Positions 1 through 64,000 of a stretch of DNA of 64,000 bases are shown here, piece by piece. The position numbers were made by a program, and so were the translations under genes. Source of the stretch: Marinobacterium sp. (GTDB lineage Bacteria > Pseudomonadota > Gammaproteobacteria > Pseudomonadales > Balneatricaceae); NCBI GenBank assembly GCA_030602245.1, contig JAUWAC010000004.1, positions 62,001 to 126,000 on the forward strand, in the 5' to 3' direction. Position 1 is the stretch's first letter. Each line of letters opens with the position of its first letter. Below the pieces are notes generated by a model, which had not been told where the DNA came from, did not search any database, and was given only the letters and a program-made list of their open reading frames with translations.

Positions 1-2
1 GC

Positions 3-53
3 CGGCACGTCCCGGCTGTGCACACTCAAAAACTGCCCAGAGGTAACGACTGA
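3..53 (+). other. possible 3' end of an upstream reading frame
   Basis: An open frame runs from base 3 to a TGA at 51-53, directly before infA, and would encode the last 16 residues of an upstream protein. In pseudomonads the gene before infA is usually an aminoacyl-tRNA-protein transferase (ate/bpt). The fragment is too short to recognise, so that identity is only a guess from gene order. Confidence 0.2.
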
Positions 54-272
54 ATGGCGAAAGAAGACTCGATTGAAATGGAAGGCGTCGTCATCGACAC
101 CCTGCCGAACACCATGTTCCGCGTCGAACTGGAGAACGGGCACGTCGTGACTGCACACATTTCAGGCAAGATGCGCAAGAACTACATCCGCATCCTGACA
201 GGCGACAAGGTCAAGGTCGAGCTGACCCCGTACGATCTGAGCAAAGGCCGCATCGTATACCGCGCCCGCTGA
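54..272 (+). CDS. infA: Translation initiation factor IF-1
   Basis: IF-1 is a 72-residue, single-domain S1/OB-fold protein that binds the 30S A site and helps IF-2 and IF-3 assemble the initiation complex. The full length, the [11 protein letters not shown] start, the [14 protein letters not shown]-like core and the C-terminal GRIVYRAR all match the family. The ATG at 54 has AGAGGT at 39-44. The gene converges on clpA, a typical gammaproteobacterial pairing. Its last codons and stop lie inside a 12-bp-stem inverted repeat (252-288). Confidence 0.98.
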
Positions 273-288
273 GAGAGCGGTATACGAT
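252..288. terminator. perfect 12-bp inverted repeat between infA and clpA
   Basis: ATCGTATACCGC (252-263) pairs perfectly with GCGGTATACGAT (277-288). The infA stop codon lies in the loop. clpA ends at 305 on the other strand, so both convergent transcripts would carry the hairpin. Neither side has a clear U-tract, so it may be a 3'-end stabilising structure rather than a true intrinsic terminator. Confidence 0.45.
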
Positions 289-304
289 ATGACGGTTGGC
301 AGCC

Positions 305-2563
<2,259 letters not shown>

Positions 2564-2578
2564 GGCTGCAGCCTCCTG

Positions 2579-2956
2579 TCAGACCGACTCTACTTCACAC
2601 AGCAACGGATGCTTGTTCTCACGGGAATATTGATTCACCTGCGCCGCTTTGGTTTCCGCCACATCCCGGGTGTAGACGCCACACACACCTTTCCCCTGAG
2701 TATGGACCGACAACATCACTTGTGTCGCCTTCTCCTGATTCATATTGAAAAAAATCATCAGAACTTCAACCACAAAATCCATAGGGGTGTAGTCGTCATT
2801 CATCAGGACCACGCGATACATCGGCGGACGTTTGAGCTCCGGCTTGACCTCCTCGGCCGCCACCGAACCGTGCCCGGCGCGCCGATCCTCGCCGTCTTGG
2901 TCATCCGCCATCAAATAAATGCCGCTGTCGATATCCTGGCTACTGTAAAACGACAT
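2579..2956 (-). CDS. clpS: ATP-dependent Clp protease adaptor ClpS
   Basis: ClpS is the N-end-rule adaptor: it binds N-degrons and docks on the ClpA N-domain. The core [17 protein letters not shown] (about residues 46-62) with the NDD ligand-pocket residues, followed by [18 protein letters not shown] and the HPLLCEVE tail, is diagnostic. I start it at the ATG at 2956 (125 aa), preceded by AGCGAG. A TTG further upstream (2995) would add 13 residues, and an ATG at 2911 would give 110 aa, so the N-terminus is not settled. It is immediately upstream of clpA and divergent from cspD, as in many gammaproteobacteria. Confidence 0.96.
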
Positions 2957-3021
2957 AACTCGCTGATTTCTCTGTCTGTAAATAATGATCGTCAATTCGG
3001 GGTAGTGCCGCGCTGACCAAA

Positions 3022-3030
3022 TGTTATACT
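3022..3030 (+). promoter_or_regulatory. putative extended -10 promoter of cspD
   Basis: TG-T-TATACT is a good extended -10 element with no obvious -35. Transcription from here would give cspD a leader of about 150 nt. Long structured leaders are common in cold-shock family mRNAs. Confidence 0.4.
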
Positions 3031-3190
3031 GCCCGCAGCAGGAGTGTTCTCCCCAGTATCAGCAGTCCCTGCATTGATGTAAAGGAGTACCTTCCGCACC
3101 CGAACGGGTGTGGAGTTCGCGTTTCAGACCCGCTCATCCCAACAGCAGAGATGGGTCTTTAGTACAGCGAAATCAACGGGAGCAGCCTAT

Positions 3191-3397
3191 ATGCACACAG
3201 GGAAAGTCAAGTGGTTCAACAATGCCAAGGGTTACGGCTTCATCCTCTCCGAGGCGCACGAAGAGGAGTTGTTTGCACACTTTTCTGCCATTCTCGCCGA
3301 GGGCTATAAGAGCCTGAAAGCCGGCCAGACGGTGCAGTTCGAGACCAAGCCAGGCCCCAAGGGAACTCACGCCGTCAACATCCGTGCACTTGACTGA
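3191..3397 (+). CDS. cspD: Cold-shock domain protein of the CspD type
   Basis: This small OB-fold protein binds single-stranded nucleic acid. RNP1 (KGYGFI, residues 13-18) and RNP2 (LFAHFSAI, 27-34) are both present, and the 68-aa length fits one cold-shock domain. The ATG at 3191 follows GGGAG. A GTG at 3110 would add 27 residues unlike the family and is rejected. CspD proteins in E. coli inhibit replication in stationary phase. The position opposite clpS supports CspD over the other Csp paralogues. It lacks the extra C-terminal tail that some pseudomonad CspD proteins carry. Confidence 0.9.
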
Positions 3398-3559
3398 CTG
3401 CCGCTGGCAGCCGGCACACTGACAGGGTAATGTCTGCGGCCCGGTGCGCGCAGTCCGGCAGGTTGCATCCCGTATTCCGGGTCTGCCGGATAACCCTCCT
3501 GCGACACCAGGACACGACCGTTTATCCGTATCGCCCGCTGCCGGAGTTCGCCACCACCG

Positions 3560-4156
3560 ATGTCCCGTCTGCTGTTATTCAACAAGCCGTACCAGGTTCT
3601 CACCCAGTTTACCGACGCTCAGGGCCGCGCCACGCTCGCTGACTATATTCACGAGCCCGGGTTTTACGCGGCCGGGCGACTCGACTACGACTCCGAGGGC
3701 CTGCTGATCCTCGTTGACGACGGTGCTGTCCAGCATCGTCTGGCAGATCCCAGGTTCAAGCTGGAAAAAACCTACTGGGTGCAGGTTGAGGGTGAGATCA
3801 CCGACGCAGCACTGGCCCAGCTGCGCGGCGGACTGTTACTGAAGGACGGCCCCACCCGACCGGCCAAGGCGCGGCGGCTGGAAGCGCCGGATGTCTGGCC
3901 GCGGATGCCTCCGATCCGTCAGCGTGCCAATCAGCCCACCAGCTGGCTTGAACTGAAGATCAGCGAAGGACGCAACCGGCAGGTACGACGCATGACCGCC
4001 GCGACAGGCTTTCCCACCCTGCGCCTGATTCGCTACGCGATCGGTCCCTGGACACTTGCCGGCCTGGCACCGGGGCAAAGTCGGTTCGACGAGATACACC
4101 TGCCGGTCAGCGCGCCGCGCCGTCGTCGCCCTGCGCCCAGGCCGCGGCGGCGCTGA
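3560..4156 (+). CDS. rluE: 23S rRNA pseudouridine(2457) synthase RluE
   Basis: A RsuA/RluB/E/F-family pseudouridine synthase that modifies 23S rRNA. The catalytic segment [11 protein letters not shown] places the nucleophilic Asp at residue 42, and the motif [11 protein letters not shown] is present near residue 135. At 198 aa with no N-terminal S4 domain it fits RluE rather than RluB or RsuA. The C-terminus is a strongly arginine-rich tail (last 15 residues). The DNA for that tail overlaps the 3' end of moaE on the other strand by 50 bp. Confidence 0.92.
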
Positions 4157-4586
4157 GATCCGTGTCTTTCTGCGCCACCCAGCGCTGCGAGCCCGCCAGC
4201 AGTTCCTTCTTCCAGAACGGTGCATCGCGCTTGAGGTAGTCCATGATGAACTGCGCCGCTTCGAACGCAGCACGACGATGCGCACTGGCCACACCGACGA
4301 ACACGATATTGTCGCCCGGTAGCAGGCGCCCGACCCGGTGGCGCAGCACGATCGGGCCCAGCGCCCAGCGTTGACGCGCCTGCTCGACGATCCGCTCCAG
4401 CGCCTTCTCGGTCATGCCCGGATAATGCTCAAGCTCCAGGCCCTGCAGCGCCTCTTCAGCGAGGTCGCGCACCAGCCCGGTGAAGGTCACAATGGCGCCG
4501 TGACGCGCACCGCCCTGGCGCAGAAACGCGTCCAGTGCCGACGGATCGAAGTCGTTGCTTTGAACCGCGATATCATTCACCTGCAT
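4107..4586 (-). CDS. moaE: Molybdopterin synthase catalytic subunit MoaE
   Basis: MoaE is the large subunit of molybdopterin synthase. With thiocarboxylated MoaD it converts precursor Z (cPMP) to molybdopterin. The [12 protein letters not shown] core, the RVGRLLPGD segment and [10 protein letters not shown] with the conserved active-site lysines (K119, K126) are intact. The 159 residues are slightly longer than usual because of an alanine-rich tail. No other molybdenum-cofactor gene is nearby, so its MoaD partner must be encoded elsewhere. The 3' end overlaps rluE convergently by 50 bp. Confidence 0.95.
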
Positions 4587-4750
4587 ACTCGCCCCTCAGA
4601 CTGCCCGCTTTACCGATCACGGGGCAGCGCCGCCCCGTTCAAACTGGTATTATCCGCCAAACGGCGCCGAACCGAAAACCGGGCGCCCCGGTCGGCCGCT
4701 AGCGCCAGCCGACTGCAACACATTGAAACCCGACATCATATCGAGAGAAG

Positions 4751-5194
4751 ATGCGCTGGACCCCGCACGCCACCGTTGCCACCATCGTTGAAGATCAGGG
4801 CCGTTTTCTGCTGGTTGAGGAGATGGCTGGCGGTCGACTGGTACTGAATCAGCCGGCCGGTCATCTGGAAGAAAATGAGCGCTTCGTTGATGCCGCCCGG
4901 CGCGAAACACTCGAAGAAACCGCCTGGCACGTGGAGCCGGAACATTTTCTCGGCCTGTACGTGTATAAGGCTCCGGCCAACGGCGTCACCTATCATCGCG
5001 CCTGTTTCACCGCCCGACCGTTGCGTCACGAACCGACACGCACGCTGGACGACGGCATTCAGCAGGCGCTCTGGCTGACCCGTGACGAGATTGCGGCACG
5101 CGCCGATCAGCTGCGCAGCCAACTGGTGCTCGACTGCATCGACGACTACCTGGCGGGGGTACGCTATCCGTTATCCCTGATCCACGAACCCTGA
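4751..5194 (+). CDS. nudJ: Nudix phosphatase NudJ-like
   Basis: A 147-aa Nudix hydrolase. The Nudix box begins at G37 (GHLEENE) and continues RETLEETAW at 51-59. The Gly usually found after EET is Ala here. NudJ of E. coli hydrolyses nucleoside di- and triphosphates and the thiamin precursor HMP-PP, but the substrate here is not shown by sequence. It lies 19 bp upstream of mnmA in the conserved nudJ-mnmA-hflD-purB order, so it is probably cotranscribed. Confidence 0.9.
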   Translation: MRWTPHATVATIVEDQGRFLLVEEMAGGRLVLNQPAGHLEENERFVDAARRETLEETAWHVEPEHFLGLYVYKAPANGVTYHRACFTARPLRHEPTRTLDDGIQQALWLTRDEIAARADQLRSQLVLDCIDDYLAGVRYPLSLIHEP

Positions 5195-5213
5195 CAGATA
5201 AGATCCCGATCCA

Positions 5214-6329
5214 ATGAGTGACCCTCAAGCGACCAAAGTAATCGTCGGCATGTCCGGCGGTGTCGACTCCTCGGTTTCCGCGCTTCTGCTGCAGCAGCAG
5301 GGCTATCAGGTGGAAGGCCTGTTCATGAAGAACTGGGAAGAGGACGACGGCACCGAATACTGTACCGCGAAGGAGGATCTGGCCGATGCCCAGGCGGTCT
5401 GCGACAAGCTCGGCATCGTGCTGCACACGGCCAATTTCGCTGCCGAGTACTGGGACAATGTTTTCGAGCACTTTCTGGCGGAGTACAAGGCCGGGCGCAC
5501 ACCGAACCCGGACATCCTCTGCAACCGCGAGATCAAGTTCAAGGCGTTCCTCGAATATGCGCAGATGCTGGGTGCCGACCTGATCGCCACCGGACACTAT
5601 GTCCGGCGCGGCGAGATCGACGGCCATGCGGTGCTGCTCAAGGGACTGGACCCGAACAAGGATCAGAGCTATTTCCTGCATCAGGTCGGCGAGGCCGAGC
5701 TGGCACAGACCCTGTTCCCGGTCGGCGAACTGGAGAAGCCCGCCGTGCGCGCGTTGGCAGAAAAACACGATCTGGTCACCCACAACAAGAAGGACAGCAC
5801 CGGCATCTGCTTCATCGGCGAGCGCCGCTTCAGTGACTTCCTGAAGCAGTACCTGCCGGCACAGCCGGGCAAGATCGAGACACCCGACGGCGACGTGATC
5901 GGTGACCATCAGGGCCTGATGTACTACACCATCGGCCAGCGCCAGGGGCTTGGTATCGGCGGCCTTGCCAACTACCACGAAGAGCCCTGGTTCGTTGCCG
6001 GCAAAGACCTGCAGCGCAACGTGCTGATTGCGGTGCAGGGCACCGATCATCCGCTACTCTTCTCACAATGGCTGACCTGTTCCGACATTTTCTGGATCAA
6101 CGGCAAAGAGCCGCAGCTGCCGCTGCGCTGCAAGGCCAAGGTACGCTACCGCCAGAGTGATCAGCCCTGTGTGATCGAACGCTGCGATGACGGCTACCGG
6201 GTTGTTTTCGATACTCCGCAGCGCGCCGTTACCCCGGGACAGTCCGCTGTTTTCTACCTCGATGACCGCTGCCTCGGTGGCGGTGTCATCGAAACGACCG
6301 CCCGCAGTCAACCCAAGGAGCTCAGCTGA
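5214..6329 (+). CDS. mnmA: tRNA-specific 2-thiouridylase MnmA
   Basis: MnmA installs the 2-thio group on U34 of Lys, Glu and Gln tRNAs, taking sulfur from the IscS/Tus relay. The PP-loop SGGVDS is at residues 14-19. The two catalytic cysteines are C103 ([11 protein letters not shown]) and C199 ([11 protein letters not shown]). The 371-aa length is normal. The stop codon overlaps the hflD start (TGATG), so the two are translationally coupled. Confidence 0.98.
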
Positions 6330-7024
6330 TGGCACGTCACCACGATGAGCAGGCGATTGCACTGGCCGGCATCTTTCAGTCGGCCAGTCTCGTCGAGCAG
6401 ATCGCCCGCCGCGGAATGGTTGCACAGAACAGTTTCGAGGCCTCGATTGCCAGCCTGTTCGTTTCCAACCCGGCCGTTACCGAGGACGTCTACGGTGGCG
6501 TGCGGGAGATGCCCTACAATCTCAGCCTCGGACTCAAACAGCTGCAGGAGCTGGTCGACAAACGCGCCAGCGGCATCAATCCGGATGTGATGCGCTACGC
6601 GCTGACACTGATTCAGCTGGAACGCAAACTGAGCGCTCGCCCGGACATGCTGGAAGAGATCGGCCGCCGGCTGGATCAGCTGGAGGAGAAAGCGCGCTAT
6701 TTTGCCCACACTCACGACGACACCGAATCCGGCGCACAGGCGCCGATGCCGGATCCGTCGATCTACACCCATGCCAACGTGATCGCCGGCATCGCCGCCC
6801 TGTACCAGGATACGCTGAGCACATTCTCGATCCGCATTCAGGTTGCCGGCGATCCGCGCCACCTGCAGAACAGCGAGAACGCCGCCCGCATCCGTGCCCT
6901 GCTGCTGGCGGGCATCCGCGCCGTCATTCTGTGGCGACAGGTTGGTGGCAAGCGCTGGCACCTGTTCTTTTTCCGCTCACGGGTACGCCCGTCGCTGCAG
7001 AAGTTCCAGCTGGGTCGCCCCTGA
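6329..7024 (+). CDS. hflD: High-frequency lysogenization protein HflD homologue
   Basis: HflD is a peripheral inner-membrane protein. In E. coli it binds lambda CII, but its wider cellular role is unclear. The 231-aa protein is mostly helical, with the conserved Q..(A).GIFQSA.LV.Q.A..G N-terminus, SIASLF, and a C-terminal GG.RW.L.F.R..... segment. The start overlaps the mnmA stop, and the mnmA-hflD-purB order is conserved in gammaproteobacteria. Confidence 0.93.
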   Translation: MARHHDEQAIALAGIFQSASLVEQIARRGMVAQNSFEASIASLFVSNPAVTEDVYGGVREMPYNLSLGLKQLQELVDKRASGINPDVMRYALTLIQLERKLSARPDMLEEIGRRLDQLEEKARYFAHTHDDTESGAQAPMPDPSIYTHANVIAGIAALYQDTLSTFSIRIQVAGDPRHLQNSENAARIRALLLAGIRAVILWRQVGGKRWHLFFFRSRVRPSLQKFQLGRP

Positions 7025-7033
7025 CATTTCCGC

Positions 7034-7039
7034 TATAAT
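7034..7039 (+). promoter_or_regulatory. putative -10 of the purB promoter
   Basis: A consensus TATAAT lies 52 bp before purB, just after the hflD stop. No good -35 is seen at the expected spacing, so purB may be expressed both from here and by read-through from nudJ-mnmA-hflD. Confidence 0.4.
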
Positions 7040-7084
7040 GTGCGCCTTTTCTGCCAACCCGTAACCGCCAACAAGTGAGATTGA

Positions 7085-8455
<1,371 letters not shown>

Positions 8456-8473
8456 TAGCACCCGATCCGACCC

Positions 8474-8496
8474 AGAGCCGGCAACACGCCGGCTCT
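8474..8496 (+). terminator. hairpin downstream of purB
   Basis: AGAGCCGGC and GCCGGCTCT form a perfect 9-bp stem with a 5-nt loop 18 bp after the purB stop. Only a weak T-rich tail (GTTGCGT) follows, so termination may be partial. Confidence 0.55.
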
Positions 8497-8544
8497 GTTG
8501 CGTATGGCCTCTCTCAACTGCAACGATCAACACACACTTGCAAC

Positions 8545-9273
8545 ATGCTCTCCAATATCCGCATCGTACTGGTCCAGACATTCCACCCCGGCAACATCGG
8601 CGCGGCCGCGCGCGCGATGAAAAACATGGGGCTGTCCCAGCTCTATCTGGTCGACCCCAGAGTCTTCCCGGATCCGGAGGCGGAATCCCGCGCCGCCGGC
8701 GCCAAGGATCTGCTTGCCAACGCCGTTGTGGTCGGCAGTGTTGAGGAGGCGATCGCGGACTGCCAGCTGGTCATCGGTACCAGTGCGCGCGAACGCAGTT
8801 ACGACCTGCCGCTGCTCGATCTGGAAACCGCCGCCGACCAGGTAGTCCAGGAATCCGCCAGCGGCCAGATCGCGATCCTGTTCGGACGCGAAACCATGGG
8901 CCTTAACAACGCCGAGATGCTGATGTGCAATCGCCACCTCTACATCGACGCCAACCCGGAATACCCGGTGCTGAACGTCGCCCAGGCGATCCAGCTGGTC
9001 TGTTACGAGCTGCGTCGCGCAGCCCGCAAAAGCGACGGCCGCCCGGCAGAGCCGGCGCCCTATCCGCGTCAGCACGAGATGGTCCTGTTCTATGAACACC
9101 TGGAGCGTGTCCTGCGCGTGACCAACTTCATCATTCCGCAGCACGAAGGCCGCGTCATGGACAAGCTCAAGCGCTACTTCAACCGTTCACGCCCGGAAAA
9201 AACGGAGCTTGGCATGTTACGCGGAATCCTCGCCTCCGTTGAAGAGACGGTGGCCCGCTTGACGCGTGATTGA
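8545..9273 (+). CDS. trmJ: tRNA (cytidine/uridine-2'-O)-methyltransferase TrmJ
   Basis: A SPOUT-class methyltransferase that forms 2'-O-methyl C or U at position 32 of tRNAs. The N-terminus MLSNIRIVLVQTFHPGNIG, the GTSARERS segment, the FGRETMGLNNAE loop and the C-terminal knot segment NPEYPVLNVAQAIQLVCYEL are characteristic of TrmJ. The 242-aa length includes the usual helical C-terminal extension. In many gammaproteobacteria trmJ precedes iscR or cysE, but here it is followed by an unrelated small gene. Confidence 0.93.
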   Translation: MLSNIRIVLVQTFHPGNIGAAARAMKNMGLSQLYLVDPRVFPDPEAESRAAGAKDLLANAVVVGSVEEAIADCQLVIGTSARERSYDLPLLDLETAADQVVQESASGQIAILFGRETMGLNNAEMLMCNRHLYIDANPEYPVLNVAQAIQLVCYELRRAARKSDGRPAEPAPYPRQHEMVLFYEHLERVLRVTNFIIPQHEGRVMDKLKRYFNRSRPEKTELGMLRGILASVEETVARLTRD

Positions 9274-9337
9274 CCCGGGCCATTACACACCCGGCGCAGC
9301 TTGCTAAAGTAGCTGGAAACAGCAAGAGGGAATCGCA

Positions 9338-9589
9338 ATGACCCAGACCCTGCACCAGCTCGCCAGTCAGGCGGAGCAGCTGCATGCCGCACTGAAAGAC
9401 GCTGCTGACGCGATGCAGCAGTACGAATACAACCTGACCGGCATTCAACGCTGTGCCGACGACATCGCACGCTGCATGCGCATGGTCGGCAATGATCGCA
9501 CCGCTGCCCTGTCCGCTCGCGACACCCGTAAGGTGATGGACGAGATGCAGCGCGCTGTCGATGAACTGATGGAGCTGCTGAACACGTGA
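9338..9589 (+). CDS. Small helical coiled-coil protein coupled to RoxA
   Basis: An 83-aa protein I do not recognise. It has no signal peptide or membrane segment. It is almost entirely helix-forming, with two amphipathic stretches (about 1-35 and 55-82) and two cysteines (near 39 and 46). The ATG at 9338 follows AAGAGGG. Its stop overlaps the GTG start of roxA (GTGA), so translation is probably coupled, suggesting a partner or accessory of RoxA or simple operon packing. No function is claimed. Confidence 0.8.
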   Translation: MTQTLHQLASQAEQLHAALKDAADAMQQYEYNLTGIQRCADDIARCMRMVGNDRTAALSARDTRKVMDEMQRAVDELMELLNT

Positions 9590-10758
9590 TCGATCAATAC
9601 CCCCTTGGCGAACTCAGCGCGGAACAGTTTCTGCGCGATTACTGGCAAAAAAAGCCGCTGCTGATTCGTAACGCGATCCCCGATTTCGAGCCTCCTGTCA
9701 GCGCCGATGAGCTGGCAGGGTTGGCCTGCGAACAGGAGGTCGAATCGCGCCTGATCCGCTTCGATCCGGCCAGCGATCACTGGTCGCTCGAGCACGGCCC
9801 GTTCGACGAGAGCACCTTTGCCAACCTGCCGCCACGACACTGGACGCTGCTGGTACAGGGGGTTGATCACTGGATCCCGGACGCCGCCGACCTGCTGGCG
9901 CAGTTCTCGTTCATACCCAACTGGCGCGTTGATGATCTGATGATCAGCTACGCCGTTACCGGCGGTGGCGTCGGCCCCCACTACGACAATTACGACGTCT
10001 TTCTGCTGCAAGCTGCCGGCCACCGGCGCTGGGAGCTTGGCGGCCTGTGCGACGAACACTCACCGCGGCGGGACGATGCCCCGGTGATGATCCTGCCCCA
10101 GTGGCAACCGGAACAATCCTACGAACTCGGCCCGGGCGACATGCTGTATCTGCCGCCGCAGGTAGCGCATAACGGTGTGGCGCTCGACGATGAGTGCGTC
10201 ACCTGTTCGATCGGCTTTCGAGCCCCCGCGCATAACGAGCTGCTGCGCAGCTTCAGCGATCATATTGGCGAACAGCTCGGCCGTGAAACCCGCTATACGG
10301 ACCCCGACCTTAGCCTGCAGGAGAACCCCGGCGAGATTACCGCTGCCGCACTGGACAAGGTTCAGGCGATCCTCGAGCACTACCTGCAGGATCGCACCCG
10401 CCTGACGCAATGGTTCGGTCGCTATATGACCGACCCCAAATACCCCGAACTGGAAGAGCCCGGCGATGACATCAACGCCGACGAGCTGGGCAGCTGGCTC
10501 GCCGAAGGCGGTGTACTGGTGCGCAACGAGGGTGCGCGCTTTGCCTATGTCGAACACGGACCGGGACCGGACGCACTCGACCTGTTTGTCGATGGCCGTG
10601 CCTACACCGCGCACGGCGATACGGCCACCATCGCGCGCGCACTGTGCGCCAGCCGTACCCTGGAGCTGGCCGAGCAGGCCGATTCGCTGTCCGACGAAAC
10701 GCTCAACCTGCTGGCAACTCTGATCAGCAGTGGCGCCCTCTATTGCGCCGAAGACTGA
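9586..10758 (+). CDS. roxA: Ribosomal oxygenase RoxA (50S L16 arginine hydroxylase, JmjC/cupin)
   Basis: A YcfD/RoxA-type Fe(II)/2-oxoglutarate oxygenase that hydroxylates an arginine of ribosomal protein L16. The iron triad is H132 and D134 (GPHYDNYDVFLLQ) and H195 (PPQVAHNGVA). The GDMLYLPP strand and the C-terminal winged-helix region fit the family, as do the 390 residues. The start is GTG at 9586, overlapping the preceding small gene. A YcfD-like enzyme is assigned by whole-length resemblance; the exact ribosomal substrate is by family. Confidence 0.9.
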   Translation: MIDQYPLGELSAEQFLRDYWQKKPLLIRNAIPDFEPPVSADELAGLACEQEVESRLIRFDPASDHWSLEHGPFDESTFANLPPRHWTLLVQGVDHWIPDAADLLAQFSFIPNWRVDDLMISYAVTGGGVGPHYDNYDVFLLQAAGHRRWELGGLCDEHSPRRDDAPVMILPQWQPEQSYELGPGDMLYLPPQVAHNGVALDDECVTCSIGFRAPAHNELLRSFSDHIGEQLGRETRYTDPDLSLQENPGEITAAALDKVQAILEHYLQDRTRLTQWFGRYMTDPKYPELEEPGDDINADELGSWLAEGGVLVRNEGARFAYVEHGPGPDALDLFVDGRAYTAHGDTATIARALCASRTLELAEQADSLSDETLNLLATLISSGALYCAED

Positions 10759-10766
10759 CGCCCCGA

Positions 10767-10794
10767 ATGTGAGGGCATGACCACGCCCTCACAT
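10767..10794 (+). terminator. hairpin downstream of roxA
   Basis: A perfect 10-bp stem, ATGTGAGGGC paired with GCCCTCACAT around an 8-nt loop, begins 8 bp after the roxA stop. The tail is T-poor, so it may act with Rho or protect the 3' end. Confidence 0.5.
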
Positions 10795-11155
10795 CGCCTT
10801 TACCCGTCCAGCGACACTCACTCTTTTCCGCGCAATGGCCGAAGCGCTCGACATCGACCCGCCTTCTGTTCGCACCGCACGCCCCACACCGCACGAATAG
10901 ACTTACTAAATGTAAGCGTATTTTAAACTTTGGTCGAAATACGTTCCGAAACAGAAACAAAAAATCAACCCGACGGGCTGTTTTGTAGTTAATATTTTTT
11001 AGATTTTTTGTGACTTAACAAAACTATTTTTATTTCTTTTTGTTTATGTAAAACACTGCAAATCCCCTATCGACGAAAGTCTTTCATACGAAAGAAATAG
11101 CGCCTCAACCCCTCGTCATTACTGAGCTTTTTGCATCGCAACACGCATCCGCCCC

Positions 11156-11170
11156 GGTAGTAATACTACA
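11156..11170. promoter_or_regulatory. dyad operator-like site upstream of aceA
   Basis: GGTAGTAATACTACA contains a perfect GTAGTA-A-TACTAC palindrome. It fits the TGTA(A/G)T-N3-A(C/T)TACA pattern that I recall for RpiR-family regulators of central carbon metabolism (HexR, RccR) at all but the first base. Pseudomonad RccR is reported to control glyoxylate-shunt genes. A weaker copy, TGTAGTCCTGATACA, follows at 11190-11204. The regulator itself is not in the window. Confidence 0.5.
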
Positions 11171-11231
11171 CCCCCGCTGAAACGGGCCTTGTAGTCCTGA
11201 TACAGGATTTGCTGCCCTGCACAAAACGGCT

Positions 11232-11260
11232 TTGACACCCATACTGCGAGCACACATCAT
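11232..11260 (+). promoter_or_regulatory. putative sigma-70 promoter of aceA
   Basis: A perfect -35 TTGACA (11232-11237), a 17-bp spacer and CATCAT (11255-11260, 4 of 6 matches). Initiation here would leave a leader of about 85 nt and put the dyad sites upstream of the -35. Confidence 0.45.
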
Positions 11261-11351
11261 TCGCCCAACAAGCCGCGGCGACCCCAACACACCACGGCTC
11301 AAAACGAGAACGCTTTGATTCACCCAACAGCAAGACTGTAGAGGAAAAGCC

Positions 11352-12947
11352 ATGTCTGAGTACAAAAAAGCAATCGATACAGTAGCCAGCCTGAAAGCGG
11401 CCAACGGCGCTCCCTGGGAAGGTATCAACCCGGAGTTTGCCGCGCGCATGAAGGTGCAGAACCGCTTCAAGACCGGCCTGGATATCGCGCGTTACACCGC
11501 CAAAATCATGCGTCAGGATATGGCTGAATACGATGCGGACTCCTCTCAGTACACCCAGTCTCTGGGCTGCTGGCATGGTTTCATCGGTCAGCAGAAGCTG
11601 ATCGCGATCAAGAAGCACTTCGGCACCACCAAAAAGCGCTACCTGTACCTGTCCGGCTGGATGATCGCCGCGCTGCGCTCCCAGTTCGGCCCGCTGCCCG
11701 ATCAGTCCATGCACGAGAAAACCGCCGTGCCGGCGCTGATCGAAGAGCTGTACACCTTCCTGCGTCAGGCTGACGCGCGTGAGCTGGGCGGTCTGTTCCG
11801 CGAGCTGGACGCGGCCCGCGAAGCCGGCGACGCCGCCAAGGAAGCCGAGGTTCAGGCCAGGATCGACAACTTTGAAACCCACGTGGTGCCGATCATCGCC
11901 GATATCGACGCGGGCTTCGGTAACGAAGAAGCCACCTACCTGCTGGCCAAGAAGATGATCGAAGCCGGTGCCTGTGCGATCCAGATCGAAAACCAGGTAT
12001 CCGACGAGAAGCAGTGCGGTCACCAGGACGGCAAGGTTACCGTTCCGCATGCCGACTTCCTCGCCAAAATCCGCGCCGTCCGCTACGCCTTCCTCGAGCT
12101 GGGTGTCGATGACGGTGTCATCGTGGCGCGTACCGACTCCCTCGGCGCCGGCCTGACCAAGCAGATCGCCGTCACCAACGAGCCGGGCGACCTGGGTGAC
12201 AAGTACAACAGCTTCCTAGACGGCGACTACATCGAAAGCGCCGCTGACATCGACAACGGCGACGTCGTGGTCAAGGCCAACGGCAAGCTGCTCAAGCCCA
12301 AGCGTCTGCCGTCCGGTCTGTTCCAGTTCAAGAAAGGCTCCGGCGAAGACCGCGTGGTGCTGGACTGCATCACCTCGCTGCAGAACGGTGCCGACCTGCT
12401 GTGGATCGAAACCGAGAAGCCGCACGTGGGCCAGATCAAGGGCATGGTCGACCGCATCCGCGAAGTGGTCCCGAACGCCAAGCTGGTCTACAACAACAGT
12501 CCGTCGTTCAACTGGACCCTGAACTTCCGTCAGCAGGTATTCGATGCCTGGACCGAAGAAGGCCGCGACCTGTCTGCTTACGATCGCGCCAACCTGATGA
12601 GCGCCGAGTACGACAACAGCGAGCTGGCAACCGAAGCGGATCGTCGTATCCAGAGCTTCCAGCGTGACGCTTCTCGCGAAGCCGGCATCTTCCACCACCT
12701 GATCACACTGCCGACCTACCACACCGCGGCCCTGTCGACCGACAACCTGGCCAAGGAGTACTTCGGCGAAGCAGGCATGCTCGGTTACGTGGCCGGCGTC
12801 CAGCGCAAGGAGATCCGTCAGGGCATCGCCTGCGTCAAGCACCAGAACATGGCCGGTTCCGACATCGGCGACGATCACAAGGAATACTTCTCCGGTGACG
12901 CTGCACTGAAGGCTTCCGGCAAAGACAACACGATGAACCAGTTCTGA
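11352..12947 (+). CDS. aceA: Isocitrate lyase (Pseudomonas-type, 531 aa)
   Basis: Cleaves isocitrate to glyoxylate and succinate, the first step of the glyoxylate shunt, needed for growth on acetate and fatty acids. The catalytic loop is KQCGHQ with C222; the second residue is Gln where E. coli has Lys, as in pseudomonad enzymes. The Mg-binding IADIDAGFG, the VARTDSLGA strand and the NNSPSFNW substrate loop are intact. At 531 aa it belongs to the longer subfamily. The ATG follows GAGGAAAAGCC. No malate synthase is nearby. Confidence 0.97.
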   Translation: MSEYKKAIDTVASLKAANGAPWEGINPEFAARMKVQNRFKTGLDIARYTAKIMRQDMAEYDADSSQYTQSLGCWHGFIGQQKLIAIKKHFGTTKKRYLYLSGWMIAALRSQFGPLPDQSMHEKTAVPALIEELYTFLRQADARELGGLFRELDAAREAGDAAKEAEVQARIDNFETHVVPIIADIDAGFGNEEATYLLAKKMIEAGACAIQIENQVSDEKQCGHQDGKVTVPHADFLAKIRAVRYAFLELGVDDGVIVARTDSLGAGLTKQIAVTNEPGDLGDKYNSFLDGDYIESAADIDNGDVVVKANGKLLKPKRLPSGLFQFKKGSGEDRVVLDCITSLQNGADLLWIETEKPHVGQIKGMVDRIREVVPNAKLVYNNSPSFNWTLNFRQQVFDAWTEEGRDLSAYDRANLMSAEYDNSELATEADRRIQSFQRDASREAGIFHHLITLPTYHTAALSTDNLAKEYFGEAGMLGYVAGVQRKEIRQGIACVKHQNMAGSDIGDDHKEYFSGDAALKASGKDNTMNQF

Positions 12948-12953
12948 CCAGCA

Positions 12954-12992
12954 GGGTCATCCGGTCCGCCCCCCAGTCGGGCCGGATGACCC
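12954..12992 (+). repeat. inverted repeat just after aceA
   Basis: GGGTCATCCGG (12954-12964) pairs perfectly with CCGGATGACCC (12982-12992) across a 17-nt loop. It lies between the aceA stop and the strong terminator at 13029, and could protect the mRNA 3' end. Confidence 0.5.
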
Positions 12993-13028
12993 GGAGCGAA
13001 TATCCACCGCTCCATCGATGCTGCTTGA

Positions 13029-13057
13029 GCCCCGACCCACAAGGTCGGGGCTTTTTT
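13029..13057 (+). terminator. intrinsic terminator of aceA
   Basis: GCCCCGACC-CACAA-GGTCGGGGC forms a 9-bp GC-rich stem followed by TTTTTT, a textbook Rho-independent terminator about 80 bp after the aceA stop. Confidence 0.9.
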
Positions 13058-13181
13058 CTATGCGGTCCGTACAGCACAGATATCGTTGCGCTGCCTCAAT
13101 CACGCAGCGCCCGGTACTGGCGCCAAACGCTGCGCGGCGATACAGTGAAGGCACGACTTAAATATATCTGGAGAAACAACC

Positions 13182-13370
13182 ATGAAAGCCAATGTCGGTG
13201 GCGTCGACCGTATACTGCGAATCATAGTGGGGCTTGCGCTGATTGCCGCAACACTGGCCGGTGTACTGCCGGTGTGGGGCTGGATCGGCGTGATTCCGCT
13301 GGCAACCGGTCTTGTCAGCTTCTGTCCGCTGTACACCCTGCTCGGCATCTGCACCAAAAAACAGGGATAA
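13182..13370 (+). CDS. DUF2892 (YgaP-like transmembrane domain) protein
   Basis: A 62-aa inner-membrane protein. Residues 1-11 (MKANVGGVDRI) followed by two hydrophobic helices (about 12-28 and 33-50) and the CPLYTLLGICT motif with two cysteines are the hallmark of DUF2892. In other proteins this domain is fused to rhodanese modules, as in YgaP. Here it stands alone, so a sulfur-related role is only suggested. The ATG is preceded by TGGAGAAACAACC. It is convergent with the HAD gene. Confidence 0.9.
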   Translation: MKANVGGVDRILRIIVGLALIAATLAGVLPVWGWIGVIPLATGLVSFCPLYTLLGICTKKQG

Positions 13371-13375
13371 GCGAG

Positions 13376-13406
13376 CGGGGCCGCCACTCTTTGGGTCGCC
13401 GCCCCG
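13376..13406. terminator. hairpin between convergent DUF2892 and HAD genes
   Basis: CGGGGC (13376-13381) and GCCCCG (13401-13406) can pair across a 19-nt loop. No U-tract follows on either side; support is weak. Confidence 0.3.
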
Positions 13407-13429
13407 ATCACTGACGCCTTCCCCCTGAA

Positions 13430-14206
13430 TCAAAGCCGGTCGAGCAGGTGCGGCAGCGCTGCAATCGACGGAATCTGGTAGTCCGGCGAAATCTGGCTGC
13501 GTTGCGCCAGCGCCGCTCGATATTTACCCGTTTCGACCTGAACACCGCGACAGCCCGCGCGTTGCGCGCCGCCGATATCGGACTCGATATCATCGCCGAC
13601 CACCAGCACCTGCGCTGGCGGTACCGCCAGACTGGCGCAGGCCGACTCGAAAAAGGCTGCTGCCGGCTTCCCGACCAGCGTCGCCTTGACCCCAGCGGCG
13701 TACTCCAGTCCTGCGACAAACGCGCCTATGTCCAGCGAGAGCGCATTCCCGGTCTGCCAATAGCGGTTTCGGTGCACGCACACAAGCATGGCGCCATCCA
13801 TCAGCCAGCGAAATGCCTGATTCAACAGTTGATAGTTCCAGCGATCACCGATATCGCCAACGACCACCGCCTCTGGCCGCTCCTCGTCGAGTTCGAAGCG
13901 GGACGCCAGGTACGTTTGCACCTCATCACTGACCAGTGGCGCGATACGTGTGATCGCGCGCGCCTCAAGCCAGAGACGGGTGGCTTCGACAGCACTGAAC
14001 ACCTGCTCAGGCACAGCCGGCAGGCCCAGCCGGCACAGCCGCTCGCACACCTGCTGCGCGGTACGTGTCGATGTATTGGTGATGTAGCGCACGGGCAACT
14101 GCCGCTGCTGCAGGTCATCCAGCGCAGCCAGGGCACCGTCAATGAGCACATCATCGACGTAGAGCACGCCATCCAGATCAAGCAGTATTCCGCCTATCGG
14201 CGCCAT
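13430..14206 (-). CDS. HAD-superfamily IIA phosphatase (LHPP/NagD-like)
   Basis: A 258-aa haloacid-dehalogenase hydrolase with DLDGVLY at the N-terminus (nucleophile D10, acid/base D12), the motif II region ITNTSTRT near residue 42, a class IIA cap domain, and motif IV VVGDDIESDIGGAQ near residue 201. The closest families I can recall are LHPP (phospholysine/phosphohistidine inorganic pyrophosphate phosphatase) and NagD. Its substrate cannot be read from sequence. It is the last of a leftward run starting at ylqF, about 40 bp downstream of the CDGSH gene. Confidence 0.85.
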   Translation of the reverse strand: MAPIGGILLDLDGVLYVDDVLIDGALAALDDLQQRQLPVRYITNTSTRTAQQVCERLCRLGLPAVPEQVFSAVEATRLWLEARAITRIAPLVSDEVQTYLASRFELDEERPEAVVVGDIGDRWNYQLLNQAFRWLMDGAMLVCVHRNRYWQTGNALSLDIGAFVAGLEYAAGVKATLVGKPAAAFFESACASLAVPPAQVLVVGDDIESDIGGAQRAGCRGVQVETGKYRAALAQRSQISPDYQIPSIAALPHLLDRL

Positions 14207-14248
14207 GTTGATGCTCTCGCTGAGGTAAAACCGGGAAGCTGGCCAGCT

Positions 14249-14503
14249 TCAGCTATCGGGCGTGCAATGGCAGCCGTCACACAGCGGCGGGGTTTCGGTG
14301 TCCTTGCAGGTACACAGCTGCACCGTATCGTCGCGCTCCGCTTCAAACACCAGCGGATCGAGACCGGTGCCGACATGGCTGCCACCGTCACAGAACGGCT
14401 GCGTCGTTGAGCGCCCGCAACTGCACCAGGCGTAGACTTCGCCGCGCGTCAGCTTGACCTCGATCGGCCTGTCGCCGGCGCGACGAACGGGTGAATGACT
14501 CAT
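14249..14503 (-). CDS. Double CDGSH-type iron-sulfur protein
   Basis: An 84-aa soluble protein with two CDGSH motifs of the mitoNEET type, each expected to hold a 2Fe-2S cluster with three Cys and one His. The first is C-S-C-GRSTTQPF-C-DGGS-H, with one extra Gly between the Cys and His. The second is C-T-C-KDTETPPL-C-DGC-H, with Cys in place of Ser. I start at the ATG at 14503 because GGGAGGG lies just upstream; a TTG at 14557 lacks one. Electron or cluster transfer is typical of the family, but no partner is shown. It has its own promoter with a dyad. Confidence 0.9.
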   Translation of the reverse strand: MSHSPVRRAGDRPIEVKLTRGEVYAWCSCGRSTTQPFCDGGSHVGTGLDPLVFEAERDDTVQLCTCKDTETPPLCDGCHCTPDS

Positions 14504-14514
14504 AACCGGCCCTC

Positions 14515-14557
14515 CCACTCTGTCGCTAAAATTAGGCGACAGAGTGGAGGCGGTCAA
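14515..14557 (-). promoter_or_regulatory. promoter with overlapping 12-bp dyad for the CDGSH gene
   Basis: On the minus strand TTGACC (14552-14557) is followed after 17 bp by TAATTT (14529-14534). The -10 lies in the 9-nt centre of a perfect inverted repeat (arms 14515-14526 and 14536-14547, the arm being GCGACAGAGTGG). Dyad symmetry over the -10 is typical of a repressor operator. The same sequence in RNA would form a hairpin directly before the ribosome-binding site. Confidence 0.5.
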
Positions 14558-14563
14558 ACAGGC

Positions 14564-14860
14564 TCAGGCGTCGGGCGCCGCGCCCTCTTCGGCTTTTTTC
14601 TGGTTCAGTTTGCGAATTTTGTCCGCCAGCGGACCACCGTGACGGGTGCCCTTGCGGCCTGCTTCCTGATCGCGCTCGAGCCGGGTCTGGGATCCGCGCG
14701 CCTTTTCGTAGACCGACTTCTGCTTCTTGCGCTCACGCAGCGCCTTGGCGCGGCGCGCTTCCTTGCTGGTCGGATCGGCCAGCAGTTCCTGTTTCTTCGG
14801 TTTACCCTCAAGTACCGTCATAAAGCGGCCGGTACGGCGCTCTTTCTTTCTACGCGTCAT
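14564..14860 (-). CDS. Small highly basic protein overlapping ylqF
   Basis: A 98-aa protein I do not recognise. It is rich in Lys, Arg and Glu, begins MTRRKKERRTGRF, and has a long charged helical middle and no membrane segment. The composition suggests an RNA- or ribosome-associated protein. The ATG at 14860 lies 11 bp inside the 3' end of ylqF, so translation is likely coupled. A start further upstream (14971) would run deep into ylqF and is rejected. A role alongside the ribosome-assembly GTPase is inference only. Confidence 0.75.
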   Translation of the reverse strand: MTRRKKERRTGRFMTVLEGKPKKQELLADPTSKEARRAKALRERKKQKSVYEKARGSQTRLERDQEAGRKGTRHGGPLADKIRKLNQKKAEEGAAPDA

Positions 14861-15758
14861 CGCCTCTCTCCTCGGCCTCCGCTGCTTCTCGGGCAGCCTG
14901 CTCGGCCTCCAGACGTTTCTGTTCCCACTCTGCCGGGGTTTCAAATGTGATCGGCCCGAGCTTGCCGGCACGCAGCTCGGTCAGCAGTATGTCCGCAGCC
15001 TGATAGTGATCGACAATGCCTCCGGGCTTCAGACAGCCGCGCTTGCGGCCGATCATATCCAGCAGCGCCTCAGGCCCGTCCGGCAGCGCCTGGAGCCGAA
15101 ACCGCTCCACCAGCCGCTCCGGATAGGCTGCCAGCAGAAACCGCGCGGCGTAGGCGGCCACCAGTTCGTACTCGATCGCGGTGTCCTTGATGGCACCGCT
15201 GGCGGCGAGCCGATAGCCGGAATCCTCATCCTCAATACGCGGCCACAAAATGCCCGGCGTATCCGACAGTGCCATACCGTTGTGCACGCTGTAGCGCTTC
15301 TGTCCGCGCGTGACCGCCGGCTCATTGCCGACCTTTGCAATCCGCCGTCCCAGCAGCGCGTTGATCAGCGTGGATTTGCCCACGTTGGGAATACCCATGA
15401 TCATCGCCCGCACCGGTCGCCCGGCCCGCACCCGCGCCGGTACCGCCTGCTTGCACAGCGCCGGAATACGCTGCACCAGCTTTTTCTGGGCCGTATCGAG
15501 CGCCATCGCGGTGACGCCCTCCTGGGTGTTGAACCACGCCAGCCATTCGGCGGTCAGTGCCGGGTCAGCCAGATCCTGCTTGTTCAGCAGCTTGATCACC
15601 GGCTTGTCGCGGCGCAGCGTATCCACCAGCGGATTCTCGCTGGAACGCGGCAGGCGGGCGTCGAGTACCTCGATCACGACATCCACCTCGTCCATGACCT
15701 GGGCGATTTCCTTGCGCGCCTTGTGCATGTGACCGGGAAACCAGTTGATTCGTGTCAT
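14850..15758 (-). CDS. ylqF: Ribosome biogenesis GTPase YlqF/RbgA family
   Basis: A circularly permuted GTPase: G4 (NKQD, 59-62) precedes G1 (GIPNVGKST, 122-130) and G3 (DTPG). The N-terminal INWFPGHMHKA is the YlqF/RbgA signature, and a C-terminal ANTAR-like helical region follows. RbgA acts late in 50S assembly in Bacillus; the gammaproteobacterial homologues are less studied. The C-terminal 30 residues are a charged Glu/Ala extension. It is first in a leftward run with the basic protein, the CDGSH gene and the HAD gene. Confidence 0.93.
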   Translation of the reverse strand: MTRINWFPGHMHKARKEIAQVMDEVDVVIEVLDARLPRSSENPLVDTLRRDKPVIKLLNKQDLADPALTAEWLAWFNTQEGVTAMALDTAQKKLVQRIPALCKQAVPARVRAGRPVRAMIMGIPNVGKSTLINALLGRRIAKVGNEPAVTRGQKRYSVHNGMALSDTPGILWPRIEDEDSGYRLAASGAIKDTAIEYELVAAYAARFLLAAYPERLVERFRLQALPDGPEALLDMIGRKRGCLKPGGIVDHYQAADILLTELRAGKLGPITFETPAEWEQKRLEAEQAAREAAEAEERGDDA

Positions 15759-15904
15759 GACTACCTACAGGCAATTTTAATCGGCCGCATAGTATACTCT
15801 CTCCGAGCGCTGCCAGCAGCCCGCCCCGTAGCGACGGCTCATCCGCTTCAGCCACCCGCTGAAAGACTGTATGATTCCCGAACCCAAGTAAGGACACCGT
15901 GTTC

Positions 15905-17131
15905 ATGTCACAGATCGATCCCGGTCAGGTATTGATCGCCCGCCACCCGATCTTTGATAGCCAGCAACGCGTCATCGCGTATGAACTGAACTATCATCGC
16001 GATACCAATCTCGACGACATGCTCGGCACCGACCCGGATGCCAGCTCCAGTTCCGAGATGATTCTCAGCACCTACACCAGTATCTGCGACCAGGGCGAGG
16101 TCAAACGGGTACCGGCGTTTCTGCCGCTGCCGCTGGAGATGGTCGTCGGCGGCTCGATGCCACATCTGCCGACCAAACAGGTCGTGGTTCAGCTCAGCGT
16201 ACCGCACCAGCCCGGCCCCGAGTACCTGCAGGCCGTTACGCAGCTGATTCGCGATGGGTATCGTGTCGCGCTGGAGATCCACGGCTATGACAAGGCACTC
16301 GAGCCGCTGCTGAAACTGGCCCAGATCGCCAAGCTCGACGTTAGCCTGCTCAGCCTCGACGAGCTGCGTGCGCAGGCGCGGGTACTGATGGCACAGAAGG
16401 TCACCCTGCTGGCCGGTCATATCTCCACCGTCGAGCAGCTTGAGCAGTGCGTCGACGCCGGCTTCAAACTGTTCGAAGGCTCCTTTCTGAGCCGCCCGAA
16501 AGTGGTCAAAGGGCGCCGCGTCAGCGCCAATCAGGTGGCACTGATGCAGCTGATACAGGAGCTGCAGAAGCCGAACACCAAGCCGGAAGTGCTGGAAGAT
16601 ATGATCATCCGCGACCCGGTGCTGACCTATAAGCTGTTGCGTATCGTCAACTCGGCCGCCTACTCGCTGGTGCGCAAGGTCGAATCCATCGCAGAAGCGG
16701 TGGTACTGCTGGGGATCGATCAGGTACGCAAATGGGCCACGCTGATTGCGATGACCAATCAGCAGGACAAGCCGGAAGAACTGTCACGCACACTGCTGAT
16801 TCGCGGTCGCATGTGCGAACTGATCGCCGAGGGCGAAAAACGCCCCAACGCGGCCTCCTACTTCATGGCCGGCATGATGTCGGGCCTGCACGTCATGCTC
16901 GACGTCGACCAGGCCACGATGCTGGAACAGGTGCCGCTGGGCGACGATATCAAGAACGCCATCGCCACCCACGAGGGCCCGATCGGTGAGGTACTGCATC
17001 AGGCGATCGCCTATGAATCCGGCGACTGGGAGCAACTGCCCGCGGACTTCAACATCACCCTGTTCGAAAGCGCCTACCGCAAGAGTCTGCACTGGGCGAA
17101 GGAAGCGATGCAGGCGATGCACGAAGAATAG
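15905..17131 (+). CDS. EAL-HDOD signalling protein with degenerate EAL domain
   Basis: A 408-aa two-domain protein. The N-terminal EAL-like domain (about 1-195) starts IARHPIFDSQQRVIAYELNYH, with ELN instead of EAL. It lacks most metal ligands, so c-di-GMP hydrolysis is not expected. The C-terminal HDOD domain (about 200-395) has the usual DP.L..KLLR.VNSA.Y and SI..AV.LLG....RKW signatures. This YuxH-type architecture appears in motility and virulence regulators. The ATG at 15905 or the GTG at 15899 could be the start; AAGGA lies at 15890-15894. It ends at a shared terminator with clpX. Confidence 0.88.
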   Translation: MSQIDPGQVLIARHPIFDSQQRVIAYELNYHRDTNLDDMLGTDPDASSSSEMILSTYTSICDQGEVKRVPAFLPLPLEMVVGGSMPHLPTKQVVVQLSVPHQPGPEYLQAVTQLIRDGYRVALEIHGYDKALEPLLKLAQIAKLDVSLLSLDELRAQARVLMAQKVTLLAGHISTVEQLEQCVDAGFKLFEGSFLSRPKVVKGRRVSANQVALMQLIQELQKPNTKPEVLEDMIIRDPVLTYKLLRIVNSAAYSLVRKVESIAEAVVLLGIDQVRKWATLIAMTNQQDKPEELSRTLLIRGRMCELIAEGEKRPNAASYFMAGMMSGLHVMLDVDQATMLEQVPLGDDIKNAIATHEGPIGEVLHQAIAYESGDWEQLPADFNITLFESAYRKSLHWAKEAMQAMHEE

Positions 17132-17183
17132 TGCGGCCTGCCGTCGCCGACTGTTCGGGGTACGGCGTCCCTCTGCCAAGCAT

Positions 17184-17217
17184 AAAAAAGCGACCGCTCA
17201 ATGGCGGTCGCTTTTTT
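17184..17217. terminator. bidirectional intrinsic terminator between the EAL-HDOD gene and clpX
   Basis: AAAAAA, then GCGACCGC-TCAATG-GCGGTCGC, then TTTTTT. The symmetric A- and T-tracts make it a good terminator in both directions, serving the two convergent genes. Confidence 0.9.
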
Positions 17218-17236
17218 GTTTGCATCGCGTACCCGG

Positions 17237-18517
<1,281 letters not shown>

Positions 18518-18611
18518 TCTGATACCTCAAAAAAACCTTTTTCCACTACATGCGGGCACCGACCCGGAATTTCAACCCGCAGGTCCCGGGTCGGTGCGCA
18601 CAGTGTCTTGC

Positions 18612-19247
<636 letters not shown>

Positions 19248-19276
19248 TTACACTTCTCCTTCGAGCCTTGGAAAGC

Positions 19277-19311
19277 AAAAACGACAGCCAGCAACTGCCA
19301 ACTGTCGTTTT
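19277..19311 (-). terminator. hairpin between tig and clpP
   Basis: On the minus strand AAAACGACAG pairs with CTGTCGTTTT across 14 nt and is followed by T and G. It is an intrinsic-terminator-like structure that would partly uncouple tig from clpPX. Confidence 0.6.
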
Positions 19312-19366
19312 CGGGATTTCGGCGCCCCTCCGGGGTGGACGTTTGAGCGCTTTTGTCGCGACAGGC

Positions 19367-20713
19367 TTACTCGCCCTGCTCAGCGTCCTCGGCGCTTTCC
19401 GCCGCCTTCTGCTCAGCAGGCTTGATCGCCTCTTCGTAGCTGACTTCTGTCTCCGTGACTTTAGCAGATGCGAGAAGCTGATCAACCACTTGATCTTCCA
19501 GAACCATGCTTTTGATCTGGTTCAGGATCTGCTCATTGCCGTTGTACCACTCGATAACCTGCTGCGGTTCCTGGTAGGTTTCAGCCATCTCGGCGATGGT
19601 TTCCTGAACGCGGGCATCGTCAACCTTGATGTCGTTGGCCTGGATCACTTCCTGCACCAGCAGACCGACGGTGACGCGACGCTTGGCCTGATCAGCGAAC
19701 ATCTCTTTCGGCAGCATTTCCGGATCCAGCTTGGAGTCCGGACCACCGAACTGCTGTACCGCCTGACGACGCAGGTTGTCGATCTCGTCGTCAACCAGCG
19801 CGGTCGGAACATCGATACCGTTCAGCTCGACCAGCTTGTTGAAGACCTGCTCCTTGAGCTTGGTCTTGAGCGCGTGCTTGAGCTCACGCTCCATGTTCTT
19901 GCGCACTTCAGCGCGGAAACCTTCCAGCTCGGTTTCTTCAATACCGAACTTGGCGAAGAACTCGGCGTTCAGCTCCGGCAGCTCAGAGGCAGACACGCTC
20001 TGTACCTTGACCTTGAACTTGGCCGGCTTACCTTTCAGGTTCTCGGCGTGGTACTCCTCCGGGAAGGTCACGTCCAGTTCCAGCTCGTCACCCGCCTTCG
20101 CGCCGACGAGACCACTTTCAAAGCCCGGGATCATGGAGTTGGAACCGAGTACCAGATCATGGCCTTCAGCCTTGCCGCCTTCGAACGCTTCACCGTCGAT
20201 GAAACCTTCAAAGTCGATCTTGACGCGATCACCCTCTTCAGCCGCACGCTCGACCTCGGCCCAGCTGGCCTGCTGCTTGCGCAGGGTTTCGATCATCTGA
20301 TCCAGATCTTCGTCTTTGATCTGAGCGGTCTGCTTTTCGATTTCGACGCTGGAGAAATCCGCCAGTTCTACCTGCGGATACACCTCGAAGGTCGCAACGA
20401 ACTGAAGGTCTTCACCTTCCTTGTCGTTTTTCAGGTCGATGCTCGGGCCGCCGGCCGGCTTCAGTTGCTCCTGCTGCACCGCCTTGTAGAAGCTTTCCTG
20501 CACCACGCGGTTAAGCACGTCGTAACGGATCGCATCGCCAAACATGCGCTTGATGACCTTCGGCGGCACTTTACCCGGACGGAAACCGTCCATGCGACGC
20601 GTGCGGGCCTGCTGCATAACCATCTTGTTTACGTCCTGGTCAATGCGTTCGGCCGGGACCGTTACGGTCATCTGACGCTCAAGGCCGGAAGTCGTTTCGA
20701 CGGAAACTTGCAT
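19367..20713 (-). CDS. tig: Trigger factor
   Basis: A ribosome-bound chaperone and FKBP-type prolyl isomerase that meets nascent chains at the exit tunnel. The ribosome-docking motif GFRPGKVP is at residues 43-50, the FKBP domain runs about 150-245, and the helical C-terminal chaperone arms follow. I place the start at the ATG at 20713 (448 aa, MQVSVETTSG, matching the family), preceded by GAGGAATTTC. A GTG at 20725 is part of that ribosome-binding region. The C-terminus is rich in Glu and Ala. Confidence 0.97.
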   Translation of the reverse strand: MQVSVETTSGLERQMTVTVPAERIDQDVNKMVMQQARTRRMDGFRPGKVPPKVIKRMFGDAIRYDVLNRVVQESFYKAVQQEQLKPAGGPSIDLKNDKEGEDLQFVATFEVYPQVELADFSSVEIEKQTAQIKDEDLDQMIETLRKQQASWAEVERAAEEGDRVKIDFEGFIDGEAFEGGKAEGHDLVLGSNSMIPGFESGLVGAKAGDELELDVTFPEEYHAENLKGKPAKFKVKVQSVSASELPELNAEFFAKFGIEETELEGFRAEVRKNMERELKHALKTKLKEQVFNKLVELNGIDVPTALVDDEIDNLRRQAVQQFGGPDSKLDPEMLPKEMFADQAKRRVTVGLLVQEVIQANDIKVDDARVQETIAEMAETYQEPQQVIEWYNGNEQILNQIKSMVLEDQVVDQLLASAKVTETEVSYEEAIKPAEQKAAESAEDAEQGE

Positions 20714-20847
20714 GAAATTCCTCACAAATACATTGCAGCGTTTATTGCGACCTGCGATCGCGGCTGCGATTTCGCCGTTTCAGCCCGCCGTTTTACGGCG
20801 ACATGGCAGGACAGCGAAACCAGACATCCACTCACAGAGCCCGAATT

Positions 20848-20876
20848 TATAAAGCGCAAAATTGTCCGGCAATCAA
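20848..20876 (-). promoter_or_regulatory. putative sigma-70 promoter of tig
   Basis: On the minus strand TTGATT (20871-20876), a 17-bp spacer and TTTATA (20848-20853), about 135 bp before the tig start. This stretch (20714-21021) otherwise holds no gene. Confidence 0.55.
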
Positions 20877-20895
20877 GGGGATTAGTCAAGCGAAA

Positions 20896-20911
20896 GCCCC
20901 GCATGACGGGC
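20896..20911 (-). terminator. weak hairpin after the tRNA cluster
   Basis: On the minus strand a GCCCG/CGGGGC hairpin is followed by TTTCG, about 110 bp past the last tRNA. It is the best candidate for the end of the tRNA transcript. Confidence 0.35.
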
Positions 20912-21021
20912 ATGTACGAACCACTTTGCGAAGGTGTCAATGCGATGCCGAAACCGCCGCCGATACGCTTTGTCGCGGATTCGAATTGGAATGCTGAATC
21001 AAACGGACGAGAAGAGAGGGA

Positions 21022-21098
21022 TGGGGTGGATGATGGGGCTTGAACCCACGACCGCCGGAATCACAATCCGGAGCTCTGCCAACTGAGCTACATCCACC
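21022..21098 (-). tRNA. tRNA-His(GTG), copy 2
   Basis: Full cloverleaf on the minus strand with the extra 5' G(-1) typical of tRNA-His, anticodon GTG in a TTGTGAT loop, a GGTTCAAGC T-loop and an encoded CCA. Its 77 nt are identical to the copy at 21235-21311. It is the last of four tRNAs in a run with tRNA-Arg, tRNA-His and tRNA-Leu. Confidence 0.97.
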
Positions 21099-21111
21099 AC
21101 AATGTTGGGAA

Positions 21112-21196
21112 TGGTGCGGGAGGAGAGACTCGAACTCTCACGCCTTGCGGCACCGGAACCTAAATCCGGCGTGTATACCAATTTCACCACTCCCGC
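21112..21196 (-). tRNA. tRNA-Leu(TAG)
   Basis: An 85-nt class II tRNA with a long variable arm (GTGCCGCAAGGCGT), anticodon loop TTTAGGT (anticodon TAG), the GGTTCGAGTC-like T-arm and an encoded CCA. It closely matches E. coli tRNA-Leu(UAG). It lies between the two tRNA-His copies. Confidence 0.97.
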
Positions 21197-21234
21197 GACA
21201 TGACAGCCTGCCTGTCACGAGGATATGAGAGGAA

Positions 21235-21311
21235 TGGGGTGGATGATGGGGCTTGAACCCACGACCGCCGGAATCACAATCCGGAGCTCTGCCAACTGAG
21301 CTACATCCACC
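21235..21311 (-). tRNA. tRNA-His(GTG), copy 1
   Basis: Identical in all 77 bases to the downstream tRNA-His, including the G(-1), anticodon GTG and encoded CCA. The duplication within one operon is a known pseudomonad arrangement and probably raises His-tRNA dosage. Confidence 0.97.
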
Positions 21312-21387
21312 ATAACCTCTTTGTACTCACCGGACTGCCTGCGCTGCCATACGACACCACAGACGCTCCCGAGGGAGCCGTTGCAAG

Positions 21388-21464
21388 TGGCGCGCCCGGC
21401 AGGGCTCGAACCTGCAACCTACGGCTTAGAAGGCCGTTGCTCTATCCGGTTGAGCTACGGGCGC
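21388..21464 (-). tRNA. tRNA-Arg(TCT)
   Basis: A 77-nt cloverleaf with anticodon loop CTTCTAA (anticodon TCT, reading AGA/AGG), GCGCCCG acceptor stem and encoded CCA; very close to E. coli argU. It is the first gene of the four-tRNA run and follows a strong promoter at 21521-21549. Confidence 0.97.
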
Positions 21465-21520
21465 CTCTTGCAGCCCGACTTCAGCCAGCGCCCAATGGGC
21501 CGTGCTGCGAAGTGGTGCGT

Positions 21521-21549
21521 ATCCTAAGGGAGCCTGCCGGAGGCGTCAA
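21521..21549 (-). promoter_or_regulatory. promoter of the tRNA operon
   Basis: On the minus strand TTGACG (21544-21549), a 17-bp spacer and TAGGAT (21521-21526), followed by a GC-rich discriminator typical of stringently controlled stable-RNA promoters. Confidence 0.7.
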
Positions 21550-21631
21550 TAGCCATTTGCAATTTTTTTCCTGCAGAAACAAGGAGCTGTGTGATTTCTG
21601 CACAACCCCCTGATCTGACAGTTGTTTTCCT

Positions 21632-23020
21632 TCACGCCTCGCGGTACCAGCTGGTTCCTTCACGGCTGTCCTTGAGAATGACGCCCTGCTGCGCCAGGCT
21701 GTCGCGGATGCGATCCGCCTCGGCAAAATCGCGATTCTTGCGCGCCGCGTTGCGGGCTTCGATCTGCGCTTCGATGTCGGCAGCCGACAGCTCGCCTGCT
21801 TTATCTTCGCCCTGCAGAAACGCGGCCGGGTCCTGCTGCAGCAGCCCCAGCACACCACCCAGACGCTTGAGCTGTGCCGCCAGTGCCCCCGCGTGCTCAG
21901 CCCCCTCCCGCGTCGCCTTGTTCAACTCGGTCACGAGTTCGAACAACACCGCCAGCGCGCGCGGCGTATTGAAATCATCATCCATCGCCGCCTGGAACCG
22001 CGCTTCGTAATCGGTATCCAGTTCGCTCTCATCACCCATCGGCGCATCGCGCAGCGCCTGATAGAAGCGCTCCAGCGCCTGGCGCGCTTCGCGCAGACTG
22101 TCCTCTGAGTAGTCGATGAAGCTGCGATAATGCACCGAGGACAGGAAGTAGCGCACCACCTCCGGGTTGTACTCCTTGAGCACCTCGCGAATGGTGAAGA
22201 AGTTGCCCAGCGACTTGGACATCTTTTCCTGATTCACCCGGACAGGGCCCGCATGCATCCAGTAATTGACATAGGTACAGCCGTTGGCCGCTTCCGACTG
22301 CGCGATCTCGTTTTCATGGTGCGGGAACGGCAGATCAGGCCCGCCGCCATGAATATCGAAGGTGTCGCCCAGACAACATTTGGACATCGCTGAGCATTCG
22401 ATGTGCCAGCCCGGTCGACCCGGCCCCCAGGGCGACTCCCAGCTGACTTCGCCGGGCTTGGCCGCCTTCCAGAGCACAAAGTCCAGCGGGCTTTCCTTCG
22501 CTTCGCCAACCTCGATACGGGCTCCTGCACGCAGCTCATCGATCACCTTGTTGGTCAGGCGGCCGTAATGCTCAAACTTCTCGACCCGGTAGTACACGTC
22601 GCCATTGTCGGCCCGGTAGGCATAGCCTTTGTCGATCAGTGTTTGTACCAGCTCGATGATATCGCCGATATGCGCCGTCGCTCTTGGCTCCATGTCGGGA
22701 CGCAGCACCCCCAGGCGATCCTCGTCTTCGTGCATGGCGGCGATCATGCGCTCGGTCAGCGCATCCACCGTTTCACCGTTTTCGGCAGCGCGACGGATGA
22801 TCTTGTCATCCACATCGGTGATATTGCGCACATAGGTCACATCCCAGCCGCGGTAGCGCAGGTAGCGGGTGATGAGGTCAAAGCAGACCATCACCCGGGC
22901 ATGCCCGATATGGCAGTAGTCGTATACCGTTACGCCACAGACATACATGCGGATGCGCCCTTTCTCCAACGGGGTGAAAGGACCTTTGGTCTTGGTCAGA
23001 GTGTTATGGATTTGCAGCAT
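21632..23020 (-). CDS. cysS: Cysteinyl-tRNA synthetase
   Basis: A class I synthetase that charges tRNA-Cys. The HIGH motif (37-40) and KMSKS are intact, and the zinc ligand C28 sits in [17 protein letters not shown] start at the ATG at 23020 (462 aa, [10 protein letters not shown]), which matches the family; a start 18 bp upstream adds residues with no parallel. It lies downstream of glnS and its coupled lipoprotein, as glnS-cysS do in pseudomonads. The folD gene that often follows is absent here. Confidence 0.98.
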
Positions 23021-23056
23021 CAGTACTCGCCACTTCAAAAAACGGAAATTCGGAAT

Positions 23057-23932
23057 TCAGTTCATGCGCACACGACCGATACGAGCAGCACCGAGCAGAC
23101 TGCTCTCGCGGGTGAGCAACAGCTCATCACCCTGCCAGAGCACCGCCTCCCACTGCCCCGATGGCCACAGCGTATGCCGACGTGCACCGGCCCAGCGCGG
23201 TTCACCATCGCGTACCGGCACCAGCCAGATAAACGCTTCGCTGCTGAACCGCCCCAGCGTGTAGCCCAGCAGCGCAAGCTGTTGCCGCTGGGGACTGTAA
23301 TCGAGCGCCGTAATCAGCCCCTGTACCGGCCACTCAGCGACGGCGGTCACTGATTGTTGCGGCAGCGACGGGTCGAGCCGATACAGACGTGATCGCCCGC
23401 TTGCCCAGCCCTTGGTCAGCAACCAGATATCACCACCAACGCGGGCAATCGCCTCGCAATCGTTATCGTGATCCTGATGCCCGTTGCGCACCGACGGGTC
23501 GGCCAGTCGAAACTCTATGTGGGTGCTGTCTACCTCATCGCGCGCAGCAAGCAGGTCAGACCAGGCGATACGGTAGAGCTGAAACCACTGGCGCCGACCG
23601 CTGTTGTTGCCGCAATCGGCCACGTACAGGTATTGCTCGTCCTGTGCCATCGACTCCCAGTCGATATTGACCGCGTTGCCGACTCGCACCCGGTCGGTCA
23701 CGCGCCCGCCAGCGAGCGCGTACAGATAGGGCCCGTTACCGCTGTCGTTGAGCGTCCAGAGCCGACCCTCGTGAACGGCGAGCCCTGAGGTTTCGCTCAC
23801 CGCCCGATCCAGCGGCGCCAGCGTTTCAACCTCGAGGTAACCACGCGCGCTGCCACCATGCTCGGGCACTGGCGCCATCGAACAGCCGGCCAGCAGCACG
23901 AACAGGCCGGCTGCCAGCCCACGTGCCAGCAT
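23057..23932 (-). CDS. Predicted lipoprotein with a beta-propeller-like domain
   Basis: A 291-aa exported lipoprotein. The signal peptide ends in the lipobox LLAGC at about residue 17. The mature part has repeated beta-strand segments with conserved short motifs (TLNDSGN, DWESMA, DCGNNSGRR, DCEAIA) that look like propeller blades with acidic loops, possibly metal-binding. I do not recognise the family. The ATG at 23932 overlaps the glnS stop (TGATG), so it is translationally coupled to a synthetase it has no obvious link with. A GTG at 23935 is an alternative start. Confidence 0.75.
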   Translation of the reverse strand: MLARGLAAGLFVLLAGCSMAPVPEHGGSARGYLEVETLAPLDRAVSETSGLAVHEGRLWTLNDSGNGPYLYALAGGRVTDRVRVGNAVNIDWESMAQDEQYLYVADCGNNSGRRQWFQLYRIAWSDLLAARDEVDSTHIEFRLADPSVRNGHQDHDNDCEAIARVGGDIWLLTKGWASGRSRLYRLDPSLPQQSVTAVAEWPVQGLITALDYSPQRQQLALLGYTLGRFSSEAFIWLVPVRDGEPRWAGARRHTLWPSGQWEAVLWQGDELLLTRESSLLGAARIGRVRMN

Positions 23933-25611
23933 CACTTGTTCTGGATCTTCGCCCAGGAATCGCGCAGCCCCACGGTGCGGTTGAACACCATGCGGTTCTC
24001 GGTCGTATCCGGGTCGACACAGAAGTAGCCCTGGCGCTCGAACTGGAAGCGACTTTCGACAGCCGCATGTTTCAGCCCGATCTCGGCGCGCGCATCGGCG
24101 TAGACCACCAGCGACTCGGGGTTGATGAATTCGTGGAAGTCACGCTCCTTGTCGCCATCCGGGTTCGGCTCGGTGAACAGGCGATCGTAGGCACGCACTT
24201 CGCACGGCACGGAGTTTTCGGCCGATACCCAGTGGATGACGCCCTTGGGCTTGTAATCGGTCGGGTTCGCTCCCTTGGTCTGCGGATCGAAGGTGGCACG
24301 AATCTCCACCACCTCACCGCTGGCATCCTTGATCACTTCGTCGCAGCGAATCACGTAGGCACCGCGCAGACGCACCGCTTCACCCGGTGACAGTCGCTTC
24401 CACTTCTTCGGCGGCACCTCGGCAAAGTCTTCGCGCTCGATCAGCAGATTGCGGGTGAACGGCACCTTGCGCACGCCCATCGACTCATCTTTCGGATGCG
24501 CCGGCAGCTCAAACCACTCCTGCTCGCCTTCCGGCATATTGGTAATGGTCAGCCTGAGCGGCTCCAGCACGCACATGGCGCGCGGCGCATTGGCGTCCAG
24601 GTCCTCACGCACAGCGGCTTCCAGCATTCCCATATCGACGACACCGTTGGCGCGGGTCACCCCGATCATGTCACAGAAGTTGCGAATCGATGCCGGCGTG
24701 TAACCGCGCCGACGCAGACCGGAGATGGTCGGCATGCGCGGGTCGTTCCAGCCACTCACCTTGCCTTCGTCCACCAGCAGCTTGAGCTTGCGCTTGCTGG
24801 TCACGGTGTAGTTCAGGTTGAGACGCGCAAATTCATACTGGCGCGGCTTCGCCGGCACCGGCAGGTTCTCGATAAACCAGTCATACAGCGGCCGATGATC
24901 CTCAAACTCCAGCGTACAGATCGAGTGCGTTATCCCCTCCAGCGCATCGGACTGACCGTGCGTGAAATCATAGGATGGGTAGATGCACCACTTGTCGCCA
25001 CTCTGATGGTGATGCGCCTTGCGAATGCGGTAGATCACCGGGTCACGCATGTTGATGTTGGGCGATGCCATGTCGATCTTGGCACGCAGGACACATTCGC
25101 CCTCGTCGAAATCGCCACGACGCATCTTCTCGAACAGTTCGAGGTTTTCCTCAACACTGCGATCGCGATAGGGACTGTTCTTGCCCGGCTCGGTCAGCGT
25201 GCCGCGAAACTCGCGAATCTCGTGCGCACTGAGGCTGTCAACGTAGGCCTTGCCCTCCTTGATCAGGTGCAGCGCCCATTCGTACAGGGTATCGAAGTAG
25301 TCAGAGCTGTAGCGGATATCGCCGCTCCACTCAAACCCGAGCCAGCGCACGTCCTCGATGATCGAGTCGATATACTCCTGGCTTTCCTTCTCCGGGTTGG
25401 TGTCATCAAAGCGCAGATTGCACTCGCCGCCGTACTTCAAGGCCGTGCCGAAGTTGAGACAGATCGACTTCGCATGCCCGATGTGCAGATAACCGTTGGG
25501 CTCCGGCGGAAAACGGGTGACGACGCGGCCGTCATTGACGCCGTTTTTGATATCGTCTTCGATGATCTGATGAATAAAGTTGGTCGGCTTGGTGCTGTCG
25601 TTTTTGGTCAT
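23932..25611 (-). CDS. glnS: Glutaminyl-tRNA synthetase
   Basis: A class I synthetase that charges tRNA-Gln. HIGH is at 43-46 ([15 protein letters not shown]) and the KMSKS equivalent is VTSKR, where E. coli has VMSKR. The C-terminal anticodon-binding beta-barrels are present. I start at the ATG at 25611 (559 aa), because the longer open frame adds 39 residues foreign to the family. It overlaps the following lipoprotein gene by 1 bp. Confidence 0.98.
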
Positions 25612-25815
25612 ATCCGCGTCTTGTCGAAACTGTGATGACGCAGCCGCCGAACGCTGAACCGGGCGGCTGAAACCTGAGCGCGCCATTATAACCGGAGATG
25701 CTTCCCTAACGCACTGCCGCACCGACACGGGGATCTGGAGCCGAATGGATGCACTCCATTACGACTTGAGTATAATGGCGCCACTAATAATTAAACCAAC
25801 ACGGGACCTGTATCC

Positions 25816-26322
25816 ATGATTACCCTGCACACCAACTACGGCGACATCACGCTGGAACTGAATCACGAGAAAGCCCCGAAAACTGCTGCCAACTTCGAGC
25901 AGTATGTCCGTGAAGGTTTTTACGACGGGGTCATTTTTCACCGGGTGATCGATGGCTTCATGATTCAGGGCGGCGGCTTCGAGCCGGGCATGACCAGCAA
26001 GAAGACCCGCGAACCGATCGAAAACGAAGCCGACAACGGTCTGTCCAACAAGACCGGCACCATCGCGATGGCGCGCACCATGGATCCGCACTCCGCATCG
26101 GCACAGTTCTTTATCAACGTCTCCGACAACCTGTTCCTTGATCACACCGCGAAAACCACGGAAGGCTGGGGTTATGCGGTATTCGGCCAGGTCATCGACG
26201 GCATGGACGTGGTCAACCGCATCAAGTCGGTACGCACCACCATGCGCGCCGGCCATCAGGACGTACCGGTCGAAGACGTCATCATCGAGCGCGCCGTCAT
26301 CACCGAGGAAGCCGACGCCTGA
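25816..26322 (+). CDS. ppiB: Cytoplasmic peptidyl-prolyl cis-trans isomerase B
   Basis: A cyclophilin that accelerates prolyl isomerisation in the cytoplasm. The catalytic FHRVI, FMIQGG and SAQFFINV motifs are present, there is no signal peptide, and the 168 aa are typical of PpiB. A TATAAT lies at 25771-25776. It is 2 bp upstream of lpxH, a pair conserved in gammaproteobacteria, and divergent from glnS. Confidence 0.97.
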
Positions 26323-26324
26323 CA

Positions 26325-27068
26325 ATGCGCCGTCTGTTTATCTCCGATCTGCACCTGCAGCCAGAGCGCCCGGATATCAGCCGGGCGTTTCACTATTTCC
26401 TCAGCCATATCGCACCGCCCTGCGACGAGCTCTACCTGCTCGGCGATATCTTTGAATACTGGATCGGCGACGACGCCCCCTTGCCGGGCCTTGAGCCGCT
26501 GTTGCGGCAACTGCGCGACCTCGTCGATCAGGGTACGCGCCTCTACTTCATGCATGGCAATCGCGACTTTCTCGTCGGCCACGACCTGATGGCACAACTC
26601 GGCGCCACCCTGTTGCCGGAACAACACCGCCTGATCATCGATGGTGAAGCAGCCCTGCTGCTGCACGGGGACGAGCTCTGCACCGACGATGTCGACTACC
26701 AGGCGTTTCGGGCTCAGGTGCGAGACTCTCAGTGGCAGCAGGCGTTTCTGAGCAAAAGCGTTGCCGAGCGCATCGCCGTCGCGCGCCAGTTACGCGAGGC
26801 CAGCCAGCAGCAGGGCGCGATGAAGCAGGAGGCGATCATGGACGTGAATCCGCAAGCGGTCGCCGACATCATGGACAGGCACGACGTCGAACTGCTGATC
26901 CACGGCCATACCCACCGCCCGGCCCGCCATGCCCAGCCACGACAGGACGCGCGCGGCGAGCGCATCGTACTGGGTGACTGGTCAGAAAGCGGCTGGTACC
27001 TGGAGATCCGGGACGGTAAACGTGAGCTGATTCGCTTCACGCCACCGCCCGAATGTACGACTCAGTGA
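26325..27068 (+). CDS. lpxH: UDP-2,3-diacylglucosamine hydrolase LpxH
   Basis: A metallophosphoesterase of lipid A synthesis that converts UDP-2,3-diacylglucosamine to lipid X at the inner membrane. The Mn ligands are in FISDLHL (D8, H10), LLGDIFEYW (D41), HGNRDF (77-82), LLHGDELC and HGHTHRP. The 247-aa length is normal. The gene shows this is an outer-membrane, lipid A-bearing organism. Its 3' end overlaps miaE convergently by 7 bp. Confidence 0.97.
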   Translation: MRRLFISDLHLQPERPDISRAFHYFLSHIAPPCDELYLLGDIFEYWIGDDAPLPGLEPLLRQLRDLVDQGTRLYFMHGNRDFLVGHDLMAQLGATLLPEQHRLIIDGEAALLLHGDELCTDDVDYQAFRAQVRDSQWQQAFLSKSVAERIAVARQLREASQQQGAMKQEAIMDVNPQAVADIMDRHDVELLIHGHTHRPARHAQPRQDARGERIVLGDWSESGWYLEIRDGKRELIRFTPPPECTTQ

Positions 27069-27673
27069 AGCGGCGCACCGCTGTGAAAACGGAATTCGCC
27101 ATCCGGTGACTCGATCAGTTGGCGCTCCAGCTGACGGAAGAACGCCACCCGCTCATCGATCGGTTCACCGGCATAGTCCCGCGCCAGCGACAGGTAGTCC
27201 TGATAGTGGCGCCCTTCCGACTTCAGCAGCGAGCGGTAGAATTTGGCCAGTTCGTCATCCAGAAACGGGGCCAGCGCGGCAAAGCGCTCGCAGGAGCGCG
27301 CCTCGATGAACGCCCCGATGATCAACAGATCGATCAGACGCCCCGGCTCGCTGGTGCGTACCTCGGCCCGCAGGCCCGACGCGTAGCGGGAGGGCGACAG
27401 ATGGCCGTACTCGATATCACGCGCCTCCATCAGCGCGAGGCACTGCTCGAAATGGATCAGCTCTTCGCGCGCCAGACGTGACATCTTGTTCAGCAGATCG
27501 GAGCGATCCACATAGCGAAACATCAGATTCATCGCCGTGGATGCCGCCTTCTTTTCGCAATGGGCATGATCGATCAGCAGTATCGGCAGGGATTCAGGCT
27601 GCCGAGCCGCTTCGATCCAGGCATCAGGGGTTGGACAGGCGAGAAATTCGCGGATTTCGGTCAAAGCATCCAT
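27062..27673 (-). CDS. miaE: tRNA 2-(methylthio)-N6-isopentenyladenosine hydroxylase MiaE
   Basis: A non-haem di-iron monooxygenase that hydroxylates the isopentenyl group of ms2i6A37 in tRNA. The four-helix di-iron ligands are visible as HCEKKA (E40), EELIHFEQ, EARSCERF and EGRHYQ. I start at the ATG at 27673 (203 aa, MDALTEIREFLACPTPDAW), which matches shorter pseudomonad-type MiaE; two further ATGs lie up to 42 bp upstream. It follows the six-gene roadblock operon by 66 bp on the same strand and could be its last gene. Confidence 0.93.
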   Translation of the reverse strand: MDALTEIREFLACPTPDAWIEAARQPESLPILLIDHAHCEKKAASTAMNLMFRYVDRSDLLNKMSRLAREELIHFEQCLALMEARDIEYGHLSPSRYASGLRAEVRTSEPGRLIDLLIIGAFIEARSCERFAALAPFLDDELAKFYRSLLKSEGRHYQDYLSLARDYAGEPIDERVAFFRQLERQLIESPDGEFRFHSGAPLH

Positions 27674-27739
27674 GGTATCGCGGTCAATGAAAATTGCGGG
27701 GCGCATAGTATACACGCCCCGCCAACGCTTGACTGCCGA

Positions 27740-28486
27740 TCAGACGGTCAGCGTATCGATCAGGTCGATCATGAACTCGGTCTGCTCCTCGCTCATGCGC
27801 TCCCAACCGTTGATTGCCATGGATTCGAGGACACCGGCTCCCTTCTCGTCCTCGTGCATCGTCAGCAGCTTGCTCTGTAGCTCGTCAAACCGCGGTTGCA
27901 GCTCGGGTCCGACCAGCAGCGCGTGATGCACGACGCTGATTTGCGAGCTGACCAGCACGCGCATCTGCTTGCGAATCAAATCAGACAGCTCAAGGAAGCC
28001 GTCCTTGAGGAAGAAACCGACATCGGCCTCGCCCCGCAGCAGCGCCTTCGCAATCAGGATATAGCTGTCATACTCGCGCTGAGTGATGTTGGACGCGTCC
28101 AGATCCGCCGGCTCGAGCATGATCATGCCAATGGTGTGAACATCCGGGTCGGCCGTCGTGGCCAGCCGCAGACCCGGCATGAGATCTTCCACCTTCTGCG
28201 CAGCACTGTCGGCCGGCACAGCAATGAGCGCCTCATCACGCTTTTTGGCCGGCCGCGCCACAGCCTTGAACCCCATTTCACGCACCAGCATCGCGGCATC
28301 GTAGGGGTTGGCATAGATCAGGTCGACCTTGCCGGCACGAATGTCCGCCCGCTGCGCCTCGAAGCTGTCGTACAGCTCGAGATGGATATCGGTGCCAAGC
28401 TGACGCTGCATCCAGGTATTGAAGTAGAACCAGCCGGACATGTGATCCGGCGCGAAATCGGGGCTGACAGTAAAGTTGAATGGCAT
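27740..28486 (-). CDS. Leaderless PhnD-like periplasmic-binding-protein fold protein
   Basis: A 248-aa protein resembling phosphate/phosphonate (PhnD) binding proteins: an early SPDF.P..M, FEAQRADIRAGKVDLIYANPYDA near residue 45, and FLKDGFLELSDL. It starts MPFNFTVSP straight after an AGGAG, with no signal peptide or lipobox, so it should stay in the cytoplasm. There is no ABC permease or ATPase nearby. It may therefore be a ligand sensor rather than a transport component. It is the last of six tightly spaced genes, 9 bp after the PAS gene. Confidence 0.8.
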   Translation of the reverse strand: MPFNFTVSPDFAPDHMSGWFYFNTWMQRQLGTDIHLELYDSFEAQRADIRAGKVDLIYANPYDAAMLVREMGFKAVARPAKKRDEALIAVPADSAAQKVEDLMPGLRLATTADPDVHTIGMIMLEPADLDASNITQREYDSYILIAKALLRGEADVGFFLKDGFLELSDLIRKQMRVLVSSQISVVHHALLVGPELQPRFDELQSKLLTMHEDEKGAGVLESMAINGWERMSEEQTEFMIDLIDTLTV

Positions 28487-28495
28487 CCCTGGCTC

Positions 28496-28957
28496 CTACT
28501 TCAATGTGGCGTAAAGGGCTTCGCTCTCAGCGATTTTGCTGCGCGACGGCTTGCGGCGCACCGAGGTGTAGCCGACGAGCTTACCCTGGCGGATGTTCGG
28601 GATCACAGTGGCCTTGACCCAGTAAAAACGGCCATCCTTGCGCAGGTTCTTGACGTAACCCTGCCACTTCTTGCCGCTCTGCACCGTCTCCCACAGACCC
28701 TGAAAGGCCACGGCAGGCATATCCGGATGGCGCAGGATGTTGTGATTGGTACCGATCAGCTCTTCACGGGAATACGCCGACATCTCGATAAACGCCTGAT
28801 TCGCGTGTGTGATAATCCCCTGCGGATCGGTGCGCGAGACGATCAGCTTGCCGTCCGGATAAGGCACCTCCTCGTCAAGGATCGTCGCGGTACGTTCGCT
28901 GCCGTCGTAATACCGGATCAGCACCTCGCGGGCTGATCCGCTGTTCTGTTCGGGCAT
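28496..28957 (-). CDS. Stand-alone Aer-type PAS domain protein
   Basis: A 153-aa protein made of one PAS domain (about 30-135). It carries the Aer segments ITHANQAFIEMSAYSREEL, HNILRHPDMP and KNLRKDGRFYWVKA, and the C-terminal ESEALYATLK also resembles the Aer linker. In Aer this domain binds FAD and senses redox or oxygen. Here the membrane, HAMP and methyl-accepting domains are missing. FAD binding is inferred. It is the fifth gene of the operon, with GGGGGAG before the ATG. Confidence 0.85.
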   Translation of the reverse strand: MPEQNSGSAREVLIRYYDGSERTATILDEEVPYPDGKLIVSRTDPQGIITHANQAFIEMSAYSREELIGTNHNILRHPDMPAVAFQGLWETVQSGKKWQGYVKNLRKDGRFYWVKATVIPNIRQGKLVGYTSVRRKPSRSKIAESEALYATLK

Positions 28958-28995
28958 GATCTCCCCCTGTGCAATCTTGCGTCAGCGTGCGTGGA

Positions 28996-29358
28996 TCAGA
29001 GCACCTTGCCGATCGACTCGGCGGCACGTTTGACGTCGAGGAAAATAAGGCCGAGTCGCGCATTAGGCTTGGCAACGACGGTCAGCACCGACTCCGCATT
29101 GGCATGCGTCATCAGAATGTAGCCCTGATCACCCTTGACCAGCACCTGCTCAAGCTCGCCCCGCGCCAGCTCGCGCGCCGTGCGCTCCCCGAGCGACAGA
29201 ATGGCAGCACTCATCGCCCCCACCCGGTCCTCATCCATGCCGGCCGGCAGCAGCGCATCGATGACCAGACCGTCAGTCGAGATAACGGCGCAGGCCTCAA
29301 TCTCGGTCGAAGTGCCGTTAAGGTCACGCAAAATCGAATTCAACATTTCCGCGCGCAT
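28996..29358 (-). CDS. Roadblock/LC7 domain protein
   Basis: A 120-aa single-domain Roadblock/LC7 protein: ILRDLNGTSTEIEACAVISTDGLVIDALLP, then a helix with ILSLGERTARELARGELEQVLV, and GYILMTHANAESVLTVVAKPNARLGLIFLDVKRAAE. In Myxococcus MglB and similar systems this fold dimerises and acts as a GAP or scaffold for a small Ras-like GTPase. No such GTPase is encoded in this operon or window. AAGGAG precedes the ATG. Confidence 0.9.
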   Translation of the reverse strand: MRAEMLNSILRDLNGTSTEIEACAVISTDGLVIDALLPAGMDEDRVGAMSAAILSLGERTARELARGELEQVLVKGDQGYILMTHANAESVLTVVAKPNARLGLIFLDVKRAAESIGKVL

Positions 29359-29384
29359 GAAAATCTCCTTTTCCGCAGCGAGTC

Positions 29385-30035
29385 TTAATGATCCAGATAG
29401 CGCCGGATCAGAACAGAAGTCAGGTCGACAAAGGGTTGCCGGTTCAGGTACGGCATACCCTCGATGATGAGCAGGAAACGTTCCCGCCCCACGGTAATCA
29501 CCCAGAAGCCCAGATCACTCTGACCGACCGAGTTGACCAGCGCCCAGGAACAGCCATACAGCTCCAGCTGGGAATTGATCAGTTGTTCGTGCCGCTCGCT
29601 GAGCAGCATCACATCCGCCGCCAGGCCCGCGACCGCTTCTTCCTCTTCCGGACTGAAGCCCTTGTGCGCGAGCGAGAAGCCCTGCTCATCGGCGAGCAGC
29701 ACCTTACCTTCGCCAAGCGGTGCGATCAGCTCCGGCAGCACCACTTCAAGCGGGCCGCTCACGACCTCGTTCGGCGTCGGCACCAGCTCGAGAAAATTGC
29801 GCGTGCACATATCGTCAAGCATCGCCATCGCACCGTCGGCATCGCGCCCGGTGAGCTTCTCCATCAGCGCCGGCATGTACGGTACGGGCGTATCGGCACT
29901 GAGCAGCTGCAGCAGCAGCGCGCGCATCTCGTCGGGTTCACTGCTGAACGTGGCGTAATAGGCCCCCGCCGGCAGCACCTGGAAGTAAAGCGTCTCATCA
30001 GCCTGGCCAAGAGGTTTGCTGGATGGAGCGCCCAT
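29385..30035 (-). CDS. Roadblock-like protein with N-terminal helical domain
   Basis: A 216-aa protein with no certain family. The first 95 residues are helical, with a winged-helix flavour (LLQLLSADTPVPYMPALMEKL, then MAMLDDMCTRNFLELV). The C-terminal half follows a roadblock-like strand-helix pattern: GKVLLADEQGFSLAHKGFSPEEEEAVAGLAADVMLL, then FWVITVGRERFLLIIEG. It could pair with the 120-aa roadblock protein encoded 26 bp downstream. It has AAGGAG before the ATG. The roadblock assignment here is by pattern and needs structural confirmation. Confidence 0.7.
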   Translation of the reverse strand: MGAPSSKPLGQADETLYFQVLPAGAYYATFSSEPDEMRALLLQLLSADTPVPYMPALMEKLTGRDADGAMAMLDDMCTRNFLELVPTPNEVVSGPLEVVLPELIAPLGEGKVLLADEQGFSLAHKGFSPEEEEAVAGLAADVMLLSERHEQLINSQLELYGCSWALVNSVGQSDLGFWVITVGRERFLLIIEGMPYLNRQPFVDLTSVLIRRYLDH

Positions 30036-30046
30036 GCGTTATCTCC

Positions 30047-31156
30047 TTATTTACGCTCGAATAGATCGACCGCATCAGCAGCGGCCAAAAACGAAAACAC
30101 GTAGCGTTGAGGAATTTTCAGACTCCGACTGACATCGATCGGACGATGGGGAGCCTGTTGCCAGAGCTCGGCCACCCGCTCCGCCTGAGGCGGCAGCAGG
30201 AAGCGGGACAGATTGCTCACCGGCTTGAGCTGATAACGCCCGGCCGGATCGAGATAATCGGGCACACGTCCGCGCGTCGTGAACAGCGCCAGCAGCCAGA
30301 TCATTTCGTCCCGCGGCGCCTGCGCGGCCGCTGGTACCGCCCCCTCGCGCAGCTGGCAGCCCAGCTCACCCGGCCCGAAGCGGCTGGCCGCCATCTGCAG
30401 CAGAAAATCCGGTTCCAGGTCATAGGTAAAGCTGTCGCTTTGCGGGAAGTAGATGAACTGCCCGGGAATGCCGGTCACCTGTACCGGCTGCTGTGCTTCG
30501 CGGGCCAGTTTGACGGCGGTACGCGCCTGGGTCAGGAACTGCCCTTCCAGTGACAGGGCCAACCGGGCACGGTCCGCTGCTGCAGAAGGGTCCAGATCGG
30601 GCAGCGAGCCACACACGTGGCGCAACAGCACCCCTTTCTCGGTATCACTCCATCGCAGCAGCAGCGCCTCGGCCGGCGACTGCTGTGGCCGGCGGACCGA
30701 CGTGTGCCGGGCTGGCTTGACCGTTGCCGCCGCCTGATTACTGGCGATCAGCGAGCGCAATTCGGATGGTGCCATTTTCAGCCCGGATCCGGAGGCTCGG
30801 GCCGCCTCGCTGGTCGCTTCACGCGCCTCACGCCGCCTTTTCAGCTCGCGGGCCAGCGTGCGCAGCGTCTGACACAGCGAGGCGATACTCAGGGGACGGC
30901 GTACTTCCAGCATCCCCTCCGGCGCCGGCAGGTCACCTGTTACGGCGACGACCGGGCAGGATTCGCGGCTGGCGTACCAGTCGAGGAAGCGTTTGCGCTC
31001 CACCTCGGTCTCCAGATTGACCAGCAGAGCGTGCGCGCGCTCCGGGGTATCGAGCGCCAGGCCCGGATTGTCGGAGCCGGCAAAAAAGACTTCGAGCAGA
31101 TTCTGCTCGCGCGCGGGGAAGCCGATCAGCGCAATGGTTCCGGCAGCTCTGCTCAT
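30047..31156 (-). CDS. Pseudo-receiver protein with C-terminal helical domain
   Basis: A 369-aa cytoplasmic protein. The N-terminal 100 residues look like a response-regulator receiver fold (IALIGF start, PVVAVTGD, then EVRRPLSIASLCQTL), but the phospho-acceptor position reads ALLVNLET, with Asn rather than Asp, so phosphorylation is unlikely. A variable linker follows, then a region with IPGQFIYFPQSDSFTYDLEPDFLLQMA, and a C-terminal helical segment (VSRSLKIPQRYVFSFLAAADAVDLF) resembling a winged helix. Its start overlaps the previous gene by 4 bp. No close family is recognised. Confidence 0.75.
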   Translation of the reverse strand: MSRAAGTIALIGFPAREQNLLEVFFAGSDNPGLALDTPERAHALLVNLETEVERKRFLDWYASRESCPVVAVTGDLPAPEGMLEVRRPLSIASLCQTLRTLARELKRRREAREATSEAARASGSGLKMAPSELRSLIASNQAAATVKPARHTSVRRPQQSPAEALLLRWSDTEKGVLLRHVCGSLPDLDPSAAADRARLALSLEGQFLTQARTAVKLAREAQQPVQVTGIPGQFIYFPQSDSFTYDLEPDFLLQMAASRFGPGELGCQLREGAVPAAAQAPRDEMIWLLALFTTRGRVPDYLDPAGRYQLKPVSNLSRFLLPPQAERVAELWQQAPHRPIDVSRSLKIPQRYVFSFLAAADAVDLFERK

Positions 31157-31611
31157 CGACGCGCCGCCAGTGAGGGCAGACCGCCGTTACTGAGAATCGA
31201 CTCGCCCTGCTCGACTTTGCGCAGCGGCGCGAGATCACCGCACAGCAGCGCTGTCTCAAACAGCTTCAGATGGTCCTTGCGCAGCAGCGGGCCGGACTGC
31301 TCCAGCATCCGGTTCAGCAGATAACGACCACGCCCTTTGAGCACCAGCATCAGATCGACCAGCGCCCCCGTCAGATGAGCTGACTCGCGGGTCTGAATCG
31401 CCAGATAGACGCGGCGAATGTGATTGCGCAGCTGGGACGGCCGTGCCGCCACCCGGCGCTGCAGATAGCGCAGGACAATCAAGTGCTCGTCGCCGCGATA
31501 GATCAGATGCGGATCTTCCTGGATACGAAACAGTTCAAGCTGACGTCTGACCTGATAGCGGCCGGTCGCGTCGGTGACGGGCGCATGCTGATCGACAAGA
31601 GGCATGTTCAT
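31153..31611 (-). CDS. Helical protein of unknown function, first gene of the roadblock operon
   Basis: A 152-aa protein that I do not recognise. It is arginine- and leucine-rich and mostly helical, with no signal or membrane segment; a helical core (LRNHIRRVYLAIQTRESAHLTGALVDLML) is the best-defined part. The ATG at 31611 follows GGAGGGATTCC with good spacing. The last codons overlap the next gene (ATGA). It is divergent from acnB. Confidence 0.7.
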   Translation of the reverse strand: MNMPLVDQHAPVTDATGRYQVRRQLELFRIQEDPHLIYRGDEHLIVLRYLQRRVAARPSQLRNHIRRVYLAIQTRESAHLTGALVDLMLVLKGRGRYLLNRMLEQSGPLLRKDHLKLFETALLCGDLAPLRKVEQGESILSNGGLPSLAARR

Positions 31612-31648
31612 GGAATCCCTCCCCTTTCCAAACGGGCGTATGTTTCCT

Positions 31649-31678
31649 GTTATACGGGAGCGACGGGAGCCTGCGCAA
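31649..31678 (-). promoter_or_regulatory. putative promoter of the roadblock operon
   Basis: On the minus strand TTGCGC (31673-31678), an 18-bp spacer and TATAAC (31649-31654), ending about 38 bp before the first start codon. Confidence 0.4.
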
Positions 31679-31754
31679 ACCTTTCAGAACCTTTTGTTGA
31701 CCCGCATCAAGAGCACTTTTGCGCGCGGCTAACCCCAAAGTCTAACGCTTGAAA

Positions 31755-31793
31755 TTGTCGACAAACTTAACTTTGAGACCCCCTTCCTATAAA
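31755..31793 (+). promoter_or_regulatory. acnB leader: 10-bp palindrome and -10 element
   Basis: TTGTCGACAA (31755-31764) is a perfect palindrome, with TATAAAAT starting at 31788 as a likely -10 for acnB. No good -35 accompanies it, which suits an activator- or repressor-controlled promoter. The site also lies upstream of the divergent roadblock operon. The leader to the GTG start is about 100 nt. The whole 31612-31898 gap contains no other gene. Confidence 0.45.
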
Positions 31794-31898
31794 ATTCGCG
31801 TCGCCAAACACCAATCGATACCTAATCGATACGCCGTCGGGCGAGCGCGTGACGACGCAAGCCAGCGCCCGGTGGTTACAACAGATGAGGGCCATGTC

Positions 31899-34496
31899 GT
31901 GCTTGAAGCTTATCGTAAACATGTAGAAGAACGCGCCGCCGAAGGCGTGCCGCCGAAACCGCTGGATCCTGAGCAGACCGCTGCACTGGTCGAGCTGCTG
32001 AAGAACCCGCCTGCCGGCGAGGAAGAGTTCCTGCTCGAACTGCTCACCAACCGCGTTCCGGCCGGCGTCGACCAGGCTGCCTATGTCAAGGCAGGCTTCC
32101 TGGCGGCAATCGCCAAAGGCGAAGCGTCTTCACCGCTGATCGACAAGGTCAAGGCGGTTGAGCTGCTGGGCACCATGCTCGGTGGTTACAACATCGCGCC
32201 GCTGATCGAATCACTGGATGATGAGGCCCTGGCACCCACCGCTGCCAAAGCACTGTCTCACACACTGCTGATGTTCGACGCCTTCCATGACGTGAAGGAG
32301 AAGATGGACGCCGGCAACGCCTACGCCAAGCAGGTCGTTGAGTCCTGGGCGAACGGCGAATGGTTCACCAGCAAGCCGAAGCTGGAAGAGAAGATCACCG
32401 TGACCGTATTCAAGGTCCCGGGTGAAACCAACACTGACGACCTGTCTCCGGCCCCGGATGCCTGGTCACGTCCGGACATCCCGCTGCACGCCAACGCGAT
32501 GCTGAAGATGGAACGCGAAGGCATCCAGCCGGAAGAGCCGGGCGTCAAGGGTCCGCTCAAGCAGATTGAAGAAGTCAAAGCCAAGGGCTTCCCGGTTGCC
32601 TACGTCGGTGACGTAGTGGGTACCGGTTCTTCACGTAAGTCTGCCACCAACTCCGTACTCTGGTTCTTCGGCGACGATATCCCCTACGTGCCGAACAAGC
32701 GCGCCGGCGGCTACTGCTTCGGCGGCAAGATCGCACCGATCTTCTACAACACCATGGAAGACGCCGGTGCCCTGCCGATCGAAATGGACGTGTCCAAGAT
32801 GGAAATGGGCGACGTCATCGACGTCTATCCGTACGAAGGCAAAGTCTGCAAGCACGGTACCGATGAAGTCATCTCTACCTTCGAGCTGAAGACTCAGGTG
32901 CTGCTGGACGAAGTCCGTGCCGGCGGTCGTATCCCGCTGATCATCGGTCGCGGCCTGACCGAGAAAGCACGCGAAGCACTGGGCCTGGGCCCGTCTGACC
33001 TGTTCCGCAAGCCGGAGCAGCCGGCTGACACCGGCAAGGGCTACACCCTGGCACAGAAGATGGTTGGTAAGGCCTGCGGTCTGGAAGGTGTCCGTCCGGG
33101 CATGTACTGCGAGCCGAAGATGACCACTGTCGGCTCTCAGGACACCACCGGTCCGATGACCCGCGACGAGCTGAAAGACCTGGCCTGCCTGGGCTTCTCG
33201 GCCGATCTGGTGATGCAGTCTTTCTGTCACACCGCTGCGTATCCGAAGCCGGTTGACGTCCAGACCCACCACACCCTGCCGGACTTCATCATGAACCGCG
33301 GCGGCGTGTCCCTGCGTCCGGGCGACGGCATCATCCACTCCTGGCTGAACCGCATGCTGCTGCCGGATACCGTGGGTACTGGTGGTGACTCGCACACCCG
33401 CTTCCCGCTGGGTATCTCCTTCCCGGCCGGCTCCGGTCTGGTGGCGTTCGCTGCCGCTACCGGCGTCATGCCGCTGGATATGCCGGAGTCTGTTCTGGTC
33501 CGCTTCAAGGGCAAGCGCAACCCGGGCATCACCCTGCGAGATCTGGTACACGCGATCCCGCTGTACGCCATCAAGGAAGGTCTGCTGACCGTCGAGAAAG
33601 CCGGCAAGAAGAACATCTTCTCCGGTCGCGTACTCGAGATCGAAGGTCTGGAAGATCTGACCGTCGAGCAGGCATTCGAACTGTCCGATGCCTCTGCCGA
33701 GCGCTCTGCTGCCGGCTGTACCATCAACCTGTCTGAAGAGTCGGTTGCCGAGTACCTGCGTTCCAACATCGTCATGCTGAAGTGGATGATCGCTGAAGGC
33801 TACGGTGACGTGCGCACCATCGAGCGCCGTATCAAGGGCATGGAAGAGTGGCTGGCCAACCCGTCGCTGATGCGTGCGGACAAGGACGCCGAATACGCGG
33901 CTGTCATCGAGATCGACCTGTCCGAAATCAAGGAGCCGATCCTGTGCGCGCCGAACGATCCGGACGACGCCCGTCTGCTGTCCGAAGTGGCCGGCGACAA
34001 GATCGACGAGGTGTTCATCGGTTCGTGCATGACCAACATCGGTCACTTCCGCGCCGCCGGCAAGCTGCTGGAAGCGGCTGGCAAGACCATCCCGACCCGC
34101 ATGTGGATCTCGCCGCCGACCAAGATGGACCAGGCTCAGCTGACGGAAGAAGGCTACTACAGCATCTTCGGCAAGGCCGGTGCACGCATGGAGATGCCGG
34201 GCTGCTCACTGTGCATGGGTAACCAGGCACGTGTGGCGGCCAAGTCCACCGTGGTATCCACCTCCACCCGTAACTTCCCGAACCGTCTCGGTGATGGCGC
34301 CAACGTCTACCTGGCGTCCGCTGAGCTGGCGGCTGTTGCGGCACTGGAAGGCAAGCTGCCGACGCCGGAAGAGTACATGCAGTACGCCAGCAAGATCGAC
34401 AGCATGTCAGGTGACATCTACCGCTACCTGAACTTCGATCAGATGGACAACTACGTCCAGAAAGCGGCGACTGTCATCCCGACCGTAGAAGCCTGA
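31899..34496 (+). CDS. acnB: Aconitate hydratase B
   Basis: The main TCA-cycle aconitase, interconverting citrate and isocitrate; the E. coli enzyme also binds mRNA when its 4Fe-4S cluster is lost. The cluster ligands are in GSCMTN and CSLCMGN. The start is GTG at 31899 with GAGGG just upstream. This gives 865 aa, the same as E. coli AcnB, and an N-terminus ([23 protein letters not shown]) that aligns residue by residue. The longer open frame back to 31749 runs through the promoter and is rejected. Confidence 0.98.
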
Positions 34497-34531
34497 TCGC
34501 ACAGCGCCCCGGTGCGGGGCGCGTAGCACCC

Positions 34532-34560
34532 AAAAGCCTCGGCATCCGCCGGGGCTTTTT
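34532..34560 (+). terminator. intrinsic terminator of acnB
   Basis: AAAAGCCTCGGC-ATCC-GCCGGGGCTTTTT: a short-loop hairpin with one mismatch, flanked by A and T tracts, 36 bp after acnB. Confidence 0.8.
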
Positions 34561-34641
34561 CGTTTCGCAGCCCGCCTCCCTACGCCGCCCTGTCGATCCG
34601 CGGTACAATAACGGCCATTAAAACCAAGCAAGGAGTCCCCG

Positions 34642-35061
34642 ATGCGCAGGCCAGAAGTCGACCAGCCGCTACCCGCCGATGCCGAAACCAACCAGACCAA
34701 GAACGGTTTTCTGGCACTCGTTTCGCGTCTGGTGTTTGAAGAAACGCTGCCGGTGCGTTTTATGTACAAGACGGTACCGGAGCATCTCAACGATACCGGC
34801 TGGCGCATGTTCACCGGTTACGAGACCGAGGAGTTTCTCGACAACGAGCAGATCAATCTGGTGCCGATGCCCTTGGAGCGAATGGTTGAGCTGGATCCGT
34901 CGCTGACCGAGCTGGTGACCTACAACGCCGGCACCGTCTGGGAGCGCACACCGGAGTCCAACGGCTGGGAGCGGGTATACGATTTCCGTATCCCGGCACC
35001 GAAGGTCGAAGTCGAAATTACCAACGATATCGACCGCTTTAAAAACCTGCGCGACGAATAA
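34642..35061 (+). CDS. DUF2185 (Imm33-like) domain protein
   Basis: A 139-aa soluble protein. After a variable N-terminus the DUF2185 signature appears: GWRMFTGYETEEFLDNEQINLVPM, then LDPSLTELVTYNAGTVWER. The family is classed with Imm33 immunity proteins of polymorphic toxin systems, but many members, like this one, have no toxin beside them. AAGGAG precedes the ATG. It stands alone between the acnB terminator and the ibpA heat-shock promoter. Confidence 0.8.
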   Translation: MRRPEVDQPLPADAETNQTKNGFLALVSRLVFEETLPVRFMYKTVPEHLNDTGWRMFTGYETEEFLDNEQINLVPMPLERMVELDPSLTELVTYNAGTVWERTPESNGWERVYDFRIPAPKVEVEITNDIDRFKNLRDE

Positions 35062-35072
35062 TGCGGTCCGGG

Positions 35073-35102
35073 TATTGAAAACCGCACAGGCGCCCCTATC
35101 TA
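35073..35102 (+). promoter_or_regulatory. sigma-32 heat-shock promoter of ibpA
   Basis: TATTGAAA (35073-35080), a 12-bp spacer and CCCCTATCTA (35093-35102) match the sigma-32 pattern CTTGAAA-N11-16-CCCATNTA well. It lies 93-123 bp upstream of the ibpA ATG. Confidence 0.75.
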
Positions 35103-35110
35103 AGCAATCA

Positions 35111-35191
35111 GGCGGCGGCGCTCTCAGGAGGCCCCGCCCGTACCAGGCCTGACGGCTGGTCGCTGAAAACCATATTGCTTGATGAGGATAT
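35111..35191 (+). promoter_or_regulatory. ROSE-like RNA thermometer in the ibpA leader
   Basis: The leader folds into successive hairpins: GGCGG...CCGCC (about 35111-35139), ACCAG...CTGGT (35142-35160), and a last one, ATATTGCT (35172-35179) with AGGATAT (35185-35191). The last hairpin pairs the Shine-Dalgarno AGGA with TTGCT, the U(U/C)GCU motif conserved in ROSE elements, with an unpaired G. Melting at heat-shock temperature would free the ribosome-binding site. Confidence 0.7.
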
Positions 35192-35195
35192 GCTG

Positions 35196-35618
35196 ATGCG
35201 TAACTTTGATCTGTCCCCGCTGTACCGCTCCGCCATCGGTTTTGACCGCCTGGCGTCCATGCTCGATGCCGCCAACCGCAGCAACGAACAGCAGCCGAGC
35301 TACCCGCCCTATAACATCGAACTGCGCGGCGAAAACGAATATCGCATCACGATGGCTGTTGCGGGCTTCGACAAGAGCGAGCTTGAGCTGCAGACCGAAA
35401 ACGGCAACCTGACCATCACCGGCCGCAAGGAGCCGGACGAGCAGGAGCACCAGTATCTGTATCAGGGCATTGCCGCCCGTAATTTCGAGCGCCGCTTCCA
35501 GCTCGCTGACCATGTGCGTGTTGTTAAGGCGTCGATGGAAAACGGCCTGCTGCACGTGGATCTGGTACGTGAAATCCCGGAAGCGATGAAAAGCCGTCGC
35601 ATCGACATCGACAGCTGA
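35196..35618 (+). CDS. ibpA: Small heat-shock protein IbpA (Hsp20 family)
   Basis: A 140-aa alpha-crystallin-type holdase that keeps aggregating proteins refoldable. It has the MRNFDLSPLYRSAIGFDRL start, an alpha-crystallin domain (about 37-125, YPPYNIE...GFDKSELEL, ASMENGLLHVDL) and a short C-terminal tail. The ATG at 35196 lies 7 nt after AGGA; ATGs at 35190 and a TTG at 35175 fit worse. The E. coli partner ibpB is not present beside it. Confidence 0.95.
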   Translation: MRNFDLSPLYRSAIGFDRLASMLDAANRSNEQQPSYPPYNIELRGENEYRITMAVAGFDKSELELQTENGNLTITGRKEPDEQEHQYLYQGIAARNFERRFQLADHVRVVKASMENGLLHVDLVREIPEAMKSRRIDIDS

Positions 35619-35637
35619 GCCCCAGCGAGACATCGCC

Positions 35638-36207
35638 TCAGGCGCCGAGCACCGCCCCCTGGGCATGCTCGGTGCCGTAGCGCCACCAGCGCATCATGCC
35701 GGCATCGAGCTCCGCCGCCAACCCCGCCTTACGCTTGAGCGCGGCAACAAACTGCCGGGGCTCAGGCAACTGTTCCCACACCGAAGGCAGAAAGGTCGCC
35801 CGACGGCCACCATACTCGACTATCAGACCATCCTCACCGGGACGCAGACTCGCCAGCAGACTGTTCTCATCGGCCACCTCCAGCGCCACCGGCTCTGTCA
35901 GCACCGACACCTCCAGCGTCAGCCGGGCAAGCTCCGTTTCGCTCACCGGCGCAAACCGAGGGTCGGAAAAAGCCGCCCGGCGGGCATTATCGATGATGTC
36001 CTGTCCCAGAGACTGATGCGCCTCCAGCGTGCCGATACAGCCTCGCAGCTGGCCATCCTTCAGCAGCGTGACGAAACAGGCGCCCGGCTCACCAAGCTGT
36101 GGCGGTACAACGGGCTCATCGACTCGCCCGAATGCGGCAAGCAGGCTCTGCCGTGCCAGTGCAACGGCCTGCTCCAGCGGCTGCTCAGTGCACCGCATAG
36201 CTGGCAT
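35638..36207 (-). CDS. amrA: AmmeMemoRadiSam system protein A (AMMECR1 domain)
   Basis: A 189-aa AMMECR1-domain protein. LRGCIGTLEAHQSL near residue 60 is the AMMECR1 signature, followed by SDPRFAPVSETEL and LTLEVSVLTEP. The biochemical role of the AMMECR1/MEMO1/radical-SAM trio is not established. The start is uncertain: ATGs at 36207 and 36198 both overlap the 3' end of amrB (stop at 36185). I use 36207. Translational coupling to amrB is likely. Confidence 0.9.
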   Translation of the reverse strand: MPAMRCTEQPLEQAVALARQSLLAAFGRVDEPVVPPQLGEPGACFVTLLKDGQLRGCIGTLEAHQSLGQDIIDNARRAAFSDPRFAPVSETELARLTLEVSVLTEPVALEVADENSLLASLRPGEDGLIVEYGGRRATFLPSVWEQLPEPRQFVAALKRKAGLAAELDAGMMRWWRYGTEHAQGAVLGA

Positions 36208-36976
36208 AGCCCACCACCTGATCACGCCCACCGGCCGTGTCGCCGGAGTTTTTCATCTCCAGCCGCTCGACGCTGAGCCCCTGATGCTCGGCGGCCAGCA
36301 GCAGACCGTTGAGCGCATGGGCACCGCACGCCTGTTCAGGCCGTAAGGTGGCCGAGCAGCCGCGGATCAGCTGATCGGTATGACCGTCGATCTGTTTCGC
36401 TTCGGCATAGGGGTGGTAATGACTCAGATCACTGCTCACGATCACCAGAATATCGCCCTGCGCCCAGGCCCATTCGATCAGCGCCGCGACCCGTTCCGGC
36501 TGCTCCTGACCGACCACCAGCGGCAGCAGCCGCAGCGATGGCGCCAGCGTCAGCAGAAACGGCAATTGCACCTCAAGGCAGTGCTCCATTGCATGCACAT
36601 CCGGGCGCACCTGGACGCCGAAGCGCCGCTGCAGCTCTGCCAGCCCAACGCTGTCGATCGCCATCGACCCGCCCGGTGTCGTGAACAACTCCGCATCAGG
36701 TGCCGCAATCCCGCGCAACGGAACCCGGTGGTTCGGACCAAGCAACATGACGCGGCGCCACTGATGGCCCTCCCTGAGCGCATGCCGCAGCACATTGTAG
36801 CCCCGCGCGGCCACCCCACCGGAATAGACGAAACCGGCATGGGGCACGATCAGGGCGCGTGGCGCCGGTGCAACCGCCGGATTTGCCTCCAGCAGCTGAT
36901 CGATCATCCGGCGCAGCGGAGCCGCCTCGCCGGGATAGAAAAGGCCTGCCACCGCAGCCGGACGAATATGGTTCAT
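36185..36976 (-). CDS. amrB: AmmeMemoRadiSam system protein B (MEMO1 family)
   Basis: A 263-aa MEMO-family protein related to class III extradiol dioxygenases. The conserved PHAGFVYSG (H47), GPNHRVP, EHCLEVQLPFL and SSDLSHYHPY segments hold the His/Cys residues that in human MEMO1 bind metal. It overlaps amrA and lies 66 bp from the divergent radical SAM gene, so all three genes of the module are present. Confidence 0.94.
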   Translation of the reverse strand: MNHIRPAAVAGLFYPGEAAPLRRMIDQLLEANPAVAPAPRALIVPHAGFVYSGGVAARGYNVLRHALREGHQWRRVMLLGPNHRVPLRGIAAPDAELFTTPGGSMAIDSVGLAELQRRFGVQVRPDVHAMEHCLEVQLPFLLTLAPSLRLLPLVVGQEQPERVAALIEWAWAQGDILVIVSSDLSHYHPYAEAKQIDGHTDQLIRGCSATLRPEQACGAHALNGLLLAAEHQGLSVERLEMKNSGDTAGGRDQVVGYASYAVH

Positions 36977-37042
36977 AACGCCTCCGCCCTTCGATTACTG
37001 ACCTAAAATTATAGACGACGGGTGCCAACGCCAGAGGTCATC

Positions 37043-38140
37043 ATGAACCGAAATACAGACCGCGCCGACAGCGTGCCGACGCGCTGGTGGCATCGCATTT
37101 CAGAGCACAAGATCCAGTGTGATCTGTGCCCGCGCTTCTGTCATCTGAGCGAGGGCCAGCGTGGCCTCTGTTTCGTGCGCGGTGCCGAAGGGGGTGAGGT
37201 TCGCCTGTACAGCTACGGACGCTCCAGCGGCTTCTGCATCGACCCGATCGAGAAAAAACCGCTGAATCATTTCCTGCCCGGCACCCCGGTGCTGTCGTTT
37301 GGTACCGCCGGCTGCAACCTGGCATGCCGCTTCTGCCAGAACTGGGATATGAGCAAATCACGGGAAATGGATACGCTGAGTCAGCAGGCAACGCCCGAGA
37401 TGATTGTGTACACGGCCCGACAGCACGACTGTCGCAGCATCGCCTTCACCTACAACGACCCGGTGATCTTCCATGAGTACGCCATCGATACGGCGATCGC
37501 TGCACATGCGCAGAATCTGCGTGCCGTGTCGGTATCTGCCGGCTACGTCTGCCCGGCGCCCCGGGCGGAGTTCTATCGCCATATGGACGCGGCCAACATC
37601 GATCTCAAGGCGTTCACTGAACGCTTTTACCACCGCATCTGCGGCGGCGCGCTGGCCCCGGTACTGGATACGCTGGAGTACCTGCATCACGAAACCGACG
37701 TCTGGCTTGAGCTGACCACCCTGCTGATCCCGGGCGAAAACGACTCCGACACTGAGCTGCGCGGGCTGACACGCTGGGTGCACCAGCATCTGGGTGCCGA
37801 CACACCGATCCATTTCAGCGCGTTTCATCCGGACTGGAAAATGCTCGATACACCGCCCACGCCAGCGAAAACACTGACCCGCGCGCGCCGTATCGCACTC
37901 GATGAAGGGCTGCATTTTGCCTACACCGGTAATGTGCACGATCCCGAAGGAGCCTCGACCTGGTGCCCCGACTGCGGGGCCCTGCTGATCGAGCGCGACT
38001 GGTATCGGCTTGGGCACTGGGGACTGGATGAGAACGGCCACTGCGCGGCCTGTGGCTACCGCCTGCCCGGCGTGCTGGAGCCACAGCCCGGTCGCTGGGG
38101 CAGCCGCCGGCAACCGGTCAGGCTGATCGCGGCTGACTGA
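37043..38140 (+). CDS. amrS: AmmeMemoRadiSam system radical SAM enzyme
   Basis: A 365-aa radical SAM enzyme related to pyruvate formate-lyase activases. The cluster motif is CNLACRFC (C91, C95, C98). An N-terminal Cys quartet (C26, C29, C33, C43) and two C-terminal CxxC pairs (WCPDCG and HCAACGY) suggest further clusters or zinc. I start at the ATG at 37043, with AGAGGT upstream. Its substrate is unknown. Its 3' end overlaps dusC by 23 bp. Confidence 0.93.
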   Translation: MNRNTDRADSVPTRWWHRISEHKIQCDLCPRFCHLSEGQRGLCFVRGAEGGEVRLYSYGRSSGFCIDPIEKKPLNHFLPGTPVLSFGTAGCNLACRFCQNWDMSKSREMDTLSQQATPEMIVYTARQHDCRSIAFTYNDPVIFHEYAIDTAIAAHAQNLRAVSVSAGYVCPAPRAEFYRHMDAANIDLKAFTERFYHRICGGALAPVLDTLEYLHHETDVWLELTTLLIPGENDSDTELRGLTRWVHQHLGADTPIHFSAFHPDWKMLDTPPTPAKTLTRARRIALDEGLHFAYTGNVHDPEGASTWCPDCGALLIERDWYRLGHWGLDENGHCAACGYRLPGVLEPQPGRWGSRRQPVRLIAAD

Positions 38141-39083
38141 GCGCCAGCTGCGCGTCGCACAGCGCCCGCAACAGCTGCTGCGGGTCTTTCTCCTGACGCA
38201 GCTGCATGAACAATGCCTGGGCCTGCGGGAAATGCCAGCCCAGCATCTGCAGCCACTGTTTCAGGCGACCGTGAATATGACGCGGCGACAGATTATCCAT
38301 CACTTCGCGGTGGAAACGGATCAACAGCGGCACCACCGCTTCCCACGCCTGCTGCGCGTCGGGTCCGTCACCCTTTATTGCCAGCGCGAGGAACGGGTTG
38401 GCGACCAGACCGCGACCGATCATCACATCGTCGCAGCCACTGACGCTGCGACAGCGGTAATAATCCTCGACACTCCAGACTTCGCCATTGGCGATCACCG
38501 GAATCGAAATCGCCTCCCGAATGCGCGCGATCCACTCCCAATGGGCCGGGGGCCGATAGCCCTCGACCTTGGTGCGCGCATGAACAGCCAGTGATTGCAC
38601 GCCGGCCGAGGCGATCGCGTCGGCGTTCTCCAGTGCACGTGACGTGTCACGATAGCCAAGGCGCATCTTCGCGCTGACCGGAATCCCGGCGGGTACCGCC
38701 GCGCGCACCGCGACCAGAATCGCATGAATGGTCTCAGGCTCGTCCAGCAATACCGCCCCACCGCGGCTTTTGTTCACGGTCTTGGCCGGACAGCCAAAGT
38801 TGAGATCGATACCGGGCGCGCCAAGTTCAACCGCTCGAGCAGCATTTTCGGCCAGCGCCTGCGGGTCGCTGCCGAGCAGTTGCACGATGACATCGACGCC
38901 ACTGCTGGTGCGGCCCTGTTGACGCAGTTCCGGCGCCAGACGATGAAACACCGACGCGGGCAGCAGCCGATCTGACACTCGAATAAACTCGGTTACACAC
39001 TGGTCGATGCCACCGACTTCGGTCAGCAACGCACGCAGTGTATAGTCGACAACCCCCTCCATCGGAGCCAGCAGTATTCGCAT
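38118..39083 (-). CDS. dusC: tRNA-dihydrouridine(16) synthase DusC
   Basis: An FMN-dependent enzyme that reduces U16 of tRNA. LLAPMEGVVDYTLR opens the TIM barrel, the catalytic Cys is C98 (LNFGCPAKTVNKS), and the FMN-binding VIANGEVW and MIGRGLVANP strands are present. The TEFIRVSDRLLP segment and the 321-aa length fit DusC rather than DusA or DusB. Divergent from thpR with only 29 bp between start codons. Confidence 0.93.
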   Translation of the reverse strand: MRILLAPMEGVVDYTLRALLTEVGGIDQCVTEFIRVSDRLLPASVFHRLAPELRQQGRTSSGVDVIVQLLGSDPQALAENAARAVELGAPGIDLNFGCPAKTVNKSRGGAVLLDEPETIHAILVAVRAAVPAGIPVSAKMRLGYRDTSRALENADAIASAGVQSLAVHARTKVEGYRPPAHWEWIARIREAISIPVIANGEVWSVEDYYRCRSVSGCDDVMIGRGLVANPFLALAIKGDGPDAQQAWEAVVPLLIRFHREVMDNLSPRHIHGRLKQWLQMLGWHFPQAQALFMQLRQEKDPQQLLRALCDAQLALSQPRSA

Positions 39084-39112
39084 CGCCTACGACCCTGACC
39101 TACTCTTCTGTC

Positions 39113-39676
39113 ATGAATGAAAAGCCCCTGCCTACCCCAGCGCTGCCACGCCTGTTCATCGCCATCGATCTGCCCTCGTCGCTCACTGCCGTGATCCAGG
39201 CGCGCTGTCACGCCCTGACCGGCATCCGCTGGTCAGCACCGCAGCAACGGCATCTGACGCTGGCGTTTATCGGCCCGATCGACCCCGAGCAACTCTCTGC
39301 GCTCGACGAACGGCTGCAACAGATCGTCTTCGCACCGTTTGCCCTGTCGCTGGATCGAATCGGGAGTTTCAACCACCGCCTGCTGTGGCTCGGCTGCGAG
39401 CGGACAGCACCGTTAGCGGCACTGCATCAGGAGATCACACAGATACTGGCAGCCCTGCAGCTGGCCAACGCCTCACGCCCGTTCATCCCGCATGTCACCC
39501 TGGGCAAGGCGTTGCAGGGGACGGATGAGACGCTGGCTGGTCAGCTGGAAGCCGCGCTTCTGCCAGCCGCGCTGACACTGAACGTGGATCGCTTTGCGCT
39601 GAAAAGCAGCACCCTGACGGCGCAGGGCCCGATCCATCGATCAGTGCGCGTCTACACCGCCGGACGCGGCATTTAG
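39113..39676 (+). CDS. thpR: RNA 2',3'-cyclic phosphodiesterase (2H family, ThpR)
   Basis: A 187-aa 2H phosphoesterase with two catalytic HxT motifs: HLTLAFIG (H47) and HVTLGKA (H127). Family members hydrolyse 2',3'-cyclic phosphate ends and were first described as 2'-5' RNA ligases. I start at the ATG at 39113 (MNEKPLPTP); the longer frame back to 39038 would overlap dusC. The ribosome-binding site is weak. Convergent with metZ, overlapping it by 4 bp. Confidence 0.92.
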   Translation: MNEKPLPTPALPRLFIAIDLPSSLTAVIQARCHALTGIRWSAPQQRHLTLAFIGPIDPEQLSALDERLQQIVFAPFALSLDRIGSFNHRLLWLGCERTAPLAALHQEITQILAALQLANASRPFIPHVTLGKALQGTDETLAGQLEAALLPAALTLNVDRFALKSSTLTAQGPIHRSVRVYTAGRGI

Positions 39677-40890
39677 AGTGCGGCCAACCCCAGCGCCAGA
39701 TCCGCCTGGATATCGTCAAGATCCTCGAGACCGACCGATACCCGGATCAGGTTGTCGTGAATGCCGGCACGGGCGCGATCATCAGCGGTCATACGGCCAT
39801 GAGTGGTCGTCGCCGGATGGGTGATGGTGGTTTTCGCATCCCCGAGGTTGCCGGTGATCGACAGCATGCGGGTGGCATCGATAAAGCGCCAGGCCGCATC
39901 GCGATCGCCGTTGACTTCAAACGAGAGTACGCCGCCGAAGCCCTTCTGCTGACGACAGGCCAGTGCGTGCTGCGGATGGCTCTCGAGCCCGGTGTAGAAC
40001 ACCCGCTCGATGCCCGGCTGCTGCTCCAGCCACTGCGCCAGCGCACTGGCATTTTCGCTGTGTGCACGCATGCGCAGCGGCAGCGTCTCGAGCCCTTTCA
40101 GGAACACCCAGGCGTTGAACGGACTCATGCAGGTGCCACCGGTGCGAATGAAGCCGAATACCTCTTCCATTTCCGCCTGCCGCCCGACAACCACACCGCC
40201 AATGCAGCGTCCCTGGCCGTCGATGTACTTGGTAGCCGAGTGCATGACGATATCGGCTCCCAGCGCCAGCGGCTTCTGCAGCACCGGGGTCAGGAAGCAG
40301 TTATCGACCACCAGCAGCGCACCCTGTGCATGGGCGATCTCCGCAACGGCCGCGATATCCGTCAGCTCGCCAAGCGGGTTGGACGGCGTCTCGAGGAACA
40401 GCATGCGGGTTTCGGGACGGATGGCACGGCGCCAATCGTCCAGATCGGTCGGATCAACGTAGCTGGTGGTGATCCCGGCGCGGCTGAGGTACTTGTCGAA
40501 CAGCGACACGGTCGAGCCGAACACACTGCGCGAGCACACCACATGGTCGCCCTGTTTCATCAGCGCGAGGCCAAGGCTGAGAATGGCCGCCATGCCGGAT
40601 GAGGTTGCAACGGCGCGTTCGCCGCCCTCCATCGCCGCGATCCGCGCCTCGAACGCGCGCACAGTCGGATTGGTGAAGCGGGAGTAGATATTCCCCTCCT
40701 CTTCACCGCCGAAACGCGCCGCCGCCTCACGGGCGGACGAAAAAACAAAACTGGAAGTCGGGTAGATCGGGTCGGAGTGCTCGCCTTCCGCCGTACGCAC
40801 CTGCCCGGCACGCAGTGCCAGGGTATCGGTGGCGTAGCCTTCGCCATCAAACTGCACGCGCTCGGGGCGCTCGAATCCTTTGTTACTCAC
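39673..40890 (-). CDS. metZ: O-succinylhomoserine sulfhydrylase MetZ
   Basis: A PLP enzyme of the Cys/Met-metabolism family that makes homocysteine directly from O-succinylhomoserine and sulfide. The PLP lysine is in SATKYIDGQGR, and TNPTVRAFE and SSGMAAI are conserved. I start at the GTG at 40890 (405 aa, close to pseudomonad MetZ) with GAGGGGCG upstream. The longer frame extends 156 bp into purF and is rejected. It is 10 bp downstream of purF, as in pseudomonads. Confidence 0.94.
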   Translation of the reverse strand: MSNKGFERPERVQFDGEGYATDTLALRAGQVRTAEGEHSDPIYPTSSFVFSSAREAAARFGGEEEGNIYSRFTNPTVRAFEARIAAMEGGERAVATSSGMAAILSLGLALMKQGDHVVCSRSVFGSTVSLFDKYLSRAGITTSYVDPTDLDDWRRAIRPETRMLFLETPSNPLGELTDIAAVAEIAHAQGALLVVDNCFLTPVLQKPLALGADIVMHSATKYIDGQGRCIGGVVVGRQAEMEEVFGFIRTGGTCMSPFNAWVFLKGLETLPLRMRAHSENASALAQWLEQQPGIERVFYTGLESHPQHALACRQQKGFGGVLSFEVNGDRDAAWRFIDATRMLSITGNLGDAKTTITHPATTTHGRMTADDRARAGIHDNLIRVSVGLEDLDDIQADLALGLAAL

Positions 40891-40900
40891 TGGACGCCCC

Positions 40901-42424
40901 TCACTCGATACGGCTGAGCAGATCGGCCGACTCGTTGTCGCCCACCTGAGCGCCGTCGGCAGCGGACTTGGCGCCGTCGTTACGCCGCTCTTCGAGTCGA
41001 CGCAGGTAGCCCGGCGATACGGTGCCGGTGACGTAAAGACCGTCAAACACGCAGGTGTCGAACTCGGTGATCGCCGGGTTGTACTTGGTGACCGACGCCT
41101 TCAGATCGTCCAGATCCTGGTACAGCATCCAGTCACAGCCGATGTACTTGCCGATCTCCTCGGCGGTGCGACCGTGCGCCACCAGCTCGCTGGCCGCCGG
41201 CATATCGATACCGTAGACGTTCGGGTAGCGCACTTCCGGCGCCGCCGAGGCGAAATAGACCTTACGGGCACCGGCGTCACGCGCCATCTGCACGATCTGT
41301 TTCGACGTCGTACCGCGCACGATGGAATCGTCCACCAGCATCACCACCTTGTCCTTGAACTCGGCCTGGATCGGGTTCAGCTTCTGGCGCACCGACTTCT
41401 TGCGCAGCGTCTGCCCCGGCATGATGAAGGTACGGCCGATATAGCGGTTCTTGATAAAGCCTTCGCGGAACTTGACGCCCAGCGTATTGGCCATCTCCAG
41501 CGCGGCGGTGCGGCTGGTATCCGGAATCGGGATCACCACGTCGATATCGTGATCGGGTTTTTCGCGCAGGACCTTCTCGGCCAGCTTGATCCCCATTTCC
41601 ATGCGCGCCTGATGGACGGAAATACCGTCAATGATCGAGTCCGGACGGGCCAGATAGACATACTCGAACAGACAAGGGGCCAACCGTGCCTTATCGACAC
41701 AGGTTTCGGTGAACACCTGACCGTGGGTATCGATGAAGATCGCTTCGCCCGGCTGCAGGTCGCGCTCGAGGATGAAGCCCGAGGTATCCAGCGCCACACT
41801 CTCGGATGCCACCATGTATTCGATGCCGGCCTCGGTCTCACGCTTGCCGTACACCAGCGGGCGAATACCGCAGGGGTCACGGAACGCGACGATGCCATAA
41901 CCGGTGATCATCGCCACCACGGCATAGCCGCCCTGACAGCGCTCATGGACACGACGCACCGCAGCGAAGATATCCTGCGCCGACGGGCGCAGCTTACCCA
42001 TTGCCTGAAGCTCATGGGCAAAAATGTTCAGCAGCACCTCCGAGTCCGAGGTGGTGTTGATATGGCGCAGGTCGGAGCGGAAGATCTCGTCGGCCAGCTG
42101 CTCGGTGTTGGTCAGGTTGCCGTTATGCGCCAGCGCAATGCCGTACGGCGAGTTGACGTAGAACGGCTGCGCTTCAGCGGAGCTGGAGCTGCCGGCCGTC
42201 GGATAGCGCACGTGGCCGATCCCCATGTTGCCGCACAGCCGCTTCATGTGGCGGGTACGGAACACCTCATTGACCAGGCCATTATCCTTGCGCAGAAAGA
42301 AGCGGTTTCCCTCGCAGGTGACCATGCCGGCGGCGTCCTGGCCGCGGTGCTGAAGCACCGTCAGGGCATCGAAGATGGTCTGGTTAACATAGGATTTGGC
42401 TACGATGCCAACGATACCGCACAT
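40901..42424 (-). CDS. purF: Amidophosphoribosyltransferase
   Basis: The first committed enzyme of purine synthesis, making phosphoribosylamine from PRPP and glutamine. It starts MCGIVGIV, so the glutaminase nucleophile is C2 after Met removal and no propeptide is present. The PRTase PRPP loop [13 protein letters not shown] is intact. The 507 aa match E. coli PurF. It lies 50 bp after cvpA, the conserved cvpA-purF pair. Confidence 0.98.
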
Positions 42425-42474
42425 TCAGTTCACCTCAGAAGGAACATAGATCGCTTGGTTGATTCATGCCGGCA

Positions 42475-42969
42475 TCAACGGCCGACATTCCAGATCATCT
42501 GCCCGACATCGGACGCAACGGCGCGCGTCCAGCCCTCGAGCAACACGAAGTGGGGAATCAGACTGGATTCACGCCACCAGACATCCTGCACCGCCGGCGT
42601 CATCCCCAGCAGTGCGACAATGATGACCACGACGAGCCCGCCGCGCACGGCGCCAAAGCCGATGCCCAGCACCCGATCGGTCGCGCTCAGCCCTGTGGCC
42701 GAGACCAGTGCACCAATCAGCATGCCGATCAACGCACCGACGATCAGCGTGATGACAAACAGGATAGCAAAGGCCGCCAGCAAACGAAGCGACGGCGTTT
42801 CGATGTAAGGGGTGAGCACAACGGCCAGCGAGACCGAGAACAGGCGGGCAACGATGAAAGCCGCCACCCAGGAGGCCAGCGAAATCGCTTCGCGCACGAA
42901 GCCACGGCGCAGGCTCATCAGGCTCGAAATGGTGATGATCGCGATAATGACCCAGTCAGCCCAGTTCAT
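42475..42969 (-). CDS. cvpA: CvpA family inner-membrane protein
   Basis: A 164-aa protein with four hydrophobic helices (about 5-22, 28-50, 63-86 and 102-122). It begins MNWADWVIIAIITISSLMSLRRGFVREA, the CvpA signature. In E. coli CvpA is needed for colicin V export and affects envelope tolerance; its molecular action is unknown. It is upstream of purF as in most gammaproteobacteria. Confidence 0.95.
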   Translation of the reverse strand: MNWADWVIIAIITISSLMSLRRGFVREAISLASWVAAFIVARLFSVSLAVVLTPYIETPSLRLLAAFAILFVITLIVGALIGMLIGALVSATGLSATDRVLGIGFGAVRGGLVVVIIVALLGMTPAVQDVWWRESSLIPHFVLLEGWTRAVASDVGQMIWNVGR

Positions 42970-43034
42970 CGAGTCTCACTCCGGAAAAACAGCGCGCATT
43001 CTACCAAGCCCGACGCCTAAACCCAATGTCGGAA

Positions 43035-43586
43035 TCACTGGGTCGTGAAGCGCACGACGATGCCATCCAGCGCGTATTCCTGCTTCAGCGTCGCCTGCAA
43101 GGCCTCAAGGCGACTGCGCTGAAGCTCAGGCCCGACGAACACCTTGACCAGCCCTGCCATGTGCCGGATATAGACCTTGTAACCGGCATCCAGCAACTCC
43201 GAGCGCAGCGCCCGTGCATTGGCCTCATCGCGAAAGCTCGCCAGCTGGAGGGTCCAGGCCACCGGCACGCCTTCCTGGTCCAGCGTCGGCGTATCCTCGG
43301 TCGGGTCCAGCGTCGGCGCTGCTGCTTCGATCGCCTTCTCGACCGGCTCGACCGCCACCCGAACCACCGCAGGATCAGTCGCTGGCGCCGGCTCTGCATG
43401 CTCCGCCAGCGGCTCCATTCGGGGCGTGACATCGGCCAGCTGCGCCGGCTCCGGTGCCGGCGGGATGCGACTCTCGAGATGGCGTTCGCGATAACCGGCA
43501 CCGTCGAGCAGCAGCGGCAACACCGCGGCACCGACAATCACCAGCGCGCAGCCTCCGATTATTCGCTTTTTCAGCTGTGGATCCAT
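43035..43586 (-). CDS. dedD: SPOR-domain protein (DedD-like)
   Basis: A 183-aa bitopic membrane protein: a short cytoplasmic start, one transmembrane helix (about 9-27), a proline/alanine-rich periplasmic linker, and a C-terminal SPOR domain (about 107-181: WTLQLASFRDEANARALRSELLDAGYKVYI). SPOR domains bind septal peptidoglycan stripped of stem peptides, so it should sit at the division site. Position between folC and cvpA is that of dedD. It starts 2 bp after folC. Confidence 0.92.
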   Translation of the reverse strand: MDPQLKKRIIGGCALVIVGAAVLPLLLDGAGYRERHLESRIPPAPEPAQLADVTPRMEPLAEHAEPAPATDPAVVRVAVEPVEKAIEAAAPTLDPTEDTPTLDQEGVPVAWTLQLASFRDEANARALRSELLDAGYKVYIRHMAGLVKVFVGPELQRSRLEALQATLKQEYALDGIVVRFTTQ

Positions 43587-43588
43587 GT

Positions 43589-44866
43589 TCAGCGCTCCTG
43601 CTCCAGTGACTCCAGCGCCGCCGCCACGGTCAGGAACGACCCGGCAACCAGAATCCGATCGCCGGGCGTCATGGCCGCGCGTGCCGCCGCCAGAGCGGAA
43701 CGTACACTGTCATAGCGCGCAACGACTGCGCCACCACAGGCTTCAATTCGCTCCGCCAATGCAGCAGCCGTTGTACCGCGCGGCCCACCCAGCGTTGCCG
43801 GGTACCAGTGCTCGATCTGCGGCTGCAGCTGCCTGATCACCTGCGCGATATCTTTATCGGACAGCATGCCAACCACCAGATGCGTGCGTCCGGCCACCGG
43901 TGCCCGCTCGAGCCAGCGCGCAATATACGCCGCCGCTTCGGGATTATGGGCCACATCCAGAATACAGGGACCTTCGGCGAGTGCGATCTGCTGCATGCGC
44001 CCGGTCATGCGTGCGTGCTGCAATCCGGCCACCAACGCCTGGCGCGGAATATTCAATTCCAGCAACGCCAGCGCCTGTAACACCGTCGCGGCATTGACCA
44101 GTGGCAGCGACGGCAGCGGCAGCTCGGTGTGAGAAAGGGGCTGTCCGTTGGCATCGACACCCTGCCAGTCCCAGCCACTATCCCGCTGCACCGCACGGTA
44201 ATCGCGCTCGCGCACCAGCAACGGCGCGTGCAGCGCGCGGGCGTGTTCCAGCAGACTTTGCGGCGGCTCAGCATCGCCGCACAGTGCCGGTTTCCCGGCC
44301 CGCATGATGCCGGCCTTCTCTCGCCCGATCTGCTCCCGATCGTCGCCAAGCCAGTCGGTATGATCGAGCGCCACCGTGGTGACAATCGCCAGGTCGCAAT
44401 CGACGATATTGACCGCGTCCAGCCGGCCGCCAAGCCCGACTTCCAGCAACAACAGGTCCGCCTGTGCCTGCGCGAAGCAGAGCAGTGCCGCCAACGTGCC
44501 GTATTCGAAATAGGTCAGCGCGATATCGCCGCGTGCGCGCTCGATGCGCTCGAACTGAGCGCAGAGCACGGCATCGGAAACCTCGTCGCCATTGAGTCGA
44601 ATGCGCTCGTTGTAACGCAGAAAATGGGGTGACGTGTAGAGACCGGTGCTCAGGCCGGCGCTGCGCGCGATCGACTCGAGCATCGTCGCCGTGGAGCCCT
44701 TGCCGTTGGTGCCAGCAATCAGCACGCGCTTGCCGGCGCCGAGATCGATACTCAGGCGCTCAGCCACCGTGCGGATGCGGTCAAGCCCGAGCTCAATCTC
44801 GCTCGGATGACAGGCTTCGATGCGCTCAAGCCAGGCCTCAAGCGTGGCGGGAAACTCGCTGTGCAT
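43589..44866 (-). CDS. folC: Bifunctional dihydrofolate/folylpolyglutamate synthase
   Basis: Adds Glu to dihydropteroate and extends folate polyglutamate tails. The ATP loop GTNGKGS is at 52-58, and the TSPHFLRYNERIRLNG and DVAHNPEAA segments are typical of FolC. I start at the ATG at 44866 (425 aa), whose N-terminus (LEAWLERIEACHPSEIELGLDRI) matches pseudomonad FolC. An upstream ATG at 44905 is also possible; neither has a strong ribosome-binding site. It is between accD and the SPOR gene. Confidence 0.95.
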   Translation of the reverse strand: MHSEFPATLEAWLERIEACHPSEIELGLDRIRTVAERLSIDLGAGKRVLIAGTNGKGSTATMLESIARSAGLSTGLYTSPHFLRYNERIRLNGDEVSDAVLCAQFERIERARGDIALTYFEYGTLAALLCFAQAQADLLLLEVGLGGRLDAVNIVDCDLAIVTTVALDHTDWLGDDREQIGREKAGIMRAGKPALCGDAEPPQSLLEHARALHAPLLVRERDYRAVQRDSGWDWQGVDANGQPLSHTELPLPSLPLVNAATVLQALALLELNIPRQALVAGLQHARMTGRMQQIALAEGPCILDVAHNPEAAAYIARWLERAPVAGRTHLVVGMLSDKDIAQVIRQLQPQIEHWYPATLGGPRGTTAAALAERIEACGGAVVARYDSVRSALAAARAAMTPGDRILVAGSFLTVAAALESLEQER

Positions 44867-44917
44867 CTTGTATCCGTTGCAAAGGGCGTCCACGCGGACG
44901 CCCATGACGATGGGATC

Positions 44918-45778
44918 TCAGGCCGCCGGCAGGCGCATCAGCTTGCGCAGGATGGATGCCAGTCGCGGGCGCAGTTCACGGCGTTCGATGATCATGTCGA
45001 CCTGACCGTGCTCGAGCAGGAACTCACTGCGCTGGAACCCTTCCGGCAGTTTCTCACGCACGGTCTGCTCAATCACGCGCGGACCAGCGAAACCAACCAG
45101 TGCGCGCGGCTCGGCGACGTTCAGGTCACCCAGCATCGCCAGACTGGCCGACACGCCACCGTAGACCGGGTCGGTCAGTACGGAAATGAACGGGATACCG
45201 GCACGACGCAGGCGCTCCAGTGCCGCGCTGGTCTTGGCCATCTGCATCAGCGAGATCAGCGCTTCCTGCATCCGTGCACCACCGGATGCCGAGAAGCAGA
45301 TCAGCGGCATACGCTCTTCCAGTGCCAGGGTCGCCGCCTGCACGAAGCGCTCGCCCACCACGGCGCCCATGGAGCCACCCATGAAGCGGAACTCGAACGC
45401 AACGGCCGCAACCGGCATACCTTCGAGTTCACCACGCATCGCCACCAGCGCATCTTTTTCACCGGTGTCGCGCTGTGCCGCAGTGAGGCGATCCTTGTAT
45501 TTCTTGGAGTCGCGGAATTTCAGGCGATCAACCGGCTCCACATCGGCTGCGATCTCGACGCCGGTACCTTCATCCAGGAACAGCTCCAGGCGACGACGCG
45601 CCATCAGACGCATGTGGTGGTCGCACTTGGGGCAGACATTGAGGTTCTTTTCCAGCTCCGGACGGTACAGAACCGCCTCACACTTGGGACACTTGTCCCA
45701 CAGCCCTTCCGGAATGCTGCTGCGCTTCTTCTCACTGCGCACCAGAGACGGAACGATCTTTTCAAGCCAGTTGCTCAT
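44918..45778 (-). CDS. accD: Acetyl-CoA carboxylase carboxyltransferase subunit beta
   Basis: The zinc-containing beta subunit that, with AccA, moves the carboxyl group from biotin to acetyl-CoA to form malonyl-CoA. The zinc ribbon uses C30, C33, C49 and C52 (CPKC twice), followed by the crotonase-like carboxyltransferase core ([23 protein letters not shown]). At 286 aa it is full-length. Upstream of folC, a conserved pair. Confidence 0.97.
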
Positions 45779-46013
45779 TTCAACCCTTTCCTGATTGTGT
45801 CTCGTGTCAGGCAGTCATCGCTGCACCTGTCGGTGTAACGATCACAGCTGCCTGTCTCGGTAACTGTTCCAGTCGCTGCTCTGCCCTGATACTTGGTTCC
45901 GGCAGCACAGCATCAATTTCTTTGACAGTGGCTATGCCACCCACCGGGCCGTCCAAAGGCCCAAAACCTGTTATTTCCCGACGCCGCCGCGACCATCCCT
46001 TCCCGGCACCCGA

Positions 46014-46655
46014 TCAGCGATCGGCAGGCGCGCCCCCCCGATCCGCACGCCTCACCGCATCGATAAAGGCACGGACCCGCGCCGGGTCCTTGATACCGCG
46101 GCTCTGCTCCACACCGCCACTGACATCGACCGCGTATGGCCGCACGTCGCGCACGGCACGACCGACGTTATCAGGCGTCAGCCCGCCGGCCAGGATGATC
46201 TGGCCACGCAGCGCTTCAGGAATGCGCGCCCAATCAAACGTATCGCCGGTGCCGCCGGGAACCCCCGGCCGGTAGGCATCGAGCAGGATTCCGCGGCCAC
46301 CGCTGTACTGCGCGGCCGTGGCAGTGAGGTCCAGCGCCGGCTTCATCCGCAGCGCCTTGATCCACGGCCGCGCGAAGCGGTCACAGAACGCCGGCGACTC
46401 ATTGCCGTGGAACTGCAGCAGGTCAACACCGGTAGCGGCTATGACTCGCTCCACCAGATCCGGTTCCGGGTCGACGAACAATGCCGTCGTGGTCACAAAC
46501 GCGGGCAACCCGGCAATCACTTCTGCAGCGGCATCAACATCGATGGCCCGCGGGCTGGGTGCGTAAAACACGAATCCGAGCGCATCCGCCCCGGCGTCGA
46601 CCGCCACCTGCGCATCCTCACTTCGCGTTATGCCGCAGATCTTGACCCGCGTCAT
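46014..46655 (-). CDS. trpF: Phosphoribosylanthranilate isomerase
   Basis: A TIM-barrel isomerase of tryptophan synthesis. The catalytic Cys is C7 in [11 protein letters not shown], and the phosphate-binding [10 protein letters not shown] and VDVSGGVE loops are present. I start at the ATG at 46655 (213 aa) preceded by GGGAGAGG. trpB and trpA do not follow; it is grouped with truA and accD, as in pseudomonads. The 235-bp gap to accD holds only a short GTGGC-TAT-GCCAC dyad at 45928-45940. Confidence 0.96.
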
Positions 46656-46703
46656 CGACCTCTCCCGCTGGACACCAAAGCGCAAATTCTACCAGAGCGA
46701 TGT

Positions 46704-47555
46704 TCAGGCGTCAGGCTGGACGCCGGACAAAAAATAGGGTCCAAGCGGCGATGGCGGCAGCTCAAACCCCTGCGGGTACTGCACATCGACAAAATACAGC
46801 CCCCAGGGCGGAGCGGTCACGCCGCCCTGACGACGGTCACGTGCTTCAAGCACCTGTTTCGCCCAGTCCGGCTCGGCATCGCCACAACCAATTTTCATCA
46901 ACACCCCGGCGATATTGCGCACCATGTGGTGCAGAAACGCATTGGCGCGCACATCGATCACGATCAACTCACCGGCCCGATACACCTGAAGGTCACGCAC
47001 ATCCCGAACCGGGCTGTGGGCCTGACAGGCCACCGCACGGTACGAGGTGAAATCATGCTCGCCGATCAGATGCTGCGCCGCTGCCCGCATCCGCCCGACA
47101 TCGAGTGCACGGTAGGTCCAGGTCACGCCACGTGACAACAGTGCCGGCTTCACCGGCGAGCTGTAGATCAGATAGCGATAGCGGCGCTCCAGCGCGCCGA
47201 ACCGGGCATGAAAAGTGTCAGGCACCGGTCGCACCCACAGCAGCGCGATATCGTCCGGCAGATAGGTGTTGGATCCCATCACCCAGGCGCGCTCAGGGCG
47301 CTGTACGCGGGCATCGAAGTGGATGATCTGATAGCTGGCACTGACGCCGGCATCGGTACGTCCGGCACAGACCACGTCAACCGGATGATTCGCCACCCGG
47401 GACAGAGCCTGCTCTACTTCGCTCTGGACGCAGCGGACATTGTCGCCACTTTGCGCCTGCCAACCATTGTAAGCGGCGCCGGCATATTCGACGGCGGCCG
47501 CGTAACGAAAGAGGGCGACCTCAGTCGCCCCCTGGTCTACTGCCTGTTGATTCAT
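46704..47555 (-). CDS. truA: tRNA pseudouridine(38-40) synthase TruA
   Basis: Forms pseudouridine at positions 38-40 of the tRNA anticodon arm. The catalytic Asp is D68 in CAGRTDAGVSA, and the RRYRYLIY and FLHHMVRNIAG motifs are intact. The 283 residues are normal. It starts 4 bp after fimV, so the two are tightly linked despite unrelated roles, the usual fimV-truA arrangement. Confidence 0.97.
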   Translation of the reverse strand: MNQQAVDQGATEVALFRYAAAVEYAGAAYNGWQAQSGDNVRCVQSEVEQALSRVANHPVDVVCAGRTDAGVSASYQIIHFDARVQRPERAWVMGSNTYLPDDIALLWVRPVPDTFHARFGALERRYRYLIYSSPVKPALLSRGVTWTYRALDVGRMRAAAQHLIGEHDFTSYRAVACQAHSPVRDVRDLQVYRAGELIVIDVRANAFLHHMVRNIAGVLMKIGCGDAEPDWAKQVLEARDRRQGGVTAPPWGLYFVDVQYPQGFELPPSPLGPYFLSGVQPDA

Positions 47556-47559
47556 CTAT

Positions 47560-50511
47560 TCAGTCAAGTGTATCCAGCAATCGCTGGGCTTCATTGCGCT
47601 GCTGCGGATTCCCCTCGCTGACGATCTCGTTGAGGATATCCTTGGCGCCGTCGGTATCTTCCATTTCGATGTAGGCGCGTGCGAGATCAAGTTTTGTTTC
47701 GATCTCGTCGGCACCCTCGAGCAGGTTCAACGACTCCAGCGGATCATCCTCACGATCGAGCGATTCCTCCGCGCTTTCCTCTTCCAGTGCGATCTCGTCA
47801 TCGGTAGAACCGAGCAGATCATCAATTTCCGAATCCAGATCTGCTTCCAGATCATGTGCGATATTCGCTGTCAGCTCCTCTTCAACGAGCTGGCCCGGTT
47901 TCGGCCTGGCCGGCTGTTGTGGCTCTTCCTCTTCGGGTTCGAATGAAGCCAGCAGCGCATCGAGGTCATCGACATCGTCCTGTGCCGCTGACGTCACAGC
48001 TTCCGCTTCTTCATCTTCATCCTCGTCACCGGCAGTGGCTTCGAGCATCGCTTCCAGATCCGGATCGATCTCGAACGTTTCCTCCTCAGCCACGTTCGGC
48101 TCGACGGTTTCCAGATTCACCTTGTTCTCGCCGGTATCGACTTCGATCGGCTCATCGGTAATCGGTCTGACATCGTCGTCACTGACTTCGGGCAGCGCGG
48201 CGAATTCATCCTTTTTATCGACCTCTTCCTCGGCAAAGAAGTCATCCAGCAGGTCGTCGTCTTCGTTCTCCTGCTCCTGCGCAACCTCTTCAGCCGGTTC
48301 AGACACCGCAAAGTCAAGCCCTGCCAGCTCGTCCTCTTCGCTGTCGGACGCCTGCGGCTCGACCTCGTCAGCGCTCTGCTCAGCCGGCGATTCGGCAGGC
48401 GGGTGACTGACATCAAACTCGAGATCATCCGGCAGATCGAGGACTTCGTTATCGCCCTCGTCGTCCTGACCAAAGGTGTCGACCGCAAAATCAAGATCAC
48501 CGGTTTCATCCGCATTGTCGGCGGACTCAACAGGCGCGCTCTGCTCGGTCGCGGACTCTTCTGCCAGATCCACATCGGCGTTTTCAGCCAGCAGATCGTC
48601 CAGGCCGCTGTCGAAGGCGTCTGCTTCTTCGGCCGCCTCGACGGGTTCCTGCGCACCGAGAATATCATCCAGTGCCGAGTCGACTTCAGCCTCCTCGACC
48701 GCCTCGTCCGCTGGCGCTTCTGGTTGCGGCTCGGGCTCGGCTGACAGCGGCGGCAATTCCTCATCGACACCGAGATCGAATTCGTCATCCCGGATCGGCT
48801 CGACCGGCGGCAGCTCCGCCTCTGCCGGAGCGGCACTCTCATCCAGATCCAGGTCCATATCCATGTCCAGATCGAGATCGTCGAGCTCGTCATCCGCGAC
48901 ATCATCAAGGTTGTCGGTCGCAGTGTCGGCAGGCGCCGGCGCCGCCGGCTGTTCGGTATCATCATCCGCGGCGACCGCAACAGCTGTTGCAGCGGCAGCT
49001 GCACCCGCCGCCCCGGCCACGGCAACATCCGGAATCGCATCGGAATCAGTCTGTGGCGCCGGTTTCGCCGCCGCCGGCTGTTCTGCGGCCTCGGTCGGCT
49101 CCTGCGCGGGATTGCGCTTGCGCCGCAGCGCCAGCAACAGGCCCAGCAGTACCGCCAGTGCCGCACCGCCGATGCCAGCCAGATAGGCCGGACTCTGCAT
49201 CAGACGATCCAGCAGCCCCGGTCCACCGGCAGCCTCTTCGGCCGCCTGCTGATCCAGACGCTGCTGCATCATCGCCAGCTCACGATCCTTGAGCTCAATC
49301 AGCCGTTGCAGCTTATCAAGCTGGGACGCGATCGAATCGATCTTGTCCGTCAGCTCGGTATTCTCACGCTCGATCTTGGCCACCGACTCCTGCGTCAGCA
49401 GCAGTCGATTCTCCAGTTCCTCGTTGCGCTCGAGCAGCGCCTGCGTCTGCTCGTCCGGCATCGCCGGCGCAGCCTCTTCCGCCACGCCCTGGCCGTCCGC
49501 ATCGGTCGGCGCCGTATCGGCGGATGCCTGATCGCTGCCGGCAGTGGTATCGGTCGCACCCTGGCCCTGCTCGGGCGTCACGATTTTGAGCTGACTGTCC
49601 GGCTCCGCGGGCGCTGCCGGTGCCGGCTCAGCGGGCTTTCCCGCGTCACTGCCCTCCTCGCTGGCCGGTATCGGCGCCGGCGCTGGCTGAGCCGTGGTTT
49701 TACGGCCGCTGCGCCACGCCTGCGTCTGCCGCGCCACTTCGGCACGCGCCTGGGCCTTCGTCAGGCTGTTGATCTCGTCAAGCGTCGGCAGCTTCATTAC
49801 GGTGCCGGCCTTGAGCATATTGATATTGCCGGTCGGGAACGAGCCAGGATTCTTACGCTGCAGCGCCAGCATCATCTGCTCACCCGAAACACTGCTGTCC
49901 GGACGATGCTCCATCGCCAGCTCCCACAGCGTATCGCGCACGTCGACGTAGACCTCGGTCTGCGGGTCCATGCGGGTACGGATATTGGATGCCGGCGGTG
50001 CACCGGCCGGACGGCGCAACTGGGGCTCGGATGCGGCGACAGGCGCGGTCGCTTGTGGCTGCGGTGCCGGGCGCGTCTGTGCAGGCTGGATGGCGGTGGG
50101 GGTCGGGGTGGGATCAAAGACCGGCGGATCAAGCAGCAACGTATACTCGCGCACCAGGCGACCGCTCGGCCAGTTCACCTCAACGAGGAAATTCAGGAAC
50201 GGCTCCCGGATCGGTGCGGATGAAGTCATCCGAATCGTACCGGTACCGTCCGGGTTGACCCGCACATCAAAATTGACGTTGGTCAGAAAACGGGACTTGT
50301 CGATGCCGGCCAACGAGAATTCGTCGATATCGGCCATGCGGGGCTGAATCTGCAGCGGCGACAGGTCCCGGACCTGCAACAGTCTGATTTCAGCCTCCAG
50401 GGGTTCATTCAGCGCGGATTTGACCTGGATCTCTCCCAGACCCAGGGCATTGGCCTGAGTCGCGCTAAGAACCCCGGCGACCGCGAGGCTTAAGGCAAGT
50501 TTGCGCAGCAT
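47560..50511 (-). CDS. fimV: FimV/HubP-type polar peptidoglycan-binding protein
   Basis: A 983-aa inner-membrane hub protein involved in type IV pili, twitching and polar organisation. Order: signal peptide (1-23), conserved N-terminal domain GLGEIQVKSALNEPLEAEI, a LysM domain (about 184-244), a proline/alanine-rich linker, a coiled coil (about 355-425), one transmembrane helix (442-463), a very acidic cytoplasmic stretch of roughly 450 residues, and the C-terminal FimV TPR segment (LDLARAYIEMEDTDGAKDILNEI). It is the longest gene here, and its acidic repeats make the reading frame visibly low-complexity. Confidence 0.95.
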   Translation of the reverse strand: MLRKLALSLAVAGVLSATQANALGLGEIQVKSALNEPLEAEIRLLQVRDLSPLQIQPRMADIDEFSLAGIDKSRFLTNVNFDVRVNPDGTGTIRMTSSAPIREPFLNFLVEVNWPSGRLVREYTLLLDPPVFDPTPTPTAIQPAQTRPAPQPQATAPVAASEPQLRRPAGAPPASNIRTRMDPQTEVYVDVRDTLWELAMEHRPDSSVSGEQMMLALQRKNPGSFPTGNINMLKAGTVMKLPTLDEINSLTKAQARAEVARQTQAWRSGRKTTAQPAPAPIPASEEGSDAGKPAEPAPAAPAEPDSQLKIVTPEQGQGATDTTAGSDQASADTAPTDADGQGVAEEAAPAMPDEQTQALLERNEELENRLLLTQESVAKIERENTELTDKIDSIASQLDKLQRLIELKDRELAMMQQRLDQQAAEEAAGGPGLLDRLMQSPAYLAGIGGAALAVLLGLLLALRRKRNPAQEPTEAAEQPAAAKPAPQTDSDAIPDVAVAGAAGAAAAATAVAVAADDDTEQPAAPAPADTATDNLDDVADDELDDLDLDMDMDLDLDESAAPAEAELPPVEPIRDDEFDLGVDEELPPLSAEPEPQPEAPADEAVEEAEVDSALDDILGAQEPVEAAEEADAFDSGLDDLLAENADVDLAEESATEQSAPVESADNADETGDLDFAVDTFGQDDEGDNEVLDLPDDLEFDVSHPPAESPAEQSADEVEPQASDSEEDELAGLDFAVSEPAEEVAQEQENEDDDLLDDFFAEEEVDKKDEFAALPEVSDDDVRPITDEPIEVDTGENKVNLETVEPNVAEEETFEIDPDLEAMLEATAGDEDEDEEAEAVTSAAQDDVDDLDALLASFEPEEEEPQQPARPKPGQLVEEELTANIAHDLEADLDSEIDDLLGSTDDEIALEEESAEESLDREDDPLESLNLLEGADEIETKLDLARAYIEMEDTDGAKDILNEIVSEGNPQQRNEAQRLLDTLD

Positions 50512-50594
50512 CGATTAATTCCCTCTTAATGGCCCGCGCCCTCCGATGAATATGCCACAAAAATCAGAGAGTTGCGTTTCCAGCAATAAAGCCA

Positions 50595-50624
50595 AGTATT
50601 ATTGATAACCTCAACATGGGTCAA
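50595..50624 (-). promoter_or_regulatory. putative promoter of fimV
   Basis: On the minus strand TTGACC (50619-50624), an 18-bp spacer and AATACT (50595-50600), about 85 bp before the fimV start. Confidence 0.45.
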
Positions 50625-50649
50625 GACGGCCTTCAAACAGATGTTTACG

Positions 50650-50677
50650 GCCGGCCTTCGGCTTTCTGAAGGCCGGC
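50650..50677 (-). terminator. hairpin between usg and fimV
   Basis: GCCGGCCTTC and GAAGGCCGGC form a perfect 10-bp stem with an 8-nt loop just after the usg stop (50684). A T-poor tail follows on the minus strand. Confidence 0.6.
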
Positions 50678-50683
50678 TCGGAC

Positions 50684-51712
50684 TTACCGTGACAGCGCCT
50701 GCCAGCGCTCGACAATCTGCACCGCATTAAGCGCACTTCCCTTGCGCAGATTATCCGTCATCGCGCACAGACCGAAACCACTGGGGTTCTCGGCCTCAAG
50801 GCGCAGCCGTGTCAGGTGCACGAGATCGTTACCGTTGGCCGTCCCGACCGGTGTCACCGGCTTGTCGCCCTGCACCAGACTGACCCCATCAGCCCGGTTG
50901 AACAGGCGCGCAGCCTCGTCCAGATCCACGTCGAGCTGAGTCTCCGCCTGCAGCGTTACAGTGACACCATAGAACATCGGCAGCTGCAAAACATTGACGA
51001 CGATCTCGATCTCCTCATCGCCCAGGACTTCGCGCAGCTCCTGTACGAAGCGACGCTCGGCCGCGCTGGCACCGGTTTCGTCCAGTTCACCGGTCTGCGG
51101 AATCAGGTTGAACGCAAACTGCGCCGGCAGCAGGCTCGGTTCGGCATCACGCCCGTTCAGCAGTCGCACGGTTTCAGCCGCCAGCGCTTCGACACCGGCG
51201 CGCCCAAGCTCAGCGGCGGACTGCAACGCGACGGCGTTCAGGCGCAACAGCTGATATTCACGCCGCAGCGGTGCCAACGCCATGGCCGCCGCCACGACCG
51301 CCGGCGCCGGCGAGCCGACCACGCTGCCGCGCTCGGCCTGCGCCAGGGAGTCGCCGTTGATCTCGGGCACGACAAGCAGCGCGTCTTCGAAGCGGGCGGG
51401 GAACAGGTCGATGACGAGCGCGCCCGCAGCACGGAACGGCTCGATCGCAGCCGGCGCCAGCGTGTCGTCACAGACGAACAGGATACCGATCTCGCTCGGC
51501 TCAGCCGTATCCAGCGCGCGGATTCTCACCGAACGGTTGCGAAACATCAGGCTGCGCCCGGCCTCGTCCGCACTGTCAAACAGAAAGAGCTGATCCACCG
51601 CCAGCTCACGGGCATCGAGGATTTCAAGAAGATTTTCACCGGTCAGCGTGCTGACCCCGACAATGGCTACATTCACGACTTTATATACCCACTCATTAAC
51701 ATCCTGGCCCAT
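50684..51712 (-). CDS. usg: USG-1-like aspartate-semialdehyde dehydrogenase paralogue
   Basis: A 342-aa protein homologous to aspartate-semialdehyde dehydrogenase along its length: the NADP-binding VNVAIVGVSTLTGENLL start and the C-terminal helices are there. The catalytic NCT motif is replaced by GSPAPAV, with no Cys, so it should be inactive as a dehydrogenase. Such usg genes sit beside asd in pseudomonads and their role is unknown. The start is uncertain (ATG 51718 or 51712, or GTG 51676). Confidence 0.85.
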   Translation of the reverse strand: MGQDVNEWVYKVVNVAIVGVSTLTGENLLEILDARELAVDQLFLFDSADEAGRSLMFRNRSVRIRALDTAEPSEIGILFVCDDTLAPAAIEPFRAAGALVIDLFPARFEDALLVVPEINGDSLAQAERGSVVGSPAPAVVAAAMALAPLRREYQLLRLNAVALQSAAELGRAGVEALAAETVRLLNGRDAEPSLLPAQFAFNLIPQTGELDETGASAAERRFVQELREVLGDEEIEIVVNVLQLPMFYGVTVTLQAETQLDVDLDEAARLFNRADGVSLVQGDKPVTPVGTANGNDLVHLTRLRLEAENPSGFGLCAMTDNLRKGSALNAVQIVERWQALSR

Positions 51713-51750
51713 GTGCACGACTCACGGCCATGACCGTACATCCTGCACAT

Positions 51751-51791
51751 AAACGAAAACAGCCCGGCCGGTGCAAAACCGGGCCGGGCTG
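51751..51791 (-). terminator. intrinsic terminator of asd
   Basis: On the minus strand a 10-bp stem (CAGCCCGGCC paired with GGCCGGGCTG, 51760-51791) is followed by TTTTCGTTT. It separates asd from usg. Confidence 0.8.
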
Positions 51792-51814
51792 ATATTGTAC
51801 GCAATCGAGGTGCT

Positions 51815-52930
51815 TCAGCCTTCGATCAGAATACGCAGCATGCGGCGCAGCGGCTCTGCCGCCCCCCACAACAGCTGGTCACCGACGTTAAAGGCATTCA
51901 GGTAGTCCGGCCCCATGCGCATCTTGCGCAGACGCCCCACCGGAACCTGCAGCGTACCGGTCACTTTGGCCGGTGACAGCTCACGCATGGTCACCTCGCG
52001 CTCGTTCGGTACCACGCTGACCCAGTCGTTGGCCTCGGCGATGATCGACTCGATCTCGTCCATCGGCACATCACGCTTGAGCTTCAGCGTAAACGCCTGG
52101 CTGTGGCAACGCATGGCACCGATACGCACGCAGGTGCCATCGATCGGCACCGGGTTGTCGGAGCGGCCGAGAATCTTGTTGGTCTCGACAAAGCCTTTCC
52201 ACTCCTCCTTGCTCTGACCCATTTCGACCGCCTTGTCGATCCACGGGATCAACGATCCGGCCAGCGGCACACCGAAATGATCGGTCGCAAACGCGTCGGA
52301 GCGCATGGTCTGCGCAACCTGACGATCAATATCAAGGATCGCGGAAGACGGGTTGGACAGCAGCGCCTCGGAGCCGGCGTGGATCTGTCCCATCTGCTTG
52401 ATCAGCTCACGCATGTTCTGCGCACCGGCACCGGATGCCGCCTGATAGGTCATGGAGCTGACCCACTCGACCAGATCCGCCTTGAACAGGCCACCCAGAC
52501 TCATCAGCATCAGTGACACCGTGCAGTTGCCACCGACATAGTTCTTGATACCCTTGGCCAGACCGTCCTTGATCACGTCCAGGTTGACCGGGTCCAGGAT
52601 GATCAGGCTGTCATCGGCCATACGCAGCGTGGAGGCCGCATCGATCCAGTAGCCGTTCCAGCCGGCCGCGCGCAGTTTGGCGAACACCTCGGTTGTGTAG
52701 TCACCACCCTGGCAGGAGACAATGGCGTCCATCTGCTTGAGCTCGTCAATATCGCGCGCATCCTTCAGTGCCGGAATATCCTTGCCGATATCCGGACCGG
52801 CTGCGCCGACCTGAGAGGTGGTGAAAAATACCGGCTCAGCAATGTGATCGAAGTCCTTCTCTTCCAGCATACGCTGCATCAGGACCGACCCAACCATACC
52901 GCGCCAGCCTACAAAACCTACACGCTTCAT
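51815..52930 (-). CDS. asd: Aspartate-semialdehyde dehydrogenase
   Basis: Converts aspartyl phosphate to the semialdehyde that leads to Lys/DAP, Met and Thr. The NADP loop is [11 protein letters not shown], and the nucleophile is C136 in GGNCTVSL. I start at the ATG at 52930 (371 aa); four extra residues upstream are possible. The length and the GWRGMVGS loop fit the Gram-negative class with 370-residue enzymes. Confidence 0.97.
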
Positions 52931-53045
52931 TCGTGCCCCCAAAATTTGATTGCTTTTTAGCTCATTCGCTCAAGATCAAAGGCCGGATACACAAACGGGA
53001 CAGGGCCAACCATGCGCGGTCGACGCCTGCCCCGTAAGGGCCTGA

Positions 53046-53067
53046 GGCGGCATGGCAACCTGCCGCC
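53046..53067 (-). terminator. hairpin between leuB and asd
   Basis: GGCGGCA and TGCCGCC form a 7-bp stem with an 8-nt loop just after the leuB stop. No U-tract is present on the minus strand. Confidence 0.4.
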
Positions 53068-53074
53068 GGCGCTG

Positions 53075-54154
53075 TTAGCTCAGCGCCGCGACCACCGCAT
53101 CACCCATTTCGGATGTGCTCACCTTGCGCATGCCTTCGGACAGAATATCAGGGGTACGCAGCCCCTGATCCAGCACCTTGCTGACGGCCTGCTCAATCGC
53201 ATCAGCCGCTTCGCCCTGATCGAGCGAGTAACGCAACATCATAGCGGCTGAGAGGATTGTTGCCAACGGGTTGGCCTTGCCCTCACCGGCGATATCCGGC
53301 GCCGAACCATGGCAGGGTTCGTACATGCCCTTGCCGTTCTTGTCCAGCGACGCGGACGGCAGCATGCCGATGGAACCGGTCAGCATGGCGGCGGCATCGG
53401 AGAGGATATCGCCGAACATGTTGCCGGTGACAATGACGTCAAACTGCTTCGGTGCGCGCACCAGCTGCATCGCCGCGTTGTCGACGTACATGTGGCTCAA
53501 CTCAACGTCCGGATATTCGCTCTTGAGTTCTTCCATGATCTCGCGCCAGAGCACAGTCACTTCGAGCACGTTGGCCTTGTCGACGGAGCAGAGTTTCTTG
53601 TTGCGCGCACGGGCGGCTTCGAAGGCCACGCGACCGATGCGGCGGATTTCGTTCTCGTCGTAGACATAGGTGTTGAAACCTTCGCGGATACCGCCTTCCT
53701 TCTCACGGATACCGCGCGGCTGGCCAAAGTAGATGCCGCCGGTCAGCTCCCGCACGATCAGGATATCAAGGCCGGAGACAACCTCTTCCTTCAGTGTCGA
53801 CGCATGGGCCAGCTGCGGGTACAGAATCGCCGGGCGCAGGTTGCCGAACAGTTCAAGCTCGGTGCGAATACCCAGCAGCCCCTTTTCCGGACGGATCTGG
53901 AAATCGGGAATCGTGTCCCATTTCGGCCCCCCGACCGCGCCAAGCAAAATCGCATCGGCCGCCTTACAGGCCGCCAGCGTATCCTCCGGCAACGGTTTGC
54001 CCGTGGCGTCGATGGCGGCACCGCCCACCAGCGCTTCACCCATTTCGAGACCAAGCGCAAAGGTGTCGTTGACGACATCCAGCACCTTGCGCGCCTCGGC
54101 AACGATCTCCGGACCGATGCCGTCACCCGGCAGCAACACTACTTTTTTAGTCAT
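53075..54154 (-). CDS. leuB: 3-isopropylmalate dehydrogenase
   Basis: The NAD-dependent oxidative decarboxylation step of leucine synthesis. [11 protein letters not shown] opens the fold, [14 protein letters not shown] holds the substrate-binding Arg, and [26 protein letters not shown] carries the metal-binding Asp. I start at the ATG at 54154 (359 aa, AGGA upstream). It is third in leuC-leuD-leuB. Confidence 0.98.
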
Positions 54155-54179
54155 GGTATGTTCCTGAATTCGTTTCTGA

Positions 54180-54830
54180 TCAGTTATGGATGGCATCGAA
54201 CAGCCAGGGCGCTTCCTGACGACGGCGCGCCTCGTAGGCCTTGATCGCATCCGCATGCTGCAGGGTCAGACCGATATCATCGAGCCCTTCCAGCAGGCAG
54301 TGTTTGCGGAAGCCGTCGACCTCGAACGCAAACGCCTCGCCGCTCGGCGTCACAACGACCTGACGCTCCAGATCAACCGTGAGCTGGTAGCCTTCGGCCG
54401 CTTCCACTTCCTGGAACAGCTGGTCGACCTGAGCCTCACTGAGCACAATCGGCAGCAGGCCGTTCTTGAAGCAGTTGTTATAAAAGATATCGGCAAAACT
54501 CGGCGCGATGATCGCCCGGAAGCCATAGTCATCCAGCGCCCAGGGTGCGTGCTCGCGGCTGGAGCCGCAGCCGAAGTTCTTGCGCGCCAGCAGCACGCTG
54601 GCGCCCGCGTAGCGCGGCTGATTCAGCACGAAATCCGGATTCAGCGGACGACCGCTGCAATCCTGATCCGGCTGTCCCTCGTCGAGATAACGCAGCTCGT
54701 CAAACAGGTTGGGACCGAAGCCGGCACGCTTGATCGACTTCAGAAACTGCTTGGGGATGATCATGTCGGTATCGACGTTGGCGCGATCCAGCGGAGCGAC
54801 AATACCGGTGTGCTGGGTAAACTTTCTCAT
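54180..54830 (-). CDS. leuD: 3-isopropylmalate dehydratase small subunit
   Basis: The swivel-domain subunit of isopropylmalate isomerase. [14 protein letters not shown] and [15 protein letters not shown] are the family signatures, and the 216 aa fit the bacterial LeuD of LeuC/LeuD class. It lies 12 bp after leuC and 25 bp before leuB, so all three are likely one transcript. Confidence 0.98.
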
Positions 54831-54842
54831 GGGACTGCTCCT

Positions 54843-56264
54843 TTACTGGTTCATCATCTCACGCACGTCAACGAAGTGGCCGGCGATCGCTGCCGCCGCC
54901 GCCATGGCCGGACTGACCAGATGGGTGCGCCCGCCGAAGCCCTGACGGCCCTCGAAGTTGCGGTTGGAGGTGGAGGCACAGTGCTCACCCTGACCGAGCT
55001 TGTCCGGGTTCATCGCCAGACACATCGAACAGCCCGGTTCACGCCACTCAAGACCCGCTTCGATAAAGATCTTGTCCAACCCCTCCTGCTCGGCCTGCGC
55101 CTTCACCAGCCCCGAGCCCGGGACGACCAGTGCCTGTTTCAGTGTCGGGGCGACCTTGCGACCCTTGACCACTTCAGCCGCCGCACGCAGATCCTCGATC
55201 CGCGAGTTGGTGCAGGAGCCGATGAAGACGCGATCGAGCCGAATATCGGTGATCTTCTGATCCGCGCTCAGCCCCATATACTGCAACGCACGACGGATAC
55301 CCTCGGCCTTAACCGGATCCGCTTCACGCTCCGGGTTCGGTACCGTGGCATCCACCGGCACCACCATCTCCGGCGACGTTCCCCAGGTGACCTGCGGCTT
55401 GATATCTTCGGCGCAAATCTCGACAACATGATCGAACTGCGCATCTTCATCCGACACCAGCTCTTTCCATGCCTCGACGGCGCGCTCCCACTGCTCGCCC
55501 TTGGGCGAGAACGGACGATCCTTGAAGTACTCGATGGTCTTGTCGTCAACCGCCACCAGCCCCACCCGGGCACCGGCCTCGATCGCCATGTTGCAGATGG
55601 TCATGCGCCCTTCCATCGAGATCGAGCGGATCGCACTGCCGCCAAACTCGATCGCACAGCCGGTACCGCCTGCGGTGCCGATAACGCCAATGATGTGCAG
55701 CACCACGTCCTTCGCGGTCACGCCCGGGCCCAGCTCGCCATCAACCCGAACCAGCATGTTCTTCATTTTCTTGGCGATCAGACACTGAGTTGCCAAGACA
55801 TGCTCGACTTCGGAGGTGCCAATACCGTGCGCCAGTGCGCCGAAGGCACCGTGCGTCGAGGTGTGCGAATCACCACAGACAACGGTGGAACCGGGCAGCG
55901 TCATCCCCTGCTCCGGACCCACCACGTGGACGATCCCCTGACGGGCATCGTTCATCTTGAACTCGACGATGCCGAAGTCATCGCAGTTGGCGTCCAGCGT
56001 CTTGACCTGAATCCGGGACACCGGATCCGCAATCTCATCGACACCACCGGCACGCGCCGTGGTCGGCACGTTGTGATCCGGTGTCGCCAGGTTGGCGTCG
56101 ATGCGCCACGGCTTGCGACCGGCCAGGCGGAGCCCTTCAAACGCCTGCGGCGAAGTCACTTCATGCAGAATCTGGCGGTCGATGTAGATCAGCGCGCTGC
56201 CGTCTTCATTCTCGCGCACCAGATGCGCATCCCAGAGCTTGTCGTAGAGGGTTTTACCGGCCAT
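54843..56264 (-). CDS. leuC: 3-isopropylmalate dehydratase large subunit
   Basis: The 4Fe-4S catalytic subunit of isopropylmalate isomerase, interconverting 2- and 3-isopropylmalate. The cluster cysteines are in FIGSCTNSR and [10 protein letters not shown], and the [17 protein letters not shown] segment is conserved. The length is 473 aa. It is first in the leuCDB transcript, divergent from a LysR gene with a dyad between them. Confidence 0.98.
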
Positions 56265-56318
56265 CAGCTGCTCCCGCTTGGTTGGTATCGGTTTTTCGTG
56301 TCGTCATTCGATGGCGCC

Positions 56319-56384
56319 ATGCTATTGCAGTTGCCCAGCACACACAAATTCATTATTTTCAGAATATGAATTCCATTTTGGAAT
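56319..56384 (-). promoter_or_regulatory. leuC promoter with upstream LysR-type box
   Basis: On the minus strand TTGTGT (56342-56347), a 17-bp spacer and TAGCAT (56319-56324). About 65 bp before the expected start of transcription lies ATTCCATTTTGGAAT (56370-56384), a perfect 6-3-6 dyad fitting the LysR T-N11-A rule. A less regular ATTCAT...ATGAAT dyad lies beside it. Confidence 0.65.
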
Positions 56385-56403
56385 AATTGGACGAGATCAC
56401 AGG

Positions 56404-57291
56404 ATGACACCTCAGCTCGACAGCGCCAGTCTGCAGGCATTTGTGCAGGTTGCCGAAAGCGGATCGTTTTCGGTCGCGGCCGCTAAACTGTTCCTGACCC
56501 AGTCGGCGATCAGCAAACGCATCGCGCACCTTGAGGCGCAGGTCGACTGCCGACTGTTCGACCGCATCGGGCGCCAGATCAGTCTGACCGAAGCCGGACG
56601 CACCCTGCTGCCACAGGCGCGACAGATTCTGCACGCGCTCGAAGACGCGGCCCGCTCGCTGCAGAACCTGTCCGATGAGGTCAGTGGACGTCTGTCACTG
56701 GCAGCCAGCCACCACATCAGCCTGCACCGACTGCCGCCGATTCTGCGCCGGTATGCGCAACGCTTTCCCAATGTGGAGCTGGATCTGCGCTTCGATGAAT
56801 CGGAAGTCGCCTACGAGCGCATCCTGCGCGGCGATCTGGAGCTGGCACTGATCACACTCGCCCCCGAGAGCGACCCCCGCGTGCAGAGCGAAACACTCTG
56901 GATCGATGCACTGCAGTATGTCGTCGCCAACGATCACCCCCTTGCGCGCGATCCGGCGCCGGACCTCAAGCAGCTGAACCGCTACCCGGCGCTGCTGCCC
57001 GCCCCCAACACCTTTACGCACCAGCTGGTGCGCGAGCAGCTGTCTGCGCTCGGCCTGCAACCGAACCTGGGCCTGAGCACCAACTATCTCGACACCATCC
57101 GCATGATGGTGCGCATCGGGCTGGGCTGGAGCCTGCTGCCGGAGACCATGATCGACGAGGGATTGACGCGACTGCCGATCGCGCGCGAACCGATTCAACG
57201 CCCACTCGGCGTGATCTGTCACCGCGACCGCACGCTCTCTAACCCGGCGCGCGAGCTGATGCGCATGTTGCGCGAACAGGCAACGGTTTGA
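56404..57291 (+). CDS. LysR-family transcriptional regulator, probably of leuCDB
   Basis: A 295-aa LysR regulator: winged helix-turn-helix (about 5-63, SFSVAAAKLFLTQSAISKRIAHLE) and an effector domain of the substrate-binding type. The ATG at 56404 starts MTPQLDSASLQAFV; the longer frame from 56278 runs through the promoter region. Divergent placement against leuC, with a LysR box in between, argues for control of leuCDB and of itself. The ligand may be a leucine-pathway intermediate, by analogy with other LysR regulators. That is inference. Confidence 0.9.
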   Translation: MTPQLDSASLQAFVQVAESGSFSVAAAKLFLTQSAISKRIAHLEAQVDCRLFDRIGRQISLTEAGRTLLPQARQILHALEDAARSLQNLSDEVSGRLSLAASHHISLHRLPPILRRYAQRFPNVELDLRFDESEVAYERILRGDLELALITLAPESDPRVQSETLWIDALQYVVANDHPLARDPAPDLKQLNRYPALLPAPNTFTHQLVREQLSALGLQPNLGLSTNYLDTIRMMVRIGLGWSLLPETMIDEGLTRLPIAREPIQRPLGVICHRDRTLSNPARELMRMLREQATV

Positions 57292-57426
57292 GCCTTTTCG
57301 ACGATGGCACCGGCGCGCCCGGCCCTGTAAGATCGCCTCTGACGGGTTGTTTTATACTGCCGCAGGGCCGGCACCACTCGCCGTCAACACCCGTTAGCCA
57401 GAGAGTTCCACCGAAGGGAGAGAGAC

Positions 57427-58386
57427 GTGGCAGATGATCTGCTGAGCCTCATGCAGCAGTGGATGAAACAGCTGGAGCAGCAGCGTGCAACAGCAGGCGA
57501 AGACCCGCTGGACGCCTGGTTTCAGATGCAGCAGGCGTTACAGCCACTCGGGGTCGATCAACTCCCGCCACAGCAGGCCGAGCTGGTCTCACTGCTGACC
57601 CGGCAATCGATCGAATTCAGCCGTTTCGCCGAACAGATCATCTCACAGCTTGAACACAGCGGCAGCGAAACCGAGCTCAGCGCGCTGCTGAACCAGTTTC
57701 ATGGTCATCTTCGCCGCCTGACGCAGGAGTGGATACTCAAACGCTGGCAGCTGCCGGAACAGCTCGGCGCCCTGTTCCATACCCACAGTTTTCAGGATGA
57801 CCTGCTGCTGGACAATCCGTTCATTCACGGCCTGAAAAGCCTGCTCAATACGCCGTCACAGCTGGGGCTGCAGCACAGCCTGCAGACCCGATTACAAACC
57901 GGTATCGATCTGCTGATCGAATACGAGCAGGCACTGCGCGATTACAGCGCCCACTACAGCGCGATCAACACCGACGCAACCCGCGGCTTTCTCACGGCGA
58001 TCGAGCAGGCGGATCCACCGATCCAGAGCATCGGTGAGCTGCATGATCTCTGGGTCGAGGCATACGAGCAGAGCTACGCGGACACGATCGCCAGCGATGA
58101 CTACCGCGACGCACACGGCCGCATCTCCAATGCGGTGATGAGCCTGCGCCGCTACCTGCAGCACTGGCGCAACAACCAGCTGCAGCAGTTCGGCATCCCC
58201 AGCGCGGAACAGCTGGAGCGGATTCATCAGCGTCTGCACGAGCAGCGCCGCCAGCTCAAGGCACTGAACCGGGAAGTGCAGGCACTGCGCACGCTGCGCG
58301 ACGAGGTCACCGAGCTGAAGCAGCAGCTGAATCGGAGTCGCCGTTCAGGCACCCGCAGCCGCAAACAAACGGACACGCGTTCATGA
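57427..58386 (+). CDS. phaE: Class III PHA synthase subunit PhaE
   Basis: The non-catalytic partner of PhaC in class III polyhydroxyalkanoate synthases. The 319-aa protein is nearly all helical, with LHDLWVEAYEQSYADTIASDDY in the second half resembling the conserved PhaE core. The C-terminal 60 residues form a heptad-type coiled coil ending in a basic tail. The start is GTG at 57427 after AGGGAGAGAGAC. It overlaps phaC by 4 bp (ATGA). Sequence divergence is normal in this family; the phaC neighbour makes the call firm. Confidence 0.9.
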   Translation: MADDLLSLMQQWMKQLEQQRATAGEDPLDAWFQMQQALQPLGVDQLPPQQAELVSLLTRQSIEFSRFAEQIISQLEHSGSETELSALLNQFHGHLRRLTQEWILKRWQLPEQLGALFHTHSFQDDLLLDNPFIHGLKSLLNTPSQLGLQHSLQTRLQTGIDLLIEYEQALRDYSAHYSAINTDATRGFLTAIEQADPPIQSIGELHDLWVEAYEQSYADTIASDDYRDAHGRISNAVMSLRRYLQHWRNNQLQQFGIPSAEQLERIHQRLHEQRRQLKALNREVQALRTLRDEVTELKQQLNRSRRSGTRSRKQTDTRS

Positions 58387-59447
58387 AGGGGCTGAAACTG
58401 GACCCGGGCCGGATTCGCGAAGAGCTGGCACGCTTCAACCAACAGCTTCAGGACAGCTACCACACCCTGAAAGCGATCGACAGCGTCGACGTGGCACCGA
58501 CGCCGTTCGACACGGTGTATCGCAACGACAAGGTGTGCCTGAACTATTACGCACCGGCGTCAGACACCCCCCGGCTGGCGCCGATCCTGATCTGCTATGC
58601 ACTGGTCAACCGTCCCTACATCGCCGATCTGCAGGCCGATCGCTCGCTGATCGCCGAGCTGACCCGTCGCGGCATTCCGGTCTACCTGATCGACTGGGGC
58701 TATCCGGACGAGACCGACCGCTTCCTCGATCTGGACGACTACATCAACGACTACCTGCACAGCTGCGTCGAGGCCACCTGCCGGCACGCCGACAGCGAAC
58801 AGATCACGCTGCTCGGCATCTGCCAGGGCGGCACCTTCAGCCTGTGCTACACGGCGCTGCACCCGGCACGCGTCAGAAACCTGATCCTGATGGTCACCCC
58901 CATCGACTTCCACAGCGACGATTTCATTCTCAGCCATCTGGCGCTGAAGGTGGACGCCGATCTGGCGGTGGAGACCTATGGCAACATCCCGGGCGAGCTG
59001 CTTAACGATACCTACAACTCGCTGATGCCGATGCGACTGGGAATACAGAAAAATCTCGGTCTGCCGAACCAGCTCAGCAGCCAGGAGAAAGCGCTCAACT
59101 TCCTGCGTATGGAACGCTGGATCAACGACGGTCCGGATCAGGCGGGAGAGGCGTTTCGCAGCTTCATCAAGCAGTTCTTCCAGCAAAACCTGCTGCTCAA
59201 AGGCGAGGTACAGATCGGGAGCGGTACGGTGGACCTGATGCAGATCAGGCAGCCGATTCTGAACATCATCGGCCGCCACGATCATCTGGTGCCGCCCTCA
59301 TCGTCGAAAGCGCTCAGGGGCGCCACCGCCAGCGCCGACTATCAGGAGCTGGAAGTCCGGGCGGGGCACATCGGTGTGTTCGTCAGCAGCCGTGGCATCC
59401 GCGAGGTACCCACCGGCATCGCCGACTGGCTGCGATCACGGCAGTGA
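58383..59447 (+). CDS. phaC: Class III PHA synthase subunit PhaC
   Basis: Polymerises hydroxyacyl-CoA into storage polyester granules. It is an alpha/beta-hydrolase with the lipase-like box GICQGG (nucleophile C147), D300 (GRHDHLVPP) and H329 (RAGHIGVF) as the catalytic triad. The 354 residues are the size of class III enzymes such as that of Allochromatium, and about 200 shorter than class I or II. Translationally coupled to phaE. Convergent with phaR, 10 bp apart. Confidence 0.96.
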   Translation: MKGLKLDPGRIREELARFNQQLQDSYHTLKAIDSVDVAPTPFDTVYRNDKVCLNYYAPASDTPRLAPILICYALVNRPYIADLQADRSLIAELTRRGIPVYLIDWGYPDETDRFLDLDDYINDYLHSCVEATCRHADSEQITLLGICQGGTFSLCYTALHPARVRNLILMVTPIDFHSDDFILSHLALKVDADLAVETYGNIPGELLNDTYNSLMPMRLGIQKNLGLPNQLSSQEKALNFLRMERWINDGPDQAGEAFRSFIKQFFQQNLLLKGEVQIGSGTVDLMQIRQPILNIIGRHDHLVPPSSSKALRGATASADYQELEVRAGHIGVFVSSRGIREVPTGIADWLRSRQ

Positions 59448-59457
59448 CCGCACCCGT

Positions 59458-59991
59458 TCAGTCTTTCTGCTTGGTTTCCTGTGCAGCGCCTGCGTCGCGG
59501 GCCCCGGGCTCCTCAGACGCCGCGGCGCCCGACGCATCCGGTTCATCTTCCGGATTACGGGCCGAGAACATGTTCCAGACCGCCATGTTCTGATCGGCAA
59601 TTCGATTCATCATCGTCAGCGGATTGGCCGCGCCCATCATGGTCTGCATCTGCTCGCGGATACGGTCCTGATGCTCGAGGAATGCGGCGATGCTCTGCTC
59701 GAGATACTGGCTCATCATCCCCTGCATGCTGTCGCCGTAGAACCGGATCAGCTGCTGCAGCACCTGATTGGTCAGCAGCGTACCGTGACCTTCGGCTTCC
59801 TGCTCAGCAATGATCTGCAACAGGATGTTACGGGTCAGGTCATTACCGGTTTTCGAGTCCTGCACCTGAAACTGCTCGCCGTTGAGCACCAGCTGTTTGA
59901 CGTCTTCCAGCGTCACATAACAGCTGCGGGAGGTATCGTACAGCCGGCGGTTGGTGTACTTCCTGAGAATACGCACGTCCGTCTCCTTCAT
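59458..59991 (-). CDS. phaR: Polyhydroxyalkanoate synthesis repressor PhaR
   Basis: A 177-aa regulator. The N-terminal DNA-binding domain RILRKYTNRRLYDTSRSCYVTLEDVKQLV and the helical PHB-accumulation domain that follows (YLEQSIAAFLEHQDRIREQM) are diagnostic. PhaR binds both PHA granules and promoters, derepressing phasin and synthesis genes as polymer forms. The tail is acidic and alanine-rich. It lies 27 bp downstream of the DUF6489 gene on the same strand and faces phaEC. Confidence 0.93.
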   Translation of the reverse strand: MKETDVRILRKYTNRRLYDTSRSCYVTLEDVKQLVLNGEQFQVQDSKTGNDLTRNILLQIIAEQEAEGHGTLLTNQVLQQLIRFYGDSMQGMMSQYLEQSIAAFLEHQDRIREQMQTMMGAANPLTMMNRIADQNMAVWNMFSARNPEDEPDASGAAASEEPGARDAGAAQETKQKD

Positions 59992-60018
59992 TGCCTCGCT
60001 TGCTACCTCGAAAGTTGA

Positions 60019-60273
60019 TCAGTCCTTGCGATCATCACCGCGACCGTACTGACTCATCATGGTGAATAACATCTTCTGCAGCGCTTCCATCGAGCCCAGC
60101 CCCGAATTCATGTAGGGCTTGAGCAGCGTCAGCGGGTCGTAGCCCTCGGCACCGGCGTCCATCTGCTCGCGAATGCGATTGACCATCTCATCCTGCAACG
60201 CACTGACATCAGGCAGCCCCAGCGCACGCCGCAGCTCTTCCGGTGTCATGTCGATATTGATCGTGAATTTCAT
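60019..60273 (-). CDS. DUF6489 family protein
   Basis: An 84-aa protein starting MKFTINIDMTPEELRRALGLPDV, the DUF6489 pattern, followed by a helical part with EMVNRIREQMDAG and a PYMNSGLGSMEALQKML segment. Its function is not known to me. Position just before phaR suggests a role in PHA metabolism or granule biology. A TATACT and TATAGT pair just upstream (60300-60312 region) may be its -10. Confidence 0.75.
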   Translation of the reverse strand: MKFTINIDMTPEELRRALGLPDVSALQDEMVNRIREQMDAGAEGYDPLTLLKPYMNSGLGSMEALQKMLFTMMSQYGRGDDRKD

Positions 60274-60330
60274 CTCGGACTCCGTTCAAGTGCCTGAACT
60301 ATAGTATACGACCGGCGCCGCAACACAACG

Positions 60331-61542
60331 TTATCGCTGCGGTTGCTGCGCTTTTTCCGGATGAATCCAGATCGTTGTCAACACAATGGCGACAACGCAG
60401 GCCGCTGCCGAGACCGTGAACGCGGCCAGCCCTCCACCCTGTTCCCAGATCACCCCGGCCGCAACCGAGCCCAGAAAGCCACCGGCGCCGAAACCAAGGC
60501 TGGAAAACAGTGCCTGCCCGCGTCCCTGAGTCGCCGGCGGGAAGTAATGCTGCACCAGCGCAATACCGACGATGTGCATGCTGCCAAAGCTCGCGGCGTG
60601 CAGCAGCTGCGCGAGCGCGATCAGCAGCAGATGCTCAGGCAACAGCGCCGTCATCACCCAGCGCAGCGCACTGAGCCACAGACTCACCAACATCACCTGC
60701 CGATAAGACCAGCGTGCCAGCACCCGATGCATCCAGACGAACAGCACGATCTCCGCCAGCACCCCCAACGACCAGAGCACGCCGATCAGGCCACGCCCAT
60801 ACCCCTGCGCCTCCAGCATCGGACTGAAAAAGCTGTAGTAAGGCCCGTGGGCAAACTGCACCAGAAAACAGACCGCAAAGAACGCAAGCACCTGCGCGGA
60901 GCGCAGCACCGACCCCAGCTGCCCGGGCTGCGGTCGGGTGTCGGCGCCGCCCGCAGCCGGCCGCTGCGCGACGACGAGGGCGTTCAGCCAGATCAGCACC
61001 AGCAGCGTCAGCAGCACCGGCACCAGTACGCGAATGTCGGTCCATTCGAGCAGCCAGCCGACACCGATCACGGCGGCCACGAAACCCACCGAGCCCCAGA
61101 CCCGGATCCGGCTGTAACGGTGCTTGTGCTCACCAAGATGACGCAGCGTCACGACCTCGAACTGGGGCAGGATCGCGTTCCAGAAAAAGCTGAACCCCAG
61201 CGTCACAAGTGCAATGTAGAGCGCCTGCTCCGCCCAGAAGATCAGGCCGAAACAGAGCCAGGCACAGAGCGAACCGAGGCGCACAATGCGCATGCGCTGC
61301 CCGCTGATATCCGCCAGCCACCCCCACAACGACGGCGCGAGAATGCGCGTCGCATGCAACATCCCCATCAGTACACCGATCAGTTCCGGCCCGAAACCGA
61401 ACGATTGCAGATAGAGGCTCCAGTACGGCACCAGCGCCCCGAGAAAGGCAAAGTAGAACAGATAAAACCCGGCCAGACGCACGCGCGGCACGGCCGTCAC
61501 GCGCGGCTCTGTGGCGGGTGAATCAGATTGCGGCGAGTGCAT
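60331..61542 (-). CDS. MFS transporter, HcaT-like
   Basis: A 403-aa major-facilitator protein with about twelve hydrophobic helices. Segments such as [43 protein letters not shown] and [36 protein letters not shown] resemble E. coli HcaT and the nucleoside/H+-symporter-like MFS group. The substrate is not evident. The start at 61542 overlaps the speE 3' end by 20 bp and has no good ribosome-binding site, so a downstream GTG is possible. It is the last gene of the aroC-speD-speE run. Confidence 0.8.
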
Positions 61543-62377
61543 CGAGGATGTATTGCGGCAGCGCGAAGCAGCCAGCGTGCACCTGCGGGTTATAGAAACG
61601 GGTACGGATCCCGCTGTCACGATAGCGCTGCTGCAGGATCGCCGGATCCGGCGCGCGCAGGGCGCCGTCATCGCTGGCCCAGGCAAATGTCATCAGACCG
61701 CCGGCGTAGGTGGGCACAGCCGCGCTGTAGAACGTCTGATCGGCAAACAGAGGGCCGAGCCGGCGCGCCGTCGTCGCCACTTCGTCCAGTTGCAGAAAGG
61801 CCACACCGTTCTGCGCCACGAAAATACCGCCGGGGTTCAGGCAGCGCTTGCAGCCAGCGTAGAAGCGACTACTGAACAGCACCTCACCCGGACCGACCGG
61901 ATCGGTGCAATCCGAGATGATCACATCAAAGCGGGCCTGGGTTTGCGTGACATACTCGACGCCGTCGGCGATGACGATATCGACGCGCGGATCATCAAAC
62001 GCACCGGCCGAGTGGTTGGGCAGGTAACGCTTGCACATCTCGATCACCGCAGCATCAATCTCCACCTGCGTCACCGACACCACACCGGGGTGCTTGAGCA
62101 CTTCGCGCAGCATGCCACCGTCGCCACCCCCGATGATAAGCACCCGACGCGCCGCGCCATGCGCCAGCAACGGCACGTGGGTCAGCATTTCGTGATAGAT
62201 GAACTCATCCCGTTCGGTGGTCTGCACAATGCCGTCCAGCGCCATGACACGCCCGAAGCTCGCATTGCGGAAGATCAGCAGCTCCTGGTGCTCGGTACGA
62301 TGCTCGAACAGCACCTCATCGATGCTGAAGGCCTGACCGTAGCCCGGATGCAGTTTCTCAACGAAAGTCGTCGTCAT
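61523..62377 (-). CDS. speE: Spermidine synthase
   Basis: Transfers the aminopropyl group of decarboxylated SAM to putrescine. [17 protein letters not shown] is the cofactor-binding loop, [14 protein letters not shown] holds the catalytic Asp, and [15 protein letters not shown] is conserved. I start at the ATG at 62377 (284 aa). It overlaps speD by 20 bp, so SAM decarboxylation and aminopropyl transfer are encoded together. Confidence 0.96.
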
Positions 62378-62840
62378 CGATCGCCACCCGTCCGCGAAGA
62401 ATCTCCTGTACCCGTGTCTCGCAGGGCCCGAACGCCGCCTCCAGCACCGGTATCGTGCGCTCCGGTTCAGCCTGCCCACACATAAAGACATCAAACGCAG
62501 CGAAACTGCGTTCGGGCCAGGTGTGCACGCTGATATGAGATTCGGCCAGCACCGCAACGCCGGAGATGCCACCGTTCGGCGTGAAATGGTGCAGATGCAG
62601 ATGCAACAGCGTTGCGCCGGCCGCTTCAACCGCATCCCGCAGCGCCGTTTCCATCCGCTGCAGATCATCCAGACCGGTCGCCCCCTTGAGGTCGACGATC
62701 AGATGGGAACCGGCAAAGCGATAACCGTCGCGCTCGATGAAGTAATCCTTGCGTGCCGCACCCGTGCCGGTATTGTACGCCGGCCATTGCGCTGACGTAT
62801 CGCTGGCTGCAGTGTCGGTCAGGTCGTCAGAATCCTGCAT
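62358..62840 (-). CDS. speD: S-adenosylmethionine decarboxylase proenzyme (short type)
   Basis: A pyruvoyl enzyme that supplies decarboxylated SAM for spermidine. Self-cleavage is expected between E100 and S101 in [13 protein letters not shown], making S101 the pyruvoyl residue. [16 protein letters not shown] is the strand before it. At 160 aa it is the short, class 1B-like SpeD rather than the 264-aa E. coli form. Cotranscribed with speE. Confidence 0.94.
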
Positions 62841-62882
62841 CTTTGGACCTCTCGCTGACTGGTTTACCGCGGTTGCAGCGCC

Positions 62883-63974
62883 TCAGCGCAGTTGCGGTGT
62901 CGTTGTCACCACATCGGCATTCTGGGCGCGATGACGCAACAGATGATCGAGCAGCACGATCGCCATCATCGCCTCGGCGATCGGCGTGGCACGAATGCCG
63001 ACACAGGGGTCGTGGCGTCCCTTGGTCACCACATCGATCGCTTCGCCGTCGCGGTTGATACTGCGACCGGGCAGACGCAGGCTGGAGGTCGGCTTCAGCG
63101 CAATGCTGGCGACGATATCCTGCCCGCTGGAGATGCCGCCGAGAATCCCGCCGGCGTGGTTGGACAGGAAGCCGTCCGGAGTCATCTCGTCACGATGCTC
63201 GGTGCCTTTCTGCTCCACCACATCGAAGCCGTCGCCGATCTCGACCCCCTTGACGGCATTGATGCTCATCAGCGCATGGGCCAGATCCGCATCGAGGCGA
63301 TCAAATACCGGCTCACCCAGTCCGACCGGCACACCCGATGCCACCACCGAGATACGCGCACCAATGGAGTTGCCCTCCTTGCGCAGTGCATCCATGTACG
63401 CCTCCATCTCCGGCACGGCCTGCGCATCGGGACAGAAGAACGGGTTCAGGTTGACCTGCTCCCAGTCAAAGCGGTTCTGATCGATCCGAATCGGCCCCAG
63501 CTGCGACAGGTAGCCGCGTACCTTGATGCCGAAGGTCGCCAGCACCTTCTTGGCCAGCGCGCCGGCCGCCACCCGCATCGCGGTTTCCCGCGCCGAGGAG
63601 CGCCCGCCACCGCGGTAATCGCGAATGCCGTACTTCTGGCTGTAGGTGTAGTCGGCATGCGCCGGACGGAAGGTGTCCTTGATATCGCTGTAGTCCTTGG
63701 AGCGCTGGTCGGTGTTTTCGATCAGCATGCCGATCGAGGTACCCGTGGTCTTGCCCTCGAATACGCCGGACAGAATCCGCACCTGATCCGGCTCGCGGCG
63801 CTGCGTGGTGTGGCGGGAGGTACCGGGCTTGCGTCGATCCAGCTCCAGCTGCAGGTCGCCTTCGCTGATTTCGATGCCCGGAGGGCAACCATCGACAATG
63901 CAGCCAAGCGCCGGCCCGTGACTCTCGCCGAAAGTGGTCAGGGTGAAAAGCTTGCCAATGCTGTTTCCGGACAT
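62883..63974 (-). CDS. aroC: Chorismate synthase
   Basis: The last step of the shikimate pathway, converting EPSP to chorismate with reduced FMN. The [18 protein letters not shown] start, [16 protein letters not shown]-like loop, [10 protein letters not shown] and [13 protein letters not shown] segments are intact, and 363 aa is normal. It is 42 bp upstream of speD on the same strand, so aromatic and polyamine genes may share a transcript. The stop lies at 62883; the start is 26 bp from the window edge, so its promoter is not visible. Confidence 0.98.
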
Positions 63975-64000
63975 AAAACGTCTTTCCTGTGTCTGTAGAT

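Follow-up and report, generated by a model that had tools for sequence, protein, structure and literature searches.

A roadblock operon of Nitrincolaceae that appears to have lost its small-GTPase gene

The operon and its products

The DNA analysed here (the window) is a 64,000-nucleotide stretch of a Marinobacterium MAG, the genome being 90.67% complete. Six genes, A to F, occupy its minus strand at 27740..31611 with intergenic gaps of −4 to 38 bp, which confirms the six-gene co-directional operon described in a first-pass annotation. Upstream of A, a divergent spacer (31612..31748) is the probable promoter region, and a search of the operon's strand found no sigma-70-like promoter for the operon. 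The gene beyond the spacer is acnB, identified by reading its translation, and its start may be later, near 31898. A terminator-like stem of 12 pairs, a consensus match only, lies 3' of F on the operon's strand (27696..27722).

Gene A (31153..31611; 152 aa) matches the N-terminal part of a longer protein family, whose members in GTPase-bearing loci are mostly 231–295 aa long and have a TPR-like C-terminal half that is missing from Nitrincolaceae A proteins. Gene B (30047..31156; 369 aa) encodes a pseudo-receiver, a linker and a C-terminal region. The receiver-like protein with Asn at the acceptor site that had been annotated was borne out, with Asn47 at that position and the receiver fold supported by a structure comparison of residues 2–124 (VIA-align). 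The linker is variable, and the C-terminal helices at 325–362 fit a winged helix, the fold comparison having covered only residues 2–124.

Gene C (29385..30035; 216 aa) combines an N-terminal part that is winged-helix-like, as read from the secondary structure of its model, with a C-terminal roadblock domain at about residues 93–216. Profile comparison supported this domain weakly, and comparison of the predicted structure of residues 93–215 (VIA-align) settled the assignment. Gene D (28996..29358; 120 aa), which shows the strongest conservation in the operon, encodes a Roadblock/LC7 protein by Pfam and is of the MglB type, with stimulation of a GTPase as its putative activity. The earlier call of one roadblock-like and one true Roadblock/LC7 protein is upheld.

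The two remaining products are candidate sensory proteins, and here too the first-pass annotation, of an Aer-type PAS domain without a methyl-accepting part and of a PhnD-like protein without a signal peptide, agrees with what we found. The closest solved structure to E (28496..28957; 153 aa) is the PAS domain of Aer (PDB 8dik, E 6.8e-41), and FAD binding is predicted from residue conservation; the PAS domains are alike, but E is a free protein that lacks the methyl-accepting part of the aerotaxis receptor. F (27740..28486; 248 aa) belongs to PF12974, with ArrX as its best solved relative (E 1.5e-4). It differs from ArrX and PhnD-type binding proteins in that no signal peptide was apparent when its start (MPFNFTVSPDF, a similar start being common to 12 aligned sequences, window included) was judged by eye, and in that the operon contains no transporter gene.

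Distribution of the GTPase gene

We compared the operon with two sets of loci. The best 80 of 400 confirmed stretches with relatives of D comprised 50 Nitrincolaceae and 30 other loci, which are the closest relatives and not a random sample. A class-wide sample was drawn from 41 strong D matches (> 150 bits, window excluded), of which 40 loci were taken and one (G355) was left out; four of the 40 (L190, L198, L207 and L212) hold few operon genes, being cut or having D nearly alone. In one locus (L088) B and E are each in two frames; these were scored as present and the B tail was not judged.

The order A-B-C-D-E-F was exact in 44 of the 50 Nitrincolaceae loci among the best 80 of 400, the remaining six being partial, split or cut; B, C and D were each found in all 50, A in 48, E in 49 and F in 47. 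Over both sets (50 + 30 from the best 80 of 400, and 40 class-wide), E and F occurred together in 73 of 75 E-bearing loci. The six genes are linked in other genomes, so the unlinked neighbourhoods that the first-pass annotation named as a refutation were not seen. A protoglobin gene adjoins D in six of the 40 class-wide loci, five of them without E-F, and in none of the best 80 of 400.

The corresponding operon of other gammaproteobacteria has the order A-B-[small Ras-like GTPase]-C-D(-E-F), with the GTPase gene at the position of the B–C junction, which in the window measures 11 bp (30036..30046, minus strand). The gene was present in 29 of the 30 close loci outside Nitrincolaceae and in none of the 50 Nitrincolaceae loci (both among the best 80 of 400). 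It was found in 32 of the 40 class-wide loci, as a degenerate frame in two of the 32; two further lineages show independent GTPase loss on the tree, and one more has a decaying copy.

The 0/50 count would suit a roadblock scaffold that lacked a GTPase from the outset. However, in a C+D tree of 91 tips, from which 19 loci were hand-dropped for thinning together with loci that did not have both genes above threshold (L213, which has no C, is among those absent), the Nitrincolaceae form one clade (35/35 tips, support 99) nested, under midpoint rooting, among GTPase-bearing operons of the same gene order. We rejected a GTPase-free original state because of this nesting; unless the rooting is badly wrong, it is very improbable. 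We conclude, from sequence comparison, that the Nitrincolaceae operon is a known small-GTPase system that lost its GTPase gene. The annotation of an operon without a GTPase thus describes the Nitrincolaceae loci correctly (none of 50 among the best 80 of 400), but the operon was not built so, as its relatives carry the gene.

The first-pass annotation had also proposed a search for an MglA-like GTPase elsewhere in the genome. The window genome, at its 90.67% completeness, yielded no small Ras-like GTPase of the type in question (A7) and no PF03029 match over the cut-off, its PF00071 and PF00025 matches being confined to frames of 329–858 aa; some relatives, however, do have an unlinked related fusion. 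In a sample of 21 operon-bearing and 15 operon-less Nitrincolaceae genomes, an A7-type GTPase fused to a further domain (as indicated by open-frame length) is present away from the operon in 13 of the 21, including six of eight sampled genomes of the window's own genus, and any A7-type GTPase in 14 of the 21; neither was found in the 15 operon-less genomes (Fisher p about 9e-5 and 6e-5 respectively, uncorrected for relatedness). A GTPase may therefore still act in trans across much of the Nitrincolaceae.

On this basis the operon roadblocks might serve the unlinked fusion, the window genome lacking it only through incomplete assembly, and D does retain an Asp29-Gly30 pair whose Asp is proposed in print to lie within reach of MglA. 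We consider this explanation unlikely, though worth weighing. Seven of the 21 operon-bearing genomes, the window's own and six others, have no A7-type GTPase; these include M. litorale, rated 100% complete, and the closed M. sediminicola. The fusions fall in a clade of their own (17 in 18 tips, support 99) that is not adjacent to the GTPase encoded within the operon of L106, and small partner ORFs of their own accompany several of them. Their C-terminal part aligns with roadblock proteins in the same hhalign register, but weakly (pairwise E 0.01, probability 4%), and three that were scanned gave no Pfam roadblock match there.

Selection on the remaining genes

Bacterial roadblock proteins are understood chiefly as regulators of small GTPases. 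Loss of the switch might have left a decaying relic without function: besides the GTPase, the C-terminal half of A and the tail of B are gone, and several positions of C that hardly vary among GTPase-bearing loci have changed or become free to vary in Nitrincolaceae. However, gene order is retained across the 50 loci (among the best 80 of 400), and in nine Nitrincolaceae pairs dN/dS was far below 1 for all six genes wherever it was finite, with a maximum of 0.158 in B. We therefore regard a functionless relic as largely refuted and give it very little credence. For C, dN/dS was 0.005–0.042 in GTPase-less loci; for D it was 0–0.02 with the GTPase present or absent, and the Asp29-Gly30 pair occurs in 51/51 Nitrincolaceae sequences (window included), 61/61 GTPase-bearing loci and 9/9 other D proteins. 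Purifying selection on D is extreme regardless of the GTPase.

The changes in B and C differ in how they track GTPase loss. The basic amphipathic C-terminal tail of B is present in the GTPase-bearing loci that have B and missing in Nitrincolaceae; the GTPase-less loci L180, L201, L204 and L213 keep a tail, so that an operon can lose its GTPase without losing the tail, and loss of the tail is specific to Nitrincolaceae in these alignments. In C, we considered 44 positions conserved at ≥ 90% in 57 GTPase-bearing loci. Position 156, Asn in 54 of the 57, differs in 49 of 51 Nitrincolaceae rows. It also differs in each of the four GTPase-less loci elsewhere that have a C, namely L180, L201, L204 and L207; L201 and L204 belong to one family, and a contig end truncates the C of L207. 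No other column of the 44 shows this pattern. Because about 0.2 such columns would be expected by chance for three lineages, on a rough estimate, we treat position 156 as only a lead towards a convergent footprint of GTPase loss. Gln77 and Pro179 are freed in Nitrincolaceae, and not in L180, L201 or L204.

A Group 3 MglA-type core with sensory inputs

Once the GTPase of the relatives is counted, the B-GTPase-C-D core matches that of the Group 3 MglA systems of beta- and gamma-proteobacteria (Wuichet and Sogaard-Andersen 2014, PMC4316618), which comprise a receiver-like/winged-helix protein with a variable linker, a GTPase and one or two MglB homologs, and which also occur in Neisseria and Xanthomonas. 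The GTPases of the relatives have GTPGQ, a G4 motif without the usual lysine, and DAR, which PMC4316618 describes together in Groups 2 and 3; the motifs and gene order given in that one paper place the core putatively in Group 3. The window operon differs in lacking the GTPase and, like the Nitrincolaceae generally, in its truncated A and B. In the available part of PMC4316618, and in the open-licence papers searched, none of A, E and F is mentioned with Group 3. The other refutation named in the annotation, an already characterised cluster, applies in part: the core is in print, but that literature did not yield A, the Aer-type PAS protein E or the PhnD-like cytoplasmic protein F as members of the system, nor a protoglobin gene mostly where E-F is missing.

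On balance, we favour the view that the operon is a remnant but active Group 3 MglA-type signalling system whose GTPase gene was deleted in the Nitrincolaceae ancestor. The ancestral switch would have consisted of the helical/TPR protein A, B, a small Ras-like GTPase and the roadblocks C and D. Its sensory front end would have been formed by E, the Aer-type flavin PAS protein, together with the cytoplasmic F. The GTPase gene between B and C, the TPR-like half of A and the amphipathic tail of B would since have been lost, with C, D, E and F remaining under strong selection. Most probably the operon now encodes a roadblock complex that senses redox state; it would once have controlled a GTPase and would today act in its absence or, in 13 of 21 Nitrincolaceae genomes, possibly with the unlinked fusion. 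Redox state sensed by E, and perhaps a small ligand bound by F, may alter the engagement of B by D and C, presumably free of any GTPase in the window's organism today. The linkage conserved among these genes, E and F included, agrees with the first-pass proposal of a cytoplasmic complex in which redox and PhnD-like inputs meet on roadblock proteins, but the system was not originally GTPase-free.

More tentatively, the two roadblocks could be the hub of a GTPase-free circuit. They would connect a pseudo-response-regulator to a cytoplasmic binding protein and to a flavin redox sensor, for which a heme protoglobin can stand in, with the GTPase as an optional part shed at least three times. Redox or oxygen inputs are suggested for Group 3 MglA systems. 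A single operon type offers a natural series, part of it in isolated marine bacteria, in which the GTPase is present, decaying or absent while the roadblock protein is nearly unchanged. Roles of roadblock proteins beyond GTPase regulation thereby become directly testable, and the strong conservation of the partners after loss of the switch raises the question of what they do without it.

The output of the favoured remnant system would, on the model of MglA/MglB systems, most likely be surface or pilus behaviour, the weakest step of the proposal. PilT, present in 21/21 operon-bearing genomes, is compatible with a pilus link, but a weak one because 11 of the 15 operon-less genomes have it too. 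No orphan MglB had been characterised by 2014 (Wuichet and Sogaard-Andersen, PMC4316618); in Snodgrassella, mutation of an orphan mglB has since been reported, in 2024, to alter colony spreading and gut colonization in a genome that retains mglA (PMC11112851). The mgl locus of that organism, mglA with two coupled mglB genes and assigned to Group 3 by its authors, resembles the core of the relatives but keeps the GTPase, and PAS or PhnD-like genes are not mentioned in the part of the paper available. Actinobacterial conservons (CvnA-D) differ in having a histidine kinase sensor and a core without receiver-like, PAS-only or PhnD-like proteins, so far as the available parts of PMC13343842 and PMC4316618 describe them. 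Their roadblock protein has nevertheless been hypothesised to link a sensory part to a GTPase (PMC13343842), and some copies, like the window operon, have lost the GTPase gene (PMC4316618).

Layout and conserved linkage of the operon

All six genes lie on the minus strand, with A (helical) at 31153-31611, B (pseudo-receiver) at 30047-31156, the roadblock genes C and D at 29385-30035 and 28996-29358, E (Aer-type PAS) at 28496-28957 and F (PhnD-like) at 27740-28486. The intergenic gaps from A to F are -4, 11, 26, 38 and 9 bp, in agreement with the first-pass annotation, which had described co-directional genes separated by small gaps or overlaps. A terminator-like stem (consensus match) lies 3' of F. 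From their translations, the flanking genes are presumably acnB, upstream and divergent, and miaE/lpxH downstream. The source genome (G000, the window being G000:C6:62001-126000) comprises 2.39 Mb in 26 contigs and is 90.67% complete, compared with 3.5-5.6 Mb in seven other sampled genomes of the genus; judged by size, it possibly represents a streamlined lineage. NCBI taxonomy places Marinobacterium in Oceanospirillaceae, and we take the GTDB family name to be Nitrincolaceae. The window also holds a tRNA cluster (His, Leu, His, Arg; 21022-21464) in which the two tRNA-His genes share one anticodon.

A search of 57 genomes, the window's own included, detected protein C in 22, 21 of them within the same family, and D occurred in exactly those 22. 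B, C and D were together in all 21 stretches around C from other genomes; E and F were both absent from one (L041), and A was missed by tblastn in L042, although a profile search detected it in L106, a contig of equal length. Across a set of 84,980 species genomes we found 400 stretches coding for a relative of D and analysed the best 80, in which the top six named relatives of D were all Marinobacterium (98-93% identity). The first 50 (L043-L092; Marinobacterium, Neptuniibacter, Amphritea, Pontibacterium, Motiliproteus, Neptunomonas, Nitrincola and MAGs) were treated as one family by names and tree. B, C and D were present in all 50 family loci, E in 49, A in 48 and F in 47, and the exact order A-B-C-D-E-F was kept in 44, so that the proposed co-occurrence of the six genes is borne out. 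As for the others, L074, L083 and L085 are partial or close to contig ends, L081 lacks E and F, the order in L049 is obscured by an over-long frame, and in L088 B and E are each split over two frames. The split genes of L088, and F in two overlapping frames at L178:5706-6501 (genome G130), are either broken genes or assembly errors.

Loss of the GTPase gene

No GTPase was found at the B-C junction in any of the 50 family loci. A GTPase of ~180 aa lies between B and C in 29 of the remaining 30 of the best 80 (Thiothrix, Leucothrix, Cocleimonas, Methylothermaceae, other MAGs and one Pseudomonadales MAG, L106), the exception, L120, having D alone. Its motifs are GPVGAGKT, GTPGQERF, a T-x-x-D G4 and a DAR G5; the L106 protein matches ATP_bind_1/Ras in Pfam, and the GTPase family profile matches eukaryotic Sec4/Rab structures. 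In a class-wide sample of 369 genomes, 56 had a roadblock match to the D profile, and a GTPase adjoins B/C in 32 of the 40 strong loci fetched, counting the degenerate frames of L211 and L214; in L194, L199 and L206 it lies within frames of ~500 aa.

When C and D were concatenated and a midpoint-rooted tree of 91 tips was built, all 35 tips of the family grouped in a single clade (support 99) nested among GTPase-bearing operons. The absence of the GTPase noted in the first-pass annotation stands, but on this rooting an original, GTPase-free state is rejected. Because two further GTPase-less lineages, L201 with L204 and L180, are placed elsewhere on this tree, at least three losses are required. 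Ongoing decay of the GTPase is seen in family f89, in which GTPase-like frames without a G3 motif lie beside B and D (L211:1121-1711 and L214:5941-6900), one of them fused to an unrelated N-terminal part, and a sister genome (L213) gave no GTPase match.

Group 3 MglA systems, as described in PMC4316618, comprise a protein with a receiver-like N-terminus, variable linker and winged-helix C-terminus, MglA, and one or two MglB; the same paper gives G5 DAR for Groups 2 and 3 and G3 GTPGQ for Groups 2-5. B, the relatives' GTPase, C and D match this core, which to that extent is already described in the literature, whereas searches of open-licence papers turned up nothing that links A, E, F or protoglobin to Group 3 systems. 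Since the window operon lacks the GTPase, we call it a derivative of Group 3 rather than a member. That paper (PMC4316618) also records orphan MglB proteins, as well as conservons from which mglA has been lost, and hence the loss of a GTPase in itself has a precedent in another group.

We then considered a GTPase acting in trans. Whole-genome searches gave a match somewhere in 34 of 40 D-positive genomes, the window's included in the 40 (weak in G122 and G357), and none anywhere in G000, G157, G202, G253, G373 and G421 (the last in ~670 contigs); the MglA-like GTPase sought elsewhere in the window's own genome was thus not found in an assembly 90.67% complete. A small Ras-like GTPase of the A7 type occurs elsewhere in 14 of 21 operon-bearing family genomes, seven having none, and in none of 15 operon-less ones, and the unlinked GTPase may therefore cooperate with the operon in genomes that have both. 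It was not found in M. litorale, M. sediminicola, both Nitrincola, Motiliproteus coralliicola, Amphritea opalescens or the window's assembly. Judged by the length of its frame (about 320-380 aa), it is a fusion in 13 of the 14, and G026 has a 175-aa form only. The fusions form a separate clade that includes one unfused relative. Their C-terminal domain (L131-L141, L221, L222) has a candidate roadblock-like pattern; several fusions overlap a downstream ORF of 107-124 aa, and some are in tandem pairs. In G032, which has the operon and no A7-type GTPase, a Ras-domain match (55.5 bits; G032:C5:1178156-1178611) lies in an 873-aa frame, conceivably a large multidomain GTPase.

Changes in the retained proteins

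A is 148-190 aa long in the family (48 loci) and mostly 231-295 aa in 50 GTPase-bearing loci, two of which are shorter and two much longer. The half missing in the family gives weak TPR matches in relatives (TPR_14 in 5/26 members). According to PMC7519303, the TPR protein SgmX of M. xanthus works with MglA; by analogy, joint loss of the TPR half and the GTPase would make sense. Family B proteins also lack the basic amphipathic tail (GLFSRLLKRLLGG-like) of GTPase-bearing B proteins (L088 was not judged), a loss not common to all GTPase-less lineages.

D gave a dN/dS between 0 and 0.02 in each of the nine family pairs and in 8/9 GTPase-bearing pairs (those with a finite value), and values for C, E and F were likewise far below 1. 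D keeps its Asp-Gly pair without exception; Asn87 and Glu58 replace Gly and Asp as fixed differences in the family, and Gln77, Asn156 and Pro179 of C, nearly fixed in GTPase-bearing loci, are freed. The family's roadblock proteins therefore look adapted, not decayed. D (28996-29358 in the window) also has the lowest dS of the operon genes in 9/9 close family pairs (for example, 0.03 against 0.16-0.45 in L060/L061), inconsistently so in GTPase-bearing pairs, perhaps through high expression or RNA-level constraint.

Putative sensory genes and a possible mechanism

E and F go together: both are present in 47 loci of the first 50, in 12 of the following 30 (best 80 of 400) and in 14 of the 40 class-wide loci; E is alone in two more of the first 50, and F is alone in none of the 120. 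F, present in 19 of 40 D-positive genomes, adjoins D in 15, and the remaining four, weaker cases are located away from D. Six of the 40 class-wide loci have a protoglobin-like gene next to D (L181:7395-7958, L183:7404-7994, L195:6366-6959, L204:7524-8189, L193 and L201); five of the six lack E-F, and none of the other 80 loci has such a gene there. The three scanned matched PF11563 (E 8e-24, 2e-20 and 4e-23), and we found no report of roadblock and protoglobin together in open-licence literature. Flavin PAS (Aer) proteins and protoglobins are both redox/oxygen sensors, which suggests an oxygen/redox input.

With gene order, selection, GTPase loss and, in part, the folds of B and C established, a mechanism can be envisaged in which E would sense redox via flavin, F would bind a small ligand, both would act on a D/C roadblock hub, and B would relay the output. 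That output would be motility or attachment, a guess by analogy with Snodgrassella mglB (PMC11112851). In two loci (L119:8708-9445 and L180:7408-8142), C and D are separated by a gene for a divergent second PhnD-like protein.
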